A DNA stretch of 64,000 nt from NCBI GenBank assembly GCA_025999455.1, contig AP024683.1, forward strand, positions 565,501 through 629,500, in the 5' to 3' direction. Under the pieces are notes generated by a model. The model searched no databases. It was not told the origin of the DNA and saw nothing but the letters and a program-made list of their open reading frames with translations. The position numbers and the translations under genes were made by a program. Below, piece after piece: positions 1-64,000 of the stretch (the stretch's first letter is position 1; each line of letters opens with the position of its first letter). The stretch comes from Geminicoccaceae bacterium (GTDB taxonomy: Bacteria > Pseudomonadota > Alphaproteobacteria > Geminicoccales > Geminicoccaceae).

Positions 1-1428
1 CACGACCCGCGAGCCCGGCGCGAGCGAGCTCTTGACCCAGGGCTTCCGCGAGAGGCCCTTTTCGACCGCCTTCTTGGCGACGAGACCGGCTGCGACGAGG
101 ACACCCGGGTTCGAGGTGTTCGTGCAGGAGGTGATGGCGGCGATGACGATGTCGCCGTGCCGGAGCGCGTAATCGGTGCCCCGCACGGGAGCTTCGGCAT
201 CCGGGTCCGCCCCTGCCAGAAGCGTCGGCAACGCGGCCTCGAAACTGGCTTTCGCCGTTTTCAAGGAGACGCGGTCCTGCGGCCGCTTGGGCCCGGCGAG
301 CGACGGTTCGACGGTGGCGAGGTCGAGCTCCAGGAGATCCGTGAAAACCGGATCCGGTGAACCCGGATCGCGCCACAGACCCTGGGCTCGCGCATAAGCC
401 TCGACCAGCTCGATCCGCGCCGGATCGCGACCGGTCAACCGGAGATAGTCGAGGGTGATCCGGTCGATCGGGAAGAAGCCACAGGTGGCCCCATATTCGG
501 GCGCCATGTTGGCGATCGTCGCGCGATCGGCCAACGGCAGATGATCCAAGCCCGGCCCGCAGAATTCGACGAATTTCCCGACGACGCCCTTCTTGCGCAG
601 CATCTGGGTGATCGTGAGGACGAGATCGGTCGCCGTGGTTCCCTCGGCGAGGCGACCCGTCAAGCGGACACCCACGACCTCCGGGATCAGCATCGAGACC
701 GGTTGGCCGAGCATCGCGGCCTCGGCTTCGATGCCGCCCACGCCCCAACCCAACACCGCGAGACCGTTGATCATGGTCGTGTGGCTGTCGGTCCCGACCA
801 ACGTGTCGGGGTAGGCGACCACACGATTGCCCTCTTGCGCCGTCCAGACGACTTGCGCGAGGTATTCGAGGTTCACCTGATGGCATATGCCGGTCCCGGG
901 TGGCACGACCCGGAAATTGTCGAACGCCTTGGCGCCCCAACGCAAGAACGCGTAACGCTCGGCGTTGCGCTGGTATTCGAGCTCGACGTTCTTCTTGAAA
1001 GCCTCCGGGCTCGCGAAGGCATCCACCTGGACGGAATGATCGATCACCAGATCGACCGGGACGAGCGGATTGATTTTGCGAGGATCGCCGCCGAGTGCCA
1101 CCATCGCGTCACGCATGGCGGCGAGGTCGACCACCGCCGGCACGCCGGTGAAATCCTGCATGAGGACGCGCGCTGGTCGGTAGGCGATCTCTTGGTCACT
1201 GGTCCGCGTCTCGAGCCAGCGCGCTACGGCTTCGAGGTCGGCGACCGTCACCGTGCGACCATCCTCGAACCGCAAGAGGTTTTCGAGGAGGACCTTCATT
1301 GAGAAGGGCAGGCGCTCGATCGGACCGAGCCGCCGCGCCGCCTCGGGCAGCGAGAAATAATCGTAGGCGACGCCGCCCACCTCCAAGGTGCGCCGGACGC
1401 CAAGGCTGTCGTGACCGGTGATGCGCAT
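1..1428 (-). CDS. acnA: Aconitate hydratase A, N-terminal part (runs off the window)
   Basis: Converts citrate to isocitrate in the TCA cycle with a [4Fe-4S] cluster. The first 476 codons are present; the family runs to about 890-900 residues, so the C-terminal half, including the CxxC pair of cluster cysteines, lies outside the window. The motif [10 protein letters not shown] puts the first cluster cysteine at residue 435, the same number as in E. coli AcnA. The N-terminal part contains the typical [14 protein letters not shown] stretch. The ATG at 1428 has AGAAGG about 12 nt upstream and is the only sensible start. The gene faces away from the metallophosphoesterase gene across a 182-bp gap. 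AcnA rather than AcnB is clear from this domain order. Confidence 0.95.
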
Positions 1429-1492
1429 GGCTGGAAAGACCTTCTCGTCGAGCCTCGGGCCCGCGCGGCGGGGGGCGCCCCGGTCCGGCGGA

Positions 1493-1513
1493 GACGCCTC
1501 CTTATAAGGCGTC
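1493..1513. promoter_or_regulatory. Perfect inverted repeat between acnA and the metallophosphoesterase gene
   Basis: GACGCCT and AGGCGTC flank a 7-base centre whose core is also palindromic (CCTTATAAGG). It sits in the only AT-containing patch of the divergent gap, 65 bp from the acnA start and about 98 bp from the other start. Position and symmetry suit an operator or a -10 region serving either gene. No regulator is identified. Confidence 0.35.
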
Positions 1514-1610
1514 CGTTCCGGTGGGTCCAACGCGGCAGGTCGACACTCGAAGGCTGGCAGGCAGCGCGCGAACGGGCTAGCGAGGAGAGGTCGATATTGG
1601 AGACACCATC

Positions 1611-2420
1611 ATGCTCTTGGCCCAGATCACCGACTGCCACGTGACCACAGCCGATCGGAAAGCCTATCGGATCGTCGACACGGGCGCTGCGCTACGGCGG
1701 GCGGTCGACGCGCTCCTGGCGCTTCGGCCGTCCCCCGATGCCGTGATCGTCACGGGTGATCTCGCCTACGACGGCCGCGCGGAAGAGTACGAGGTCGTGG
1801 CCCGCGAGCTCGGTCGCCTGTCCGTTCCGGTTCTCGCCATTCCCGGTAACCACGACGCGCGTGAGCCGTTCCGCGCCGTTCTCGGGCGGCGCTTCTGCCC
1901 CGCCGAGGATCCGGTCTTCCTTCAGTTCAGCTACGAGCTCGGCGGGACCGTGCTGATCGGGCTCGATACGCTCTTACCCGGGTCGGACGCCGGCACACTC
2001 TGTCCGGCGCGGCTCGCTTGGCTCGAACGCGCGTTGGCGGCCGCGCGAGGGAGGCCCGTCATCCTGGCTCTCCACCATCCGCCCTTCGCGACCGGCATCG
2101 CCCACATGGACCGCATCGCCCTGACGAATGCAGAGGACCTCGAGCGCCTCGTGCGGGGGTATGGTCGCGTCGAGCGGGTGATCTGTGGCCACGTCCATCG
2201 TTCGGTGCAGACGCTCTGGGCCGGAACGCTCGCGTCGATCGCCCCGTCGACTGCGCATCAAGTCGAGCTCGCCCTCGACCCGAGGGCGCCCTCCTGCTTC
2301 ACGCTCGAACCGCCCGGCTTACATCTGCACGCGCGCCTCGAAGGTGGCGGGCTCGTGACCCACCTCCTGCCGCTCGGCGAATGGCCCGGGCCTTACCGGT
2401 TCGCCGAATACGCCGCTTGA
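1611..2420 (+). CDS. Calcineurin-like metallophosphoesterase, 3',5'-cAMP phosphodiesterase (CpdA) type
   Basis: A 269-residue cytoplasmic two-metal phosphoesterase. All signature blocks are intact: D8-x-H10, GD at 49-50, GNHD at 79-82, HHPPF at 155-159 and GHVH at 193-196. The length and block spacing match the CpdA/Icc class that hydrolyses cyclic AMP, but related enzymes act on other phosphodiesters, so the substrate is inferred. The ATG has GGAG 8 nt upstream. The gene is divergent from acnA and ends 3 bp from the convergent RND pump gene. Confidence 0.85.
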   Translation: MLLAQITDCHVTTADRKAYRIVDTGAALRRAVDALLALRPSPDAVIVTGDLAYDGRAEEYEVVARELGRLSVPVLAIPGNHDAREPFRAVLGRRFCPAEDPVFLQFSYELGGTVLIGLDTLLPGSDAGTLCPARLAWLERALAAARGRPVILALHHPPFATGIAHMDRIALTNAEDLERLVRGYGRVERVICGHVHRSVQTLWAGTLASIAPSTAHQVELALDPRAPSCFTLEPPGLHLHARLEGGGLVTHLLPLGEWPGPYRFAEYAA

Positions 2421-2423
2421 GCT

Positions 2424-5400
2424 TCACTCGGCGGGCAGCGGACGAGCCGCTCCCGCCTGGGCCGCCTCGCGCGCCTCGCTCGCCGCGGCCTCGCGGACGT
2501 AGCGCGGCAACGTTCGACGGGCGAAGAGGGTGTAGGCCACCGGTACGACGTACAGGGTGAAGAAGGTCCCGACCAGCAGACCACCCACGATGACCCACCC
2601 GATCGCCTGTCGACCTTCGGCTCCGGCGCCGGTCGCGAGGGCGAGCGGAATCGAGCCCAGAACCATGGCACCCGTGGTCATGAGGATGGGCCGCAGCCGA
2701 AGAACCGAGGCCTCGACCACGGCTTCGATCTTCTCGAGCCCACGGGCACGCAGCTGGTTCGCGAACTCGACGATCAGGATCCCGTGCTTCGTGATCAGGC
2801 CGACGAGTGTCACGAGTCCGATTTGGCTGTAGACGTTGAGGCTCTGGCCCGTGAGGTGGAGCGCCAAAAGAGCGCCGGTCATCGAGAGGGGTACCGTGAG
2901 CATGATGACGAACGGGTCGACCCAGCTCTCGAACTGGGCCGCGAGGACGAGGTAGATGAAGGCCAGCGCCAGAACGAAGACCACCGCCAGACCTACCGAC
3001 GACTGGCGGAATTCCCGGCTCTGCCCGTCGAGGTCGGTCACGATCCCCGCCTGGAGCTTTTCGCTCTCGGCTTCGAGGAAGGCCAAAGCTTCCCCGAGCG
3101 AATAACCCGGCGCCAAGGTCGCCGAGACCGTGGCCGATCGGAGCTTGTTGAAGTGGTTGAGCTCCTTCGGTGCAACGGTCTCCTCGATCCGCACCAGATT
3201 GGAAAGCGGCACCATCACGCCGCCGTTGCCGCGCACGAAGATTTGCGAAAGGTCGTCCGGTGTGGAGCGATCCTCTGGCTTCACTTGGACGATGACATCG
3301 TATTGCTTGCCGTCGCGCTTGAAGCGCGTGACCTGCCGGCCACCCAACATGGTCTCGACCGCTTGGCCGATGGTCCGGACGTCGATGCCCATGAGGGCCG
3401 CTTTCTCGCGGTCGATCGTGACATTGAGCTGGGGCTTGTTGAGCTTCAAGTCGGTGTCGACGTTGACCAGGCCCGGGTTCCGACGCGCCGCTGCGACCAG
3501 CTGATCGACCGCACGCTGCAATTCGGAATAGGGCAGCGAGGTCTGCAGCACGAACTGCACGGGCTTGCTCACCGGACTTTGGCCGAGCGAAGGCGGATTG
3601 TTGGGGAAGGCGAGGAGACCCGGGATCGCCGCCATCTTCGGGGCGAGCTGTCGGGTCACGTCCTGTTGTTTGAGGTTCGGTCGCTCGTCCCAGTCCTTGA
3701 GTCGGCCGAAGCCGATCGCGCGAGTGACGTCGTTGCCGAACCCGATGACCAGGAAAATCCGCTCGATGGCCGGCTGTTCCCGGTAGGCTTCCTCGATTTT
3801 CCGCGCGTAACGGTCGGTGAAGGCGAGCGTCGACCCCTCGGGCGCGATCCCGATCGTTAGGACGGTACCGCGGTCCTCGACGGGTGCGAGCTCGGCCGGC
3901 AGGCTCGTGAACAAAAGCCCGGCGAAGCCTCCGACCACGAGCATGAGCACGACGACCGCGGCTCGCACCGTCATCGCGAAGCGGAGACTGGCCCGATAGG
4001 CGCGCGTGAGCCCCGTGAGCGCCGCCTCGAACGCGCGGTACAAGATGTTGTGGCGCTCCTGGTGACGAAGCAGGAGCGAGCACATCATCGGCGAGAGGGT
4101 GAGGGCCACGAAGCCCGAGACGAGCACCGCGCCCGCGAGCGTCAGGGCGAATTCGACGAAGAGGCGGCCTGTCCGCCCGGTTTGGAACGCGATCGGCGCG
4201 TAGACGGCGGCGAGGGTGATCGTCATCGCGATCACCGCGAAGGCGATCTCGCGCGAGCCCTTGAGTGCCGCCTCGAAGGGCCGCATGCCTTTCTCGACGT
4301 GGCGGCTGATGTTCTCGAGCACGACGATCGCATCGTCGACCACGAGACCGACGGCCAAGACCATCGCGAGAAGGGTCAAGGTGTTGATCGAGAAATCGAA
4401 CGCCCACATGAAAATGAAGGCGCCGACGAGTGACACTGGAATCGTCACGATCGGCACGAGCGTCGCGCGGAAAGAGCGCAAGAACAGGAAGATGACGAGT
4501 ACGACAAGGACGATCGCCTCGACCACGGCATTTCGGACGTTGCGGATGGCCCGATCGATGAAGATCGTGCTGTCGTAGCCGACCTCCATGCGGACCCCTT
4601 CGGGAAGGATCTCGGCGAGGCGAGGCATGACCTCGCGAACGGCCCGCGCCACGTCGAGCGGGTTGGCGGTCGCCTGCTTCACGACGCCGACCGCCACCGA
4701 CGGATTGCCGTTGAAGCGCGAGCTCACCCGCTCGCTCACAGGCGCGATCTGCGCCTCGCCGACGTCCGAAAGCCGAACGAGATAACCGTCTGCTTCGCGA
4801 ATGATGAGCCGATTGAACTCCTCGACGGTTCGCAGATCCGTCTCGGCCAAGATCTCGAACTCGCGCCGATCGCTCTCGATCCGACCCGCGGGCAGCTCGA
4901 TGTTCTGTCGTCGCAGCGCGTCCTCGACGTCTTGCGGGGTCAGGCCGTAGCCGGCCAGGCGTAGCCGATCGAGCCAGATGCGCATCGCCGGCTGCCGCTC
5001 GCCGAAGATCCGGATCTCGGCGACACCGGGGAGGTTCTGGAGGCGATCCTTGACGAGACGATCGGCGATCTCGCTGACTTCCATCGCGCTGTGCCGATCC
5101 GACGCCAGCGCCAAGTAGATGATCGGCTGCGAGTCGGCCTCGACCTTGCGGATCACGGGCTCGTCGGCATCGTCGGGCAGCCGGGCGCGCGCCTGAGCGA
5201 CCCGGTCGCGCACGTCGGCTGCCGCATCCTCGGGATTGCGATCGACGCGGAACCGCAAGTTGATCTGGCTGCGCTCCGGGCGGCTCGAGGAAGTGATCAC
5301 ATCCAGACCCTGGATGCCGGAGAGGACCTCTTCGAGCGGCTGGGTGATACGGCTTTCGACGATGTCCGCCGACGCACCCTTGTAGGTGGTGGAGACGGAA

Positions 5401-5534
5401 ACGACGGGCTCGTCGATCTTGGGATATTCACGAACGGAAAGGCGGCTCCAGGCCATGAGCCCCACGAGAAGGAGGATGAGGCTCATCACGCTCGCCAGAA
5501 CCGGGCGCCGGATCGACAGTTCCCAGAGGGTCAT
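2424..5534 (-). CDS. RND efflux transporter, inner-membrane pump subunit (HAE1/AcrB type)
   Basis: A 1036-residue proton-driven inner-membrane pump, full length for the HAE1 branch of RND proteins. It starts with the typical cytoplasmic-to-TM1 segment (SIRRPVLASVMSLILLLVG) and carries the periplasmic docking and porter domains twice. TM4 contains VGLVVDDAIVVLENI, with the two adjacent aspartates used in proton relay. It lies 19 bp downstream of its adaptor gene on the same strand, with a good Shine-Dalgarno (GGGAG) before the ATG. No outer-membrane channel or regulator gene is adjacent; the TolC-type protein at 12.5 kb is a possible partner. Export substrate is unknown (drugs or other amphiphiles rather than metals). 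Confidence 0.93.
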   Translation of the reverse strand: MTLWELSIRRPVLASVMSLILLLVGLMAWSRLSVREYPKIDEPVVSVSTTYKGASADIVESRITQPLEEVLSGIQGLDVITSSSRPERSQINLRFRVDRNPEDAAADVRDRVAQARARLPDDADEPVIRKVEADSQPIIYLALASDRHSAMEVSEIADRLVKDRLQNLPGVAEIRIFGERQPAMRIWLDRLRLAGYGLTPQDVEDALRRQNIELPAGRIESDRREFEILAETDLRTVEEFNRLIIREADGYLVRLSDVGEAQIAPVSERVSSRFNGNPSVAVGVVKQATANPLDVARAVREVMPRLAEILPEGVRMEVGYDSTIFIDRAIRNVRNAVVEAIVLVVLVIFLFLRSFRATLVPIVTIPVSLVGAFIFMWAFDFSINTLTLLAMVLAVGLVVDDAIVVLENISRHVEKGMRPFEAALKGSREIAFAVIAMTITLAAVYAPIAFQTGRTGRLFVEFALTLAGAVLVSGFVALTLSPMMCSLLLRHQERHNILYRAFEAALTGLTRAYRASLRFAMTVRAAVVVLMLVVGGFAGLLFTSLPAELAPVEDRGTVLTIGIAPEGSTLAFTDRYARKIEEAYREQPAIERIFLVIGFGNDVTRAIGFGRLKDWDERPNLKQQDVTRQLAPKMAAIPGLLAFPNNPPSLGQSPVSKPVQFVLQTSLPYSELQRAVDQLVAAARRNPGLVNVDTDLKLNKPQLNVTIDREKAALMGIDVRTIGQAVETMLGGRQVTRFKRDGKQYDVIVQVKPEDRSTPDDLSQIFVRGNGGVMVPLSNLVRIEETVAPKELNHFNKLRSATVSATLAPGYSLGEALAFLEAESEKLQAGIVTDLDGQSREFRQSSVGLAVVFVLALAFIYLVLAAQFESWVDPFVIMLTVPLSMTGALLALHLTGQSLNVYSQIGLVTLVGLITKHGILIVEFANQLRARGLEKIEAVVEASVLRLRPILMTTGAMVLGSIPLALATGAGAEGRQAIGWVIVGGLLVGTFFTLYVVPVAYTLFARRTLPRYVREAAASEAREAAQAGAARPLPAE

Positions 5535-5553
5535 GGAAATTCTCCCGGCGCTC

Positions 5554-6729
5554 TCAGCCCGGAGGGCGCGGCCCGTTGGCCGCCCGCGCCGTCGGCAGAG
5601 CGATACCCGGAGCTGTGCCCGGCCGCGGACCGTCCGTCGGCGGTAGGAGCGTCACCGGCGCACCCTCGCGCACTTTCGTGACGCCGGCCACGACGACGAG
5701 ATCGCCGGCCGCAACCCCGCTCGTGAGCTCGACCTCGCCCGGCCGGCGGAGGCCCGTCGTGACCTCGACCCGCTCGACGGTCTTGGGCTTGCCTTCGCCC
5801 TGGTCCACCACCCGGAACACGTACTGCTTACCGGCCTGGGGGACGAGCGCTTCTTCCGCCACCCAGAGCGCCTCGGGCTTCACCGACAGGGTCAACGAGA
5901 TCCGCGCGAACAGCCCGGGTCGGAGCGACTCGTCCGGGTTCGCGATCGAGGCCCGGACCAGCAGCGAACGGCCGCGTTCGTCGACCAGCGGATCGATCGC
6001 GGTCACCCGACCGGTGAAGCTCCGATCGGGAAACGCGTCGATCGACACGCGGATCTCGTTGCCGACACGGACCGCCGGGAGGAAGAGTTCCGGGATCCGG
6101 AAATCGACCTTGAGCGGGTCGATCTCCTCGAGGCTGAAGAGCGGCGTCCCGGCCGTCACGAACTCGCCGACGCTGATTCCCCGCAAGCTCGCTTTCGCGT
6201 CGAAGGGAGCGCGGATCACCCGTTTGGCCAGCTGGGCCCGCGCGAGTTCGACGGCCGCCTCGGCGATGCGAAAGCTCGCCTCGGCTTCGTCCAGGGCGCG
6301 TTGCGTGCCGACGTTGCTCCGGCGGAGCTCGCGTGCCCGTTCGAGATTGGTGAGGGCGAGCAACCGACGCGCTTCGGCGTCGGCGAGGGCCGCCCGCTCC
6401 ACCGAGGCGTCGAGTTCGACGAGCACCTGGTCCTTTTGGACCCGGTCGCCCTCGACAAGATCGAGCGAGACGATCCGCCCGGCGACCTCGGGACGGATCG
6501 TCACCCGCTCGTTCGACAGGAGCGTGCCGACGGCTTCGACCGTGCGTTCGGCGGGTGCCACCTTGACGCGCATCGCCTCGACGGCGACCGGCCCCCCCGC
6601 GCCCCGTCCGCCCGGACCGGCCTGTTGGCGCTGCTGTTGCTGCGCCGGCAACGCGACGAGCTGCCAGTACGCCGCCGCGCCGCCACCGAGCAGCAGAACG
6701 ACGAGAACGGCCAAGAGCGAACGCAGCAC
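5554..6729 (-). CDS. RND efflux periplasmic adaptor subunit (MFP/HlyD family)
   Basis: A 391-residue membrane fusion protein that links the RND pump to an outer-membrane channel. The N-terminus is a hydrophobic signal-anchor (residues 1-25), followed by a Gln/Gly-rich linker, a lipoyl half-motif (EGDRVQKDQVLVELD), an alpha-helical hairpin with heptad-like Ala/Arg/Leu repeats (about 105-170), the second lipoyl half (APFDAKASLRGISVGEFV), and the beta-barrel and membrane-proximal domains. The start is GTG with GGGGGA 5-6 nt upstream. It is first in a two-gene operon with the pump. A Pro/Gly-rich C-terminal tail is not part of the fold. Confidence 0.92.
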   Translation of the reverse strand: MLRSLLAVLVVLLLGGGAAAYWQLVALPAQQQQRQQAGPGGRGAGGPVAVEAMRVKVAPAERTVEAVGTLLSNERVTIRPEVAGRIVSLDLVEGDRVQKDQVLVELDASVERAALADAEARRLLALTNLERARELRRSNVGTQRALDEAEASFRIAEAAVELARAQLAKRVIRAPFDAKASLRGISVGEFVTAGTPLFSLEEIDPLKVDFRIPELFLPAVRVGNEIRVSIDAFPDRSFTGRVTAIDPLVDERGRSLLVRASIANPDESLRPGLFARISLTLSVKPEALWVAEEALVPQAGKQYVFRVVDQGEGKPKTVERVEVTTGLRRPGEVELTSGVAAGDLVVVAGVTKVREGAPVTLLPPTDGPRPGTAPGIALPTARAANGPRPPG

Positions 6730-6771
6730 GGCTTCCCCCTTCCCGAGCCTGCGACAGGGTCAACGCCAACC

Positions 6772-6798
6772 CTACTCCACGCCTCGAAGCGTGGGTAG
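6772..6798 (-). terminator. Hairpin just downstream of rho
   Basis: CCACGC and GCGTGG pair around a 6-base loop, extended by CTAC/GTAG with one bulged base. It lies about 50 bp past the rho stop codon in the direction of rho transcription and upstream of the efflux operon. There is no U-tract, so intrinsic termination is doubtful; it may stabilise the rho 3' end. Confidence 0.3.
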
Positions 6799-6845
6799 CC
6801 CGACCCGTGTAACAGCACGTCGTACGGAAAGGGGTATGCGACGGA

Positions 6846-8606
6846 TCACTGATTCATCGAATTCCAGAAATCCTCGTTCGTTTTCGAGTATTTCATCTTG
6901 TCCAACAGAAACTCAATGGCGTCGACGGTACCCATGGGGTTGAGAATTCTCCTGAGCACCCACATGCGTGCCAGGATCGCGCGGTCGACGAGGAGTTCTT
7001 CTTTGCGGGTTCCCGACTTGTTGATGTCGATCGCCGGGAACACCCGCTTGTCCGCGACCCGCCTGTCGAGAACGATCTCGGCGTTACCCGTGCCCTTGAA
7101 TTCCTCGAAGATCACCTCGTCCATGCGCGAGCCCGTGTCGATCAGCGCTGTGGCGATGATCGTCAAGGATCCGCCGTCTTCGATGTTCCGCGCCGCGCCG
7201 AAAAACCGCTTCGGGCGTTGGAGCGCGTTCGCGTCGACGCCACCCGTCAACACCTTCCCCGAGGACGGCACCACGGTGTTGTACGCGCGCGCGAGGCGGG
7301 TGATCGAATCGAGCAGGATGACCACGTCGCGGCCGTGTTCAACCAGGCGCTTCGCCTTCTCGATCACCATTTCCGCGACTTGCACGTGGCGGGTCGCCGG
7401 TTCGTCGAAGGTCGACGATACGACCTCCCCGCGCACGGTCCGCTGCATGTCGGTCACCTCTTCGGGCCGCTCGTCGATGAGCAGCACGATGAGGAAGACC
7501 TCCTTGTGATTGTGCATGATCGCGTGCGCGATGTTCTGCAACAACATCGTCTTGCCGGTACGCGGCTGAGCGACAATGAGCGCACGCTGGCCTTTGCCGA
7601 GAGGTGCAACGATCTCGATGATACGGGTCGAAAGATCCTTTTGACCCGGTATTTCGAGATTCAGCTTCCGTGTCGGGTAATAGGGCGTCAGGTTGTCGAA
7701 GTGGACCCGATGCCGGGCGACTTCCGGTGGATCGAAATTGATGGTGTCCGCACGCAGAAGCGCGAAGTACCGCTCACCTTCCTTCGGCGCTCGGACGAGA
7801 CCCTGGACCGTGTCCCCCGTCCTCAACCCGAAACGCCGGATCTGGGAGGGCGAGACGTAGATGTCGTCCGGACCTGCGACGTAGTTGACGTCCGGTGACC
7901 GGAGGAATCCGAAGCCGTCCTGGAGAATTTCTAGAACGCCCTCGCCACGGATCGGCACGTCCGACGCGGCGAGTTGCTTCAAAATGGCGAAGACGAGATC
8001 GCCTTTTTTAAGGGTCGCGGCACCTTCGATGCCGAGTTCCTCGGCGTACTTCAAAAGCTCGGCGGGGGATTTTCGCTTGAGCTCCGCCAGATTGATGGCC
8101 GGGACATCCGGTCCGAGAGGAGGTGGCTCGGCAGGCTCGCCGCGCTCTTCCGCCACCCGCGCTTCGAACCGCTCCGATCCGTATCGACGTTCGTCCCGAC
8201 CCCGCTCACGCCCGAGCGGCGGGCGCGGCTGGAAGCGCTGTTCGCGACGCTCGGGGAAACCACGCTCGGGGCGTGGCTCTCGGGCAGGCTGTCGCGCCGG
8301 CTGCCGCGACTCCGCGACCGTCTCGAAGCGGAGCTCGGCCAGCACGTCCTCCTCGGTCGTCGGCTGTTCGGACGAGGCCGACGGGCTCGGCTCCGGCTGA
8401 GGTTCGGACCTCGCTTCGGCCGGCGGTTGCAAGAACGCGGGAATGTGCTCCATCACCGGCTGCGTCGGCCCCGGCTCGGCAGAGCGTTCGGCGCGTTCGG
8501 CTCGCGTCCGGCCTCGGCGGCGCCTCGGGCTCGGCGCCGGCTCGCTCGACTCGTCCGGGGTTTGCGGAAACGGCAGTTTGCCGTCGGTGGTGTCAGTGTC
8601 CGCCAA
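6846..8606 (-). CDS. rho: Transcription termination factor Rho with a long disordered N-terminal extension
   Basis: Hexameric RNA-dependent ATPase that ends transcription. The conserved protein begins near residue 170 ([20 protein letters not shown]), followed by the cold-shock-like RNA-binding fold ([14 protein letters not shown]), the Walker A loop AQPRTGKT, and the ATPase core ending at the usual C-terminus ([10 protein letters not shown]). Residues 1-170 are a Pro/Glu/Arg-rich low-complexity extension, giving 586 residues instead of about 420. The listed start is TTG with AGGGA 8 nt upstream; an in-frame ATG at 8453 would shorten the extension to about 120 residues. It is the last gene of hemE-hemJ-rho, the usual alphaproteobacterial order. 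Confidence 0.96.
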
Positions 8607-8648
8607 GGTCGCTTTCCCTACAAACCGGCGAGGTTCCTGCGGCCGGCA

Positions 8649-9080
8649 TCAAAACGGCTTCAGAACCGCGAAAAGGACGATACCGATGAACAACACCGTG
8701 GGTGCTTCATTGAGCATACGGAAGTAACGCCCGGATCGTTCGCGCTTATCAGTAGCGAACTCGCGGACGTGACGAACCAACAGACCGTGCACGGCGAGCA
8801 TGATGACGACCAACAAGAGCTTGACGTGCAGCCAGCCGTCTCGCCACTGAGCTTGAGCGGTCGCCAGCCAGATACCCAAGAGGACCGTTACGATCATGGC
8901 CGGCGTGGTGATCGCGCGAAGAAGTCGCCGCTCCATGACTTTGAACGTCTCGGAGCAGGCCGAGCCGGCCGGCGTGTCCGCGTGGTAGACCATGAGACGT
9001 GGCAAATACCACATCCCTGCCATCCACGCGGCGAACGCCATGATGTGGAGAGCCTTGAGCCAGAGGACCAAGCTCGTCAT
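8649..9080 (-). CDS. hemJ: Protoporphyrinogen IX oxidase HemJ
   Basis: A 143-residue integral membrane protein of the UPF0093/HemJ family that performs the penultimate step of haem synthesis. It shows the family hallmarks: a histidine at 12 in TM1 (LKALHIMAFAAWMAG), MWYLPRLMVYH, the loop FKVMERRLLRAITTPAM, and LHVKLLLV. About four membrane segments are visible. It lies between hemE and rho on the same strand, 42 bp before rho, which fits co-transcription of haem genes. Confidence 0.93.
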   Translation of the reverse strand: MTSLVLWLKALHIMAFAAWMAGMWYLPRLMVYHADTPAGSACSETFKVMERRLLRAITTPAMIVTVLLGIWLATAQAQWRDGWLHVKLLLVVIMLAVHGLLVRHVREFATDKRERSGRYFRMLNEAPTVLFIGIVLFAVLKPF

Positions 9081-9208
9081 CTCGGGTTTGCGGAGGCGGC
9101 CGCGGCGCCGGATCGTATCCGCCGACGATCCCGGGCGCCGGCCTGGGACGAAAACCAGGCGAGCGGATCAGAGGATCGGCCACGACCTCGCCCTGCTTTC
9201 TCCATCGC

Positions 9209-10255
9209 TCATTCTCCAGCGGATTTCAAGTAGCGGACCAGCGTCTCCACACGTTCGGGGGGCGTACCCGGCAGGATGCCGTGGCCCAGGTTGAAGATGT
9301 GTGGCCGGGAAGCCGCGGCACGCAAGATCGTCCGAGCCTCTGCGAGGAGACCCGCTTCGGGGCCGAGGAGTGCCACCGGATCGAGATTTCCCTGGAGAGC
9401 CAAGCCACCCTCCCCGTCGAGCTGCGCGGCGGCCCAGGCCATCGGCACGGTGGTGTCGAGGGAAAGGGCGTGAGCGCCGGCTTCGTTGGCGAAATGCAGC
9501 AAGGAAGCGCCGACCCCGCGTGGAAAGAGGATGATCGGGACGTGGGGATGCCGTTCACGCAGAGCCGCAACGACACGCCGAGCCGGACGGAGGCACCACC
9601 GGCGGAGCTCGGTTTCGGGTAGGACACCGGCCCAGCTGTCGAAGAGCTGCACCGCCTCCACGCCTGCCGCGATCTGGGCCGAAAGGAACTCGATTACGGC
9701 TTCCGTCAGAAGCTCGACGAGATCGGCGAACAAGGGCGGATCGCGGCGCGCGAGCAAGCGCGGCTGGAGGAACTCCTTGGAACCCCGCCCCTCGACGAGA
9801 TAGGCGGCCAAGGTCCAAGGCGCACCCGCGAAACCGATCAAGGTCACACGTTCGGGCAGGGCGGAGCGCAAGCGCCGCACGGTTTCGTATACCGGCTCCA
9901 GCCGCTCGTGCAGTCGCGTCGGATCGAGACGGGCGAGACCCGCTCGGTCGCCGACGGGCTCCAGGCGTGGTCCTTCACCCTCGCTGAAGGCGACGCCGGC
10001 GCCGAGCGCGTGAGGAACGACGAGAATGTCCGAGAACAAGATGGCCGCATCGAGGGCGAACCGCCGGATCGGCTGCAGCGTGACTTCGACGGCGAGATCA
10101 GGCGTGTAACACAAGTCGAGAAAGCTCCCCGCCCGAGCTCGAACCGCGCGATATTCCGGGAGGTAGCGCCCGGCCTGTCGCATGAACCAGACGGGCGGTG
10201 GGTCGACCCGGCGGCCGGAGAGCACCCGGAGGAGGGGCTTGTCGTCGTGTTCCAC
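9209..10255 (-). CDS. hemE: Uroporphyrinogen decarboxylase
   Basis: Decarboxylates uroporphyrinogen III to coproporphyrinogen III in haem synthesis. It has 348 residues, the usual length, with the substrate-binding signature MRQAGRY at 25-31 and the second signature VPHALGAGVAFSEGEGP. I chose the GTG at 10255, which gives the standard N-terminus (KPLLRVLSG); reading further upstream adds unrelated sequence. A purine-rich AGAAGG lies upstream. It is the first gene of hemE-hemJ-rho and diverges from the PPDK-regulator gene. Confidence 0.96.
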   Translation of the reverse strand: MEHDDKPLLRVLSGRRVDPPPVWFMRQAGRYLPEYRAVRARAGSFLDLCYTPDLAVEVTLQPIRRFALDAAILFSDILVVPHALGAGVAFSEGEGPRLEPVGDRAGLARLDPTRLHERLEPVYETVRRLRSALPERVTLIGFAGAPWTLAAYLVEGRGSKEFLQPRLLARRDPPLFADLVELLTEAVIEFLSAQIAAGVEAVQLFDSWAGVLPETELRRWCLRPARRVVAALRERHPHVPIILFPRGVGASLLHFANEAGAHALSLDTTVPMAWAAAQLDGEGGLALQGNLDPVALLGPEAGLLAEARTILRAAASRPHIFNLGHGILPGTPPERVETLVRYLKSAGE

Positions 10256-10654
10256 GTTCGGCTTCCGCCTTCTGCAACCTCGTTCGAATCGAAAGATCTT
10301 CGGTGGTTGGCGGATGATGGGATCGGAAAGACCGTTTCGCAGCCTCGTCCCGTTCGATCCCCAGCGTCTTCCACCTGTCGGTTGGCACGTCGCCGCGGTC
10401 CGGACAAGAGCCGGTACGAGGGTGCCAAGCCATTGGTCCATCGAGCGGACGAGAAAACTTGTCCCGGTCGGGGATCGTGGGGATAATCGCGACCGTGAGC
10501 CTTTCTCGATGACGGGGCTGGGAGTTTCTCTCGGGCCGACGACGCTGTGGACCGGCGGTGAACGGACGTGTCCGAAATCCGGACGGCGTTCGCCACGTTC
10601 TCCGAGATGGCGATCGTCCCCACCTCGTCCCCGATCCTTCCCCGGGAGTGTCCC
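10256..10654. other. hemE to PPDK-regulator gap, candidate replication origin
   Basis: A 399-bp non-coding gap between divergent hemE and the DUF299 gene. In Caulobacter crescentus and Rickettsia prowazekii the chromosomal origin lies between hemE and the neighbouring RP001-type gene, and I believe this pair corresponds to it. DnaA-box-like words are present: TGGGGATAA at 10478-10486 (reverse complement TTATCCCCA, one change from TTATCCACA) and a weaker TGTGGACCG at 10546-10554. No AT-rich unwinding element and no CtrA-type TTAA-N7-TTAA site is visible. It must also hold promoters for both genes. The origin role is inference from synteny. Confidence 0.4.
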
Positions 10655-11533
10655 GTGCGTCTTCATCTCCACCTGATCTCGGACTCGACCGGCGAAACGG
10701 TGAGCACGGTCGCCCGTGCGGTCGTGTCCCAGTTCGAGGATGTCGTCCCCGTCGAGCACGTCTGGTTTTTCGTGAGGACGAGAAATCAGCTCGAAAAAAT
10801 TCTACCCTTGATCGAAGCTCTTCCGGGGCTCGTCTTGTATACGCTCGTTTCACCGGAGTTGAGGCACATTTTGCAGGAGCGTTGCAGAATTTTGGGCATC
10901 CCCTGCGTATCGGTGCTCGACCCGGTGATGAACGCCTTGGCAGGCCTGCTCGGTTCGGCGGGGAAACCGCAGATCGGCCGGCAGCACGCGATGGACGCGG
11001 GCTACTTCTCGCGGATCGAAGCGATGGAGTTCGCCATGCGCCACGACGACGGCCAGCTCGCCGAGGAGCTGGACGAGGCGGACGTCGTGTTGGTCGGACC
11101 CTCGCGAACCTCGAAGACACCGACCTGTGTCTATCTCGCCCACCGCGGCATCAAGGCAGGAAACGTGCCCCTGGTCGCCGACGTGCCGCATCCGCCGGTG
11201 CTGGAAACACTGCGGCGACCCCTCGTCGTGGGCCTCACCGTCAATCCCGAGTTGCTGGCCGAGATCCGGGCGAACCGACAGAAGCTCTTGGGCGTGCGTG
11301 CCGGGGACCGAGGACGTTACGGTGGGGATTACGCCGAGCTGCCGCGTGTGAGAGCCGAGCTCGTGGCGGCACGGCGGCTCTACGCACGCATGGGCTGGCC
11401 CGAGATCGACGTGACGAAGCGCTCGGTGGAAGAGACCGCCGCGACCGTCTACCAGATGCTCCAAGCCCGCAAACGACCCGAAGTGCAAGCGCTCGTCGGG
11501 GCGATCGATCCGCCGGCCCCGGTCGATACGTGA
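10655..11533 (+). CDS. Pyruvate, phosphate dikinase regulatory protein (DUF299/PPSR family)
   Basis: A bifunctional ADP-dependent kinase / Pi-dependent pyrophosphorylase family that switches pyruvate phosphate dikinase (or PEP synthase) on and off by threonine phosphorylation. It opens with HLISDSTGETV and carries the P-loop GPSRTSKT at about 148-155. The GTG at 10655 is preceded by GGGAG at 7 nt and gives 292 residues; upstream ATGs in frame would add unconserved sequence. No dikinase gene lies in the window, so whether the target is PPDK or PEP synthase cannot be told here. It faces away from hemE, as in other alphaproteobacteria. Confidence 0.93.
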   Translation: MRLHLHLISDSTGETVSTVARAVVSQFEDVVPVEHVWFFVRTRNQLEKILPLIEALPGLVLYTLVSPELRHILQERCRILGIPCVSVLDPVMNALAGLLGSAGKPQIGRQHAMDAGYFSRIEAMEFAMRHDDGQLAEELDEADVVLVGPSRTSKTPTCVYLAHRGIKAGNVPLVADVPHPPVLETLRRPLVVGLTVNPELLAEIRANRQKLLGVRAGDRGRYGGDYAELPRVRAELVAARRLYARMGWPEIDVTKRSVEETAATVYQMLQARKRPEVQALVGAIDPPAPVDT

Positions 11534-11537
11534 CCTC

Positions 11538-12284
11538 GTGCGCGTGACCCCTTCGCGGGCCCTCGGCGCCCTCGGGACGACGGCCCGGCGTCGACGGCAG
11601 AAGCTCGTCGTGGCGTCGCTGGCCGCTCTCCTGGGTATTGCCACGCTGATGCTCGCTTTGGGCGCAGCGTATTTGGCCGGGACCGCGCAACGCGAGCGGG
11701 AGATCGAGCGCTTGGAGGCCGACCTCGAGGCGGCTCGTGCCGCGGCGCGTGAAGCCACGGCGCGAGCGGCCGCCGCCGAGGAGCGCGCGGCGCGTCTGCT
11801 CGAGCGTGGGCAGAGAACGGCGGACGTGCCGCGGCCGGCCCATCCGCCGGACGTCGAGGCGCTCGTTCCCCTGCTGGCAGCTCGCCTCGCGGAAGGTGTC
11901 TCGCGCGAGCGCCTGGCCAGGGCGATCACGAGCCTACCGGTTCGGCCGGTGTGCGATCCGGACATCGAGGTACGCTCCTTACCCGTTGCCGTCACGCCGA
12001 CCCGTGAGACGGGTGGTCGGAGCTTCGGCGGGGGACGGTTCACGGTGGTGGCGCGTGGCGTTCCGGCGAAAAGCCCGACCGGCCGCACCGAGGCGTGGTT
12101 CGACCCCGCCCAGCCGGTGCAGCTCGTCATTCGACGGAACGGCGAAGAGCCGCGCAATGCGACGGGTGTGCTCCCCTACGCCGAATCGCTCGTCATCGAC
12201 CGACGCGAGTACCGGTTCACCGCGCGCAACGGGGAGCGTCGCGGCACCATCGAGCTCGCGCTCCAGGTCTGTGACTATCCTTGA
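11538..12284 (+). CDS. Membrane-anchored coiled-coil protein of unknown function
   Basis: A 248-residue protein that I do not recognise. It has a short basic N-terminus, one membrane helix at about 24-48 (LVVASLAALLGIATLMLALG), then an Ala/Glu/Arg-rich coiled coil at about 50-95, and a globular C-terminal domain of about 140 residues with two cysteines (PVCDPDIEV; VCDYP at the end). The topology suggests a single-pass protein with a periplasmic domain. It starts with GTG 4 bp after the PPDK-regulator stop codon, so it is probably co-transcribed with it. A role in the envelope is only inferred from topology and the tolC-type gene 178 bp downstream. Confidence 0.7.
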   Translation: MRVTPSRALGALGTTARRRRQKLVVASLAALLGIATLMLALGAAYLAGTAQREREIERLEADLEAARAAAREATARAAAAEERAARLLERGQRTADVPRPAHPPDVEALVPLLAARLAEGVSRERLARAITSLPVRPVCDPDIEVRSLPVAVTPTRETGGRSFGGGRFTVVARGVPAKSPTGRTEAWFDPAQPVQLVIRRNGEEPRNATGVLPYAESLVIDRREYRFTARNGERRGTIELALQVCDYP

Positions 12285-12462
12285 CGAAACAGGCGGTTCT
12301 CGACCGCTGTGGCGAGCGGTCCACGTGCGGCCGGCGACCTCGCGGCCCCGCCCGACCGGCGAGGCCCGACACTTGTCCCGAGCAACCCCAACAGCTTACC
12401 ATGCGAACGACGGGTTTCCTTCCCGAAGGCGAGGAGCTCGCGCGCCCGATCAGGAGGGGACT

Positions 12463-13896
12463 GTGGGCCTTGTGCGAACGCTGTTCGGTGCGGCTGCGCT
12501 GACCTGGCTGGTGGCCACGTCGAGCACGCTGCACGCCGAGACCCTCGAGGAGGCGTTGATCGACGTCTACATCGGCAATCCCGAGCTGGCCGCGGGGCGA
12601 GCGAGGCTACGCGCAGCGGACGAGCTCGTTCCCCAAGCTCTCGCAGGATGGCGGCCGACGGTCACGGCCGATGCCGGGATCGAAGGTGTTACGGGCCAAT
12701 CTCGCTCGTCGGTGACGGGCCAACAACTCGACATCGATCGGACGACCCGGCGGGTCGGCGCCCAGCTCCGGCAGAACCTCTATGCCGGTGGCGCCACGAC
12801 GGCGGCAACCAGCCGCGCGGAAAATCTGGTCCGCGCGGAGCGCGCCAATTTGCTGGCGCTCGAACAGCGGGTGTTGCTCGATGCGATCGATGCGTACACG
12901 GCCGTTTGGCGGGACCGGGCGGTGCTCGATTTGGCCTTGAACAACGAACAGCGCCTACGACGCCAGCTGCAAGCGACCCGGGATCGCTTCGAGGTGGGCG
13001 AAGTGGCGCGCACCGACGTGGCGCAGGCCGAGGCCCGGCTGTCCCGTGCCCGCGCGGACGTCGAAGCGGCCAAGGCCAATCTCGCCGGCTCGACCGCCTT
13101 TTACGAACGCGTCGTCGGTAGACCTCCGGGTCGCCTCGCGAAGCCGACACCACTCAAGACCTTGCCGAAAACGCTCGCCGAAGCACGCTCGATCGCGGCG
13201 CAAAACCCGCAAGTGATCGCGTCGACCTTCAGCCTCGCCGCGGCGCAGGACGATGTCGACGTCTCGTTCGCCTCGTTGTTGCCGAGCGTCGATCTCGTCG
13301 CGAGTGCCGAGCGCGTGGAGGAACCGCAGGCGACCCTGAGTTGGCAACGCAGCGCTTCGATCGGCCTGTCGGTGACCATCCCGCTCTACCAGGGGGGAGC
13401 GGAGTACGCCCGCGTGCGCGCGGCCCGACAGTCGGTGGAGGCCCGGCGCAACGACCTCGAGGCCGCCTATCGCTCCGTCCAGCAATCGGTGGCATCCGCT
13501 TGGGACCGGCTGCTCGCCGCCACCGCGGCGATCGTGGCGCTGCGAGCCGAAGTTCGCGCCAACGACATCGCGCTCAAGGGTGTGCAAGAAGAGAACCTCG
13601 TGGGAGCGCGTACCGTGCTCGACGTGCTCGACGCGGAACAGGAACTGTTCAGCTCGCGGGTCAACCTCGTGCGTGCCGAGCGCGAAGAAATCCTCGCGAG
13701 CTTCCAGCTGAAAGCCGCGATCGGCGAATTGACCACCGAAGGTCTCGGCCTGAAGGTCGAACGGTACGATGCCGAGCGGAACTTCCGCATCACCCGAAAC
13801 CGGCTCATGGGTCTCGAGACCGAGCCACCACCGAACTTGATCCGCAGGGCCGAGGGACGGTCGTCCAGTGCCGGGAAAGCAACTTCGGCACAGTGA
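12463..13896 (+). CDS. TolC-family outer-membrane efflux channel
   Basis: An outer-membrane channel for type I secretion or tripartite efflux. After a signal peptide (residues 1-26, cleavage likely after LHA) come two tandem OEP repeats with the usual features: RTTRRVGAQLRQNLYAGG in the first, LGLSVTIPLYQGG-like sequence (IGLSVTIPLYQGG) in the second, and VGARTVLDVLDAEQELFSSR before the last helix. At 477 residues it has normal TolC length. The GTG start has a near-perfect AGGAGGGG 3 nt upstream, which decides the start. It stands alone 5.7 kb from the RND genes and could serve that pump or others. Confidence 0.93.
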   Translation: MGLVRTLFGAAALTWLVATSSTLHAETLEEALIDVYIGNPELAAGRARLRAADELVPQALAGWRPTVTADAGIEGVTGQSRSSVTGQQLDIDRTTRRVGAQLRQNLYAGGATTAATSRAENLVRAERANLLALEQRVLLDAIDAYTAVWRDRAVLDLALNNEQRLRRQLQATRDRFEVGEVARTDVAQAEARLSRARADVEAAKANLAGSTAFYERVVGRPPGRLAKPTPLKTLPKTLAEARSIAAQNPQVIASTFSLAAAQDDVDVSFASLLPSVDLVASAERVEEPQATLSWQRSASIGLSVTIPLYQGGAEYARVRAARQSVEARRNDLEAAYRSVQQSVASAWDRLLAATAAIVALRAEVRANDIALKGVQEENLVGARTVLDVLDAEQELFSSRVNLVRAEREEILASFQLKAAIGELTTEGLGLKVERYDAERNFRITRNRLMGLETEPPPNLIRRAEGRSSSAGKATSAQ

Positions 13897-13944
13897 GTTC
13901 TTTGTCGGTTGGGATGCGTCACACCGTTTCGGCAGATCGCACGG

Positions 13945-15093
13945 TCACGACGGCGTCACGTGCCAAAGCCGCCCGCCGAGCACGATGCTGTCGATTTCGA
14001 GTTTGCGATCGCCTTCCATCGTTTCACCGAGCACGTCCTCGTAGAGAAAGCGGCCTTCCACGATCCGCATCACCGTAGCGTCACCGGTCGAACCGATCGA
14101 AAGATCGGCGAGGTCGGGTCGGCCGAGGATGCGGGCCGGGGTCACCGTGACGGCACGGACGATCTCCTCGAGGGGCATCCCGAGGCAAAGGAACTTCGAC
14201 ATCGTGACGAGATTGTCATAGGCCGGCCCGTCGACGCAGAGCTTGTGGACGTCCGAGCTGATGACGTCGGGCAAGAAACCGGCGGCGAGCATCGCCCGTG
14301 CCGTGTGAAAGGAGAACGAGCCTTTGCCGTGCGCGATGTCGAAAATCACGCCCTTTTCCCGCGCTCGCCAAACCTGTTCGCGGACCCTGCCGTCGGCGTA
14401 GCACGGCGCGTTCGGAAAGGGTTTGAAGCAATGGGTCAGGATGTCCCCGGGGCGCAAGACGTCCAGGACGTCAACATAGCGAGGTGGCGGCCGGTCGATG
14501 TGGCACATGACCGGTAAGCCTGCGCGGTCGGCTGCCTCGATGGCGAGATAGAGAGGTGCGAGCCCGTTCGCCCCACTCGTGTTCGACCCGATCCGAACCT
14601 TGATCCCCTTGACGAGGTCCGGGTGTTCCCTTGCGACCCGAGCGCACGCGACCGGGTCGAGGAGACGAAGATCGCCCGCCTCGCCGACCATCACCTCGTT
14701 CGAGAACCCGAAGATCCCTGCGAAAGAGATGTGCAAGTAGGCGAAGATCCGCGTCTCCGATCGTTCGATGACGTGCTTGCGAAAGCCGAGGAAGTTTCCC
14801 GGCCCCGCTGAACCGACGTCGAGCCAGGTAGTCGTGCCGCAACGCCGGGCGAGTTGATCGGCGTCGACCCCGAGCGACGTGCCACCCCAATAGACGTGGG
14901 CGTGCAGATCGATCTGCCCGGGCGTGACGAAACAGCCGTCGACTCGGCGTTCGACCCGCCCGGTTCCCGCTGCGGCCTCGGCACCGATCGCCGCGACCTT
15001 CCCGTCCCGGAACGCGATGTCGGCGACCTCGTCTCGTCCCGTACCGGGATCGAGGATGCGACCACCGCGCAGGACGAGATCGAACTGCTCCAT
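13945..15093 (-). CDS. Metal-dependent amidohydrolase (EF_0837/AHA_3915-type, dihydroorotase superfamily)
   Basis: A 382-residue cytoplasmic hydrolase of the cyclic-amidohydrolase superfamily. The two-metal site looks complete: H64-x-H66 (DLHAH), a carboxylatable lysine at about 165 (GIKVRI), H198 (CHID), H221 (LTHCFK) and D281 (SSDVHK). Members are annotated as dihydroorotase-like or deacetylase, but few are characterised, so the substrate is open. It is the last gene of the cluster headed by pxpB and lies 60 bp after the solute-binding protein gene, with AAGGA before its ATG. Context suggests that it opens or deacylates the compound imported by the adjacent ABC transporter. Confidence 0.8.
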   Translation of the reverse strand: MEQFDLVLRGGRILDPGTGRDEVADIAFRDGKVAAIGAEAAAGTGRVERRVDGCFVTPGQIDLHAHVYWGGTSLGVDADQLARRCGTTTWLDVGSAGPGNFLGFRKHVIERSETRIFAYLHISFAGIFGFSNEVMVGEAGDLRLLDPVACARVAREHPDLVKGIKVRIGSNTSGANGLAPLYLAIEAADRAGLPVMCHIDRPPPRYVDVLDVLRPGDILTHCFKPFPNAPCYADGRVREQVWRAREKGVIFDIAHGKGSFSFHTARAMLAAGFLPDVISSDVHKLCVDGPAYDNLVTMSKFLCLGMPLEEIVRAVTVTPARILGRPDLADLSIGSTGDATVMRIVEGRFLYEDVLGETMEGDRKLEIDSIVLGGRLWHVTPS

Positions 15094-15153
15094 GGCCGTT
15101 TCCTTTTCGCGGTCGATGCCCGACCTGGTCCGCGAGGACCGTGTCGCTCCGGA

Positions 15154-16179
15154 TCAACCCTTCTGCGAACGCTCGACGAAGCGGGGATCGAAGGTCTTGG
15201 TGAGGTCGATCTTCGCCCCGGCCAGCTCCTTGTCGAACCGTACGAGCATGTCGAGCGCGTTACGCATGCCGTCGGCGGGCACGATCCCGGTTCGCGAATA
15301 GGTCGGCTTGGATTTCGCGACGGCAGCCAAGTAGAGAGCGCGGTCACCCAGATGATATTCTTCGGGGACGGCTGCCGCGATCTCTTCGGGGCTCGCGTCC
15401 GCGATCCACCTGAGTGCTGCCAAGAACGCGTCGACGAGCGCCTGGACCGTGTTGGGGTTGTTCTGGATGAACTCTGCCTTGGTGTAGAGGACGGCTGCCG
15501 GGTTCGAGCCACCGAAGATCGCCCGAGTTCCTTCCTCGGTCCGACTGTCGGCGAGCACGACCACGTCGCCGTCCTGCTCCAACTTGGCGATCACCGGATC
15601 GAGGTTCGCGATCGCATCGATCTCGCCTTTCTTCATCGCCGCGACCGCGGTGGGTCCGGCTCCCACCCCGATGAAGGCCACCTCTTCGGGTGCGACACCC
15701 TCTTTGACGAGGAGATAGTTCACGAAAAAGTTCGTGGAACTGCCGGGTGCCGTCACGCCGACCTTCATGCCCTTCAGATCACGCGGCGATTTCACCTTGT
15801 CGGCGAGCGATTTCTTGACGGCGAGAACGATGCCGGGGAACCGACCGAGCTCGACGACGGCACGGATGTCCTGACCCTTGGCTTGCATCCGGATCGTGTG
15901 CTCGTAGGCCCCCGTCACGACGTCGACCGAACCGCCCACGAGGGCTTGCAGCGACTTGGCACCGCCGCCGAAGTCGTTGATCTCGACCTGCAGGCCCTGC
16001 TGCTCGAAGAAGCCTTTGCGCTCGGCAATCGTGAGCGGCAGGTAATAGAGGAGCGGTTTGCCGCCGACGCCGAGCACGATCTTGCTCTTTTCGAGTTTGC
16101 CTGCGGCGGACGCGGGACTGCCGAGCGCGATCCAGGCCCCGCCGGCGATCGTCGTACCCAAAAAAGTCCGTCGTTGCAT
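15154..16179 (-). CDS. ABC transporter substrate-binding protein, NitT/TauT type, Tat-exported
   Basis: A 341-residue periplasmic binding protein of the NMT1/ThiY/SsuA class. Its leader carries a twin-arginine motif (RRTFLG at residues 3-8), then a hydrophobic core ending in ASA, so export by Tat is expected. The mature domain has the class pattern: KPLLYYLPLTIAERKGFFEQ, GGGAKSLQALVGGSVDV and the GVTAPGSSTNFF ligand-loop region. The ATG at 16179 follows GGAGGAGG at 5 nt, which decides the start. It sits with a matching permease and ATPase. The ligand is unknown; relatives bind nitrate, sulfonates, pyrimidines or other small acids. Confidence 0.9.
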   Translation of the reverse strand: MQRRTFLGTTIAGGAWIALGSPASAAGKLEKSKIVLGVGGKPLLYYLPLTIAERKGFFEQQGLQVEINDFGGGAKSLQALVGGSVDVVTGAYEHTIRMQAKGQDIRAVVELGRFPGIVLAVKKSLADKVKSPRDLKGMKVGVTAPGSSTNFFVNYLLVKEGVAPEEVAFIGVGAGPTAVAAMKKGEIDAIANLDPVIAKLEQDGDVVVLADSRTEEGTRAIFGGSNPAAVLYTKAEFIQNNPNTVQALVDAFLAALRWIADASPEEIAAAVPEEYHLGDRALYLAAVAKSKPTYSRTGIVPADGMRNALDMLVRFDKELAGAKIDLTKTFDPRFVERSQKG

Positions 16180-16251
16180 ACGCGCCTCCTCCGATGCCTG
16201 GACGAAGGTTGGCGGCTTCGACGACGAGGGGCAAGGGCGCAACGTGCGGGG

Positions 16252-17034
16252 TCAGCCTTGAATGCCGGTCGCGACCGGTTGCGGGCGCCAGACGAGCAAG
16301 CGTCGTTCGACCAGCGTCACGAGGGCGTCGATCAGCAGCACGAAGATCGCCAAGACCAGCATGCCGGAGAACACGCCGGTCACGTCGAAGCTGCCTTCGG
16401 CTTGCTGGATTCGATAGCCGAGCCCCGCTGCCGAACCGAGATATTCGCCGACCACGGCACCGACCAACGCGAAGCCCACGGCCGTGTGGAGACTCGCGAA
16501 CATCCAGGAGAGGGCGGCGGGCAAATAGAGGTGACGCAGCATTTGCCGTTCGTTCATGCCCAGCATGCGAGCATTGGCGACGAGTACGGGACTGACCTCC
16601 TTCACACCCTGAAAGACCGCGAAGAAGACGATGAAGAACACGAGCGTCACCCCGAGGGCAACTTTCGACCAGATTCCGAGGCCGAACCACAGCGCGAAAA
16701 TCGGCGCGAGCACCACCCGCGGCATCGCGTTCACCGCCTTCAGATAGGGCTGGAAGACCGCCGAGAGCAGCTCACGGCGGGCCAGCCAGAAGCCGGCAAG
16801 AACACCCCCGACGGAGCCGATCACGAAGGCGAGGATCGTCTCGACCAGCGTGATCCAGAGGTGGCGCCAAATCACCCCGGAGACGAAGTCGTTCCACGTC
16901 CTCACCAGTACGTCCCACGGACGAGAAAAAAAGAAGGGATCGAGATAGCCGAAGACGCCGCCGAAATGCCAAAAAAGGAGAAACCCGAGCAGGACGAGGA
17001 TCTGCCAAAAGGTGAGGACGAAGCGCGACCTCAA
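16252..17034 (-). CDS. ABC transporter permease, NitT/TauT type
   Basis: A 260-residue inner-membrane permease of the BPD-transport (SsuC/TauC/NrtB) class with about six membrane segments. The EAA loop that docks with the ATPase is visible in the middle third (ANARMLGMNERQMLRHLYLPAALSW, read as segments). The start is TTG overlapping the ATPase stop (TTGA), with GGGGAG 8 nt upstream, so the two are translationally coupled. Gene order ATPase-permease-binding protein on one strand supports a complete importer. Confidence 0.92.
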   Translation of the reverse strand: MRSRFVLTFWQILVLLGFLLFWHFGGVFGYLDPFFFSRPWDVLVRTWNDFVSGVIWRHLWITLVETILAFVIGSVGGVLAGFWLARRELLSAVFQPYLKAVNAMPRVVLAPIFALWFGLGIWSKVALGVTLVFFIVFFAVFQGVKEVSPVLVANARMLGMNERQMLRHLYLPAALSWMFASLHTAVGFALVGAVVGEYLGSAAGLGYRIQQAEGSFDVTGVFSGMLVLAIFVLLIDALVTLVERRLLVWRPQPVATGIQG

Positions 17035-17867
17035 TCGATCTTCTCCCCTTGCCTGTAGCTTTTGATCACCTCGGCACGAAGCTCGTGCCAGAGGGTTCGA
17101 TGAATGTCGAGAAAGGTCGGGGTGAGACGAACCTCGTGGGTGTCGCGCGGGCGCGGGATCGGGACCGGATGATCACCGATGATCCGGGCCTCGGGCCCGG
17201 CCGACATGATCACGACCCGGTCCGCCAGCGCGATCGCTTCCTCGAGATCGTGGGTGACGAAGAGCACAGCCTTGCGGTCCGCGCTCCAAAGCTCGAGCAA
17301 GAGATCGCCCATGATCGTCCGTGTCTGGGCGTCCAACGGACCGAACGGCTCGTCCATGAGGAGAATGGCCGGATCGCGGCACAGGACCTGGGCCAGCCCC
17401 ACCCGCTTTTTCTGGCCTCCGGACAGCTGGTGCGGGTAGCGGTCGGCGAAGGCGGCGAGACCCACGCGTTCGAGCCAGGACCGCGCCCGTGCCCGCGCCT
17501 CGGATTTCGGAACGCCCCGCACCTCGAGACCCAGGCTCACATTGTCGAGGGCGGTCTTCCAAGGGAACAGGGCCTCTTGTTGGAAGAGATACCCGGCGCG
17601 TGGATTGATCCCGGAGAGCGCGACGCCGTCGATCCGGACCCGCCCCGTCGAGGGCGAGACGAGGCCGGCGACCACGTTGAGCAAGGTCGATTTTCCGCAG
17701 CCCGTCGGGCCGACGAGCGCCACGAACTCGCCCGTGGCGACGCTCAGATCGACGGGTGCGACGGCCGGATAGCGGCTCCCGTCCGCGAGACGGTAGGTGA
17801 TCGAGACGCCCTCGAGGCGGACGGCGGGCTCGTTCGCGCTAGGCTCGGGCACCTCGGGCTCCGTCAA
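17031..17867 (-). CDS. ABC transporter ATP-binding protein, NitT/TauT type
   Basis: A 278-residue cytoplasmic ATPase of the importer. Motifs: Walker A GPTGCGKST at 53-61, Q-loop YLFQQEALFPW, signature LSGGQKKR from 148, Walker B LLMDEP at 169-174, D-loop LDA, and H-loop VTHD. The sequence matches the SsuB/TauB/NrtD branch. The start appears to be TTG overlapping the dehydrogenase stop codon (TTGA), with GAGG close upstream; a downstream GTG at codon 6 is an alternative. Overlaps on both sides place it in a tightly coupled operon. Confidence 0.93.
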   Translation of the reverse strand: MTEPEVPEPSANEPAVRLEGVSITYRLADGSRYPAVAPVDLSVATGEFVALVGPTGCGKSTLLNVVAGLVSPSTGRVRIDGVALSGINPRAGYLFQQEALFPWKTALDNVSLGLEVRGVPKSEARARARSWLERVGLAAFADRYPHQLSGGQKKRVGLAQVLCRDPAILLMDEPFGPLDAQTRTIMGDLLLELWSADRKAVLFVTHDLEEAIALADRVVIMSAGPEARIIGDHPVPIPRPRDTHEVRLTPTFLDIHRTLWHELRAEVIKSYRQGEKID

Positions 17868-18793
17868 TAGCCTCGGGACGGATCCACCAGATGAAGGAGC
17901 GGTTCGCCGCGCTCCAAGCGCCGCAGTTGGTCGACGATGACGCTCGTCGCGGTGCGTGGGTTGGTGATCCCGGCCGCGTGTGGTGTCACGAAGATCTTGG
18001 GGTGCCGCCAGAGGGGGGAGCTTTTCGGTAGAGGCTCGTGGGCGAACACGTCGAGCATGGCGCCTTCCAGACGACCACTTTCGAGCGCAGCCAACAGGTG
18101 CGGTACGACGAGATGCTCACCGCGCGCGGCGTTGACGATGTAGCTGCCGCGCGGGAGCTGTTCGAAGAGCCGACGGTCGAGGATGCTCGCGGTTTCGGGC
18201 GTGAGCGGCAGGAGACAGATGAGGATGCGGGTCCGGGCCAGGAAGGCGGGAAGGCCCTCCTCCCCGACGAACACCGGCACTTCGGCCTCGGGGTGGGGCG
18301 AACGAGCCCAGGCGGCGACGTTGTAGCCGACCTGCCGCAACAGGCTGACCGTCGCGCTGCCGATCGCGCCCAGACCCATCACGCCGACCCCGATCTCCCC
18401 GGGGTCGGGATGCTGGTGGCGTTCCCAACGCGCTTGAGCCAGCTGCCGCTCGTAGAGATCGAATTGGCGATGGAAGCGGAGGGTGGCGTAGAGGCAATAT
18501 TCGGCCATCCGGCGTGACATGACGGGATCGACGAGACGCGCGACGGGAACCGGAGGCAAATACGGATGGGAGCGCAAGAGTCCGTCGACACCGGCACCCA
18601 AGACCTGGATCAAGCGAAGGTTGCGCATCCCGGTGAAGAGATCGGGAGGCGGTTGCCAACACAGGACGACGTCGATTTCGGCCGGATCGCCGATCTCCGG
18701 CCACACCCGGACATCCAAATCGGGAGCCTGGCGGAGGAGCTCGGCGCGCCAGGCTGCCGTCGTGTTCCAAGCGGTCTGCAGAACGACCTTCAT
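17864..18793 (-). CDS. D-2-hydroxyacid dehydrogenase, glyoxylate/hydroxypyruvate reductase A type
   Basis: A 309-residue NAD(P)-dependent dehydrogenase resembling GhrA. The Rossmann loop is GLGAIG at about 140-145, and the catalytic arginine (AARGEH), glutamate (FAHEPLP) and histidine (TPHAAG) regions are present. The ATG is preceded by GGAGGGAGGAG. It overlaps the ABC ATPase gene by 4 bp and lies 103 bp after pxpC. Position inside an uptake and ring-hydrolysis cluster suggests that it reduces or oxidises a 2-oxo or 2-hydroxy acid produced in that pathway. The actual substrate is unknown. Confidence 0.87.
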   Translation of the reverse strand: MKVVLQTAWNTTAAWRAELLRQAPDLDVRVWPEIGDPAEIDVVLCWQPPPDLFTGMRNLRLIQVLGAGVDGLLRSHPYLPPVPVARLVDPVMSRRMAEYCLYATLRFHRQFDLYERQLAQARWERHQHPDPGEIGVGVMGLGAIGSATVSLLRQVGYNVAAWARSPHPEAEVPVFVGEEGLPAFLARTRILICLLPLTPETASILDRRLFEQLPRGSYIVNAARGEHLVVPHLLAALESGRLEGAMLDVFAHEPLPKSSPLWRHPKIFVTPHAAGITNPRTATSVIVDQLRRLERGEPLLHLVDPSRGY

Positions 18794-18896
18794 CTCCTCC
18801 CTCCGGCCCCGGCCCGCGACCTTTGCCCGTCGGTTCCGGGGTCGGCAAGCCCGGCCCGACGACGACGGCCGTCCCTCCGAAGTCGTCCGGTGCCGC

Positions 18897-19931
18897 TCAC
18901 GGCTCGCCCGCCGTCACGCCGCTCACGAGATTGACCGACAGCAGGAAGGCCGAATCGATGCGAGTGCCGCGCACGAAAGGCGCCAGCGATGCACGTGCTT
19001 TCTCGATCGAGCGCCGCGCATCCGCCCGTGCTTCGAGGGCTTCCTCGAACGAGACGACCCGGAACCTGACCGTGCCGCCGGCGGGTATCTGGGCGAGCCG
19101 ACCGAGGTCGGCACTGATCACGGTCGCGATCTTTGGGTAGCCGCCGGTGCTCTGGCGGTCGGCCATCAAGACGATGGGCTGGCCCGAGCCCGGGACTTGA
19201 ATGGCACCCATCACGATCCCGTCGGATACGATGTTCGGCGAGCGGGCGTGTTCGATGCGCGGCCCTTCCAGCCGATAGCCCATCCGATCGCTCCGGGGTG
19301 ACACGCGCCAGGCGGCACCGAGCAACGTGGCGATACCCGCCTCGCTGAACCACGCTTCTTGTGGACCCAGGACGATGCGGATCGGCCCCCCGGCCTCGAC
19401 CGGCGGCTCGGCCATGGCGAGGTCGGGCAGATCGGGGCCGGCGCCGGGATCGGCGAGCGGCAACCGGTCGCCCGCGCGCAACGGTCGACCCTCGAGGCCA
19501 CCCAACCGGGTCAAGGTGTGCGTCGCGCAACTGCCCATGACGGGTCCAACGGCAAGCCCGCCTCGAACCGCGAGGTAGGACCAGACACCCCGTCGCGCGG
19601 GGCCGATCTCGATGCGCTGGCCGCGCACCGCGCCGATGGCCGACCACCAGGGAATCGGCCGTCCGTCCACTGCGACCGGACGCTCCGCACCCGCCAGAGC
19701 GATCCGCACATGTTCTGCCTCGACGCGGAGGACCAGGCCTCCCGGGCCCAGCTCGAGCCCGGCCTTGCGTTCGCTCTGGTCGAGCAGGCGGTTGGCCAGC
19801 CGGAACGCCCACGGATCCATGGGCCCGGCGGGCGTCACGCCGAAGCGCTGATAGCCGAACCTACCACCGTCTTGGACGGTCGTGAGTGGTCCGCAGTGCT
19901 CGACCACGAGAGAAGGTGCGGGCTCGCTCAT
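18897..19931 (-). CDS. pxpC: 5-oxoprolinase subunit C (biotin-dependent carboxyltransferase-like family)
   Basis: A 344-residue subunit of the PxpABC ATP-dependent 5-oxoprolinase. It shows GPLTTVQDGGRFGYQRFGV near the N-terminus, AFRLANRLLDQ, and PGSGQPIVLMADRQSTGGYPKIATVI in the second half (segments of the family core). The ATG at 19931 overlaps the pxpB stop (ATGA), which fixes the start. PxpB and PxpC together form the kinase/decyclising unit that acts with PxpA on 5-oxoproline; some members act on other cyclic amides, such as urea-derived compounds, so substrate identity is tentative. Confidence 0.92.
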   Translation of the reverse strand: MSEPAPSLVVEHCGPLTTVQDGGRFGYQRFGVTPAGPMDPWAFRLANRLLDQSERKAGLELGPGGLVLRVEAEHVRIALAGAERPVAVDGRPIPWWSAIGAVRGQRIEIGPARRGVWSYLAVRGGLAVGPVMGSCATHTLTRLGGLEGRPLRAGDRLPLADPGAGPDLPDLAMAEPPVEAGGPIRIVLGPQEAWFSEAGIATLLGAAWRVSPRSDRMGYRLEGPRIEHARSPNIVSDGIVMGAIQVPGSGQPIVLMADRQSTGGYPKIATVISADLGRLAQIPAGGTVRFRVVSFEEALEARADARRSIEKARASLAPFVRGTRIDSAFLLSVNLVSGVTAGEP

Positions 19932-20668
19932 TCGTCTTCCGGCGCGATGAGCGGATCGTGGTTCGCGGCCCGACGATCGAGCTCGGCGAAGGTCGCGCGA
20001 TCGATCGGGACGAACCGGACGCGATCGCCCGGCTCCAACAGGAGTGGCGGGGTACGTTCGGGATCGAAGGTGCGCACCGGCGTACGGCCGAGGAGGTGCC
20101 AACCCGAAGGGATCTCGACCGAAGCGATCCCCGCTTGGATCCCGCCGATCGAGACGCTCCCGGCCGGGGTTCGTGGTCGCGGATCCTCGAGACGGGGCGT
20201 GTGCAGGCGCGGATCGAGTCCACCCAGATAGGTGAAGCCCGGGACGAAACCGACCATGTACACCTGGTAGGTCGGGGCCGTGTGGAGCCGAACGACGTCG
20301 TCGACGGAAAGTCCGTGGCGACGGGCGACCGCTTCGAGGTCGATCCCGAACTCACCCCCGTAGGTGACGGGGACGGTCCAAAGGCGTCCAGCGGGCGCCG
20401 GCTCGTCAGGATCGACCTCGATCGCGGCGAGCCGCGCGAGGAGCACTCGGCCGTCGACGCGGTCCGGATCGTAATGGACCAAGAGGGATCGGTAGGTCGG
20501 CACGAGCTCGACCACACCGTCGATGGCCATGGCCCGTATCCGTCGATCGAGGGCCAGAACAGCGGCGTTGATTCCCGGATCGATCGTCTCACCGAGCTCG
20601 ACCAGGATCGCCGTATCACCGACCGGGACGATGCGGGGGCGGAAAGCTTCGCGCGTCGGCTCGTGCAT
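19928..20668 (-). CDS. pxpB: 5-oxoprolinase subunit B (KipI family)
   Basis: A 246-residue subunit of the 5-oxoprolinase complex. Family motifs are clear: VPVGDTAILVELG near the N-terminus, YGGEFGIDLEAVA, FVPGFTYLGGLDPRL, and PAGSVSIGGIQAGIASVEIPSGWHLLGRTP (read as segments). It is the first gene of the minus-strand cluster and faces away from pxpA across 105 bp, so one divergent promoter region may drive the whole pathway. No strong Shine-Dalgarno precedes the ATG. Confidence 0.92.
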   Translation of the reverse strand: MHEPTREAFRPRIVPVGDTAILVELGETIDPGINAAVLALDRRIRAMAIDGVVELVPTYRSLLVHYDPDRVDGRVLLARLAAIEVDPDEPAPAGRLWTVPVTYGGEFGIDLEAVARRHGLSVDDVVRLHTAPTYQVYMVGFVPGFTYLGGLDPRLHTPRLEDPRPRTPAGSVSIGGIQAGIASVEIPSGWHLLGRTPVRTFDPERTPPLLLEPGDRVRFVPIDRATFAELDRRAANHDPLIAPEDE

Positions 20669-20773
20669 GGGCCAAGAGCTAGCGCGCCCGACGCCCGACG
20701 TCAGCGGCGACCCCGATTGTCCGAACGCAGCGAACGGCTACGCTTCCGCGCGAGCGGTCGGGGAGGACGGGCG

Positions 20774-21550
20774 ATGCAAGCGAGCGTCGATCTGAACAGC
20801 GATCTCGGTGAGAGCTTCGGCGCGTGGCGGATGGGCGACGACGAAGCGATGCTCCGCATCGTCAGTTCGGCCAACGTCGCTTGTGGGTTCCACGCCGGCG
20901 ATCCGCTCGTGATGTGGCGGACCTGTGAGCTCGCCAAGGCCAACGGCGTGGCGATCGGCGCCCATCCCTCCTTCCAAGATCTCTGGGGCTTCGGTCGGCG
21001 ACCGATCCAGGGGGAGCGACCCGACGACATCATGCGCCAGTGCGTCTATCAAATCGGAGCCCTGCAAGCGGTGGCGGCGGCGGTCGGCCATCGAGTGACC
21101 CACGTCAAGCCACACGGTTCGCTCGGCAACATGGCGGCCGAAGACGACGGGCTCGCCACGGCGGTGGCCGAAGCGACGCGGGCGTGCGGGCGCGAGCTTG
21201 TCCTCGTGGCGATGCCGGGAAGTGCTCTCGAGCGTGCCGGTGAACGGCTGGGCTTGCGCGTTGCGCGCGAGGTGTTCGCCGATCGTGCGTACGACGATCG
21301 CGGCATGCTCGTGAGCCGCAAACTTCCGGGCGCGATGCTGCACGATGCGCACGAGGCTGCCCGTCGTATCCTCGCGATGCTCGACGAACGGGCCATCACG
21401 AGCCAGTCGGGCAAGAAGATCCCGGTTCGGATCGACACGATCTGCGTGCACGGCGACAACCCGGCAGCGGTCGCGATGGCGCGCACGATCCGCGCCGAAC
21501 TCGAACGAGCGGGTGTGGCGATCCGACCGTTTCTCGACCGCCTCGCCTGA
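20774..21550 (+). CDS. pxpA: 5-oxoprolinase subunit A (LamB/YcsF family)
   Basis: A 258-residue TIM-barrel-like subunit that completes the 5-oxoprolinase. It opens with SVDLNSDLGESFG and has ANVACGFHAGDP and AIGAHPSFQD as expected. The usual KPHGALYN motif reads KPHGSLGN here, a two-position change worth noting. GGGAGGA lies just upstream of the ATG. Divergent transcription from pxpB-pxpC is unusual compared with the common pxpA-B-C operon, but the three subunits are clearly one system. Confidence 0.92.
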   Translation: MQASVDLNSDLGESFGAWRMGDDEAMLRIVSSANVACGFHAGDPLVMWRTCELAKANGVAIGAHPSFQDLWGFGRRPIQGERPDDIMRQCVYQIGALQAVAAAVGHRVTHVKPHGSLGNMAAEDDGLATAVAEATRACGRELVLVAMPGSALERAGERLGLRVAREVFADRAYDDRGMLVSRKLPGAMLHDAHEAARRILAMLDERAITSQSGKKIPVRIDTICVHGDNPAAVAMARTIRAELERAGVAIRPFLDRLA

Positions 21551-21576
21551 TCGATTCCGGGTGCGGTCGCCAGCGT

Positions 21577-22941
21577 TCAGCCGCGACCCGTCAGCCCCGC
21601 GACTTCCAACGCACGTGCCTGGCGTGTCGCGACCGCCTCGACGTCGAACCCGTCGATCAGGCTCATGAACAACTCGTACCAATTGATCTCGGCCGAGAGG
21701 TGGAGGAACACGGATCCGAGCCCGATGGCGGCCCGATCCATGAACACGAACTCGCGGGGGACGGTCACGCCGCCGACCTCGCGCAGTCTTTGGTGAACGC
21801 GCTCGACCACCTTCCGACCGACTTCACCACTGTTGGTCTCGTTGATCCGCCGCGTGCGATTTTCCATCAAGGGTCCGTAGAGGAACCTAGCCCATTCGTT
21901 CAGCACGTCGATCAGCTCGTGGGTCAGGCCCGAAAAGCCCCAACTTTCGTACGCCTCGACCGCGAGGTCGCGGTCGTCGCGGACGAGCGCCCAGTAGAGA
22001 TCGATCACGCCCTTCACGAAGCTCGGCGGAAAGATCCGCACGCAACCGAAGTCCAAGAGGTTGATCGTCAGATCGGGGCGGACCGTGTAGTTGCCGAGGT
22101 GCGGATCGCCGTGGATCACGCCGTGCTCGTAGAACGGCACGTACCAAGCCCGGAACATGGCGAGCGCGAGCTCGTTGCGGATCCGCTGATCCGCCGTCCT
22201 GTAGGCCATGAGCGGCTGCCCCTCGAGCCAACTCATGGTGAGGAGCCGTCGGGTCGACAGCTCCGCGATCGGCTCCGGTACGTGCACACGCGGCTCCGCC
22301 GCGAGCATGTGACCGTAGAGCCGCATGTGTTTGGCCTCGCGCGCGTAGTCGAGCTCCTCGCGCAACCGGGCGGAGATCTCCTCGTAGATTCGGCTCGTGT
22401 CGATCGCGTTGTCGAAGCGACGCCAAATGGAGAGGATGATACGGAGCTGCGAGAGATCGGCTTCGACCGCCGATTCGATGTCCGGATATTGGAGCTTGCA
22501 GGCGACGACCCTGCCGTCGTGCAGCCGCGCACGATGTACTTGCCCCAAAGAAGCGGCCGCGGCGGCCTCCAGAGGGAACTCGGCGAAATGCCGCTGCCAA
22601 TCGGGACCGAGCTCCGCGGCCATGCGCCGGCGCACGAACGGCTTTCCCATGGGCGGAGCGTTCGCCTGGAGCTGGGCGAGTTCGGCGGCGTATTCGGCGG
22701 GGAGGGCATCGGGGATGGTCGCCATCATCTGGGCGACCTTCATCAACGGTCCCTTGAGCCCCCCGAGTGCGGCCTTGAGTTCGGCTGCGTGCGCGCCGCG
22801 GTCGAAACCTCCGACGAGCCGTGCCCCGGCGAGCTTGGCCGCCTGGCCGGCGACCGTGGTCCCGACTTGGGCGTAGCGGCGCACACGACCGCTCAGTCGG
22901 TTCTCGCTCCGCTTTCCGGGTACCGCCATCGGAACGCTCAT
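21577..22941 (-). CDS. ABC1/COQ8-family atypical kinase (AarF/UbiB-like)
   Basis: A 454-residue protein of the ABC1 kinase-like family, linked in other organisms to ubiquinone biosynthesis. The family blocks are present: KVAQMM (the KxGQ motif with Ala for Gly), AAAASLGQVHRA (the alanine-rich loop), catalytic lysine in ACKLQYP, HGDPHLGN and LLDFGCVR. The start is the ATG at 22941 overlapping the pepF stop (ATGA); a second ATG follows four codons later. It is soluble with no clear C-terminal membrane anchor. No other ubi gene is nearby, so the lipid target is inferred only from the family. Confidence 0.85.
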   Translation of the reverse strand: MSVPMAVPGKRSENRLSGRVRRYAQVGTTVAGQAAKLAGARLVGGFDRGAHAAELKAALGGLKGPLMKVAQMMATIPDALPAEYAAELAQLQANAPPMGKPFVRRRMAAELGPDWQRHFAEFPLEAAAAASLGQVHRARLHDGRVVACKLQYPDIESAVEADLSQLRIILSIWRRFDNAIDTSRIYEEISARLREELDYAREAKHMRLYGHMLAAEPRVHVPEPIAELSTRRLLTMSWLEGQPLMAYRTADQRIRNELALAMFRAWYVPFYEHGVIHGDPHLGNYTVRPDLTINLLDFGCVRIFPPSFVKGVIDLYWALVRDDRDLAVEAYESWGFSGLTHELIDVLNEWARFLYGPLMENRTRRINETNSGEVGRKVVERVHQRLREVGGVTVPREFVFMDRAAIGLGSVFLHLSAEINWYELFMSLIDGFDVEAVATRQARALEVAGLTGRG

Positions 22942-24758
22942 CCCGCCGTCGTGAGTTCGGCCTCGAGGCGGTCGATCAACCGCTCGAGAAGACCCAGACC
23001 CTTGGCCCAAAATGCCGGGTCGGTCGCATCGAGGCCGAAGGGCGCCAACAGTTCCCGGTGCCGCAGGGTCCCTCCAGCCCGCAGAAGAGCGAGATATTTC
23101 TCCTCGAACCCCTCCGGCTCTTGCTCGTAAACCGCGTAGAGCGAGCTCACCAAGCAATCGCCGAAAGCGTAAGCGTAGACGTAGAACGGAACGTGCACGA
23201 AGTGTGGGATGTAGGACCAATAGACGCGGTAGTCGTCCCGGAACTCGAAAGCCGGACCGAGGCTCTCGGTTTGGACGTCCATCCAGATGGCACCGAGCTC
23301 GTCGGGCGTGAGCTCACCGTGCCGCCGACGGTCGTGAACCTGCCGCTCGAACTCGCAGAACGCGATCTGGCGGACGACGGTGTTGATCTTGTCCTCGATC
23401 TTCGCAGCCAGGAGCACGCGCCGACGCGCCGGATCGCTCTCCTGATCGAGCAAGGCCTCGAAGGTCAGCTGCTCGCCGAAGACCGAGGCGGTTTCGGCGA
23501 GGGTCAACGGCGTTCCCGACATGAGAAGGCCCTGCGCGGCAGCCAGCGTCTGATGGACGCCGTGGCCCAGCTCGTGGGCGAGCGTCATGACGTCCCGCGT
23601 CTTGCCCTGATAATTCATGAGAACGAAGGGGTGCACCGAGGGCACCGTCGGATGGCAGAAGGCGCCGCTGTCCTTGCCCGGCCGGACCTCCGCATCGATC
23701 CAGCGTTCGGCGAAGAACCGTTCGACGATCGAGGCGAGCTTGGGTGAGAATCGCCGGTAGGCGTCGAGCACGACGACCTTGGCTTCCGCCCAGGGCCGGC
23801 GTCGGTCGTCGTCCTCGGGCAGCGGCGCATTGCGGTCCCAGTACTGCAACTTTTCGAGACCGAGCCAACGCGCCTTCAGCAAGTAGTAGCGGTGAGACAG
23901 ACGTGGATAGGCGTCGCGCACGGCGGCGATCAGAGCATCGACGACCTCGTCCTCGACCTGATTGGCGAGGTTTCGAGCACTGATGGGACGGGGGAACTTT
24001 CGCCACTCGTCTTCGATCTGCTTGTCTTTGATGAGTGTGTTCGTGATGCGAGAGAAAAGCTTGATGTTCGCGCCGAGGACCTTGCCGATCGCGGTGGCCG
24101 CCGCCTCTCGTTGAGCGCGGTCTTTGGCCGACAAGAGATCGAAGGCCTGTTGCGCGGTGAGCTCACGCCCGTCGACCGGGAAGCGGAGGGCTGCGAGGGT
24201 CTCGTCGAAGAGGCGAACCCAAGCGGCTCGACCGGTGACGTGCTTTTCGTGGAGCACTCTCTCGATGTCGTCGGCGAGCTGATGCGGGCGGAATGCCCGC
24301 ACGTTGCGGATCCAAGGACGATACCGGGCGAGCGCGGTGCTCTCTTCGAGCTTCGCGTCGAGCGCCGCGTCGTCGAGTTTGTTGAGTTCGAGAGTCACGA
24401 ACAACAAGCGGGTTTCGATCGCGTTCACCCGCTCTTCGACGTCCTGATAGAAGCGGCCGATCTCGACGTCGTCTCGATGCGCGGCGAAGAGGAGCGACGC
24501 GTAACTCGAGACCCGCCCGAGCTTCTCCTCGATCGCCTCGTAAGTCCGCACCAACGACGCGAGCTCGTCACCGGAGAGCGTAGCGAGTTTCCCTCGGTAC
24601 GCTTCTTCGAGACGAGTGGCCTCCGCAGCTGCCTCGTCCAAGAGCTGTTTCGCCCGCGGGTCGTCGGGACCGCCGAAGAGGTCCGAAAGGTCCCAGCGAG
24701 GGGCTTCGTGCCGGACTTCTTCGGCGGTGGGCGCGAGCAGGGCGGTCCCCGCGGTCAT
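22938..24758 (-). CDS. pepF: M3-family oligoendopeptidase F
   Basis: A 606-residue zinc metallopeptidase that cleaves short peptides in the cytoplasm. The zinc site HELGH lies at 395-399, with the downstream glutamate in AETASVFGE. Length and the C-terminal PFYVYAYAFGD region match the PepF branch. The ATG at 24758 gives a standard N-terminus and has GGAG upstream; longer reads are not conserved. It is translationally coupled to the downstream ABC1 kinase gene and faces away from the acyl-CoA ligase gene. Confidence 0.93.
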   Translation of the reverse strand: MTAGTALLAPTAEEVRHEAPRWDLSDLFGGPDDPRAKQLLDEAAAEATRLEEAYRGKLATLSGDELASLVRTYEAIEEKLGRVSSYASLLFAAHRDDVEIGRFYQDVEERVNAIETRLLFVTLELNKLDDAALDAKLEESTALARYRPWIRNVRAFRPHQLADDIERVLHEKHVTGRAAWVRLFDETLAALRFPVDGRELTAQQAFDLLSAKDRAQREAAATAIGKVLGANIKLFSRITNTLIKDKQIEDEWRKFPRPISARNLANQVEDEVVDALIAAVRDAYPRLSHRYYLLKARWLGLEKLQYWDRNAPLPEDDDRRRPWAEAKVVVLDAYRRFSPKLASIVERFFAERWIDAEVRPGKDSGAFCHPTVPSVHPFVLMNYQGKTRDVMTLAHELGHGVHQTLAAAQGLLMSGTPLTLAETASVFGEQLTFEALLDQESDPARRRVLLAAKIEDKINTVVRQIAFCEFERQVHDRRRHGELTPDELGAIWMDVQTESLGPAFEFRDDYRVYWSYIPHFVHVPFYVYAYAFGDCLVSSLYAVYEQEPEGFEEKYLALLRAGGTLRHRELLAPFGLDATDPAFWAKGLGLLERLIDRLEAELTTAG

Positions 24759-24847
24759 CGACGGACTCCAAGCTTCCAGCTGCCGCTCATATATGCCTGC
24801 GGCGGTCGCGATCCAGGCGGCCGGCCGCCGGCCGGGGAGGAAGGAAG

Positions 24848-26635
24848 GTGGCGGCACCCGATCTCGGCGCCAACCTCTGGGAGATGTTCGTGCGGGCCGC
24901 CCGACGCGGCGGCGATCGCCCCTTCCTCGCACGGCGCGAGAACGGATCGTGGCGGCGACGAACGTGGAACGAGATCCGCGAGGAAGCGCTCGCCTTGGCG
25001 GCCTGCCTCGCCGCGCACGGGGTGCGTCCCGGTGATCGGGTCGCAATCGTGGCCGAGAACCGACCCGAATGGTGCGCCGCCGACCTCGCTTGCCTCGCGC
25101 TCGGCGCGGTCACCGTACCGGCTTACACGACCTGGACCGCCGAGGACTACGCCTACCTGCTCGACCACGCCGAGGCCGTGGCGGTCATTGTCGGGGGCGG
25201 GACGATCCCGGACCGGATCGAGGCTGCTTTGAGCGGGCGTCCGCCCCGCCGCTTGGTGGTCGCGCTGGAGCGACGACCCGACGTTCCCGCCGGGACGCCG
25301 GTCCTCGACTGGCACGAGGCCCTCGCGCTCGGCCGAAATACCGGCGCGGAACTCGCCGGCGATCGAGCCTCGACCGGCGATCTCGCCTGTTTCATTTACA
25401 CATCGGGCACGGGCGGTCGGCCCAAAGCCGTGATGCTCACGCATGGGAGCATCATGGCGAACCTCGAAGGAGCCTGGGGTCTATTGGAAGAAGTCGGCAT
25501 CGGCGAGGATGTATTCCTTTCGTTTCTCCCCTTGAGCCATGCTTACGAGCACACGGTCGGGCAATTCCTGCCGATCGCCATGGGAGCCGAGATTTGGTAC
25601 GCGGACGGGGTGGAGCGTCTGTCGCACGACCTGCTCGACGCTCGACCCACGATCTTCACCTGCGTGCCGCGCCTCCTCGAGGTGATGCGCCAGCGGATCC
25701 TCGCCCAGGTCGACCGCCAAGGTGGTGTGCGTGCGAAACTCTTTCGCGCGACGCTGGCCCTCGGGCTCCGGCGATTGGAGCGGGGCGAGCTCGATTCGGC
25801 GCTTGCCCTCCTCGATCGTCTCCTCGACCGTCTGGTCCGCTCGCAAGTGAGGGCGCGCTTCGGCGGCCGGCTCAAAGCGATGGTCTCGGGTGGCGCGCCT
25901 TTGAACCCCGAGGTCGGACGGTTCTTCTTGGCCCTCGGCGTCCCCCTTTTGCAAGGCTACGGACAGACCGAGGCGAGCCCGGTGATCAGTGCCAATCGAC
26001 CTCGTCGCAACAAGGTCGAGACCGTCGGCCCACCGCTCGACGGTGTGGAGGTACGGATCGCCGAGGACGGTGAAATCCTCGTCCGGGGGAAGCTCGTGAT
26101 GAAGGGTTACTTCAAGGATCCGGAGGCGACGGCGGCGACCTTGCGCGACGGCTGGCTACACACCGGTGACATCGGCCGGATCGATGACGAAGGCTTCCTC
26201 TCGATCACGGATCGTAAGAAAGACATCATCGTACTATCGGGCGGGGACAATGTCGCGCCGCAAAAAGTCGAAAGCATCCTGGCACTCGAACCGGAGATCG
26301 GCCAAGTGCTCGTCTACGGCGACCGCCGTCCCCACCTCGTTGCCCTCGTCGTGCCGTCGAAGGAGCTCTTGGAAGCGGCAGCGGCGCGATTGGGGGTACC
26401 GATGGGGAGCCCGCAGCTCGCCTCGGACCCCGAACTAAAACGCGCCGTGGATGAAGCGGTAGCCAGAGCGAACACCAAGCTTTCTTCCACTGAGAGGATC
26501 CGCCGCGTCGAGCTCGTAATCGAACCCTTCACGGTCGAGAACGGGCTTTTGACCCCGACCCTGAAGCTGCGCCGTGGGCGCATCGTCGAACGACACGGCA
26601 TCGCGATCGAGCGGCTCTACGCCGGGTCGGCGTGA
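24848..26635 (+). CDS. Long-chain fatty-acid-CoA ligase (AMP-binding, FadD/FAA type)
   Basis: A 595-residue adenylate-forming enzyme that activates fatty acids with ATP and CoA. It has the P-loop-like YTSGTGGRPKAVMLTHGS, SFLPLSHAYE, QGYGQTEASP and the hinge/catalytic core GWLHTGDIG...DRKKDIIVLSGG (as separate segments). The form matches the AMP-forming long-chain ligases with the FAA-type C-terminus. The GTG start is preceded by GGGGAGGAAGG. Chain-length preference cannot be read from sequence. It ends shortly before a minus-strand terminator. Confidence 0.9.
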   Translation: MAAPDLGANLWEMFVRAARRGGDRPFLARRENGSWRRRTWNEIREEALALAACLAAHGVRPGDRVAIVAENRPEWCAADLACLALGAVTVPAYTTWTAEDYAYLLDHAEAVAVIVGGGTIPDRIEAALSGRPPRRLVVALERRPDVPAGTPVLDWHEALALGRNTGAELAGDRASTGDLACFIYTSGTGGRPKAVMLTHGSIMANLEGAWGLLEEVGIGEDVFLSFLPLSHAYEHTVGQFLPIAMGAEIWYADGVERLSHDLLDARPTIFTCVPRLLEVMRQRILAQVDRQGGVRAKLFRATLALGLRRLERGELDSALALLDRLLDRLVRSQVRARFGGRLKAMVSGGAPLNPEVGRFFLALGVPLLQGYGQTEASPVISANRPRRNKVETVGPPLDGVEVRIAEDGEILVRGKLVMKGYFKDPEATAATLRDGWLHTGDIGRIDDEGFLSITDRKKDIIVLSGGDNVAPQKVESILALEPEIGQVLVYGDRRPHLVALVVPSKELLEAAAARLGVPMGSPQLASDPELKRAVDEAVARANTKLSSTERIRRVELVIEPFTVENGLLTPTLKLRRGRIVERHGIAIERLYAGSA

Positions 26636-26647
26636 CGGCGCTCGGCC

Positions 26648-26678
26648 AAAAAAAAAACGCCGCCCGGGGCGGGGCGGC
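26648..26678 (-). terminator. Strong intrinsic terminator
   Basis: On the minus strand GCCGCCC, a 6-base loop and GGGCGGC are followed by G and ten T (A-run at 26648-26657 on the plus strand). It can end transcripts coming from the chaB-like gene or from the promoter at 26829-26857. It has no T-run on the plus strand, so it does not terminate the acyl-CoA ligase mRNA. Confidence 0.85.
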
Positions 26679-26822
26679 TCGAGGAAGGGGCTTCGATACG
26701 ATGCCGGTCGGAGCACCGGCGATGTCGGGGGCAAGGGGACGTCGGTCCGCTGGGACCGTGGCGGATCCGTGCACGGATGAGCGCTTCGGCTCGGCCGCGG
26801 ACCTTTCCTCGTAGTTCTCCTC
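26648..26822 (-). ncRNA. Candidate structured small RNA of about 175 nt
   Basis: The 310-bp gap between the acyl-CoA ligase and chaB-like genes has no coding potential but much symmetry. A closing stem pairs TTCCTCG (26805-26811) with CGAGGAA (26680-26686), extended by two G-C pairs past a bulge. Inside it are three perfect hairpins or palindromes: ATCCGTGCACGGAT at 26765-26778, CGGTCC/GGACCG at 26743-26758 with a 4-base loop, and GCCGGT/ACCGGC at 26703-26720 with a 6-base loop. The terminator follows directly. A promoter-like pair lies upstream. It does not match the conserved cores of 4.5S RNA, RNase P RNA or tmRNA. An alternative is a structured 3' UTR of the chaB-like mRNA. Confidence 0.5.
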
Positions 26823-26828
26823 GCCGCG

Positions 26829-26857
26829 ATATCCTCACAACATTTCGGTCGAGTCAA
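26829..26857 (-). promoter_or_regulatory. Promoter-like pair ahead of the candidate small RNA
   Basis: On the minus strand TTGACT (26852-26857) is followed after 17 nt by GGATAT (26829-26834). The -35 element matches the sigma-70 consensus in five of six positions; the -10 is weak. The patch 26826-26900 is much richer in A and T than its surroundings. TTATCCACT at 26883-26891 resembles a DnaA box with one mismatch. Confidence 0.45.
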
Positions 26858-26945
26858 CGATATCGGACACAAACTGTAGGACTTATCCACTGAAAGTTGC
26901 ACGCGGCGGCGGCTGGCTTCGGTCGCGGGCCGAGGTCCTACGCCT

Positions 26946-27167
26946 TCAGGACCGGAGCCGCTCGCGCGAGCGGCGCCAGAGCCCGTCCGGACCGCGTCGC
27001 CAGCCGGCTCGCTTCAACGCACCCCAGGCCTGGCGGAAGCAGGAAGCCTCGTCGTAACCTCGGCTCCACGCGGCATTGAAGACTTCGAGGAAAAGGCGTC
27101 GGCCGTCCTCCTCGACGACGTGATCCCGGACGGCTGGAGGTAGAGCGGCGGTCGTGGCCCAAGGCAT
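26946..27167 (-). CDS. ChaB-like small protein
   Basis: A 73-residue protein resembling ChaB: it has LPPAVRDHVVEED near the N-terminus, then LFLEVFNAAWSRG and FRQAWGALKRAGW, corresponding to the family pattern of LPxxVRxxL, AFNxAW and AWxAVKxxY. ChaB in enterobacteria is named as a regulator of the ChaA cation antiporter, but its function is poorly defined and no chaA is nearby. The ATG has GGAGG 8 nt upstream. It lies 260 bp after the uvrB stop codon on the same strand and upstream of the candidate small RNA. Confidence 0.7.
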   Translation of the reverse strand: MPWATTAALPPAVRDHVVEEDGRRLFLEVFNAAWSRGYDEASCFRQAWGALKRAGWRRGPDGLWRRSRERLRS

Positions 27168-27427
27168 CCAGGGTCCTCCGACGGTATCTGGTCACGGACA
27201 CGACTGCGACGATTGGGCGGCCTTGTTCGACGACCACACACCGTGCCGCTCGCGTGCTCGTTCACGTATGTTGTTCCACGGGACGCGGCGGTGGCTCCCC
27301 GTGGGCGGGGCGACGTCCCGCTCGGACCGTTCGGGAGCCCAGCGCCCGGTCGAGCGTCCTCCCCTTGTGGAAACGAGCGACGCGCGCAAGGGGCTGTCGC
27401 TGGAGGACACACCCCGCGCGATCGCGG

Positions 27428-29617
<2,190 letters not shown>

Positions 29618-29737
29618 CGCCGCTCCAACTTCCGCGAACCAGCAACATGGCCCGCGTCCGTTGCCCGCTCAAGATCGAAACGGCGAAGGGACGTCGCGGC
29701 GTCAATCGAACCGGGACGAGTCGGCGTCAGGAGTTGG

Positions 29738-29905
29738 TCACCAGAGCCAACCGACGAGCGCGAAGATGCCACTCCAGAGAACGGCCGAGCTCGCCACGAC
29801 GAAGATCGCGGTCTTGTAGAGGGGCCAACGGGCTTCGTCGTCTCGTTCCTCGACGTCCCAGGCCGTCGCTCGCTCGACGTCGAGGGTCTTCGTGGTCTGC
29901 GCCAT
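29738..29905 (-). CDS. 55-residue single-pass membrane protein, unknown function
   Basis: A short gene with a clear Shine-Dalgarno (GGAGAG, 6 nt before ATG). The N-terminal half is charged and soluble (MAQTTKTLDVERATAWD, then Glu/Asp-rich), followed by RWPLYKTAIFVV and a membrane helix to the end (VGWLW). The shape, a charged cytoplasmic head and one C-terminal helix, is that of small alphaproteobacterial inner-membrane proteins. I know no function for it. It lies between uvrB and queF on the same strand, 120 bp before uvrB. Confidence 0.7.
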   Translation of the reverse strand: MAQTTKTLDVERATAWDVEERDDEARWPLYKTAIFVVASSAVLWSGIFALVGWLW

Positions 29906-30009
29906 CGCCGCTCTCCGAGGCGCGGCCGGAGCCGTTCCGGTGCGCGCGACCCCGAGCCTAGGTCGGACCTGTTAAAAGACCCCTAACGAGCCGTCGTGTC
30001 GTCTTCGCT

Positions 30010-30468
30010 TCAGCCACGCCCGCGATAGGGCGGCACCCCCTGCTCGGGCAACCACAGGCCGGGCGGCGGTTCTCCCGTCTGCCAAAACACGTCGATCGGG
30101 ATGCCGCCGCGCGGATACCAATAACCGCCGATCCGCAGCCAGCGTGGTGCCGCAGCGGCGACCAATCGACGGCCGATCAGGAGCGTGCAGGCTTCGTGGA
30201 AGTCGCGATGGTTCCGGAAGCTCGCGAGGAAAAGCTTGAGCGACTTGCTTTCGACCAAGAGGTGGTCGGGAACGTAATCGATGACGAGATGGGCGAAGTC
30301 GGGTTGCCCCGTGACCGGGCAGAGCGTGGTGAACTCGGGGCAGGTGAAGCGCACGAGGTAGAGCGCCGCCGGATCCGGATTCGGTACGGTCTCGATCAAG
30401 GCCGCTTCCGGTGAAGCCGGAACCGGCACCGTGTACCCGAGCTGTTGGAGTGACGTTTCCGACGTCAT
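30010..30468 (-). CDS. queF: NADPH-dependent 7-cyano-7-deazaguanine reductase
   Basis: Reduces preQ0 to preQ1 on the queuosine tRNA-modification pathway. The 152-residue length matches the short (YkvM-type) class. The catalytic cysteine C50 and aspartate D57 lie in [13 protein letters not shown], and the NADPH-binding motif is ESKSLKLF at 73-80. I chose the ATG at 30468, since upstream residues are not conserved. No preQ1 riboswitch-like element was noticed in the leader, and no other que gene is in the window. Confidence 0.96.
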
Positions 30469-30596
30469 CGGCCCGCTCGACGTTGAAAAAGCGCGACGTT
30501 GTTTAACGCGGTCGCGCTCCGGGCGTCGAGACCCGGCAGCGACGAGTTGCGACCGATCGTCGCGGAGAGCCTGTCCGAGCACGCGCGGCGCGCGAA

Positions 30597-32165
30597 ATGC
30601 GGGCGGACGAGCGACGCGGGAGCAGCAGCTTGGTCGGCCAGGACGAGGTCGTGGCGTTTTTGGAGGGAGGCGGGCTCGATGGGCCGGTCGAGCGGATCGA
30701 GACCCACGCGGCGATCGTGTTCCTCGCGGGGAATCGCGCGTTCAAGCTGAAGCGCGCCGTGCGCTACAGCTTCTTGGATTTCTCGACGCTGGCGCGGCGC
30801 CAGGCTGCCCTCGAAGCGGAGTTGCGGCTGAACCGGCGGACCGCACCCGGCCTCTACAAACGGCTGGTTCCCGTAACCGTGGGCCCCGACGGCGAACTCG
30901 AGCTCGGCGGCAGCGGCGATCCCGTCGAATGGCTGTTGGAGATGGTGCGCTTTCCGGCCGAGGCGAGGCTCGACGCGGTGGCCGCGCGTGGTGCGCTCGA
31001 TCACCGCGCGGCCGAACGTCTCGGCGCGACGTTGGCACGCTTCCACGACGCACTCGCACCGAACCGGGATCGGGGAGGGGCCGAGGACCTGCGATCGGTC
31101 ATCGCGGGCAATGCCGGTGACCTTCGATCACTCGTTCCCGAGGTGTTCGAAGAGGCGGCGGTTCAAAGGGTGAGCGCGCGGATCGAAGACGCGTGGGTGT
31201 CCGCCGCACCCTTGCTCGACGCTCGCGGAGCTGCTGGTCTCGTGCGGCACGGCCACGGCGATCTTCACCTCGCCAACATCGTGCTGCTCGACGGCGAGCC
31301 CGTTCCGTTCGACTGCCTCGAGTTCGACCCCGCACTCGCGATCACGGATGTGCTCTACGATATCGGCTTCCTAATCATGGACCTCCTGGCGCGGGACGCG
31401 AACGAAGCTGCGTGCGCCACCTTGCAAGCCTGGTTGGACGCACGGCTTGAGGACGAGGGATTGGCCCTCCTCCCTCTGTTCATGGCGGTGCGCGCGACCG
31501 TTCGCGCCAAGGTCGAAGGTTTCACCGCTCGAACGGGCTCATCCGGAGCGGCCGCCGAAGAGCGACGCGCTGCTGCGGCGCGCTACCTCCACCTCGCGGA
31601 TCGCTTGCTCGACCCGAAGCCCTCCCGGTTGATCGCCGTGGGCGGACGTTCGGGTACCGGAAAATCCAGCGTCGCGCGCGCTCTCGCACCGAGCCTGGGC
31701 ACGCTGCCCGGGGCCTCGATCCTGCGCAGCGACGTGGTCCGCAAGCGGTTGCACGGTTGCCCCCTCGATCGACGACTTCCGGAGACAGCGTATGCCCCGG
31801 CCGTATCGGAGCGGGTGTTCGAGGCGCTGGCCTCCCGTGCCCGGAGCATCCTCCGTGCCGGGTACACCGTGATCTGCGACGCGGTGTACGGTTTGCCCTC
31901 ACAGAGGGCACGCCTCGCCGAAACGGCCCGCGTAGCGGGGGTGCCATTCCACGGCATTTGGCTCGAAGCACCCCCCGAGGTTCTCGAAAGGCGGGTCCAG
32001 CGGCGGGCAGGCGACGCGTCGGATGCCGATGTCGAGGTCGTGCGCCGCCAGGCCGAACATGTCGTGCCACCGGGTCCGGAAGAAGGCTGGCAGCACGTGT
32101 CGGCGGCCGAAGACGTCTCCCTCGTTTCGGCTCGGGTGAGAGCCGTGCTCTCGGAGTCTGCGTGA
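30597..32165 (+). CDS. Aminoglycoside-phosphotransferase-like / P-loop kinase fusion protein
   Basis: A 522-residue two-domain protein. The N-terminal half has a kinase-like fold with the catalytic loop HGDLHLAN at 220-227 and the metal-binding region PFDCLEFD. The C-terminal half is a separate AAA/shikimate-kinase-like nucleotide-binding domain with P-loop [10 protein letters not shown] at 349-358. Such fusions are widespread in proteobacteria and are annotated as bifunctional phosphotransferase/ATP-binding proteins, but the substrate is not established. The start is uncertain: the ATG at 30597 has no Shine-Dalgarno and a TTG about 11 codons later is better placed. It ends 1 nt before the SRAP gene, so they are probably co-transcribed. 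Confidence 0.82.
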
Positions 32166-32166
32166 G

Positions 32167-32865
32167 ATGTGCGGGCGTTTCGCGCTGTCCATCGTGGGAT
32201 CGGAACTCGGCGACGTTCTCGGTGTCGAGCCACCCCCGGAGTATCGCCCGAGCTGGAACATCACGCCCGACAGGAAGATCCTGATCGTCCGGAGCGGGCG
32301 TGAGGGGCGGGAAGCCGTGCTCGCGCGTTGGGGCTTTCTGGGCCCGTGGATGAGCGAGTCGAACGACCCGGGCCGTCAGATCAACGCCCGTCTCGAGAGC
32401 GCCGCGCAAAAGCCGATGTTCAAAGCTGCGTTCGCCAAGGGTCGCTGCATCGTTCCAGCCGACGGCTTCTTCGAATGGCAAAAACAGCCCAAAGGGCCGA
32501 GCCGGCCATTTTTCGTCCGCCCCGCCGGTCACACCCTCATGCTCATGGCCGGCTTGTGGCGGCGCAACCGCTTGGCTGATGGAACCCTGATCGACACCGT
32601 CGCGATTTTGACTCGCCGCGCGGATCGGACGCTCGAAGCGATCCATCCGCGCATGCCGGTTCCGGTGCCCGATCGGCTCGTCGAGGCTTGGCTCGTCGCG
32701 GATCCGCCGCCGACGTGGCTGGTCGAAGAGCTGCTGGTCGGCGCGCCGGATGCACCGCGGCTCGAGATCCACGAGGTCGGGCGCGCGGTCAACGACCCGC
32801 GGAACGACTTTCCCTCGCTGATCGAACCGGTCGACCCCGTGGATCCTGCGCCGCGGCTCTTGTAA
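32167..32865 (+). CDS. SRAP-family abasic-site DNA-protein crosslinking protein (YedK/HMCES type)
   Basis: A 232-residue protein that captures abasic sites in single-stranded DNA through its N-terminal cysteine. The catalytic set is complete: C2 (MCGRF), N73 (INARLES), E103 (GFFEW) and H160 (AIHPRMP), almost the numbering of E. coli YedK. Removal of Met1 exposes C2. It begins 1 nt after the fusion kinase and converges on the tyrosine autokinase gene. No LexA box is apparent. Confidence 0.95.
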   Translation: MCGRFALSIVGSELGDVLGVEPPPEYRPSWNITPDRKILIVRSGREGREAVLARWGFLGPWMSESNDPGRQINARLESAAQKPMFKAAFAKGRCIVPADGFFEWQKQPKGPSRPFFVRPAGHTLMLMAGLWRRNRLADGTLIDTVAILTRRADRTLEAIHPRMPVPVPDRLVEAWLVADPPPTWLVEELLVGAPDAPRLEIHEVGRAVNDPRNDFPSLIEPVDPVDPAPRLL

Positions 32866-32880
32866 TGGGGTGGTACACTC

Positions 32881-35217
32881 TCAGTTGACGTAATAACGTT
32901 GATATTTGCCATAATATTGTCCGACATCACCGTAGCCGTACATGGCATGGCGTTTGATGTCCACTTGAGTGAGCACCGCACCGGCAAGGGGGGCTCTGAC
33001 TTCGAAAAGGTGCTGGAGACCGTTCCGGGCGGTCTCGACGTTGGTCTTTTCCCACTGCGCCACGAAAAGTACCTTGTCGGCCAACAGCGCAGCGACCTTA
33101 CTGTCGGTGACCCCGAGCAGCGGGGCGGAGTCGATCACGACGAAGTCGTAGGATGCGCGCAGATCTGCGATCAGAGAACGCATTTTCTGGCTGCCCAAAA
33201 TGTCGGTCGGGTTGGCCGTCTGCTTCTTCACCGGTAGCAGATCGACACCGGATTCCTCGTCGTGAAGGACGACATCCTCGAGTGTAGCCTCGCCGGCCAT
33301 GAGCTCGACGAACCCGACGGCGGGTTCGAGGTCGACGTCGCGGTGGATGCTCGGATGCCGCAGGTCGAGGTCGAGCAGGAGGACCTTCTGACTCGATCGC
33401 GCGGCGAACGTCGCCAGCGAGAGCGCGAGTGTCGTTTTGCCTTCTTGGGGCAGCGAAGAGGTCACGAGGACCACTTTGGGCGGGTCGTCGACGTTCGAGA
33501 GGCGAAGCGATGTGAAGATCGCCCGGATGCTCTCGGCGTACGCCGACAAAGGCTTCGCCAACAGATATTGGTGGGGCCGTTGACGCCGCTTGAGCCGCTC
33601 GAGCCGCGGGACGAGGCCGAGTGCCGGGATGCCGAGGGCTTCCTCGATTTGCCGAGCGGTGCGAAGCCCGCTGTCGAGGCGTTCGAGGAGTAGAGCGAGG
33701 AGTGTCCCGAACATCAACGATGCCGTGAAACCGACGGCACCGAAAAGCACGGGGCCCGGCGAGCTCGGCTTCTCGGGTGGTGCCGCGACCGAGATGAGCC
33801 GAGCATCCGATTCGACGATGCCCTGCTGCTCGTTGGTCTCCTTGAAGCGCTGCAGGAAGTTCTCGTAGAGTTGCCGGCTGGCTTCGGCTTCGCGCTCGAG
33901 CTGGCGGAGCTGTACCGCGAGTTCACGCTGCTCGGCCGTCTGGGCGCTGAGAGCGGCGGTTTCCCGCTCGAGTGCCGCCACCCTCGACGCGGCGACCTTC
34001 ACGTCGTTTTCGAGGTTCTTGATGATGCGGTCGACCTCCGTGCGAATTTTCGCTTGGAGATTGGCTTTCTCGTTGATCAAATTGAGCATCTTCGGGTGAC
34101 GCTCGCCGTAGAACGTCTTCAGTTCGGACTCTTCGCGAACGAGCTGAGCCTCTTGCCGGCGCAGATCGACGATGACCTGGGAATTCAAAACATCCGCAAC
34201 CGAAGAAAGCTCCTCTCCCCGATCACGGAGCTCGCGCACGAGCCGAAGTTTGGCCTGAGTTTCGGCGAGGGTAGCACGGGCGGTAATGAGCTCGCGGGAA
34301 AGATCGGCGAGCTGGGATTCCTTGAGGGAGGCACCTTTGGCGTCGACGAGCTTGTGGGCTTTGCGGAACTCAGCGACCGCTGTCTCGGCTCGCTGGACGT
34401 CGGCCTTCAAGGCATCGAGCCGACTGCCGAGGAAATCGGAGGCCCGCACGGTCGCGTCGAGCTTGAGCCGTCGCTGGCCTTCGACATAGAGTTCGGCGGC
34501 CTTGTTGGCGATTTGGGCAGCCTTCTTCGGATCGGTCGAGGTGAAGCTGACCCCGATGACGTACGAGCGTCCCTCCTGAGCGACTTTGAAGCGATCGTCG
34601 AACCGTTCTATCGCAGCTTCGCGCACGAGCTCTCTTAGTTCGGGGGAGTCAACGGGATAAGGCTCCTCGGCAAGCCCTGTCGCGATCAGCCATTCGTCCG
34701 GAAGCCAGGCTGCCAAGGCTTCACCCAGCGTGCCAAGCTTCAGGGAAAAGGACGGTCGACCGTCTTTGGTCGTCGGGTTGAACTCGGGGTCGTCGAACAG
34801 GCGGAGGCTCTCCATGACCTGTTCGATGTGGTTTCGAGACTTGAGAACCTTGACCTGTGTTTCGACCGTGGGCGCGTCGGTTCCCAAGCCCTGGAGGACG
34901 GCCTGGACGTCGACGACCTTCGCTTGGCGAGGATCGATCATGACGAGCGCCTTGGCCGTGTACTTCGGCGTGATTTGATACCCGACGATGACCGCCAGGG
35001 AGGTGAGGATCAGCACCGTGCCGAGGATGACGCCACGGCGGCGACGTAGGATCGCCACGAGGTCCTTGACGTCGACGCCACCGGCTTCAGCCGGCACCAT
35101 GCCCGAACCACCGGCGCTCGAAGGATCTGTGCCTGCCATCGCCCCCATCCCTTGCCTGCTTTCGGCGTGCGCTTGGCCCAACCTGAAATAGAGAATCCGA
35201 GCCCCGAACGCGCTCAT
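32881..35217 (-). CDS. Polysaccharide-biosynthesis tyrosine autokinase (Wzc/ExoP-type BY-kinase)
   Basis: A 778-residue inner-membrane co-polymerase for exopolysaccharide chains. It has a Wzz domain (DVKDLVAILRRRRG then TM1 at about 60-80), a long periplasmic coiled coil, TM2 at about 520, and a cytoplasmic tyrosine kinase with Walker A SSLPQEGKTT, Walker A' LLLDLDLRHPS and Walker B FVVIDSAP. The C-terminal tyrosine cluster (YGYGDVGQYYGKYQRYY) is the autophosphorylation tail. Start uncertain: the ATG at 35217 has GAGG immediately upstream; ATGs at 35148 and 35139 would remove 23-26 residues. No wza, phosphatase or glycosyltransferase gene is adjacent. Confidence 0.92.
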   Translation of the reverse strand: MSAFGARILYFRLGQAHAESRQGMGAMAGTDPSSAGGSGMVPAEAGGVDVKDLVAILRRRRGVILGTVLILTSLAVIVGYQITPKYTAKALVMIDPRQAKVVDVQAVLQGLGTDAPTVETQVKVLKSRNHIEQVMESLRLFDDPEFNPTTKDGRPSFSLKLGTLGEALAAWLPDEWLIATGLAEEPYPVDSPELRELVREAAIERFDDRFKVAQEGRSYVIGVSFTSTDPKKAAQIANKAAELYVEGQRRLKLDATVRASDFLGSRLDALKADVQRAETAVAEFRKAHKLVDAKGASLKESQLADLSRELITARATLAETQAKLRLVRELRDRGEELSSVADVLNSQVIVDLRRQEAQLVREESELKTFYGERHPKMLNLINEKANLQAKIRTEVDRIIKNLENDVKVAASRVAALERETAALSAQTAEQRELAVQLRQLEREAEASRQLYENFLQRFKETNEQQGIVESDARLISVAAPPEKPSSPGPVLFGAVGFTASLMFGTLLALLLERLDSGLRTARQIEEALGIPALGLVPRLERLKRRQRPHQYLLAKPLSAYAESIRAIFTSLRLSNVDDPPKVVLVTSSLPQEGKTTLALSLATFAARSSQKVLLLDLDLRHPSIHRDVDLEPAVGFVELMAGEATLEDVVLHDEESGVDLLPVKKQTANPTDILGSQKMRSLIADLRASYDFVVIDSAPLLGVTDSKVAALLADKVLFVAQWEKTNVETARNGLQHLFEVRAPLAGAVLTQVDIKRHAMYGYGDVGQYYGKYQRYYVN

Positions 35218-35376
35218 ACCTCAGACCGTGGCACTCGCGGAAGTAGCAAAACGCGCTCCCTGTGCGTCCCTAGGTTGACGCGCTTCGGGGCCGACCGTTG
35301 CGACGCAGGGGGCTCTGGCGTCCAGCGGGCCGATCACCGAGACTGGTCGCGGGGGTTCCGAGTTGGCGAGTTCAGC

Positions 35377-37275
35377 ATGGATTCGAGAAGGCCCGTGTCC
35401 CTGATCGAAGGCTTTCCTCCGGTGGACGAGGCAGCTTGGCGAACGCTCGCCGCACGAGCTGCCGGAGCGGCCGGTCTCGAAGCGTTGGTCTCGCACACCG
35501 ACGACGGCATCGAGATCGAGCCGCTCTACGCGCCACGGCTCGGAAACACGCAGCCCGATCGTGCTCCTTCCTCGGGCTGGCCGAGCGCTTGGGATATCGT
35601 CCAGCCGCACGACCATCCGGATCCCGAGGAAGCGGGAAGGCAGGCCCGGGAGGACCTGGAAGGAGGAGCGAGCTCGGTCCTCTTTCGATTCGATCGTGCG
35701 CTCGGGCGCGGCGCCGATCGTCCCGACGGCGTGCTCGTCTACGATCGCTCGGCGTTCGAGCGATTGCTGGCCGCGCTGCCCAGCGAGGTCGGCATGCTTC
35801 GAATCGAGGCCGGCCCTTGGGCACTCGATCGGCTTTCGGACCTGAGAGCGCTTCAGTCGTCGGACGGAACGCCGGCGGCGCGGACTATTTGCGTGCTCGT
35901 CGACCCGGTGAGCGACGCGCTCGAAGGGGCCGCTCCGGACCCTCGCGAGCGGATCGCGGAAATCCTGGGCTCCATCGCCGAACAGCTGCTCTTGCACCTG
36001 ATGGCGGACGGACGCCCCTGGCACGAAGCCGGGGCGAGCGAGGCCCAAGAGATCGCGGTCGTGTTGGCTTCGACCCTGTCGTGGCTACGCCATGCGGAAG
36101 CTGCCGGTATCCCGTTGGAAAGCGTGGTTTCGCGCCTCGAACTCGTGTTCGCCGTCGATGCCGACGTGTTTCTGTCACTCGCCAAGCTCCGAGCGGCGCG
36201 TCTCTGCTTCGAGCGGATCCTCGAGGCAGCGGATCTCGGTAAATGTGCTCCTGCCGTTCGGATTCGTGCGGAGACGGGTTCGCGCATGCTCTCGCGCGTC
36301 GACCCCTGGGTGAACATACTTCGGACCACGATCGCCGCCCACGCCGCCGTCGTGGGCGGGGCCGATGCGCTGACCGTCGTTCCATTCGACCGGCCACTCG
36401 GACGAGCGAGCCCTCTCGCTCGAAGGATCGCGCGCAACATACAGTTGATCCTCCGCGAAGAGGCGGGGGTCGGGCGGGTCCGCGATCCCGCCGCCGGTTC
36501 TTGGTACGTCGCCCATCTCACGCGAGCGCTCGCCGAGCGAGCGTGGGAACGCCTGCAAGCCATCGAAGCGGCGGGTGGTCTTCTGCATGTGCTCGCGTCC
36601 GGGGAGCTGCAGGCGGAAGTCGAGGCCACCCGAAGGGCCCGCGAAAAGCGGATCGCGCAGGGGCGCGAGGCACTGATCGGCGTCTCGGCTTTCCCGAGCC
36701 TCGAGGAGAAGCCAACGTCCGAGCTTGCTTTCGACACGGGTCCGGCGATCGCGGCGGCGCGCGCCGCACTCTCGACGCGGCCGGGGCCGACGCTGATCGC
36801 TCCCTTCGAGCCTCTCCGGCCGGTCCGCTGGGCGGAGCCGTTCGAGCGGTTGCGGATCCGGGCAGCAGCGGCAACGGCTGTGACGGGACAACCCCCTCGC
36901 TGCCCGGTATTCGAGCTGGGGCGCGCCGGCGAGCTCTACGAATTGAGGACGCGCGTCGAGAACATGCTGGCGGCCGGGGGTGTCGCCGCTGAACGCCACG
37001 CCGTCGCGGCGCCGGATGAAGCTTCCGCGTCGTTGCGCACGAGCGGTCGCCGCGCCGCGATCCTCTGCGTCGGCCCTAGCGCCGCGTCGCGGGTGGCGGA
37101 AGTCTTGGACCGCTTGCGCTCGGCCGGGGCCGAACGCCTTTGGTTGGCCGGGTCGGCCGAGCCGGAGCCGGCCGAGGTGACACCGATGGGTCCCGATTTC
37201 GATCTCCTCGCCTTTCTCGAAGAGCTCCACACTCTTCTCGATATCCCCGGGGCGCTGCCTGGAGGGACACCGTGA
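35377..37275 (+). CDS. mutA: Methylmalonyl-CoA mutase small (beta) subunit
   Basis: A 632-residue catalytically silent partner of MutB. It shares the TIM-barrel half ([31 protein letters not shown]) but its C-terminal B12-binding half is degenerate: the DxHxxG motif is missing, as is typical of small subunits. The start ATG at 35377 has GGCGAG 7 nt upstream and matches family length; upstream residues are unconserved. Its stop overlaps the mutB start. It faces away from the tyrosine autokinase gene. Confidence 0.92.
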
Positions 37276-39431
37276 GCAGGCGAATTCCCGATCTTCGGAC
37301 CGTCCCGCTTTGGACGATCGAGCCCAGCAGGGCTCTGTCGGTAGAGGGTGAGACCGTCCTCACGGCGGAGGGCATCCCACTACGACGCAACTACACGCCG
37401 GCCGATCGGGACGAGCTCGAATTCATCGAGAGCTTGCCGGGCTTTCCGCCCTTCCTCCGAGGTCCCTACCCGACGATGTACACCACGCAGCCCTGGACGA
37501 TCCGGCAATATGCCGGTTTCTCCACGGCCGAGGAGTCGAACGCGTTCTATAAACGTAATCTCGCGCAAGGCCAGCGGGGCCTTTCGATCGCCTTCGACCT
37601 CGCGACCCATCGAGGTTACGACAGCGACCATCCGAGGGTCGCAGCCGATGTCGGGATGGCCGGCGTGGCGATCGATTCGATCCTCGACATGCGCATTCTG
37701 TTCGACGGCATCCCACTCGACAGGATCAGCGTGAGCATGACGATGAACGGGGCGGTGCTCCCCGTGCTCGCGCTGTTCGTAGTGGCCGGAGAGGAACAGG
37801 GGGTCGCACCGGAAAAACTTTCCGGCACGATCCAAAACGACATTCTCAAAGAATTCATGGTCAGGAACACGTATATTTTTCCTCCAGAGCCTTCGATGCG
37901 CATCGTCGCCGACATATTCGCTTGGACATCGAAACACATGCCGAAATTCAATCCGATCAGCGTGTCGGGCTACCACATGCACGAGGCCGGTGCGCCCGCC
38001 GATCTGGAACTGGCTTACACCCTGGCCGATGGTATCGAATACGTCCGAACGGGAGTTCGTGCCGGCCTCGACGTGGACAGCTTCGCCCCGCGGCTATCGT
38101 TCTTTTGGGCGATCGGGATGAACTTCTTCACCGAGATCGCCAAACTTCGGGCCGGGCGCCTGTTGTGGGCGCATCTCATGCAAAAGGAGTTCCGACCGAA
38201 GGATCCGCGCTCCTTGATGCTACGCGCCCACTGCCAGACATCGGGCTGGAGTCTGACCGCCCGGGACGTCTTCAACAACGTGGCTCGAACGGCGATCGAA
38301 GCGCTGGCGGCGACCCACGGCCACACCCAATCCCTGCACACGAACAGCTTCGACGAGGCGCTGGCGTTACCCACCGACTTCAGCGCGCGGATCGCCCGCA
38401 ACACCCAGCTCGTGATCCAACACGAGACCGGCGTGACACGTACCGTCGACCCATGGGGCGGTAGTTATTTCGTCGAAAAGCTGACCGCCGAACTCGCCGA
38501 ACGCGTCCTCGGGCACATTGCCGAGATCGAAGCGATGGGGGGCATGGCGGCTGCCATCGCTGCGGGGCTCCCCAAGCTCCGCATCGAGGAGGCGGCAGCG
38601 CGCACCCAGGCGCAGATCGACAGCGGCCGGCGGGTGATCGTCGGGGTCAATCGGTGGCAGCCGAGCGAGGAGCCGCCGATCGAGGTGCTCAAAATCGACA
38701 ATAGGGCCGTGCGCGAGGCCCAGCTCGCACGGTTGGCGCAGCTCAAGGCGGAACGGGACGAGCTCGCCGTGCGGCGCGCTCTCGATGCCCTCACGCGGGC
38801 AGCTGCCACAGGCGAGGGAAACTTGCTCGAGCTCTCGATCGAGGCCGCGCGACGCAAGGCGACGGTGGGCGAAATGACCGCTGCCCTCGAGAAGGTCTGG
38901 GGCCGCCACGTCGCACCCATTCGGGCCGTAACGGGAGTGTACGCGAGCGAGATGGCAACGGCCGAGAAAGTCCAGAAAGCACGTCGCATGGTCGAGCGAT
39001 TCGCGGCCCAGGAGGGGCGCCGACCTCGCATCCTCATCGCCAAGATGGGCCAGGACGGCCACGACCGAGGACAGAAGGTCATCGCGACAGCATTCGCCGA
39101 CCTCGGCTTCGACGTCGACATCGGGCCGCTGTTCCAGACGCCGGCCGAGGTGGCTCGACAAGCGATCGACAACGACGTGCACATCGTCGGCGTGAGCTCG
39201 CTGGCTGCCGGTCACCTGACGCTCGTGCCCGAGCTCGTCGCAGCACTTGAGGCCGAGGGGCGGGGGGACATCCTGGTGACCGTCGGTGGTGTCGTTCCAC
39301 CCCAGGACTTCGCAGCCCTCAAAGCGGCTGGCGCCAAGGCGATCTTTCCGCCCGGTACCGTCATCGCGGACGCGGCCGTCGAGCTCCTGGAGATGCTCGC
39401 CGGCCAATTGGGTTACGATCTCGCCGCCTGA
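37272..39431 (+). CDS. mutB: Methylmalonyl-CoA mutase large (alpha) subunit
   Basis: The adenosylcobalamin-dependent enzyme interconverting methylmalonyl-CoA and succinyl-CoA, used in propionate, odd-chain fatty acid and branched amino acid breakdown. Of 719 residues, the N-terminal barrel has the substrate region [20 protein letters not shown] and the C-terminal domain carries DGHDRG at 595-600, with H597 as the cobalt ligand. The GTG start overlaps the mutA stop (GTGA) and has GGAGGGA upstream. No epimerase, propionyl-CoA carboxylase or MeaB chaperone gene lies in the window. Confidence 0.97.
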
Positions 39432-39459
39432 GCCCGCTGGCCGCAGCGCCTCCCTAGCT

Positions 39460-40257
39460 TCAGAGCCCGAGCACGTCGCGCATCCCGTAGCGGCCCGGCG
39501 GGCGGCTGGAGAGCCAACGGGCGGCGGCGAGAGCGCCTCGGGCATAAATGCGCCTGTCCGAGGCGAGGTGTTGGAGGACGACCCGCTCCCCCTCGCCAGC
39601 GAAAATCACGGCGTGATCACCGACCACGTCGCCACCCCGTAGTGTGGCGAAACCGATCGTACCGCGCACGCGCGGACCGGTGAGGCCGTCGCGTACGCGC
39701 ACCGCGGCGTCTTCGAGGCGAACGCCGCGACCGGTCGCGGCCGCACGACCGAGAGCGAGCGCCGTACCTGACGGCGCGTCTACCTTGCTCCGATGGTGCA
39801 TCTCGAGGATCTCGATGTCGAAATCGGGTCCGAGTGCTCGGGCGACCTGCTCGGTCAAGGCGAGCAGCAGATTCACGCCGAGGCTCATGTTCGGGGCCAG
39901 AAGGAGAGGGAACCGTTCGGCGAGCTGCGAGAGCTCGCGGTCCTGCTCCGCCGAAAAGCCCGTCGTGCCGATCACGAGCGGTCGAGCCCGTGTGGCACAG
40001 GCGCGAGCATGATCGAGGGAAGCTTCGGGCGTCGAAAATTCGATCAGGACGTGGGCACGAGCGAGCAGGTCCGAAAGATCGTCGCGGACGACGAGGCCGC
40101 ACGCCGTCTCTCCGACGAGGAGGCCGAGATCACGGCCGATGTCAGGATGGTCGGGACGCTCGACACCGCCGACCAATTCGAGATCCGGTGCGGCGATGAT
40201 CTCGCGCAGCACCGCTCTCCCCATCCGTCCGCCGCACCCGATCACGCCCACGCGCAT
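39460..40257 (-). CDS. dapB: 4-hydroxy-tetrahydrodipicolinate reductase
   Basis: NAD(P)H-dependent reductase of lysine and diaminopimelate synthesis, 265 residues. The nucleotide loop GCGGRMGRAV opens the protein and the substrate/catalytic motif HHRSKVDAPSGTAL is intact. The ATG at 40257 follows GGGAGGG and matches family length; residues read upstream are unconserved. It converges with mutB and diverges from the cysteine hydrolase gene. No other dap gene is nearby. Confidence 0.96.
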   Translation of the reverse strand: MRVGVIGCGGRMGRAVLREIIAAPDLELVGGVERPDHPDIGRDLGLLVGETACGLVVRDDLSDLLARAHVLIEFSTPEASLDHARACATRARPLVIGTTGFSAEQDRELSQLAERFPLLLAPNMSLGVNLLLALTEQVARALGPDFDIEILEMHHRSKVDAPSGTALALGRAAATGRGVRLEDAAVRVRDGLTGPRVRGTIGFATLRGGDVVGDHAVIFAGEGERVVLQHLASDRRIYARGALAAARWLSSRPPGRYGMRDVLGL

Positions 40258-40382
40258 GCCGACCCTCCCCGATCCGCTGCGCCAGGAGCGCTCGCCCGCA
40301 CGGGGTGTCAAGCACGGGATTGAAGGGTAGCTCGGCCCGCCCGATCTCTCTCCTGTCTGCAGCGTCGCCCGGGGAGGATGAA

Positions 40383-41135
40383 ATGGCGGCGGTCGAGTCG
40401 ACCCTCGAAGGCCTCAGGCGGGAATTGCCGGTGCAGCTCGTGTCCTACCGGCTGCCGAGCGACGCCGGGCTCGTGATCGTCGACGAGGTGAACGGCTTTT
40501 GCGCGGTCGGCGGCGGTAATCTGGCACCGCCGGAGCCGGACGCGCAAATTGCGCAGATGGTCGATCGGACCGACGCACTGGCCCGCGCCTTCCGTGCGAA
40601 AAAGCGACCGGTTCTGGCGTTCCTCGACACCCACGAGCCGGATCGACCGGAGCCCCCCTACCCGCCACATTGCATCCGTGGCACGGGCGAAGAAAATCTC
40701 GTGCCGGAACTCGTCTGGCTGGAGCACGACCCCGACGTCACGCTGATCCGCAAAGATTGCATCAACGGTTTCGTCGGGGCGATCGAACCTGCGACGGCGC
40801 GCGGTCAGCACGGACTGTCTCACAACAAGCTTTGTGATTGGATCAACCTGCACCGCCTCGAAGCTGTCGTCGTCGTCGGGATCTGTACCGACATCTGCGT
40901 GATGGACCTGGTTTTGACGCTCCTTTCGGCGCGCAACCACGGCCTCGTCCCGACCTTGCGGGACATCGTGGTCTACGAGCCGGCCTGCGCAACCTACGAT
41001 CTACCGCGCGCTGCTGCCGAGCGGCTCGGCCTCCCCGCGACGTCGGCGCATCCGAAGTGGCCGGCGCATCACATGGGCCTGTACTTCATGGCCTCACGCG
41101 GCGCGATCCTGGCTTCCGAGCTCGATGGCGTGTGA
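40383..41135 (+). CDS. Isochorismatase-like cysteine hydrolase (nicotinamidase-like)
   Basis: A 250-residue hydrolase with the Asp-Lys-Cys triad: D34 (VIVDEVNGF), K124 (LIRKDCINGF) and C172 (GICTDICV). DTHEPD and PPHCI supply residues placed like the metal site of nicotinamidases. It could release nicotinate from nicotinamide, but related enzymes hydrolyse other amides or isochorismate. GGGGAGGA lies 6 nt before the ATG. Its last 11 bp overlap the polyketide synthase gene, so the two are translationally coupled; that link is unexpected for an NAD-salvage enzyme. Confidence 0.82.
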   Translation: MAAVESTLEGLRRELPVQLVSYRLPSDAGLVIVDEVNGFCAVGGGNLAPPEPDAQIAQMVDRTDALARAFRAKKRPVLAFLDTHEPDRPEPPYPPHCIRGTGEENLVPELVWLEHDPDVTLIRKDCINGFVGAIEPATARGQHGLSHNKLCDWINLHRLEAVVVVGICTDICVMDLVLTLLSARNHGLVPTLRDIVVYEPACATYDLPRAAAERLGLPATSAHPKWPAHHMGLYFMASRGAILASELDGV

Positions 41136-42174
41136 CGGGGGCGTAGCGCTTCGATCTCTGGCCCTCGCGACCCCGCCGAACGTCCTGACACAAGCGGATG
41201 CGAAAGAAGGAGCGCGGTCGTTGTTCGAGGGTCGGCTCGAAGAGCTCGACCGTCGGCTTCACCTTTTCGACCATTGCGGCATCGAACGGAGGCGAACGGC
41301 GCTTCCGGCGTCGGCTTACCTCGAGCCGATGGGCTTCGGTCGGCGCAACGCGCTTTTTCTCAAGACCGCACTCGATTTGCTCGCGGACGCGACCAGCCGG
41401 GCCTTGGCCGAGGCCGGGCTCGAGCCGTGGGCGATCGATGGCGCCGTCACGGTGTGCTCGACGGGGATCGCCACGCCCTCCCTCGAGGCGCATCTCGCCG
41501 AGCGGATCGGGCTCCGGGACGACCTGATCCGCACCCCGCTCTTCGGGCTCGGCTGCGCCGGCGGGGTGCTGGGCCTCGCGCGCGCTTGCGACCTCGCTCG
41601 CGCACGCCCGGGCACGCGGCATCTTCTGCTCGTCGTCGAGCTCTGTTCGCTCGCCTTGCGTTGGTCGGACGCGAGCCTCGCCAATCTCGTGGCATGCGCG
41701 CTCTTCGGTGACGGCGCGGCCGCGGCCATCCTTTCGACCGAGGGCCCTGGCCCGCGGATCGTCGCCACCGGTGAGCAGCGTTTTCCCGGCACGCTCGAGG
41801 CCATGGGATGGCGCATCGAAGACGATGGTCTCGGTGTGCTCTTCGCGCCGTCGGTGCCCGATATCGCGCGTGAGCATCTGGGCGCCGCTCTGTCCGCCTT
41901 TCTCGCTCGCTGCGGTTTGGCAGCGCACGAGGTCGATCGATGGCTCTGCCATCCCGGTGGTGCGAAGGTCTTGGCGGCTCTTGAGCGGGTCTTGCCGCCT
42001 CCGGCCGCCGGCCTTGAGCATGCCCGCGCGGTGCTCGCGGAGTTCGGTAACATGTCTGCGCCGACCGTGCTTTTCGTTCTGGATCGGGCGCTCGCCGAGC
42101 CCGGCTGGCGACGCGCGGTCCTGAGCGCGCTGGGTCCCGGCTTCACGGCCGGATTCGCGGTGGTCGAAAGGTGA
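41125..42174 (+). CDS. Type III polyketide synthase (chalcone/stilbene synthase family)
   Basis: A 349-residue homodimeric ketosynthase that extends an acyl-CoA starter with malonyl-CoA and cyclises the product without an acyl carrier protein. The catalytic triad is intact: C144 (GLGCAGGVLG), H276 (CHPGGAKVL) and N309 (EFGNMSAPTVLFVL). It resembles bacterial alkylpyrone/alkylresorcinol synthases, whose starters are long-chain acyl-CoAs. The start lies inside the cysteine hydrolase gene and its stop overlaps the methyltransferase start, so all three are coupled. Confidence 0.93.
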   Translation: MACDGGVALRSLALATPPNVLTQADAKEGARSLFEGRLEELDRRLHLFDHCGIERRRTALPASAYLEPMGFGRRNALFLKTALDLLADATSRALAEAGLEPWAIDGAVTVCSTGIATPSLEAHLAERIGLRDDLIRTPLFGLGCAGGVLGLARACDLARARPGTRHLLLVVELCSLALRWSDASLANLVACALFGDGAAAAILSTEGPGPRIVATGEQRFPGTLEAMGWRIEDDGLGVLFAPSVPDIAREHLGAALSAFLARCGLAAHEVDRWLCHPGGAKVLAALERVLPPPAAGLEHARAVLAEFGNMSAPTVLFVLDRALAEPGWRRAVLSALGPGFTAGFAVVER

Positions 42175-42683
42175 ACCTGGGGCCGGTCCACCTCTTCCTC
42201 GTCGTGGTCGCCGTTCAACGCTTGGCCGAACTCGCCTGGTCCTACCGCAACGAGCGTCGACTCCGGGCCGCGGGCGCCGTGGAGCACGGTTCCCGCCACT
42301 ATCCGGCGATCGTGGCCCTCCACGTGCTTTTGTTGGTCGTGCTCTGGGCGAGGGCAGAAGCGGAGCAGGCTCCCGTGCTGCCCTGGTTTCTCGTTTGGCT
42401 CGGGTTGCAGCCACTCCGGATTTGGGTGATCGCGAGCCTGGGCGAGCGGTGGACGACACGCGTCCTGGTTCTACGGGACGCCCCGCTCGTCGTGCGCGGG
42501 CCTTATCGGTGGTTGCGGCACCCCAACTACCTGATCGTTCTCGTCGAGGTGCCGACCGTAGCGGCAGCGTGCGACGAACCTGTGGTCGCGCTCCTTTTCG
42601 GGGCCGCGAACGCCGTACTCCTGGCTCTTCGGATCCGGGTCGAAGACCGCGCGCTCGGCCGGCAGCCGGCTCGCCGAGGCTGA
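42171..42683 (+). CDS. Isoprenylcysteine carboxylmethyltransferase-family membrane methyltransferase
   Basis: A 170-residue integral membrane protein with about four to five helices and the SAM-binding signature RGPYRWLRHPNY near 109-120. Small members of this family sit beside type III polyketide synthases (for example BpsB beside BpsA in Bacillus subtilis) and O-methylate alkylpyrones. Its GTG start overlaps the synthase stop (GTGA). With this pairing the most likely role is methylation of the synthase product. It converges with acs. Confidence 0.88.
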   Translation: MNLGPVHLFLVVVAVQRLAELAWSYRNERRLRAAGAVEHGSRHYPAIVALHVLLLVVLWARAEAEQAPVLPWFLVWLGLQPLRIWVIASLGERWTTRVLVLRDAPLVVRGPYRWLRHPNYLIVLVEVPTVAAACDEPVVALLFGAANAVLLALRIRVEDRALGRQPARRG

Positions 42684-42711
42684 GCCGGCGCCGACCATCG
42701 CCCCCGCCCGC

Positions 42712-44658
42712 TCAGCTCTTCTGCGCCATCGCCTCGGCGCGACGCGCGATCAGATCGTCGACCACGCTCGGGTCGGCGAGAGTCGTCGTGTCCCCGAGCG
42801 CCTTGAACTCGCCCTCGGCGATCTTGCGGAGAATTCGCCGCATGATCTTACCGGAGCGAGTCTTGGGTAGGCCGGGCGCCCATTGGATGACGTCCGGGGT
42901 CGCGATCGGGCCGATCTCCTTGCGGACCCAAGCCACGAGATCCTTGCGGAGTTCGGCCGAGGGCTCGATGTCGGCCTTGAGGGTGACGTAGCAGTAGATC
43001 CCCTGACCCTTGATGTCGTGTGGGTAGCCAACGACCGCGGCCTCGGCCACGGCCGGATGCGCGACGAGAGCACTTTCCACCTCGGCCGTCCCGAGCCGGT
43101 GGCCGGAGACGTTCAGCACGTCGTCGACCCGGCCGGTGATCCAATAATAGCCGTCCTCGTCCCGGCGTGCGCCGTCACCGGTGAAGTACATACCCTTGAA
43201 TGTCGAAAAATAGGTCTGAACGAACCGGTCGTGATCACCGAACACGGTACGCATCTGCGAGGGCCAGCTGTCGAGAATGACGAGATTGCCCTCGCAAGGC
43301 CCTTCCAGAATTTTGCCCTCACCGTCGACGATCGCGGGCTTGATCCCGAAGAAGGGCAAGGTGGCCGAGCCGGGCTTGAGATCGGTGGCACCCGGCAAAG
43401 GCGAGATCAGGATCCCACCCGTCTCGGTCTGCCACCAAGTGTCGACGATCGGGCAGCGACCCTCCCCCACGACCCGATGATACCAGCGCCACGCCTCCGG
43501 GTTGATGGGCTCGCCGACGGAGCCCAGCAAGCGCAGCGTCTTCCGCGACGTCGCTTTGACCGGTCCCTCGCCCTTTTGCATGAGGGCACGGATGGCGGTC
43601 GGTGCGGTGTAGAAGATCGTCACGTGATGTTTGTCGACGACCTCCCAGAAGCGGGAAAAGCTCGGATAATTCGGCACGCCCTCGAACATCAAGGTCGTGG
43701 CGCCGTTCGCCAACGGTCCGTAGACGATGTAGCTGTGCCCCGTGACCCAGCCGACGTCCGCGGTGCACCAATAGACGTCACCATCTTTATAGTCGAATAC
43801 GTATTGATGCGTTAGCGAAGTATAAACGATGTACCCACCGCTGGTGTGGAGGGCCCCCTTCGGTTTGCCCGTCGATCCGGAGGTGTACAGGATGAAGAGG
43901 GGATCCTCCGCGTTCATGACTTCGGGTGGGCAGTGGTGATCTGCCCGCGCCATGAGCTCACGAGCGTCGAAGTCGCGGCCCTCGACCATGTCGACGGCGA
44001 GCCCGGTGTGCCGGAACACGAGGACTTTGACGTTCGGATCGCACTTGCGCAGTGCTTCGTCGGCGTTGGCCTTCAACGGCACGACCTTGCCACCGCGGAG
44101 GCCGCCGTCGGCGGTGATCAGAAGCTGAGCTTTGGCGTCGTTGATCCGGTCGGCGAGGCTTTCCGGTGAAAAGCCCCCGAAGACCACCGAATGGATGGCG
44201 CCGATCCGCGCGCAGGCGAGCATCGCATAGGCCGCCTCGGGGATCATGGGCAGATAGATGGTGACCCGGTCACCCTTTTTCACGCCCATGCTCTTGAGGA
44301 CATTGGCGAGACGGCAGACCTTGTCGTACAGCTCCCGGTAGGTGATTTTCTTGTCGATCGCCGGATCGTCGGCTTCCCAGATGATGGCAACCTGGTTGGC
44401 GCGATGGGGAAGGTGACGATCGATGCAGTTGTAGCAAACGTTCAGCTCACCGTCTTCGTACCACTTGATCGAGACGTTGCCCTGGTAGGTCGTGTTCTTG
44501 ATTTTCGTCGGCTTTTTGAACCAGGTGATCCGTTCGGCCATTTCGGCCCAAAAACCGTCGGGGTCCTCGACCGAGCGACGATAGAGCTCCAGGTAGCGCT
44601 CGCGATTGCAGTGGGCGCTCGCGGCCCATGCCGGGTCGACCTTGTAGACCTCGCTCAT
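42712..44658 (-). CDS. acs: Acetyl-CoA synthetase
   Basis: AMP-forming acetate activation, 648 residues, full length. The P-loop is [18 protein letters not shown], the acetate pocket lies in [10 protein letters not shown], and the C-terminal lysine that is acetylated to switch the enzyme off is in [11 protein letters not shown]. The N-terminus ([19 protein letters not shown]) is typical of Acs. GGGGAGGG lies 5 nt before the ATG. A 193-bp gap upstream carries a hairpin and repeated TTATCCCCA words. It converges with the polyketide genes. Confidence 0.97.
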
Positions 44659-44688
44659 CGATCCCTCCCCGAAAAGCCCCGCCGGATT

Positions 44689-44813
44689 CCCGACCGACCT
44701 TTCCGGTCGGGGCTTATCCCCAGTTCGATTTCCATCTCAAGCACGTGGGGACGTTATGCCGCAAGATCGTCGGGCCGAGCTTATCCCCAAACTCGTCAAC
44801 AGGTTGTGGGCAA
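44689..44813. promoter_or_regulatory. acs leader with hairpin and DnaA-box-like repeats
   Basis: CCCGACCG (44689-44696) and CGGTCGGG (44704-44711) form an 8-bp stem with a 7-base loop 30 bp upstream of acs. Next to it TTATCCCCA occurs at 44714-44722 and again at 44781-44789, and TGTGGGCAA near 44806 resembles the reverse. The same nonamer appears inverted in the hemE gap. They could be DnaA sites or an acs-specific regulator site; no regulator is identified. Confidence 0.35.
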
Positions 44814-44851
44814 ATCTCTGCGCCGGAAGCGAGATGTCACGCGGTGTCCGA

Positions 44852-45505
44852 TCAACCGCTAGGCGAAACACCGCTCGATCGGAGCCAAGCCTCGACGGTC
44901 GGCAGGATGCGTTCGACGACCACCTCCACACCGGCCGCGTTCGGATGGATCCCGTCCTCTTGGAAGAGTTCCGGCCGGCCGACGAGCCCGTCCAAGAAGA
45001 AGGGATAGAACGCCAAGCCGTAGCGATCGACGACCCGTCGATAGGCCGCGGCGAAGTCGGCGCCGTAATCGGCGCCGAGATTGGTGGGCGCGAGCATGCC
45101 GGCGATCATCACCGGAACGCCGGCCTGCCGCGCCGCGAGTACGATCCGTTCGAGGTTCGCCTCCAGCTGCGCCGGCGGTAGAGCGCGAAGCGCGTCGTTG
45201 CCGCCGAGTTCGACCAGGAGGTGGGTGGGTCGGTCGGCCAGGACCCAGGCGAGCCGAGCTGCACCGCCGGCACTCGTGTCACCCGACACACCGGCATCGA
45301 CCACCGTGCACGCGAAGCCTCGGCGGCGCAGCGCCGCCTCGAGCCGCGCCGGGAAAGCCTCGCCGAGCGGCAGGCCGTAGCCCGCCGTCAGGGAATCGCC
45401 CAGGATGGCGATGCGACACTCGGCCGCTGCCGAGGGCGCGATCGTCCCGACGCTCAGCACCGCGAGTGACCACAGCACCTTGCGGCGCGGAACCGCGTAT
45501 TCCAT
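44852..45505 (-). CDS. SGNH-family arylesterase / lysophospholipase (TesA-like)
   Basis: A 217-residue periplasmic esterase. The leader (VLWSLAVLSVGTIAPSAAA) suggests Sec export with cleavage near 28. Blocks: GDSLTAGYG with nucleophile S38, SGDTSAG, GGNDALR and DGIHPNAAG with the catalytic Asp-His. These match TesA/EstA arylesterases. It is divergent from a ybbA-like ABC gene across 42 bp, the arrangement seen for tesA-ybbA in many proteobacteria. The ATG at 45505 was chosen from signal-peptide length; longer reading is unconserved. Confidence 0.92.
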   Translation of the reverse strand: MEYAVPRRKVLWSLAVLSVGTIAPSAAAECRIAILGDSLTAGYGLPLGEAFPARLEAALRRRGFACTVVDAGVSGDTSAGGAARLAWVLADRPTHLLVELGGNDALRALPPAQLEANLERIVLAARQAGVPVMIAGMLAPTNLGADYGADFAAAYRRVVDRYGLAFYPFFLDGLVGRPELFQEDGIHPNAAGVEVVVERILPTVEAWLRSSGVSPSG

Positions 45506-45547
45506 TTCCGTACGGCAACTCGAACCTGGGATACGGCCTCGAGACCG

Positions 45548-46261
45548 ATGATCGAACTCGACGATGTCCATCTCACGCTCACGAGTCCGGCCGGCCCCGT
45601 CACGATTTTGCGCGGGATCGATTTCGTTGTCGAGCCGAGGACGACGGTGAGCATCGTCGGTCCCTCGGGCTCGGGCAAGTCGAGCCTCTTGTCGATCATC
45701 GGCGGGATCGAGAGGGCCACTTCGGGTCGCGTGGTCGTGTGCGGCTGCGACCTCGGGGCCTTGGACGAGGACGGTCTGGCTCTTTTTCGACGGCGGCACG
45801 TGGGCATCCTCTTCCAAGCGTTCCATCTCGTTCCGTCGATGACGGCGATCGAAAACGTGGCCCTCCCGATGGAACTCGCGCGGCGCCCCGATGCCATGGC
45901 GCGGGCTGCGGCGCTCCTCGAAGAAGTCGGTCTCGCCCACCGCTTGGAACATTACCCGGCCCAGCTGTCGGGAGGCGAACAGCAGCGAGTGGCGCTCGCG
46001 CGAGCCCTGGCCAACGAGCCCGATCTCCTGCTGGCCGACGAGCCGACCGGTAATCTCGATGCCGCCACCGCGCGCGAGGTCGTCGACTTGTTGTTCGGCG
46101 TTCGGGCGCGGCACGGCACGACCCTCGTGCTCGTGACGCACGATCCCAGGCTCGCCGCGCGCTGCGCGCGGCGCGTGGTGATGGAAGAGGGTCGGCTCGT
46201 GGAGGCCGTGATCACTGAGGTTCCGAGCGCGCCGACCGACCACGCGACCGCGGAGGCCTGA
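45548..46261 (+). CDS. ybbA: ABC transporter ATP-binding protein (YbbA/LolD type)
   Basis: A 237-residue ATPase of the MacB/LolD/FtsE class. Walker A GPSGSGKSS is at 38-46, followed by HVGILFQAFHLVPSMTAIENV, LSGGEQQRVALARAL and LLLADEPTGNLD, then VTHD. It overlaps the permease start by one base (TGATG). With the adjacent large permease and the divergent arylesterase it forms the tesA/ybbA/ybbP locus; the transported substrate is not established. Confidence 0.9.
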   Translation: MIELDDVHLTLTSPAGPVTILRGIDFVVEPRTTVSIVGPSGSGKSSLLSIIGGIERATSGRVVVCGCDLGALDEDGLALFRRRHVGILFQAFHLVPSMTAIENVALPMELARRPDAMARAAALLEEVGLAHRLEHYPAQLSGGEQQRVALARALANEPDLLLADEPTGNLDAATAREVVDLLFGVRARHGTTLVLVTHDPRLAARCARRVVMEEGRLVEAVITEVPSAPTDHATAEA

Positions 46262-48771
46262 TGGCCGATCTGGCCCTCGCCTGGACGATCGCGCGGCGGG
46301 AGCTGCGTGGTGCGTTCCGCCCGCTGATCGTCCTGTTCCTCTGCCTCGCAGTCGGCGTCGCGACGATCGCGGCCGTGGGCGTTTCGGCCGAGTCGGTGCG
46401 TGAGAGTGTGCGTCGCGACGCGCGGGCACTTCTCGGTGGCGACCTCGAGCTCGAAAGCCCGAACGTGCCGGTCGCGCCGGCCGAACTCGGACGGCTGTTC
46501 GGCACGGCTGCTCGGGTTTCGACCACGGTGCGGACGGCGACGCTCGTGACAGCGCCCGATGGCCGCCGACTCGCTGTCGCTCTGAAAGGTGTCGACGAGG
46601 CTTGGCCGCTCGTCGGCTCGGTCGTGCTCGACCCCCCGGTTCCGATCCGCGACGCGCTCGCCGAAGACGGCGCGGTCGTCGAGCCGTCGCTCCTGGCCCG
46701 CCTCGGCGTCGGGATCGGCGATCGCTTGCGGCTGGGCGAGACGAGCGTGCGAATCACCGCCGTTCTCGTGCGCGAGCCCGATCGTTTGGGTGGCTTCGCC
46801 GGCTTCGGCCCGCGTCTCCTGGTGAGCGCCGACACGGTCGAGAAGGCCGGGTTGATCCGGCCGGGCGCACTCTTGCGGTACGAACATCGTGCAGTCGTGC
46901 CGCCTCGTGAGCTCGAACCGCTCGTCCAACGTCTGCGCGCGCTGGAGCCCGAGGCGGGTTGGCGGCTGCGCACGGCCGCTGCGGTCGAGCCTTCGGTTGC
47001 GCGTTTCACCGACCGTCTGGCGAGCTATTTGACTCTCGCCGGCCTCGCTTCGCTCGTCGTGGGCGGGCTCGGTGTCGGCCTCGCCGTTTCGAGCTACCTC
47101 GCGAACCGCCGGACGACGATCGCGATTCTGAAGGCACTCGGTGCCAGGGCTGCCGAAGTGGATCTGGCCCATGCCTTGCTCGTCGGCATCGTCGCTGCAT
47201 CCGGCATCGGGCTCGGTCTGATCGCGGGCCAGCTCCTTCCGTTCCTGCTCGCAGCCACCCTCGCGGGAATCTTGCCGGTCTCCGTCGAAGCCGGCTTTCA
47301 TCTCGGGCCGCTCCTGCTCGCGGCTCTGACTGGCGCGTTGACCGCCGCCCTGTTCGCGGGTTGGCCGCTCGCGACGGCACGCGAGGTGTCGGCTGCGAGT
47401 CTCCTGCGCGCCGAAGTCGCGCCGGTGCGCCGGATCCCGCGGGGCGGCCGCCTCGCGGCGCTCGCGCTGGTCGCTGCCGCACTCGTGGGTTCGGTCGTCG
47501 CGAGCGTCGACCGGCCGTTCCTCGGTCTCGTGTTCGTCGCCGGCACGGTCGTGACGATGGCGTTCCTGGCCGGTGTCGGACGGTTGCTGCTCGCGCTCGC
47601 GGTCCAGGCATTCTCGAGTGCGCGTTTGGCCGTGCGGCTCGCCGCGCGCAATCTTTCGCGACGGACGAGCGGCGCGCTGCCGGTTCTCGTCGGGCTGGGC
47701 GCAGGTCTCGGGGCGCTCGTCACGATCGGCCTGGTCGAAACCAACATCGGTCGCGCGCTCACCGTGCAACTGACGCAGCGCGCCCCGAGCCACGTCGTGA
47801 TCGACATCCAGCCGGATCAGTGGGAGCCTTTCCAACGGATCGTCAGCGACACGCCGGGAGCGGTCTTACTCCAATCCGCACCGACGCTTCGGGCGAGGGT
47901 CACCCGCATCAAAGGCGAGCCCGTCGATCGGGCGCAGGTGGCCGAGCACGTCCGCTGGACGATCGATCGCGACCGGGGTCTCACCTGGCAAGCGGCCCCG
48001 CCGCCCGGGACGGAGCTCCTCGCCGGTTCCTGGTGGCCCGAGGACTATGCGGGACCACCCTTGGTCTCGATCGAGGGAGAAGTTGCCCGCGGCTACGGCG
48101 TCGGCGTCGGCGACACGCTGGCCTTCAACGTCTTGGGGCGGACGATCGAAGCACGCATCGCCAACGTTCGCCGCGAGGTCGATTGGTCGGCCGGGCGGCT
48201 CGATTTCGTCTTCGTGTTGAGCCCGGGCGTGATCGACAAGGCGCCTCACGTTCGGATCGCGGCCCTGCACGTGCCGAACATCGCCGCCCCCCGCTTCCTC
48301 GACCGTTTGGCGCGCGAACTTCCGAACGCGACGCCGATCGAAATTGGTTCGATCCTCCGCGACGTGAGCGCGACGCTCGAGAAGATCGGGCTGGCGATCC
48401 AGGTGGTGGCGGGGATCACGATCGTGACCGGATCGTTGGTCCTCGCGGCCGCTTTGACCGCTGCCCGCCGTCGTCACCTGCAGCAGACCGTGCTCTTCAA
48501 AATCGTCGGAGCCACACGGTCACAGATCCTACGTGTCCTGATGGTCGAGCATTTGCTGCTCGCGAGCATCGCCGGCGTCGCAGGGATCCTCGCCGGAGGT
48601 CTCGCCGCTTGGGCGGTCGTACGCTTCGCCATCGGTCTCGAATGGTCTCTCGACTTGGCGCCGCCGGCGTTCGTTCTCGTCCTCGTCACGGCCCTCACGT
48701 TGGCCGTCGCGGCATTCGGCACGCTGCGGCTCCTCGGCTCCTCGGCAGCCGCGGCGCTCCGGACCGCGTGA
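46261..48771 (+). CDS. ybbP: FtsX-family ABC permease (YbbP type)
   Basis: An 836-residue inner-membrane permease with two FtsX-like domains: TM1 near the N-terminus, a large periplasmic domain, three or four helices in the middle (about 260-410), a second periplasmic domain, and a C-terminal group of helices. MacB-like permeases work mechanically on lipids or lipoproteins from the periplasmic side. Translational coupling with ybbA is shown by the TGATG overlap. It is followed by 49 bp and then the tRNA gene on the opposite strand. Confidence 0.9.
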   Translation: MADLALAWTIARRELRGAFRPLIVLFLCLAVGVATIAAVGVSAESVRESVRRDARALLGGDLELESPNVPVAPAELGRLFGTAARVSTTVRTATLVTAPDGRRLAVALKGVDEAWPLVGSVVLDPPVPIRDALAEDGAVVEPSLLARLGVGIGDRLRLGETSVRITAVLVREPDRLGGFAGFGPRLLVSADTVEKAGLIRPGALLRYEHRAVVPPRELEPLVQRLRALEPEAGWRLRTAAAVEPSVARFTDRLASYLTLAGLASLVVGGLGVGLAVSSYLANRRTTIAILKALGARAAEVDLAHALLVGIVAASGIGLGLIAGQLLPFLLAATLAGILPVSVEAGFHLGPLLLAALTGALTAALFAGWPLATAREVSAASLLRAEVAPVRRIPRGGRLAALALVAAALVGSVVASVDRPFLGLVFVAGTVVTMAFLAGVGRLLLALAVQAFSSARLAVRLAARNLSRRTSGALPVLVGLGAGLGALVTIGLVETNIGRALTVQLTQRAPSHVVIDIQPDQWEPFQRIVSDTPGAVLLQSAPTLRARVTRIKGEPVDRAQVAEHVRWTIDRDRGLTWQAAPPPGTELLAGSWWPEDYAGPPLVSIEGEVARGYGVGVGDTLAFNVLGRTIEARIANVRREVDWSAGRLDFVFVLSPGVIDKAPHVRIAALHVPNIAAPRFLDRLARELPNATPIEIGSILRDVSATLEKIGLAIQVVAGITIVTGSLVLAAALTAARRRHLQQTVLFKIVGATRSQILRVLMVEHLLLASIAGVAGILAGGLAAWAVVRFAIGLEWSLDLAPPAFVLVLVTALTLAVAAFGTLRLLGSSAAAALRTA

Positions 48772-48820
48772 CGAGGCGGCCAAGCCGATGGAGCGGAGGC
48801 GATTTCGCCGTGATCAGGGA

Positions 48821-48895
48821 TGGTGGGCGCTGCTGGTTTCGAACCAGCGACCCCCGCCGTGTGAAGACGGTGCTCTACCGCTGAGCTAAGCGCCC
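48821..48895 (-). tRNA. tRNA-Val (anticodon CAC)
   Basis: A 75-nt gene including encoded CCA. The acceptor stem is GGGCGCT/AGCGCCC, the D-arm contains AGCTCAGCGGTAGAGC, the anticodon loop is TTCACAC on a CCGTC/GGCGG stem (one G-U), and the T-arm has GGTTCGAAACC. The anticodon CAC reads GUG valine codons. It lies between ybbP and gph and is on the same strand as gph, 38 bp downstream of it. Confidence 0.97.
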
Positions 48896-48933
48896 TTCTG
48901 CGGCGCGGATCTAGGGAGCCGTTTCGCGGATTG

Positions 48934-49608
48934 TCAAGGCGAGCCCCCGAGCGCGTCGAGCGCGGGCAGGAGCTCGTCGTACCGGTCGATCACTTTGTCG
49001 GCGCCGAGCTCGCGGGCGGGAACGCTCGTGTAGCCGAAGCTCACGAGCACGCAGGGGACACCGAGCGCGCGGGCGACGAGGAGGTCGTTTCGGCTGTCGC
49101 CGACCATGACGGCACCCCTCGGTTCCACGCCCAGCGCGGTCAACGTCGCTTCCAGATGACCGGGGTCCGGTTTACGGACCGGCAAGACGTCCCCGCCGGT
49201 CACGACGTCGAGCCAGGGTGCGAGCCCCACCGCCTCCAACAAACGTTCACTGGGCGCTTGAGGTTTGTTCGTGCAAACGCCCAAACGAAACCCGAGCTCA
49301 CGAAGCCTTCGGAGCGCGTCGGCCACCCCGTCGTACGGCACGCTGAACCGGGCAGGCTCGGCCGTGTATCGTTCGAGGAACCGTTCGTAGAGGGCGTCGA
49401 GACGATCGGCTTCGAGATCCGAACCTTGCCACTCGTGGGCGCGCCGAATGAGCATCTTGGCGCCGTCGCCGATCATGTCGCGAACGGCATCGAGCGGTGG
49501 CACGCGGAGACCTTCGGCTTCCAACAGCTCGGCCAGCACGGCATGAAGATCGGGTGCGGTCTCGACGAGCGTGCCGTCGAGATCGAACACCACGGCCGCG
49601 AAACTCAT
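48934..49608 (-). CDS. gph: Phosphoglycolate phosphatase (HAD family)
   Basis: A 224-residue HAD-superfamily hydrolase that removes phosphate from 2-phosphoglycolate arising from DNA repair or oxygenation. Motif I is FDLDGT with D9 and D11, motif II VCTNKP, motif III at RKPDPG, and motif IV GDSRND. The cap insertion type matches Gph. GAGGAG lies 6 nt before the ATG; reading further upstream is unconserved. It diverges from glmU. Confidence 0.9.
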   Translation of the reverse strand: MSFAAVVFDLDGTLVETAPDLHAVLAELLEAEGLRVPPLDAVRDMIGDGAKMLIRRAHEWQGSDLEADRLDALYERFLERYTAEPARFSVPYDGVADALRRLRELGFRLGVCTNKPQAPSERLLEAVGLAPWLDVVTGGDVLPVRKPDPGHLEATLTALGVEPRGAVMVGDSRNDLLVARALGVPCVLVSFGYTSVPARELGADKVIDRYDELLPALDALGGSP

Positions 49609-49722
49609 GAAACACTCCTCGCCACACCCGACTGCCGCGCGAATCGCAACGGGGTTGCTCGCGTCCAGCCACCGGGCGAGAGATAGGCCCACACTCCGGT
49701 CCGGCCAACCAATGGAGGCCTC

Positions 49723-51084
49723 GTGTCGCGCGCGCCGCTTTCGATCGTCGTTCTCGCCGCCGGCAAGGGCACGAGGATGCGGAACGGTCGACCCAAGGTG
49801 CTGCACCCGCTGGCGGGCTGGCCCCTGATCCGCCACGTCTTGGCGACCGCGCGAAGTCTCGAACCCGATCGTCTCGTCGTGGTGCTTGCGCCGGCGATGG
49901 ACGAGGTCGTAGCCGAAGTTCGAAGGTCCGCCGCCGACGCGGAGATCGTCGTGCAGGACCCACCGCTCGGCACGGGTCACGCCGTCGCGGTGGCATGCCC
50001 GAAGCTCCCGCCCCAAGGGGCGGTGCTCGTGCTCTACGGGGACACACCGCTTTTGACCCGTCCGACCCTCGAGCGGTTGCTTTCCGCCCGTGAGGAAGCG
50101 GGCGCAGCGGTCGCCGTGCTCGCATTCAGACCACCCGATCCTTCGGGTTACGGTCGGCTGCGGTTCGAGGGTGACGAGCTCGTCGAGCTCGTCGAAGAGC
50201 GCCATGCCGATTCCCGTCTCAGGGTCGAAGGACTTTGCAATTCCGGCGTCATGGCTTTCGACGCGGCGCGACTGCCGATCCTCGTGGACGAACTCCCTTT
50301 GAGACAGGAAAAAAACGAGTATTACTTGACCGATACGGTGTCCCGGGCCGTCGCGACGGGTTGGCGGTGTCGAGCTGTCGAGGCGCCTTGGGCGGAAGGG
50401 CTCGGCGTCAACAGCCAACGCCAGCTCGCCGAGCTCGAACGGCTCTGGCAGGAGCGTCGGCGCGGCGAGCTCCTGGACGAGGGCGTCGTGATGCCCGCGC
50501 CGGAAACCGTGTTCCTCGCGGCCGACTGTCAGGTTGCGCCGGGTGCGGTCATCGAGCCCTACGTCGTGCTGGGTCCGGGCGTGCGGATCGGCGCCGCCGC
50601 GGTCATCCACTCGTTTTCGCATCTCGAATCGGCCGTGGTCGACGAGGGGGCGTCGGTCGGACCGTTCGCGCGGTTGCGACCCGGGACGGTTCTCGAGGCG
50701 GGGGCGCGCGTGGGCAATTTCGTCGAGACGAAGGCCACGCGGCTCGGCAAGGGGGCCAAGGCCAACCACTTGAGCTATTTGGGCGATGCGACGATCGGAG
50801 CGGCCGCCAACATCGGGGCCGGGACGATCACTTGCAATTACGACGGCTTCGCCAAGCACCGGACCGAGATCGGAGACGGTGCATTCATCGGTTCCAACAC
50901 GGCCCTCGTTGCGCCGGTGCGCGTCGGCAACGGCGCGATCGTCGGGGCCGGGAGCACGGTGACGGAGGATGTGCCGGACGACGCCTTGGCGATCGCCCGG
51001 GGGCGCCAGGCGACGAAACCGGGGCGCGCGGCCGAACTCCGCGCCCGCCTTCGTCGGGCGGCGCGCGAGCAGGGCCGGTCGTGA
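49723..51084 (+). CDS. glmU: Bifunctional UDP-N-acetylglucosamine pyrophosphorylase / glucosamine-1-phosphate acetyltransferase
   Basis: Makes UDP-GlcNAc for peptidoglycan and lipopolysaccharide. The uridyltransferase domain starts with VLAAGKGTRM and holds GTGHAV; the C-terminal left-handed beta-helix carries hexapeptide repeats and the acetyltransferase residues (VETKATRLGKGAKANHLSYLGD read as segments; NIGAGTITCNYDG). At 453 residues it is full length. GTG start with GGAGG upstream. It is not followed by glmS, its common neighbour. Confidence 0.97.
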   Translation: MSRAPLSIVVLAAGKGTRMRNGRPKVLHPLAGWPLIRHVLATARSLEPDRLVVVLAPAMDEVVAEVRRSAADAEIVVQDPPLGTGHAVAVACPKLPPQGAVLVLYGDTPLLTRPTLERLLSAREEAGAAVAVLAFRPPDPSGYGRLRFEGDELVELVEERHADSRLRVEGLCNSGVMAFDAARLPILVDELPLRQEKNEYYLTDTVSRAVATGWRCRAVEAPWAEGLGVNSQRQLAELERLWQERRRGELLDEGVVMPAPETVFLAADCQVAPGAVIEPYVVLGPGVRIGAAAVIHSFSHLESAVVDEGASVGPFARLRPGTVLEAGARVGNFVETKATRLGKGAKANHLSYLGDATIGAAANIGAGTITCNYDGFAKHRTEIGDGAFIGSNTALVAPVRVGNGAIVGAGSTVTEDVPDDALAIARGRQATKPGRAAELRARLRRAAREQGRS

Positions 51085-51139
51085 GCACTTTGCCAGCGCG
51101 GGATATCGTGGCATAGCCGCGCAAAACCGGGGAAACGCC

Positions 51140-52096
51140 ATGCTCCGCGCGCTCCTGCTCGCGTTCGGTCTGCTCGTGGCTGCCGCCGGTGCGGTGGCGG
51201 CCGATCCGCTCGCCGACATCAGGGCCGGGAACCAAGCCTTCGCCGACGGGAAACTGGAGCAGGCGGTCGCCGATTTCAGTCGGGCGATCGAAGGCGGAGG
51301 TTTGGATTCCGAAAGCCTCGCTCTGGCTCACAACAACCGAGGCGTGGTCCTGGGCGAGCTCGGAGATTTCGATCGGGCCATCCTGGATTACCAACGAGCC
51401 CTCGAGCTCAAGCCCGGCGATCCGAAGACGGTACGCAACCTGCGTATCGCCCACACCCGGCGGGGACTCGCCGCTGCTCGGAACGGTGACGTGGATCGCG
51501 CACTCGCCGATCTGAGCCGGGCGATCGAACTCGAGCCGGGACACCCCACGGCTTACGTTCGGCGCGCCGAACTTCGGCTCGAACGTGGCGACGTGCAGGC
51601 CGCCATCGACGATCTCGAGGCCGCGGTACGGGTCGCACCGGACAACAAGGAGGCGCGAACGCAGCTCGAGCGAGCGCGGGCCGCGCTCGCGAATCGCCCA
51701 CAGCCGACTGCAACGGCCGAAACCGCGTCTTCGGGGGCCGGAACCGCCGATTCGTCCACACCGACCGCGGGCGGTGTCGCTCCCGGCGAAAGGCCGGCAG
51801 CGGAGCCGACGTCCCGGGTGGCTGTGGCTCCGAGCAGTCCGCTCGCCGACCGTGAAAGCGCGGCGAGGGCGAGTTCCGACGGCGCAACATCCGGGCCACG
51901 TCTCCGCGTCACCAGCGACGTGTTCGTGCGCGCCGAGCCGGCTACGTCGAGTCCTGCCATCGGATCTCTTCGGCGCGGCGCCGAATTCACGCCGCGCGGC
52001 GAGGAGAGGGGTTGGTTCAAGGTCGAACTGGCCGACGGGAGGGCCGGCTGGGTCTATCGGCGCTTCGTCGAGCCCGTGGTCGGGGCTGCACAGTAG
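51140..52096 (+). CDS. Periplasmic TPR protein with C-terminal SH3-like domain
   Basis: A 318-residue secreted protein. After a signal peptide (1-21, cleavage after AVA) come three or four tetratricopeptide repeats (about 25-170, e.g. AHNNRGVVLGELGDFDRAILDYQRAL), a Thr/Ala/Pro-rich linker (about 180-255), and a bacterial SH3-type domain (RVTSDVFVRAEPATSSPAIG ... GWVYRRFVEP). The layout suits a scaffold that binds cell-wall or envelope partners. No specific function is known. It follows glmU by 55 bp with GGGGAAA before the ATG and may be in the same operon. Confidence 0.85.
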   Translation: MLRALLLAFGLLVAAAGAVAADPLADIRAGNQAFADGKLEQAVADFSRAIEGGGLDSESLALAHNNRGVVLGELGDFDRAILDYQRALELKPGDPKTVRNLRIAHTRRGLAAARNGDVDRALADLSRAIELEPGHPTAYVRRAELRLERGDVQAAIDDLEAAVRVAPDNKEARTQLERARAALANRPQPTATAETASSGAGTADSSTPTAGGVAPGERPAAEPTSRVAVAPSSPLADRESAARASSDGATSGPRLRVTSDVFVRAEPATSSPAIGSLRRGAEFTPRGEERGWFKVELADGRAGWVYRRFVEPVVGAAQ

Positions 52097-52268
52097 TTCG
52101 GCAGCGCGCTCTAGAAACCCTGGGTTGATGACCCTCGGCAACCTCTTCGCGCCGTCGCTCGACACGACCTTCAGCCTCGGTTAACCTGCCGCTGGCAAAA
52201 ACCGAGATAACCGCCGTCGTGGTCTCGGTATCGAGGTCGAAATCCATGACCCGCTCCAGGGGGTCGAG

Positions 52269-53474
52269 ATGGCCGTCCGCCGGCGAATTTCGGTTTTCGG
52301 GTTCCTCGCGGCCGTGGCGCTCGCCGCGGCCGAACCCGCCCGGGCGCAAACCCTGGCCTCGATCGTCGTCGAATATCCGAGTGGCCAAGTCCTTTCGGAA
52401 TCGGGGGCCGATGTGGTCACGTACCCGGCCTCACTCACGAAGATGATGACCCTGTATTTGACGTTCGAGGCACTGAAGAACGGTCGGATCGACATGGCGA
52501 CCCGGCTTCCGGTTTCCAAAGAAGCCGCGCGTCAGCCCCCCTCGAAACTGGGGTTGCGGCCCGGTTCGACGATCCGCGTCGACGACGCCATCCGCGCGCT
52601 GGCCGTGAAATCGGCCAACGACGTCGCTGTTGTCATCGCCGAGGGTCTGGGAGGTACGGAAGCCCGCTTCGCTCAACTCATGACGTACCGCGCACGCGAG
52701 CTGGGTATGACCCGCACCCGCTTCGTCAACGCTTCCGGCCTTCCCGACGAGGCTCAACGCACGACCGCCCGGGACATGGCGATACTCGCCACCCGTTTGT
52801 TGAGTGATTTTCCTGAATACTACGGATTTTTCGGGCTCGCCAATTTCGTTTGGCGAGGAAGAACCTATCATAATCACAACGTTCTCTTGAACACGTACCG
52901 TGGGATGGACGGCCTGAAGACCGGCTACATCAGGGCTTCGGGCTACAACTTGGCGGCCTCGGCGGTGCGCAACGGCCGAAGGCTCGTGGCCGTCGTCCTG
53001 GGCGGAGCGACGTCGGGAGCCCGAAACCGGGAAATGGTGCGGCTGCTCGACGAGGCCTTCGGGACCGGCCCAGCCTCGGAGAGTGTCACCGCCGCGGTCG
53101 GGCCCTCCACGGGGGCGAACAGCGCCGGCACCGCAGCAGCGCGAAAACCGGCTCGGCTTTCCGGGCCTCTCGAACAGCCGCAGCCGAACGCCAAGGCGGC
53201 TGTTCGCAAGGGTGGCAATTTCAGTGTCCAGCTCGGCGCGTTTCCCAGCCGGCGCGTGGCTGCGGAGACAGCGCGGCGGGCGGCGCGGACCGTACCGTCT
53301 TTGCGCGAAGGAAAAGTTTCGGTCGTTCCCGTGGGCTCGAAGACGAGGATGTACGCTGCGCGAGTGGAGGGCTTGAACCGGGCCGCGGCACAAGGTTCCT
53401 GCGAAAGCCTGAAGCGTGCTGGAAAGCCTTGCTTCGTCGTGGCACCACCGGAGAGAGCCGTCGGCTCACGTTGA
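52269..53474 (+). CDS. Penicillin-binding D-alanyl-D-alanine carboxypeptidase with C-terminal SPOR domain
   Basis: A 401-residue low-molecular-weight PBP (DacA-like) that trims pentapeptides in the periplasm. Signal peptide 1-26, then the three active-site motifs SLTK (55-58), SAN (115-117) and KTG (217-219). The usual PBP5 C-terminal amphipathic anchor is replaced by a linker and a SPOR domain (about 305-385, FSVQLGAFPSRRVAAETA), which binds denuded glycan strands at the septum. GGGGG precedes the ATG. It converges with thiL after 167 bp without an obvious terminator. Confidence 0.93.
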   Translation: MAVRRRISVFGFLAAVALAAAEPARAQTLASIVVEYPSGQVLSESGADVVTYPASLTKMMTLYLTFEALKNGRIDMATRLPVSKEAARQPPSKLGLRPGSTIRVDDAIRALAVKSANDVAVVIAEGLGGTEARFAQLMTYRARELGMTRTRFVNASGLPDEAQRTTARDMAILATRLLSDFPEYYGFFGLANFVWRGRTYHNHNVLLNTYRGMDGLKTGYIRASGYNLAASAVRNGRRLVAVVLGGATSGARNREMVRLLDEAFGTGPASESVTAAVGPSTGANSAGTAAARKPARLSGPLEQPQPNAKAAVRKGGNFSVQLGAFPSRRVAAETARRAARTVPSLREGKVSVVPVGSKTRMYAARVEGLNRAAAQGSCESLKRAGKPCFVVAPPERAVGSR

Positions 53475-53641
53475 AACGCGGCGTCGCGTCGATCTTCGTT
53501 CCAACACCGGCACACCCGCGCTCCGCAAGAGTTTGCCGCATCCGCGCGATCGGACCCCGAGGCTGCCGAACGGATCGGCCCCAGGGCGGCACGTTCCCAC
53601 CGAGGACGGGCGTGCAAGTCACAGAGCGCGGCCCGCGGCTA

Positions 53642-54601
53642 TCAAAAATGCCGCCAGCCCAGCCGATCGAGGACGAGCGGTCGGCCTCTGTGGTCGAGGA
53701 CTTCGAGCCCGGGTTCCTCACGCGTCCGGCCGATGACGGTCAGGGGAACATCCAAGGTCTCGGAAAGCTCCGAAAGCAGCGGTGCCTTCTCGGGCTCGAT
53801 CGTGAACAGGAGTTCGTAGTCGTCGCCCCCGGTGAGCGCGCCGAGACGAGCGCCCGGGAGGCCCCGCGCCGGCTCGGAAAGCGGCACGGCGGCGGCTTCG
53901 ATCCGAGCGCCCACTCCGGAAGCCTCGAGAACGTGGCCCAGGTCCGCGAGGAGACCATCCGAGATGTCGATCGCTGCGGTGGCGACGCCGCGAAGCGCTT
54001 TGCCCAAGGCGATCCGCGGCCGAGGCGTTCGATAACGTTCGATCAGAGGCATCGACACTTCTTCGGGCGCGGCCAAGCCCCGCAAGATCCGAAGACCCAA
54101 GGCCGCGTCGCCGAGCGTTCCCGAGACACAAACGAGCTGGCCCGGCCCGGCACCGTCTCGTCGGAGCGCACGACCGCTGGGCACGAGGCCCAGGATCGTC
54201 AGCGTGAAGAAAGCGGGTCCCGTGGTGGAAACGGTGTCGCCGCCGATCAGGTGGAGCCCGAATACGGTCTGGTCTCGCGCGAGCCCTCGGACGAAATCCT
54301 CGAGCCACGTCTCGGGAAGATCGGGAGGCCGCGCGATCAGCGTGAGATAGGCGAGCGGATCGGCACCCATCGCCGCGAGATCGCTGAGATTGACGCGCAA
54401 CAGCTTACCGGCGACGAGGTCCGGAGGATCGTCGGGTAAAAAATGAATCCCCGCCACGAGCGCATCCTTCGCGACGACGAGCTGATGCCCCGGCGGCACG
54501 TCGACCAAGGCAGCATCGTCGCGGAGGTTCAATGCGCCCGGAAACCCCGCTGCGAGGGGACGCAGAAGGTGGTCGATCAGCTCGAACTCACCGAGGCTCA
54601 A
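53642..54601 (-). CDS. thiL: Thiamine-monophosphate kinase
   Basis: Phosphorylates thiamine monophosphate to the diphosphate cofactor. At 319 residues it is standard length, opening LGEFELIDHLLRPL, with the metal sites DDAA, SDLAAMGA, GGDT and DISDGL, and the C-terminal GGDDYELL. The start is TTG overlapping the nusB stop (TTGA) with GAGG 8 nt upstream; longer reading would run back through nusB. It is last in the nrdR-rib-nusB-thiL series. Confidence 0.95.
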   Translation of the reverse strand: MSLGEFELIDHLLRPLAAGFPGALNLRDDAALVDVPPGHQLVVAKDALVAGIHFLPDDPPDLVAGKLLRVNLSDLAAMGADPLAYLTLIARPPDLPETWLEDFVRGLARDQTVFGLHLIGGDTVSTTGPAFFTLTILGLVPSGRALRRDGAGPGQLVCVSGTLGDAALGLRILRGLAAPEEVSMPLIERYRTPRPRIALGKALRGVATAAIDISDGLLADLGHVLEASGVGARIEAAAVPLSEPARGLPGARLGALTGGDDYELLFTIEPEKAPLLSELSETLDVPLTVIGRTREEPGLEVLDHRGRPLVLDRLGWRHF

Positions 54602-55083
54602 GGCGCACCTCGACCGGCTCGGAACCGACTGGCGATGCGATCGAGCACCGCGTGCACGAACCCGGGCTCGCCACCGCCCGAGAAAAGATGGGCGATTTCG
54701 ACATACTCGGTGATCGCGACCTTGGTGGGGACTTCGGGCAACGCGACGAGCTCGAAGGCCCCGGCCCGCAAAATCGCTCGCACGACGGCTCCGCAGCGCG
54801 ACAGGGTCCAACCCTGAGCGAGTGCGGATTCGAGCTCGGCGTCGAGCCGCGCGCGATCGGCCCACGCGCCTTCCAGAACCTTGCGGAACCATGCGGCGTC
54901 GAGCGGAGCGCCGTCACCCGCCTCGCCGTCGGCCGCCCGGGTGTGGAACTCCTCGGCCACCGCCGAAGGCTCGCCGCCGGCGAGTTCGAGCTGGTACAGG
55001 CCTTGGACGGCGGCCAGGCGTGCGGCCCGGCGCCGGGCCATCGCTTCCCGGGCCGCGGCCGGTGTTTCGCGACCGCTGCTCAC
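54598..55083 (-). CDS. nusB: Transcription antitermination factor NusB
   Basis: A 161-residue RNA-binding helical protein that with NusE promotes rRNA antitermination. It contains ARLAAVQGLYQLELAGG near the N-terminus and ELVALPEVPTKVAITEYVEIAHLF (as segments) in the C-terminal half. The GTG start overlaps the ribH stop (GTGA). Coupling with riboflavin genes is the usual arrangement in this class. Confidence 0.95.
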   Translation of the reverse strand: MSSGRETPAAAREAMARRRAARLAAVQGLYQLELAGGEPSAVAEEFHTRAADGEAGDGAPLDAAWFRKVLEGAWADRARLDAELESALAQGWTLSRCGAVVRAILRAGAFELVALPEVPTKVAITEYVEIAHLFSGGGEPGFVHAVLDRIASRFRAGRGAP

Positions 55084-55559
55084 CGCGTCGATCCCGCGAA
55101 AAGACGGGCGAGGGCCACGAGCGACAGCGCCGCTCGGGCCGCGTGGCCGCCCTTGTCCAAGCGGCTCGGATCGGCGCGTTCGAGCGCCTGGTCGAGGGTG
55201 TCGACCGTCAGGATCCCGTTGCCGATGGCGAGCCGTTCGCGAATGCCGAGCTCGACCAGGCCGCGGCAGCTCTCTCCCGCCACCAGATCGTAGTGCGACG
55301 TCTCGCCTCGGATCACGCAGCCCAGGGCCACGAACGCATCGAACCGGCCGGTTCGAGCGGCCATGGCGATGGCGGTCGGAATCTCTAGGGCACCCGGCAC
55401 CTCGGCGATCGAAGCGGAAGCGCCCGCACTCCGGAGCACCCGGTCCGCACCAGTCAGCAAGAGATCGGTGACTTGTCGATGGTACGGCGCGACCACGACG
55501 AGAACCGTGAGGGGACCGAGACCGGACGGCACCGCCAGCTCGTTCGGGGAACCCGCCAT
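55080..55559 (-). CDS. ribH: 6,7-dimethyl-8-ribityllumazine synthase
   Basis: Makes the lumazine precursor of riboflavin. It contains EVPGALEIPTAI, ALGCVIRGETSHYD and the catalytic histidine region TSHYDLVAG, with NGILTVDTLDQA. The ATG at 55559 shares one base with the ribB stop (TGATG); a TTG one codon upstream is also possible. 159 residues is normal. The C-terminus overlaps nusB by 4 bp. Confidence 0.96.
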   Translation of the reverse strand: MAGSPNELAVPSGLGPLTVLVVVAPYHRQVTDLLLTGADRVLRSAGASASIAEVPGALEIPTAIAMAARTGRFDAFVALGCVIRGETSHYDLVAGESCRGLVELGIRERLAIGNGILTVDTLDQALERADPSRLDKGGHAARAALSLVALARLFAGSTR

Positions 55560-56725
55560 CAAGAAGGCTCCTCGCAGCCGATGGGCCTCGTCTCCACGAC
55601 CCGCAAATCGTAACCTTGCAACCCGACGATGGTCCGCCCGGTATTCGACAGCAGAATCATGTCACGAACACCGAGCGCTTTCAAAATCTGGGCGCCGATC
55701 CCATAGACCCGTAAATCTCTCGGGATGTCCGAGCTCCGACCCGTGAGTTCGGCTATTTTTTGGGACACACTCCGCGGCGACGGCTCTCGGAGAACGACGA
55801 CGACACCCCGACCAGCGCGGCCGATCAACTCCATCGCTCGGTGGAGCTGATCGCCACGGCCACTTTCGCCGGCACCCAGCAGGTCTTCGAGGATGTTGAC
55901 GGCGTGGACGCGGACGAGGACGGGCTCGGGCGTGGTGAGATCGCCCTTGACCAAAGCCACGTGCTCCACCCCGTCGAGCACGTTCGTGAAGACTTCGAGA
56001 CGGAAGTCTCCGCCCCAACGGCTGTGGAACGGCGCCGCGAATTCGCGTTCGACGAGCCGGTCGTGCCGCAAGCGATAGGCGATGAGGTCGGCGATCCTGC
56101 CGATTTTGAGACCGTGCCGCCGAGCGAAGCGCACGAGGTCGGGAAGGCGGGCCATCGTCCCGTCGTCGTTCATGACCTCGCAGATGACGCCCGACGGGTC
56201 GAGCCCGGCCAGACGCGCGATGTCCACCGCCGCTTCCGTGTGGCCCGCTCGAACGAGGACACCGCCGTCCCGCGCCATGAGCGGAAAGATGTGGCCGGGG
56301 CTGCAGAGGTCGTCGCGCCGGGTCGCGGGGTCGATCGCCACTTGGATGGTGCGGGCGCGATCGGCCGCGGAGATCCCGGTCGTGATCCCGTGGCGCGCCT
56401 CGATACTGACGGTGAACGCCGTGCTCCGTCGCGATTCGTTACCTTGGGCCATCAACGGCAAGCCGAGATGCTCGCAACGTTGCCTGGTCAGCGCGAGGCA
56501 AATGAGACCGCGGCCGTATCTGGCCATGAAGTTGATCACTTCTGCGTCGCAAAATTGCGCCGGAATGACCAGATCGCCTTCGTTCTCGCGATTCTCGTCG
56601 TCGACGAGCACGACCATACGGCCGCGCCGAGCGTCCTCGATGATTTCTTCGATCGTCGCGATGGGCGAGCTGTCGGCGTCCGCCTCGCGCAACTCGTGGT
56701 CAGTCACGGAGGGCTCCGAACCCAT
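55559..56725 (-). CDS. ribB: 3,4-dihydroxy-2-butanone-4-phosphate synthase fused to a degenerate GTP cyclohydrolase II domain
   Basis: The N-terminal domain (about 20-225) is a complete DHBP synthase: VLVDDENRENEGDLVIPA and HGITTGISAADRA, then RAGHTEAAVD. The C-terminal domain has the GTP cyclohydrolase II fold (VLVRVH..., AQILKALGVRDMILLSN) but lacks the three zinc cysteines expected in GDxxGSxRCDC; that stretch reads HAVNILEDLLGAGESGRG. The cyclohydrolase activity is therefore probably lost and another ribA is expected elsewhere. The start could be the ATG at 56725 (26-bp overlap with ribE) or a GTG at 56707 with a better Shine-Dalgarno. Confidence 0.94.
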   Translation of the reverse strand: MGSEPSVTDHELREADADSSPIATIEEIIEDARRGRMVVLVDDENRENEGDLVIPAQFCDAEVINFMARYGRGLICLALTRQRCEHLGLPLMAQGNESRRSTAFTVSIEARHGITTGISAADRARTIQVAIDPATRRDDLCSPGHIFPLMARDGGVLVRAGHTEAAVDIARLAGLDPSGVICEVMNDDGTMARLPDLVRFARRHGLKIGRIADLIAYRLRHDRLVEREFAAPFHSRWGGDFRLEVFTNVLDGVEHVALVKGDLTTPEPVLVRVHAVNILEDLLGAGESGRGDQLHRAMELIGRAGRGVVVVLREPSPRSVSQKIAELTGRSSDIPRDLRVYGIGAQILKALGVRDMILLSNTGRTIVGLQGYDLRVVETRPIGCEEPS

Positions 56726-57308
56726 GGTGAGCGAGCTGTCGAGCGACGTAACGCGCGAGCATATCGGCTTCCAGATTCACCCGATCGCCCGGTCTCCGTT
56801 CACCGAGCGTCGTGACCGACCAGGTGTGCGGGACGATCACCGTCGCGAAGCGATCGCCCGCGACTTCGGTCACCGTCAAGGACACCCCGTCGACGGCGAT
56901 CGAGCCTTTGACCGCGACCAGAGGGGCGAGGGTCGGTGGTAAGCTGAACACCATCCGGTGCCCACCCGGCTGATCTTCGATCGCCAAGATCTCGGCGACG
57001 CCGTCGACATGGCCGAAGACGAGATGGCCCCCGAGCTCGTCACCGAGGCGCAGCGAGCGCTCGAGGTTGATCCGCTCACCGGTCCGCCAGCCACCGAGCG
57101 TGGTTCGGGCCAGCGTTTCGGCCGACGCCTCGACGCGCCAACCGCGATCGGTGAATTCGACGAGCGTCAGGCAAATCCCGGCGTGGGCAACCGAGGCGCC
57201 GACCGTCAAGCCCTCCATCGGCGCGAGCGGCGCGATCTCGAGGGTGCGACCGAAGCCGTCGACGATGCTTTCGACCACGCCGAGGTGTGTCACGATACCG
57301 GTGAACAT
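56700..57308 (-). CDS. ribE: Riboflavin synthase alpha subunit
   Basis: Dismutates two lumazines to riboflavin. It is 202 residues with two lumazine-binding repeats: [12 protein letters not shown]... and the second beginning HLVFGHVDGVAEI, with VAVDGVSLTV in the second and the family SLTVTEV. The ATG lies inside ribD (19-bp overlap). Also known as ribC in some species; RibE is used for the alpha subunit here. Confidence 0.96.
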   Translation of the reverse strand: MFTGIVTHLGVVESIVDGFGRTLEIAPLAPMEGLTVGASVAHAGICLTLVEFTDRGWRVEASAETLARTTLGGWRTGERINLERSLRLGDELGGHLVFGHVDGVAEILAIEDQPGGHRMVFSLPPTLAPLVAVKGSIAVDGVSLTVTEVAGDRFATVIVPHTWSVTTLGERRPGDRVNLEADMLARYVARQLAHHGFGALRD

Positions 57309-58411
57309 CCCTCGCCTCTGGCCGGCTCCAGCACGAGCATCCGGTCGCTCGCAACTCGCCGTTCATCCACGAGAACCCATCGTGGGGCCGTAGCGGGACG
57401 CTCGATGCCCCACGCACCCACCAAGGCTACGCTGTCCTCGCCCAGCAAGATCGGCGCTTGAAACAGCACGAGCCGATCGACGAGACCGGCGCGGATGAAG
57501 GCCGTGGCCGTCTCCTTCCCCCCTTCGACGAGCAGGCGGGTGATACCCCGCTCGGCGAGGAGCGCCAAGGCGTCCGCGAGCCCGTCTCCGGTCGTTGCCG
57601 GCAACGGTTCGATGCGGACGCCACGTGATCGTAGCGCGACGGCGCGAGCGTCATCGCCCGGCGAACGCGTCACGACCCAGACCGGATGATCGCCCGCGGT
57701 TCGAACGAGGCGGCTGTCGGGCGGCAGGCGCAGACGGCGGTCGAGGACGACGCGCACGGGCGATCGACCGGAAAGGCCCGGCACGCGGCAGGTGAGCTCC
57801 GGATCGTCGGCGAGGACCGTCCCGCTGCCCACCAAGATGGCATCGTGTTCGGACCGCAAACGGTGGGCCCAGAGGCGAGCCGCCTCCCCACTGATCCACC
57901 GGCCGACACCCGATCCGGAAGCGATCCGCCCGTCGAGACTGATCGCGGCCTTGAGCGTGACCATGGGCCGTCCGAGCCGCAATCGCGCGAGAAACCCCGC
58001 ATGCGCGCGGCGAGCCTCCGCTTCGAGACAGCCGAGCTCGACGGCGACGCCCGCTGCACGGAGGACCGCCAAGCCACGACCGTCCACGCGCGGATCGGGA
58101 TCTCGCATCGCGACGACCACGCGGCCGACGCCCGCTGCGATCAGCGCGTCGCAACAGGGCGGGGTGTGGCCGTGATGCGCGCAGGGCTCCAAGGTGACAT
58201 AGGCGGTGGCGCCTCTAGCGGCGGGTCCGGCGCGGGCCAAGGCAACGGTTTCGGCATGCGGTCTGCCACCGGCTCCGGTCCAACCTCGTCCGACGATCCG
58301 CCCGTCACGGACGATCACGCAACCCACGGCCGGGTTCGGCCAAGCCGATCCGAAGGCGCGCTCGCCCAAGGCCAGCGCCACGCGCATGTAACGCGCATCC
58401 TCCGATCTCAT
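57290..58411 (-). CDS. ribD: Bifunctional diaminohydroxyphosphoribosylaminopyrimidine deaminase / reductase
   Basis: Carries out steps 2 and 3 of riboflavin synthesis. The N-terminal zinc deaminase has H52-A-E54, C77 and C86 ([11 protein letters not shown]); the C-terminal reductase has [11 protein letters not shown] and a conserved GG motif ([10 protein letters not shown]). At 373 residues it is complete. It overlaps nrdR (ATGA) upstream and ribE downstream. Confidence 0.96.
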
Positions 58412-58884
58412 CGGGATCCGCCCGTGGCCGGCTCCTTTTCCGGCAGATGGCGGATGAACTCCTCGAAGTCGCGCGCCGTCGCGAAATCTTTGTACACGCT
58501 CGCGAACCGTACGTAGGCGACATGATCGAGATGGGCCAAGTGGGCCATCGCCAGCTCGCCGATGCGGGTCGACGGGATTTCGCTTTCCCCGCTCTGTTCC
58601 AACTCTCGGACGATTTGGTTCACGAGGCGTTCGATTTGTTCCTCGTCGATCCCACGTTTTCGCGTGGCGATGCGGAGGGACCGGGCGAGCTTGTCCCGAT
58701 CGAACGGCACGCGCCGGCCGTCTTTCTTGACGACGACGAGCTCACGCAGTTGGACCCGCTCGAGTGTCGTGAAACGGGCGCCACACTTGACGCAATGCCG
58801 CCGCCGGCGGATGACGGAGCCTTCCTCGACCGGGCGGGAATCTTTGACCTGAGTGTCCTCGGAACCGCAGAACGGGCAGCGCAT
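58408..58884 (-). CDS. nrdR: Transcriptional repressor NrdR
   Basis: A 158-residue ATP/dATP-sensing repressor of ribonucleotide reductase genes. The zinc ribbon uses C3, C6, C31 and C34 ([16 protein letters not shown]), followed by an ATP-cone domain (about 49-140, [17 protein letters not shown]). It is the first gene of the nrdR-ribDEBH-nusB-thiL series. The nrd genes it regulates are not in the window. Confidence 0.97.
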
Positions 58885-58973
58885 GCGCGAATCCGAGTGG
58901 GAGCGGGCTCGTCGCGACGTCTAGCCCACCCGTGGGCCGGCGGCAAAGCGGGGGAGGAGCGCCGCTGCCTCGG

Positions 58974-59405
58974 TCAGCCGAGCTTCGCGACCCGGCGAGC
59001 GTGGCGACCGCCGGCGAACGGCGTGTCGAGGAACGTCGCGAGACAGTCTCGGGCCGTCGCCTCACCGACGATCCGGCCGCCGAGGACGAGGACGTTCGCG
59101 TCGTTGTGCTCGCGTGCGAGCCGCGTGGTCGTCACGTCGTGGCAGAGCGCGGCCCGGACGTGCCGGTGGCGATTGGCGGCGATCGCGATGCCGATCCCCG
59201 TCCCGCAGACGAGAACGCCCCGCTGCGCTCGGCCCTCGGCGAGGGCTGCCGCCACCGCATTCGCCTGATCCGGGTAATCGGCGGGCTCGGCCGAATAGGT
59301 ACCGAGGTCGAGGATGTCGAGCCCTCGTTCGGCGAGCATCTCTTTGAGCTTCTCTTTGAGCGCGTACCCCGCGTGGTCGGCGGCGAGCGCGATCGTCTCC
59401 GGCAA
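58974..59405 (-). CDS. rpiB: Ribose 5-phosphate isomerase B
   Basis: Interconverts ribose and ribulose 5-phosphate (or allose phosphates). The RpiB signature is present: D10-H11 (LAADHAGYALK), C67 in VCGTGIGIAIAANR, and the phosphate-binding arginines toward the C-terminus. The start is TTG with GGGGAGG 7 nt upstream, giving 143 residues; longer reading runs into the next gene. In many alphaproteobacteria rpiB is followed by glyA then nrdR; glyA is absent here. Confidence 0.92.
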   Translation of the reverse strand: MPETIALAADHAGYALKEKLKEMLAERGLDILDLGTYSAEPADYPDQANAVAAALAEGRAQRGVLVCGTGIGIAIAANRHRHVRAALCHDVTTTRLAREHNDANVLVLGGRIVGEATARDCLATFLDTPFAGGRHARRVAKLG

Positions 59406-59434
59406 GGAAGGTCCTCCCCAGGCTCCGGCGCGCC

Positions 59435-60244
59435 TCAAGATAAGGCCGAAGGCCGCTCGGAAGCCAGCGGCGCCGTGTGTCGCAGATCCCAGAAGCCCGG
59501 CGCGCTGATTTTGGCGGCGATCGTTTCCGCGATGACAGCCAGCAGTCGCTCGCCCTTTTCGGGCGTTGCGGCGAAGGGCGCTCCGATCACGCCATCGGGC
59601 GACCGAGCGGCGATCGTCCGCCAGCGATACGTCCCCGTGCTCCGGAGTTCGACGGGATCGGGCGGGCCGCGTCGCCCCGGTGGGATCCGATCGCGCGCCA
59701 CGAGTTCCGGGCGGAGGGCGAGCATCATCGAGGTCTCCGCCTCGCAGGCGTGAAGGAGCCCTTCTTGCGCTTCCAGCAAAGGTCCGATCGCCTCGGCAGC
59801 GGCGTGCCAATAGGTCAGGTGCACGAGCAGGGCATCGAGCCCCGGTTGCAGCTCGTCCACGAGCACGCGGAGGGCGTTGTCGTTGCCGCCGTGACCGTTG
59901 AGCAGGAGGATCCGCCGGAAGCCGGCGCGAACGAGCGAACTCACGATCCCTTCGACGAGTCCGGCGAAGGCAGGGAAGCGAAGGCTCACGGTGCCGCCGA
60001 AGCTCGTGTGATGTTCCGAGATCCCGGTCCAGACCACCGGGAGCACGACGACGGGCAGTGCCGAGGACACCGCGAGGGCCGTCCGTTTGGCCACGGCCTC
60101 GGCGAGCACACAATCGACCTCGACCGGGAGATGGGGCCCGTGCTGCTCGAGCGCGGCAAGCGGGACGATCGCCAAGGCTCCGGCCTCGGCTCGCTCCCGC
60201 AGCTGGTCGGCTCTCAGCCGCCGCCACTCGATCTCGGCGTCCAT
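59435..60244 (-). CDS. Creatininase-family amidohydrolase
   Basis: A 269-residue metal-dependent hydrolase of the creatininase/MftE/FAPy deformylase family. Metal ligands appear as E33 and H35 (EQHGPHLP), D44, H118 (NGHGGN at 116-121) and a later glutamate (CEAETSMML). Substrates in this family include creatinine, formamides and peptide precursors, so the substrate is open. GGGGG precedes the ATG. It lies 29 bp before rpiB on the same strand. Confidence 0.85.
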   Translation of the reverse strand: MDAEIEWRRLRADQLRERAEAGALAIVPLAALEQHGPHLPVEVDCVLAEAVAKRTALAVSSALPVVVLPVVWTGISEHHTSFGGTVSLRFPAFAGLVEGIVSSLVRAGFRRILLLNGHGGNDNALRVLVDELQPGLDALLVHLTYWHAAAEAIGPLLEAQEGLLHACEAETSMMLALRPELVARDRIPPGRRGPPDPVELRSTGTYRWRTIAARSPDGVIGAPFAATPEKGERLLAVIAETIAAKISAPGFWDLRHTAPLASERPSALS

Positions 60245-60368
60245 CGTGTCCCCCGCCTTCGTCCAGACATGAGCGGGAGCTTAGCCCGACTCTCCAGTGG
60301 GCGGAACGACGAAAGCGTAATCCTCCGGCGATCGCGGCTCGAGTGCCGGACAGAGGTGCCGATCGAAC

Positions 60369-60644
60369 TCAGTGCAGATTGAAGAAGCCGGCGCAGTGCG
60401 TATAACGCGGCGGCGTGATGATGGTCGTCCGGCCGACCGTGACGGAATGAATCTTGCCCTCGATGTTTTTTGTCCAAAAATCGAGGAAGCGACGCAACTC
60501 GGGGTAATGCGGCGCGATATCCAGGTGTTGCCAAATGAACGTCTGCAGCAAGCCGGGGTGATCCGGCATGTGATAGACGATCTCAGCGGTCGCCAGGCGG
60601 TACCCGTCGAGCTGACGCGTGAGATCGTCGTGGCGGCGTCGCAT
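60369..60644 (-). CDS. Usg-family protein
   Basis: A 91-residue protein matching the Usg family of alphaproteobacteria: DGYRLATAEIVYHMPDHP, LLQTFIWQHLDIAPHYPEL, FLDFWTKNIEGKIHSV and a C-terminal FFNLH. No molecular function is established. The ATG at 60644 has GGAGGAG about 8 nt upstream; reading further upstream is unconserved. It faces away from groES and may share the intervening control region. Confidence 0.85.
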   Translation of the reverse strand: MRRRHDDLTRQLDGYRLATAEIVYHMPDHPGLLQTFIWQHLDIAPHYPELRRFLDFWTKNIEGKIHSVTVGRTTIITPPRYTHCAGFFNLH

Positions 60645-60744
60645 CCGATGGTCTCCTCCGTATCGATCCTGCCGTACCCATGATGCTCTGTGGCCCGCGG
60701 CCGTCAAGCGTCGATGGGGGAACAAGCGCTTTGTTTTCAATGGG

Positions 60745-60771
60745 TTAGCAGCCAAGGAAGGCGGCTGCTGA
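60745..60771. promoter_or_regulatory. CIRCE-shaped inverted repeat, second copy
   Basis: TTAGCAGCC, a 9-base spacer and GGCTGCTGA form an inverted repeat with the length and spacing of a CIRCE element (TTAGCACTC-N9-GAGTGCTAA) but different inner bases. It lies 59 bp upstream of the true CIRCE, in the divergent gap between usg and groES. It could be a second HrcA site, a different operator or a hairpin. Confidence 0.4.
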
Positions 60772-60790
60772 CAAAAACGCGGGGCGCCCC

Positions 60791-60818
60791 TTGAAGCCCG
60801 GGGTCGGCAACTCTACAT
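60791..60818 (+). promoter_or_regulatory. Putative groESL promoter
   Basis: TTGAAG (60791-60796) and CTACAT (60813-60818) are 16 bp apart and end just upstream of the CIRCE operator. The -35 (CTTGAAG) also resembles the alphaproteobacterial heat-shock sigma-32 pattern. Start point is expected inside or next to the operator. Confidence 0.5.
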
Positions 60819-60829
60819 GCCGGCGCGGT

Positions 60830-60856
60830 TTGGCACTCACCGCCGGCGAGTGCTAA
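60830..60856 (+). promoter_or_regulatory. CIRCE operator (HrcA site) of groESL
   Basis: TTGGCACTC, nine bases, GAGTGCTAA: one mismatch from the CIRCE consensus. It lies 36 bp upstream of the groES start. HrcA binding here represses groESL until heat stress. hrcA is not in the window. Confidence 0.92.
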
Positions 60857-60891
60857 CAGCCGGCAGACCGATCGACGAGGAGCCGAGTGAC

Positions 60892-61209
60892 ATGAAGTTC
60901 AGGCCGTTGCACGACCGCGTGGTGATCAAGCGGGTCGAGGAGGAGCAGAAGACCAAGGGTGGCATCATCATCCCCGACACCGCCAAGGAGAAGCCCATGC
61001 AGGGCGAGGTGCTGGCCGTCGGTCCCGGCGCCCGCAACGAGAAGGGCGACCTGATCCCGATGGGCGTGAAGGTCGGCGACCGCGTCCTGTTCGGAAAGTG
61101 GTCCGGCACCGAGGTGAAGATCGAGGGCGAGGAGCTCCTGATCATGAAGGAGTCGGACATCATGGGCATCCTCGAGCCCGACAGCGTGGCTGCGGCCAAG
61201 GCCGCCTGA
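60892..61209 (+). CDS. groES: Co-chaperonin GroES
   Basis: A 105-residue heptameric lid for GroEL. It opens [18 protein letters not shown], has the mobile loop [16 protein letters not shown] and ends beyond the usual [12 protein letters not shown] with a short Ala/Lys tail. GAGGAG precedes the ATG. First gene of the operon, 28 bp before groEL. Confidence 0.97.
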
Positions 61210-61234
61210 GCCGATCGAGCTGACGGAGAGGTAG

Positions 61235-62878
<1,644 letters not shown>

Positions 62879-62904
62879 GCTCTCGCGAGGGAGTTCACGA
62901 GGAT

Positions 62905-62935
62905 GGGCCGCGGTTCGCCGCGGCCCTTTTTCTTT
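62905..62935 (+). terminator. groESL intrinsic terminator
   Basis: GGGCCGCGG, a TTCG tetraloop and CCGCGGCCC form a 9-bp stem followed by TTTTTCTTT, 26 bp after the groEL stop codon. This is a textbook intrinsic terminator for the operon. Confidence 0.95.
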
Positions 62936-63221
62936 ATGCGAGACCCTGGGCGAGCGCTCGAGCTGACGCCTCGGCATGCGGAAGGGGCATCGCCCGCCGT
63001 CGGGCGCGGGTGCCTGTGCTCGACCGATCGCCCGTTCGGGCGCCGACCTTCATCGGTGCGCGACCAGAGCGCAAAGTGGTACCCGACGCACCGGTCCGAC
63101 TCGGCTGCGTGTGCGCGTCCCGAGCCCGTGCTCTTCGCGGTGGTGACGGTCGGCATGTCGAGCTGCTAACCCGTCGCGCGCGCAGGGAACCGGACCGGCG
63201 ACGAGAGCGGGAGACGGAGGA
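62936..63221. other. Gap after the groEL terminator, nothing recognised
   Basis: With the terminator, the groEL to oxidoreductase gap is 343 bp. Beyond the terminator I see no convincing short gene, repeat, tRNA or well-formed promoter; it presumably holds the promoter of the next gene. Confidence 0.5.
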
Positions 63222-64000
63222 ATGCCAAGCGAACTGCCGCGCGACATGATCGCGATCCGGTGCGAGGGTCACGGGCCACCCGAGGTGCTTCGGCCGGTTC
63301 GCGTTCCGGTTCCGAGCCCCGGACCGGGCGAGTTGCTGGTCGAGGTCGTGAGTGCCGGTGTCAACCGCCCCGATGTCCTCCAGCGCCAGGGCGGCTACCC
63401 GCCCCCGCCGGGTGTGACGGAGGTGCCCGGCCTCGAGGTGGCCGGCCGTGTCGTCGCCCGCGGCGCCGGTACGAGCCGTTTTCGCGAAGGGGATCTCGTG
63501 TGCGCGCTCGTGGCCGGCGGGGGCTATGCCGAATATTGTCTCGTACCCGAGCCGCAAGCGTTACCGCTGCCGCCGGGTGTGCCGATCGAGGTGGCGGGAG
63601 GGATACCCGAGACCTTTTTCACGGTGTGGACGAACGTCTTCGAGCGCGGCCGCTTGGTCGCCGGTGAGACGTTTTTGGTCCACGGTGGGAGTTCGGGGAT
63701 CGGGGTGACGGCCATCCAGCTCGCCAAGGCGTTCGGTGCGACCGTGTTCACGACCGTCGGCAACGCGGAGAAGGCCGAAGCCTGTCGGCGGTTGGGTGCC
63801 GACTTGGCGATCCTGTACCGCGAGGAAGATTTCGTGGCGGCGGTCAAGAAAGCGACGAGCGGTCGAGGCGTGGACCTCATCTTGGACATGGTCGGGGGCG
63901 ATTACGTCGCGCGCAACATGGAAGCGGCGGCCGTCGACGGCCGGATCGTCCAGATCGCCTGGCTCAAGGGCTCGACCGTGACGGCGGACTTCGCGCGCCT
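63222..64000 (+). CDS. NAD(P)H:quinone oxidoreductase, zinc-independent alcohol-dehydrogenase superfamily (truncated by window end)
   Basis: The first 259 residues of an MDR-superfamily oxidoreductase close to the PIG3/QOR branch. It has the substrate-domain pattern SAGVNRPDVLQRQGGYPPPPG and the Rossmann nucleotide loop VHGGSSGIGVTAIQLAKAFG. No structural-zinc cysteines are visible, which suits quinone reductases. GGAGGA lies 1-2 bases before the ATG. About 70 more residues are expected beyond the window. Confidence 0.9.
   Translation, partial: MPSELPRDMIAIRCEGHGPPEVLRPVRVPVPSPGPGELLVEVVSAGVNRPDVLQRQGGYPPPPGVTEVPGLEVAGRVVARGAGTSRFREGDLVCALVAGGGYAEYCLVPEPQALPLPPGVPIEVAGGIPETFFTVWTNVFERGRLVAGETFLVHGGSSGIGVTAIQLAKAFGATVFTTVGNAEKAEACRRLGADLAILYREEDFVAAVKKATSGRGVDLILDMVGGDYVARNMEAAAVDGRIVQIAWLKGSTVTADFAR

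Follow-up and report, generated by a model that had tools for sequence, protein, structure and literature searches.

Trans-acting small RNAs (sRNAs) that associate with Hfq and carry C-rich seeds are found in Alphaproteobacteria, e.g., the alpha-r families of rhizobia and GsrN of Caulobacter. Intergenic RNAs that are transcribed from a promoter of their own, contain a C-rich stretch, end in a terminator, and occur in Hfq-encoding hosts most often act through pairing with mRNAs. The unit described here, from a bacterium of the Geminicoccaceae, resembles the alpha-r RNAs and GsrN in being a stand-alone gene of ~175 nt with a promoter, an intrinsic terminator, a C-rich stretch, and Hfq-encoding hosts. 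It differs from them in lying below every Rfam gathering score and, in the searches made, in being found only in part of the Geminicoccales. CsrB, RsmY, and RsmZ also have features in common with the unit, namely a conserved 5′ AGGA and hosts most of which encode CsrA.

The preferred reading, given a probability of about 0.7, is that the unit is a stand-alone gene for a trans-acting regulatory sRNA confined to some of the Geminicoccales. That the unit exists as a conserved entity is well supported by sequence comparison, and it appears to represent an undescribed sRNA gene family with a restricted distribution. The RNA would be transcribed from its own promoter under a regulator that binds an upstream element, and Hfq would bind the transcript. 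The C-rich element (UUGCCCC / CGCUGCCC) may pair with G-rich stretches, e.g., the ribosome-binding sites of target mRNAs, and this pairing would alter the translation or stability of those mRNAs. An Hfq gene is present in 29/31 genomes of the order; the RNA itself occurs in the two genomes that lack a match, G028 (82% complete) and G016 (86%). The unit adds to the Geminicoccaceae a candidate sRNA gene family that is defined by a model, coordinates, and a conserved promoter.

Locus and parts of the predicted RNA gene

The window, i.e., the whole 64-kb stretch of DNA that was analysed, is part of a single-contig genome of 3.76 Mb (G000). The unit is located in the gap between a convergent long-chain acyl-CoA ligase (AMP-binding) gene on the plus strand (24848..26635) and a ChaB-family gene on the minus strand (26946..27167; Pfam ChaB 28.4 bits, cut-off 27), which lies outside the unit and downstream of uvrB (27428..29617, minus strand). 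Only mechanical ORFs are present in this gap, in agreement with the initial annotation, which had seen no gene in the interval. BLAST within the genus found the unit in all five other genomes, each time between uvrB and the same ligase, making both genes neighbors in 6/6 genus genomes. The chaB hit is detected at the locus in four of the six and is absent in G004 and G005 (L004 and L003); judged by eye, degenerate traces of chaB may remain in G004. Outside the genus, the ligase is seen near the unit in 9/15 members of the RNA family within the flank examined.

The promoter is on the minus strand at 26829..26857. TTGACT (26857-26852), a 17-nt spacer, and GGATAT (26834-26829) are all present as originally described, and the -10 hexamer is preceded directly by an extended -10 TG (TTGTGA). 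A generic sigma-70 scan of the window did not include this site among its calls, so the case for the promoter is its conservation. The TTGA of the -35 element is invariant across 15 aligned members, and the region preceding the -10 element is also kept. The unit as first delimited is too short on its upstream side: the conserved block CAACTTTCRGTGGATAA starts at 26899. The added part contains the conserved upstream element CAACTTTCAGTGGATAA (26883..26899, minus strand), which was scanned for with the pattern CAACTTTCRGTGGATAASTYCTA and has as its core the 8-mer GTGGATAA/TTATCCAC (26883-26890). The pattern matches with 0 mismatches in 6/6 genus genomes and with 2 mismatches in G015, a member of another genus; at up to 3 mismatches, the other 24 of the 31 genomes of the order are unmatched.

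The predicted sRNA is ~177 nt in length and spans 26648..26824 on the minus strand, with the start taken from the -10 element (uncertain by ~3 nt) and the end from the T-run. Its 5′ end is a conserved purine-rich element, CGAGGAGAACTACGAGGAAAG (26803..26823, minus strand). A central stem-loop arm follows (26744..26803, minus strand), whose position is kept while its sequence is variable; its fold has z < 0 in 19/20 members scored, with a mean of -1.67, in a dataset that leaves out G012 as too short. The conserved C-rich element GUCCCCUUGCCCC (26728..26740, minus strand) was recognized in alignments and is the proposed pairing seed. Several other genera have UCCCGCUGCCC or CUGCUC at this element, and it takes an altered form in G005 and G015.

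The RNA ends in an intrinsic terminator hairpin (26659..26678, minus strand). As the initial annotation had reported, a GC stem (26678-26659) is followed by ten T (26657-26648). A survey near RNA ends that had been set by hand found a GC-rich terminator hairpin in 21/21 members. At least four T occur within the 8 nt after the hairpin in 17/21, and the remaining 4/21 lack a T-rich tail over this distance. By its sequence, the unit therefore has a promoter and a terminator of its own, as expected of an independent transcription unit, and its transcription is predicted from them.

Conserved parts and the stems first described

Conservation among the six genomes of the window's genus is concentrated at the promoter and the 5′ end. 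Mean pairwise identity is 75.6% for the upstream element, 76.0% from the -35 element to the start, and 85.5% for RNA nt 1-22, compared to 27.9% for the adjacent upstream spacer in the same six genomes. The promoter block and the first ~22 nt are far better kept than this spacer in 6/6 genomes. The RNA body diverges fast (53.3%). The value for the aligned terminator region, 43.4%, is depressed by the alignment, because each RNA carries its own hairpin.

The initial annotation had drawn its attention to a 7-bp closing stem and to internal hairpins. The fold of the ~176-nt minus-strand stretch has a predicted energy of -74 kcal/mol, a modest excess of stability over dinucleotide shuffles (z -2.13), and 2/200 shuffles were as stable; stability of the whole fold would by itself be weak evidence in such G+C-rich DNA. 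Without its last 45 nt, the RNA is not more stable than shuffles (mean z -0.35 across members). The closing stem CGAGGAA/TTCCTCG does exist in the window sequence but is not conserved in the five congeners, where 2, 2, 3, 5, and 3 of its 7 pairs are kept in a single MAFFT alignment. Such pair counts lean low, as the terminator scores 1-3 of 7 in the same alignment though each RNA has its own hairpin. A check that does not depend on alignment gave a longest helix between the 5′ stretch and the 3′ part of 7 bp in the window and of 5, 3, 4, 4, and 4 bp in the congeners. The compensatory changes by which this stem was to be judged are likewise missing, the stem being neither kept nor covarying in the five congeners.

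Outside the genus, the same check found helices of 6-8 bp in 5/15 members (G017 7, G018 8, G019 6, G020 6, and G028 7), and a GGAA run is present in two of them, G028 and G019. These helices are taken for chance because G016, a close relative of G028, has 4. A different closing helix, in which the 5′ end would pair with the C-rich element, appeared plausible by eye in G002 and G005. It was rejected for lack of covariation, since the arms of one RNA are predicted to pair no more strongly than arms exchanged between members (-8.37 kcal/mol for cognate vs -8.65 kcal/mol for permuted arms, with 15071/20000 permutations as low).

The internal hairpins fared similarly: they are present in the window sequence and have mostly decayed in the five congeners. 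Hairpin a keeps 5, 3, 5, 3, and 2 of its 7 pairs and the palindrome 6, 3, 1, 5, and 1 of 7, both in the MAFFT alignment. The CCGGU/ACCGG hairpin is intact in 3/5 congeners and deleted in 2/5, making it perfect in four genomes when that of the window is counted. The striking hairpins of a single sequence thus mostly proved not to be the conserved part. On comparison of sequences, the features that persist are the promoter, the AGGA-bearing 5′ end, the stem-loop arm, the C-rich element, and the terminator hairpin.

Distribution and search against described RNAs

Model R1 is a sequence-only model of the promoter plus the 5′ end, built from 15 sequences. In the window, R1 scores 74.8 bits at the unit and nothing above 5 bits elsewhere. 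It matches 21/31 Geminicoccales genomes searched, representing 10/16 genera. Six of these genomes (G028, G024, G016, G011, G019, and G029) are outside its training set; the scores of the six untrained matches are 43.7, 41.7, 35.7, 27.4, 25.3, and 15.4 bits, the weakest having an E of 0.023. Inspection of the DNA behind the ligase in 28 genomes of the family found the unit in 15, 13 by regular expression and two (G017 and G018) by eye.

The other 10/31 genomes of the order have no R1 match. A search of the sequence downstream of parB, run without filters, gave no match in six of them (G022, G027, G008, G009, G014, and G013). The contig ends at parB in G030 and G025, and G007 and G023 have no parB match at 1e-55. 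Presence of the unit, placed as a label on trees, changes 3 times on the ligase tree and 2 times on the parB tree; loss or divergence is therefore as possible as late gain.

A sample of 385 genomes of the class, searched with stricter filters (>40 genomes) that lose weak matches, had 5 with an R1 match: 4 in the family and 1 weak match in G296 (18.9 bits, E 0.0014), which is taken for chance. The DNA downstream of parB in other families gave no match up to E=1 in 60 stretches searched with filters off and 27 loci searched with default filters. These 87 are a subset, near the top of the list, of 189 other-family genomes with a parB match, and two of the stretches are shortened by a contig end. 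A motif scan of the same 87 loci gave one match, in L158, at a position read as parB coding. The exact pattern of promoter plus 5′ end was found in 15 stretches among 84,980 species; five are the genus relatives and ten are from unrelated taxa and are taken for chance. The unit was unmatched in the plasmid record collection.

No Rfam 15 family reaches its gathering score at the window locus or at five genus loci, and ARAGORN finds no tRNA or tmRNA at the locus, bearing out the earlier remark that the RNA did not look like tmRNA. Rfam matches up to E=10 at the window locus score only 11-16 bits, with cut-offs of 41-81. At nine other loci of the family, searched up to E=1, nothing falls inside the unit. 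Two sub-threshold matches there are both placed by their coordinates within the ligase gene: M23 in L067, with 26.9 bits (gathering 41.2), and a fluoride riboswitch in L061, with 20 bits (gathering 34). Among the titles and opening lines of abstracts in the open-licence literature, none describing this RNA was found, and no paper there combines 'Geminicoccaceae' and 'small RNA'. The conserved promoter, the differing upstream genes, the terminator hairpin, and the sub-gathering Rfam scores all favor an independent, uncatalogued sRNA of about 175 nt, the first of two possibilities that the initial annotation had put forward.

Placement behind parB and competing readings

Outside the window's genus, the unit is located directly 3′ of the chromosome-segregation gene parB in 15/15 members, including all six that are not in R1. 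In the window's genus, it lies behind uvrB(-chaB) and opposite the same ligase as in many relatives. In G015, parB precedes the unit, and the same ligase gene as at the window locus lies opposite. The unit of the window's genome is ~88 kb from parB, together with uvrB-chaB and the ligase. The ancestral place of the unit was probably directly behind parB, judging from these arrangements, and in the window's genome a rearrangement has probably parted the RNA gene from parB.

This placement bears on a more specific reading, in which the sRNA is tied to the chromosome cycle: ancestrally located behind parA-parB and driven through TTATCCAC, it would tune mRNAs of replication, segregation, or growth. 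The TTATCCAC element occurs on either strand at positions -61 to -67 relative to the predicted start in 15/21 members and is missing in 6/21. It keeps its distance from the start whichever strand it is on, the behavior expected of a binding site, and could be a site for a regulator. Only one copy, the unit's own, is present in the 64-kb window, and the 62 kb of family loci hold two others, both in G018. A link to the chromosome cycle is a tentative proposal of low probability; if it holds, the order would have a riboregulator of its own that is linked to replication. The unit would provide a way into the RNA-based control of the chromosome cycle in these bacteria if its promoter element, or its linkage to parB, is functional. 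In G018 (genus g14), three TTATCCAC sites, two of them TTATCCACAG, lie within and beside the RNA gene over a span of ~310 nt (L099:1288-1597), perhaps as an origin-like cluster.

A CsrA-titrating RNA is slightly less probable and, on the evidence, unlikely. The motifs ACAAGGA and CGAGGA would bind CsrA, and the RNA would either sequester CsrA or be protected by it. CsrA is encoded in 29/31 genomes of the family, including that of the window, and AGGA occurs within the first 30 nt of 21/21 RNAs, compared to 1.9 expected from shuffles, the members being related and not independent. The ACAAGGA of several members agrees with the ACA-R-GGA core in the SELEX consensus for CsrA, RUACARGGAUGU (PMC7652899). 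The many GGA motifs, mostly in hairpin loops, that are expected of CsrB and RsmY are not observed in the unit: each RNA has only one or two AGGA sites in its first 30 nt, the GGA total of the window RNA is close to that of shuffles (4 vs 3.3), and the conserved AGGA sites are predicted to be no more unpaired than background (0.34 vs 0.40). Moreover, the RNA carrier G029 (89% complete) has no CsrA match and is one of the two misses. To our knowledge, no CsrA sponge RNA has been described in this group. Among 14 control genomes, CsrA matches were obtained in E. coli, B. subtilis, and T. maritima only.

It is also improbable, somewhat more so than CsrA titration, that the unit serves chiefly as DNA, either as a conserved promoter or as a site bound by protein, and that its transcript is incidental. 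The TTATCCAC box, which is like part of a DnaA box, is rare outside its conserved position and occurs there in both orientations, and the usual place of the unit adjoins parB. Against this reading, nt 1-22 of the RNA exceed the promoter in identity (85.5% vs 76%), the terminator hairpin is kept, the unit of the window's genome is far from parB, and 6/21 members lack the 8-mer. The sequence TTATCCACA, the E. coli-type DnaA box 9-mer, has zero copies on both strands of the 3.76 Mb of G000, while its reversed control has 7. Its absence from the window's genome weakens the DnaA reading. The origin of G000 may use other DnaA boxes.

The second possibility of the initial annotation, a structured 3′ UTR of the chaB-like mRNA, was not upheld, and a 3′ UTR of whichever mRNA lies upstream (chaB or parB) in place of a separate RNA is highly improbable. 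The unit does lie close behind the upstream gene and on the same strand. The chaB gene is undetected in 2/6 genus genomes, and the unit cannot be a chaB 3′ UTR where it directly follows parB, as it does in every member outside the genus. Between genera, the gene upstream changes (parB, or uvrB alone or followed by chaB) and the promoter stays, which argues that the unit is independent, and the intervening promoter block is among its best-kept parts.

Least probable is a leaderless small protein whose translation would begin, in some genera, at a GTG at nt 6 of the RNA and which would read VKQGK... in g6 and g12 (L092, L095, L097, L098, and L100) and a similar VMQG... in g2 (L083-L085): in 5/6 genomes of the window's genus, the first 25 nt contain no start codon, GGGTCCC shares a frame between g6 and g12 and falls in a different one in g2 and g15, and the C-rich element varies in frame even inside g12. 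A small ORF was rejected on the same grounds, as the conserved elements do not hold to a common reading frame; among nine RNAs with a GTG at nt 6 and a located C-rich element, this element occurs in all three frames. Frames and the lack of early start codons thus indicate a unit that is probably not protein-coding.

6S RNA is similar to the unit in length and is also a stand-alone unit. The 6S model (RF00013) has no match at the unit, and another locus of the same genome takes the 6S score. That locus, between the ZapA gene and the 5-formyl-THF cyclo-ligase gene (L012:1501-1647; G000:C1:2124259-2124405, plus strand), scores 36.9 bits with the 6S model, under the gathering cut-off of 46.4. It is the probable 6S RNA of G000, a divergent one that the Rfam cut-off would miss.
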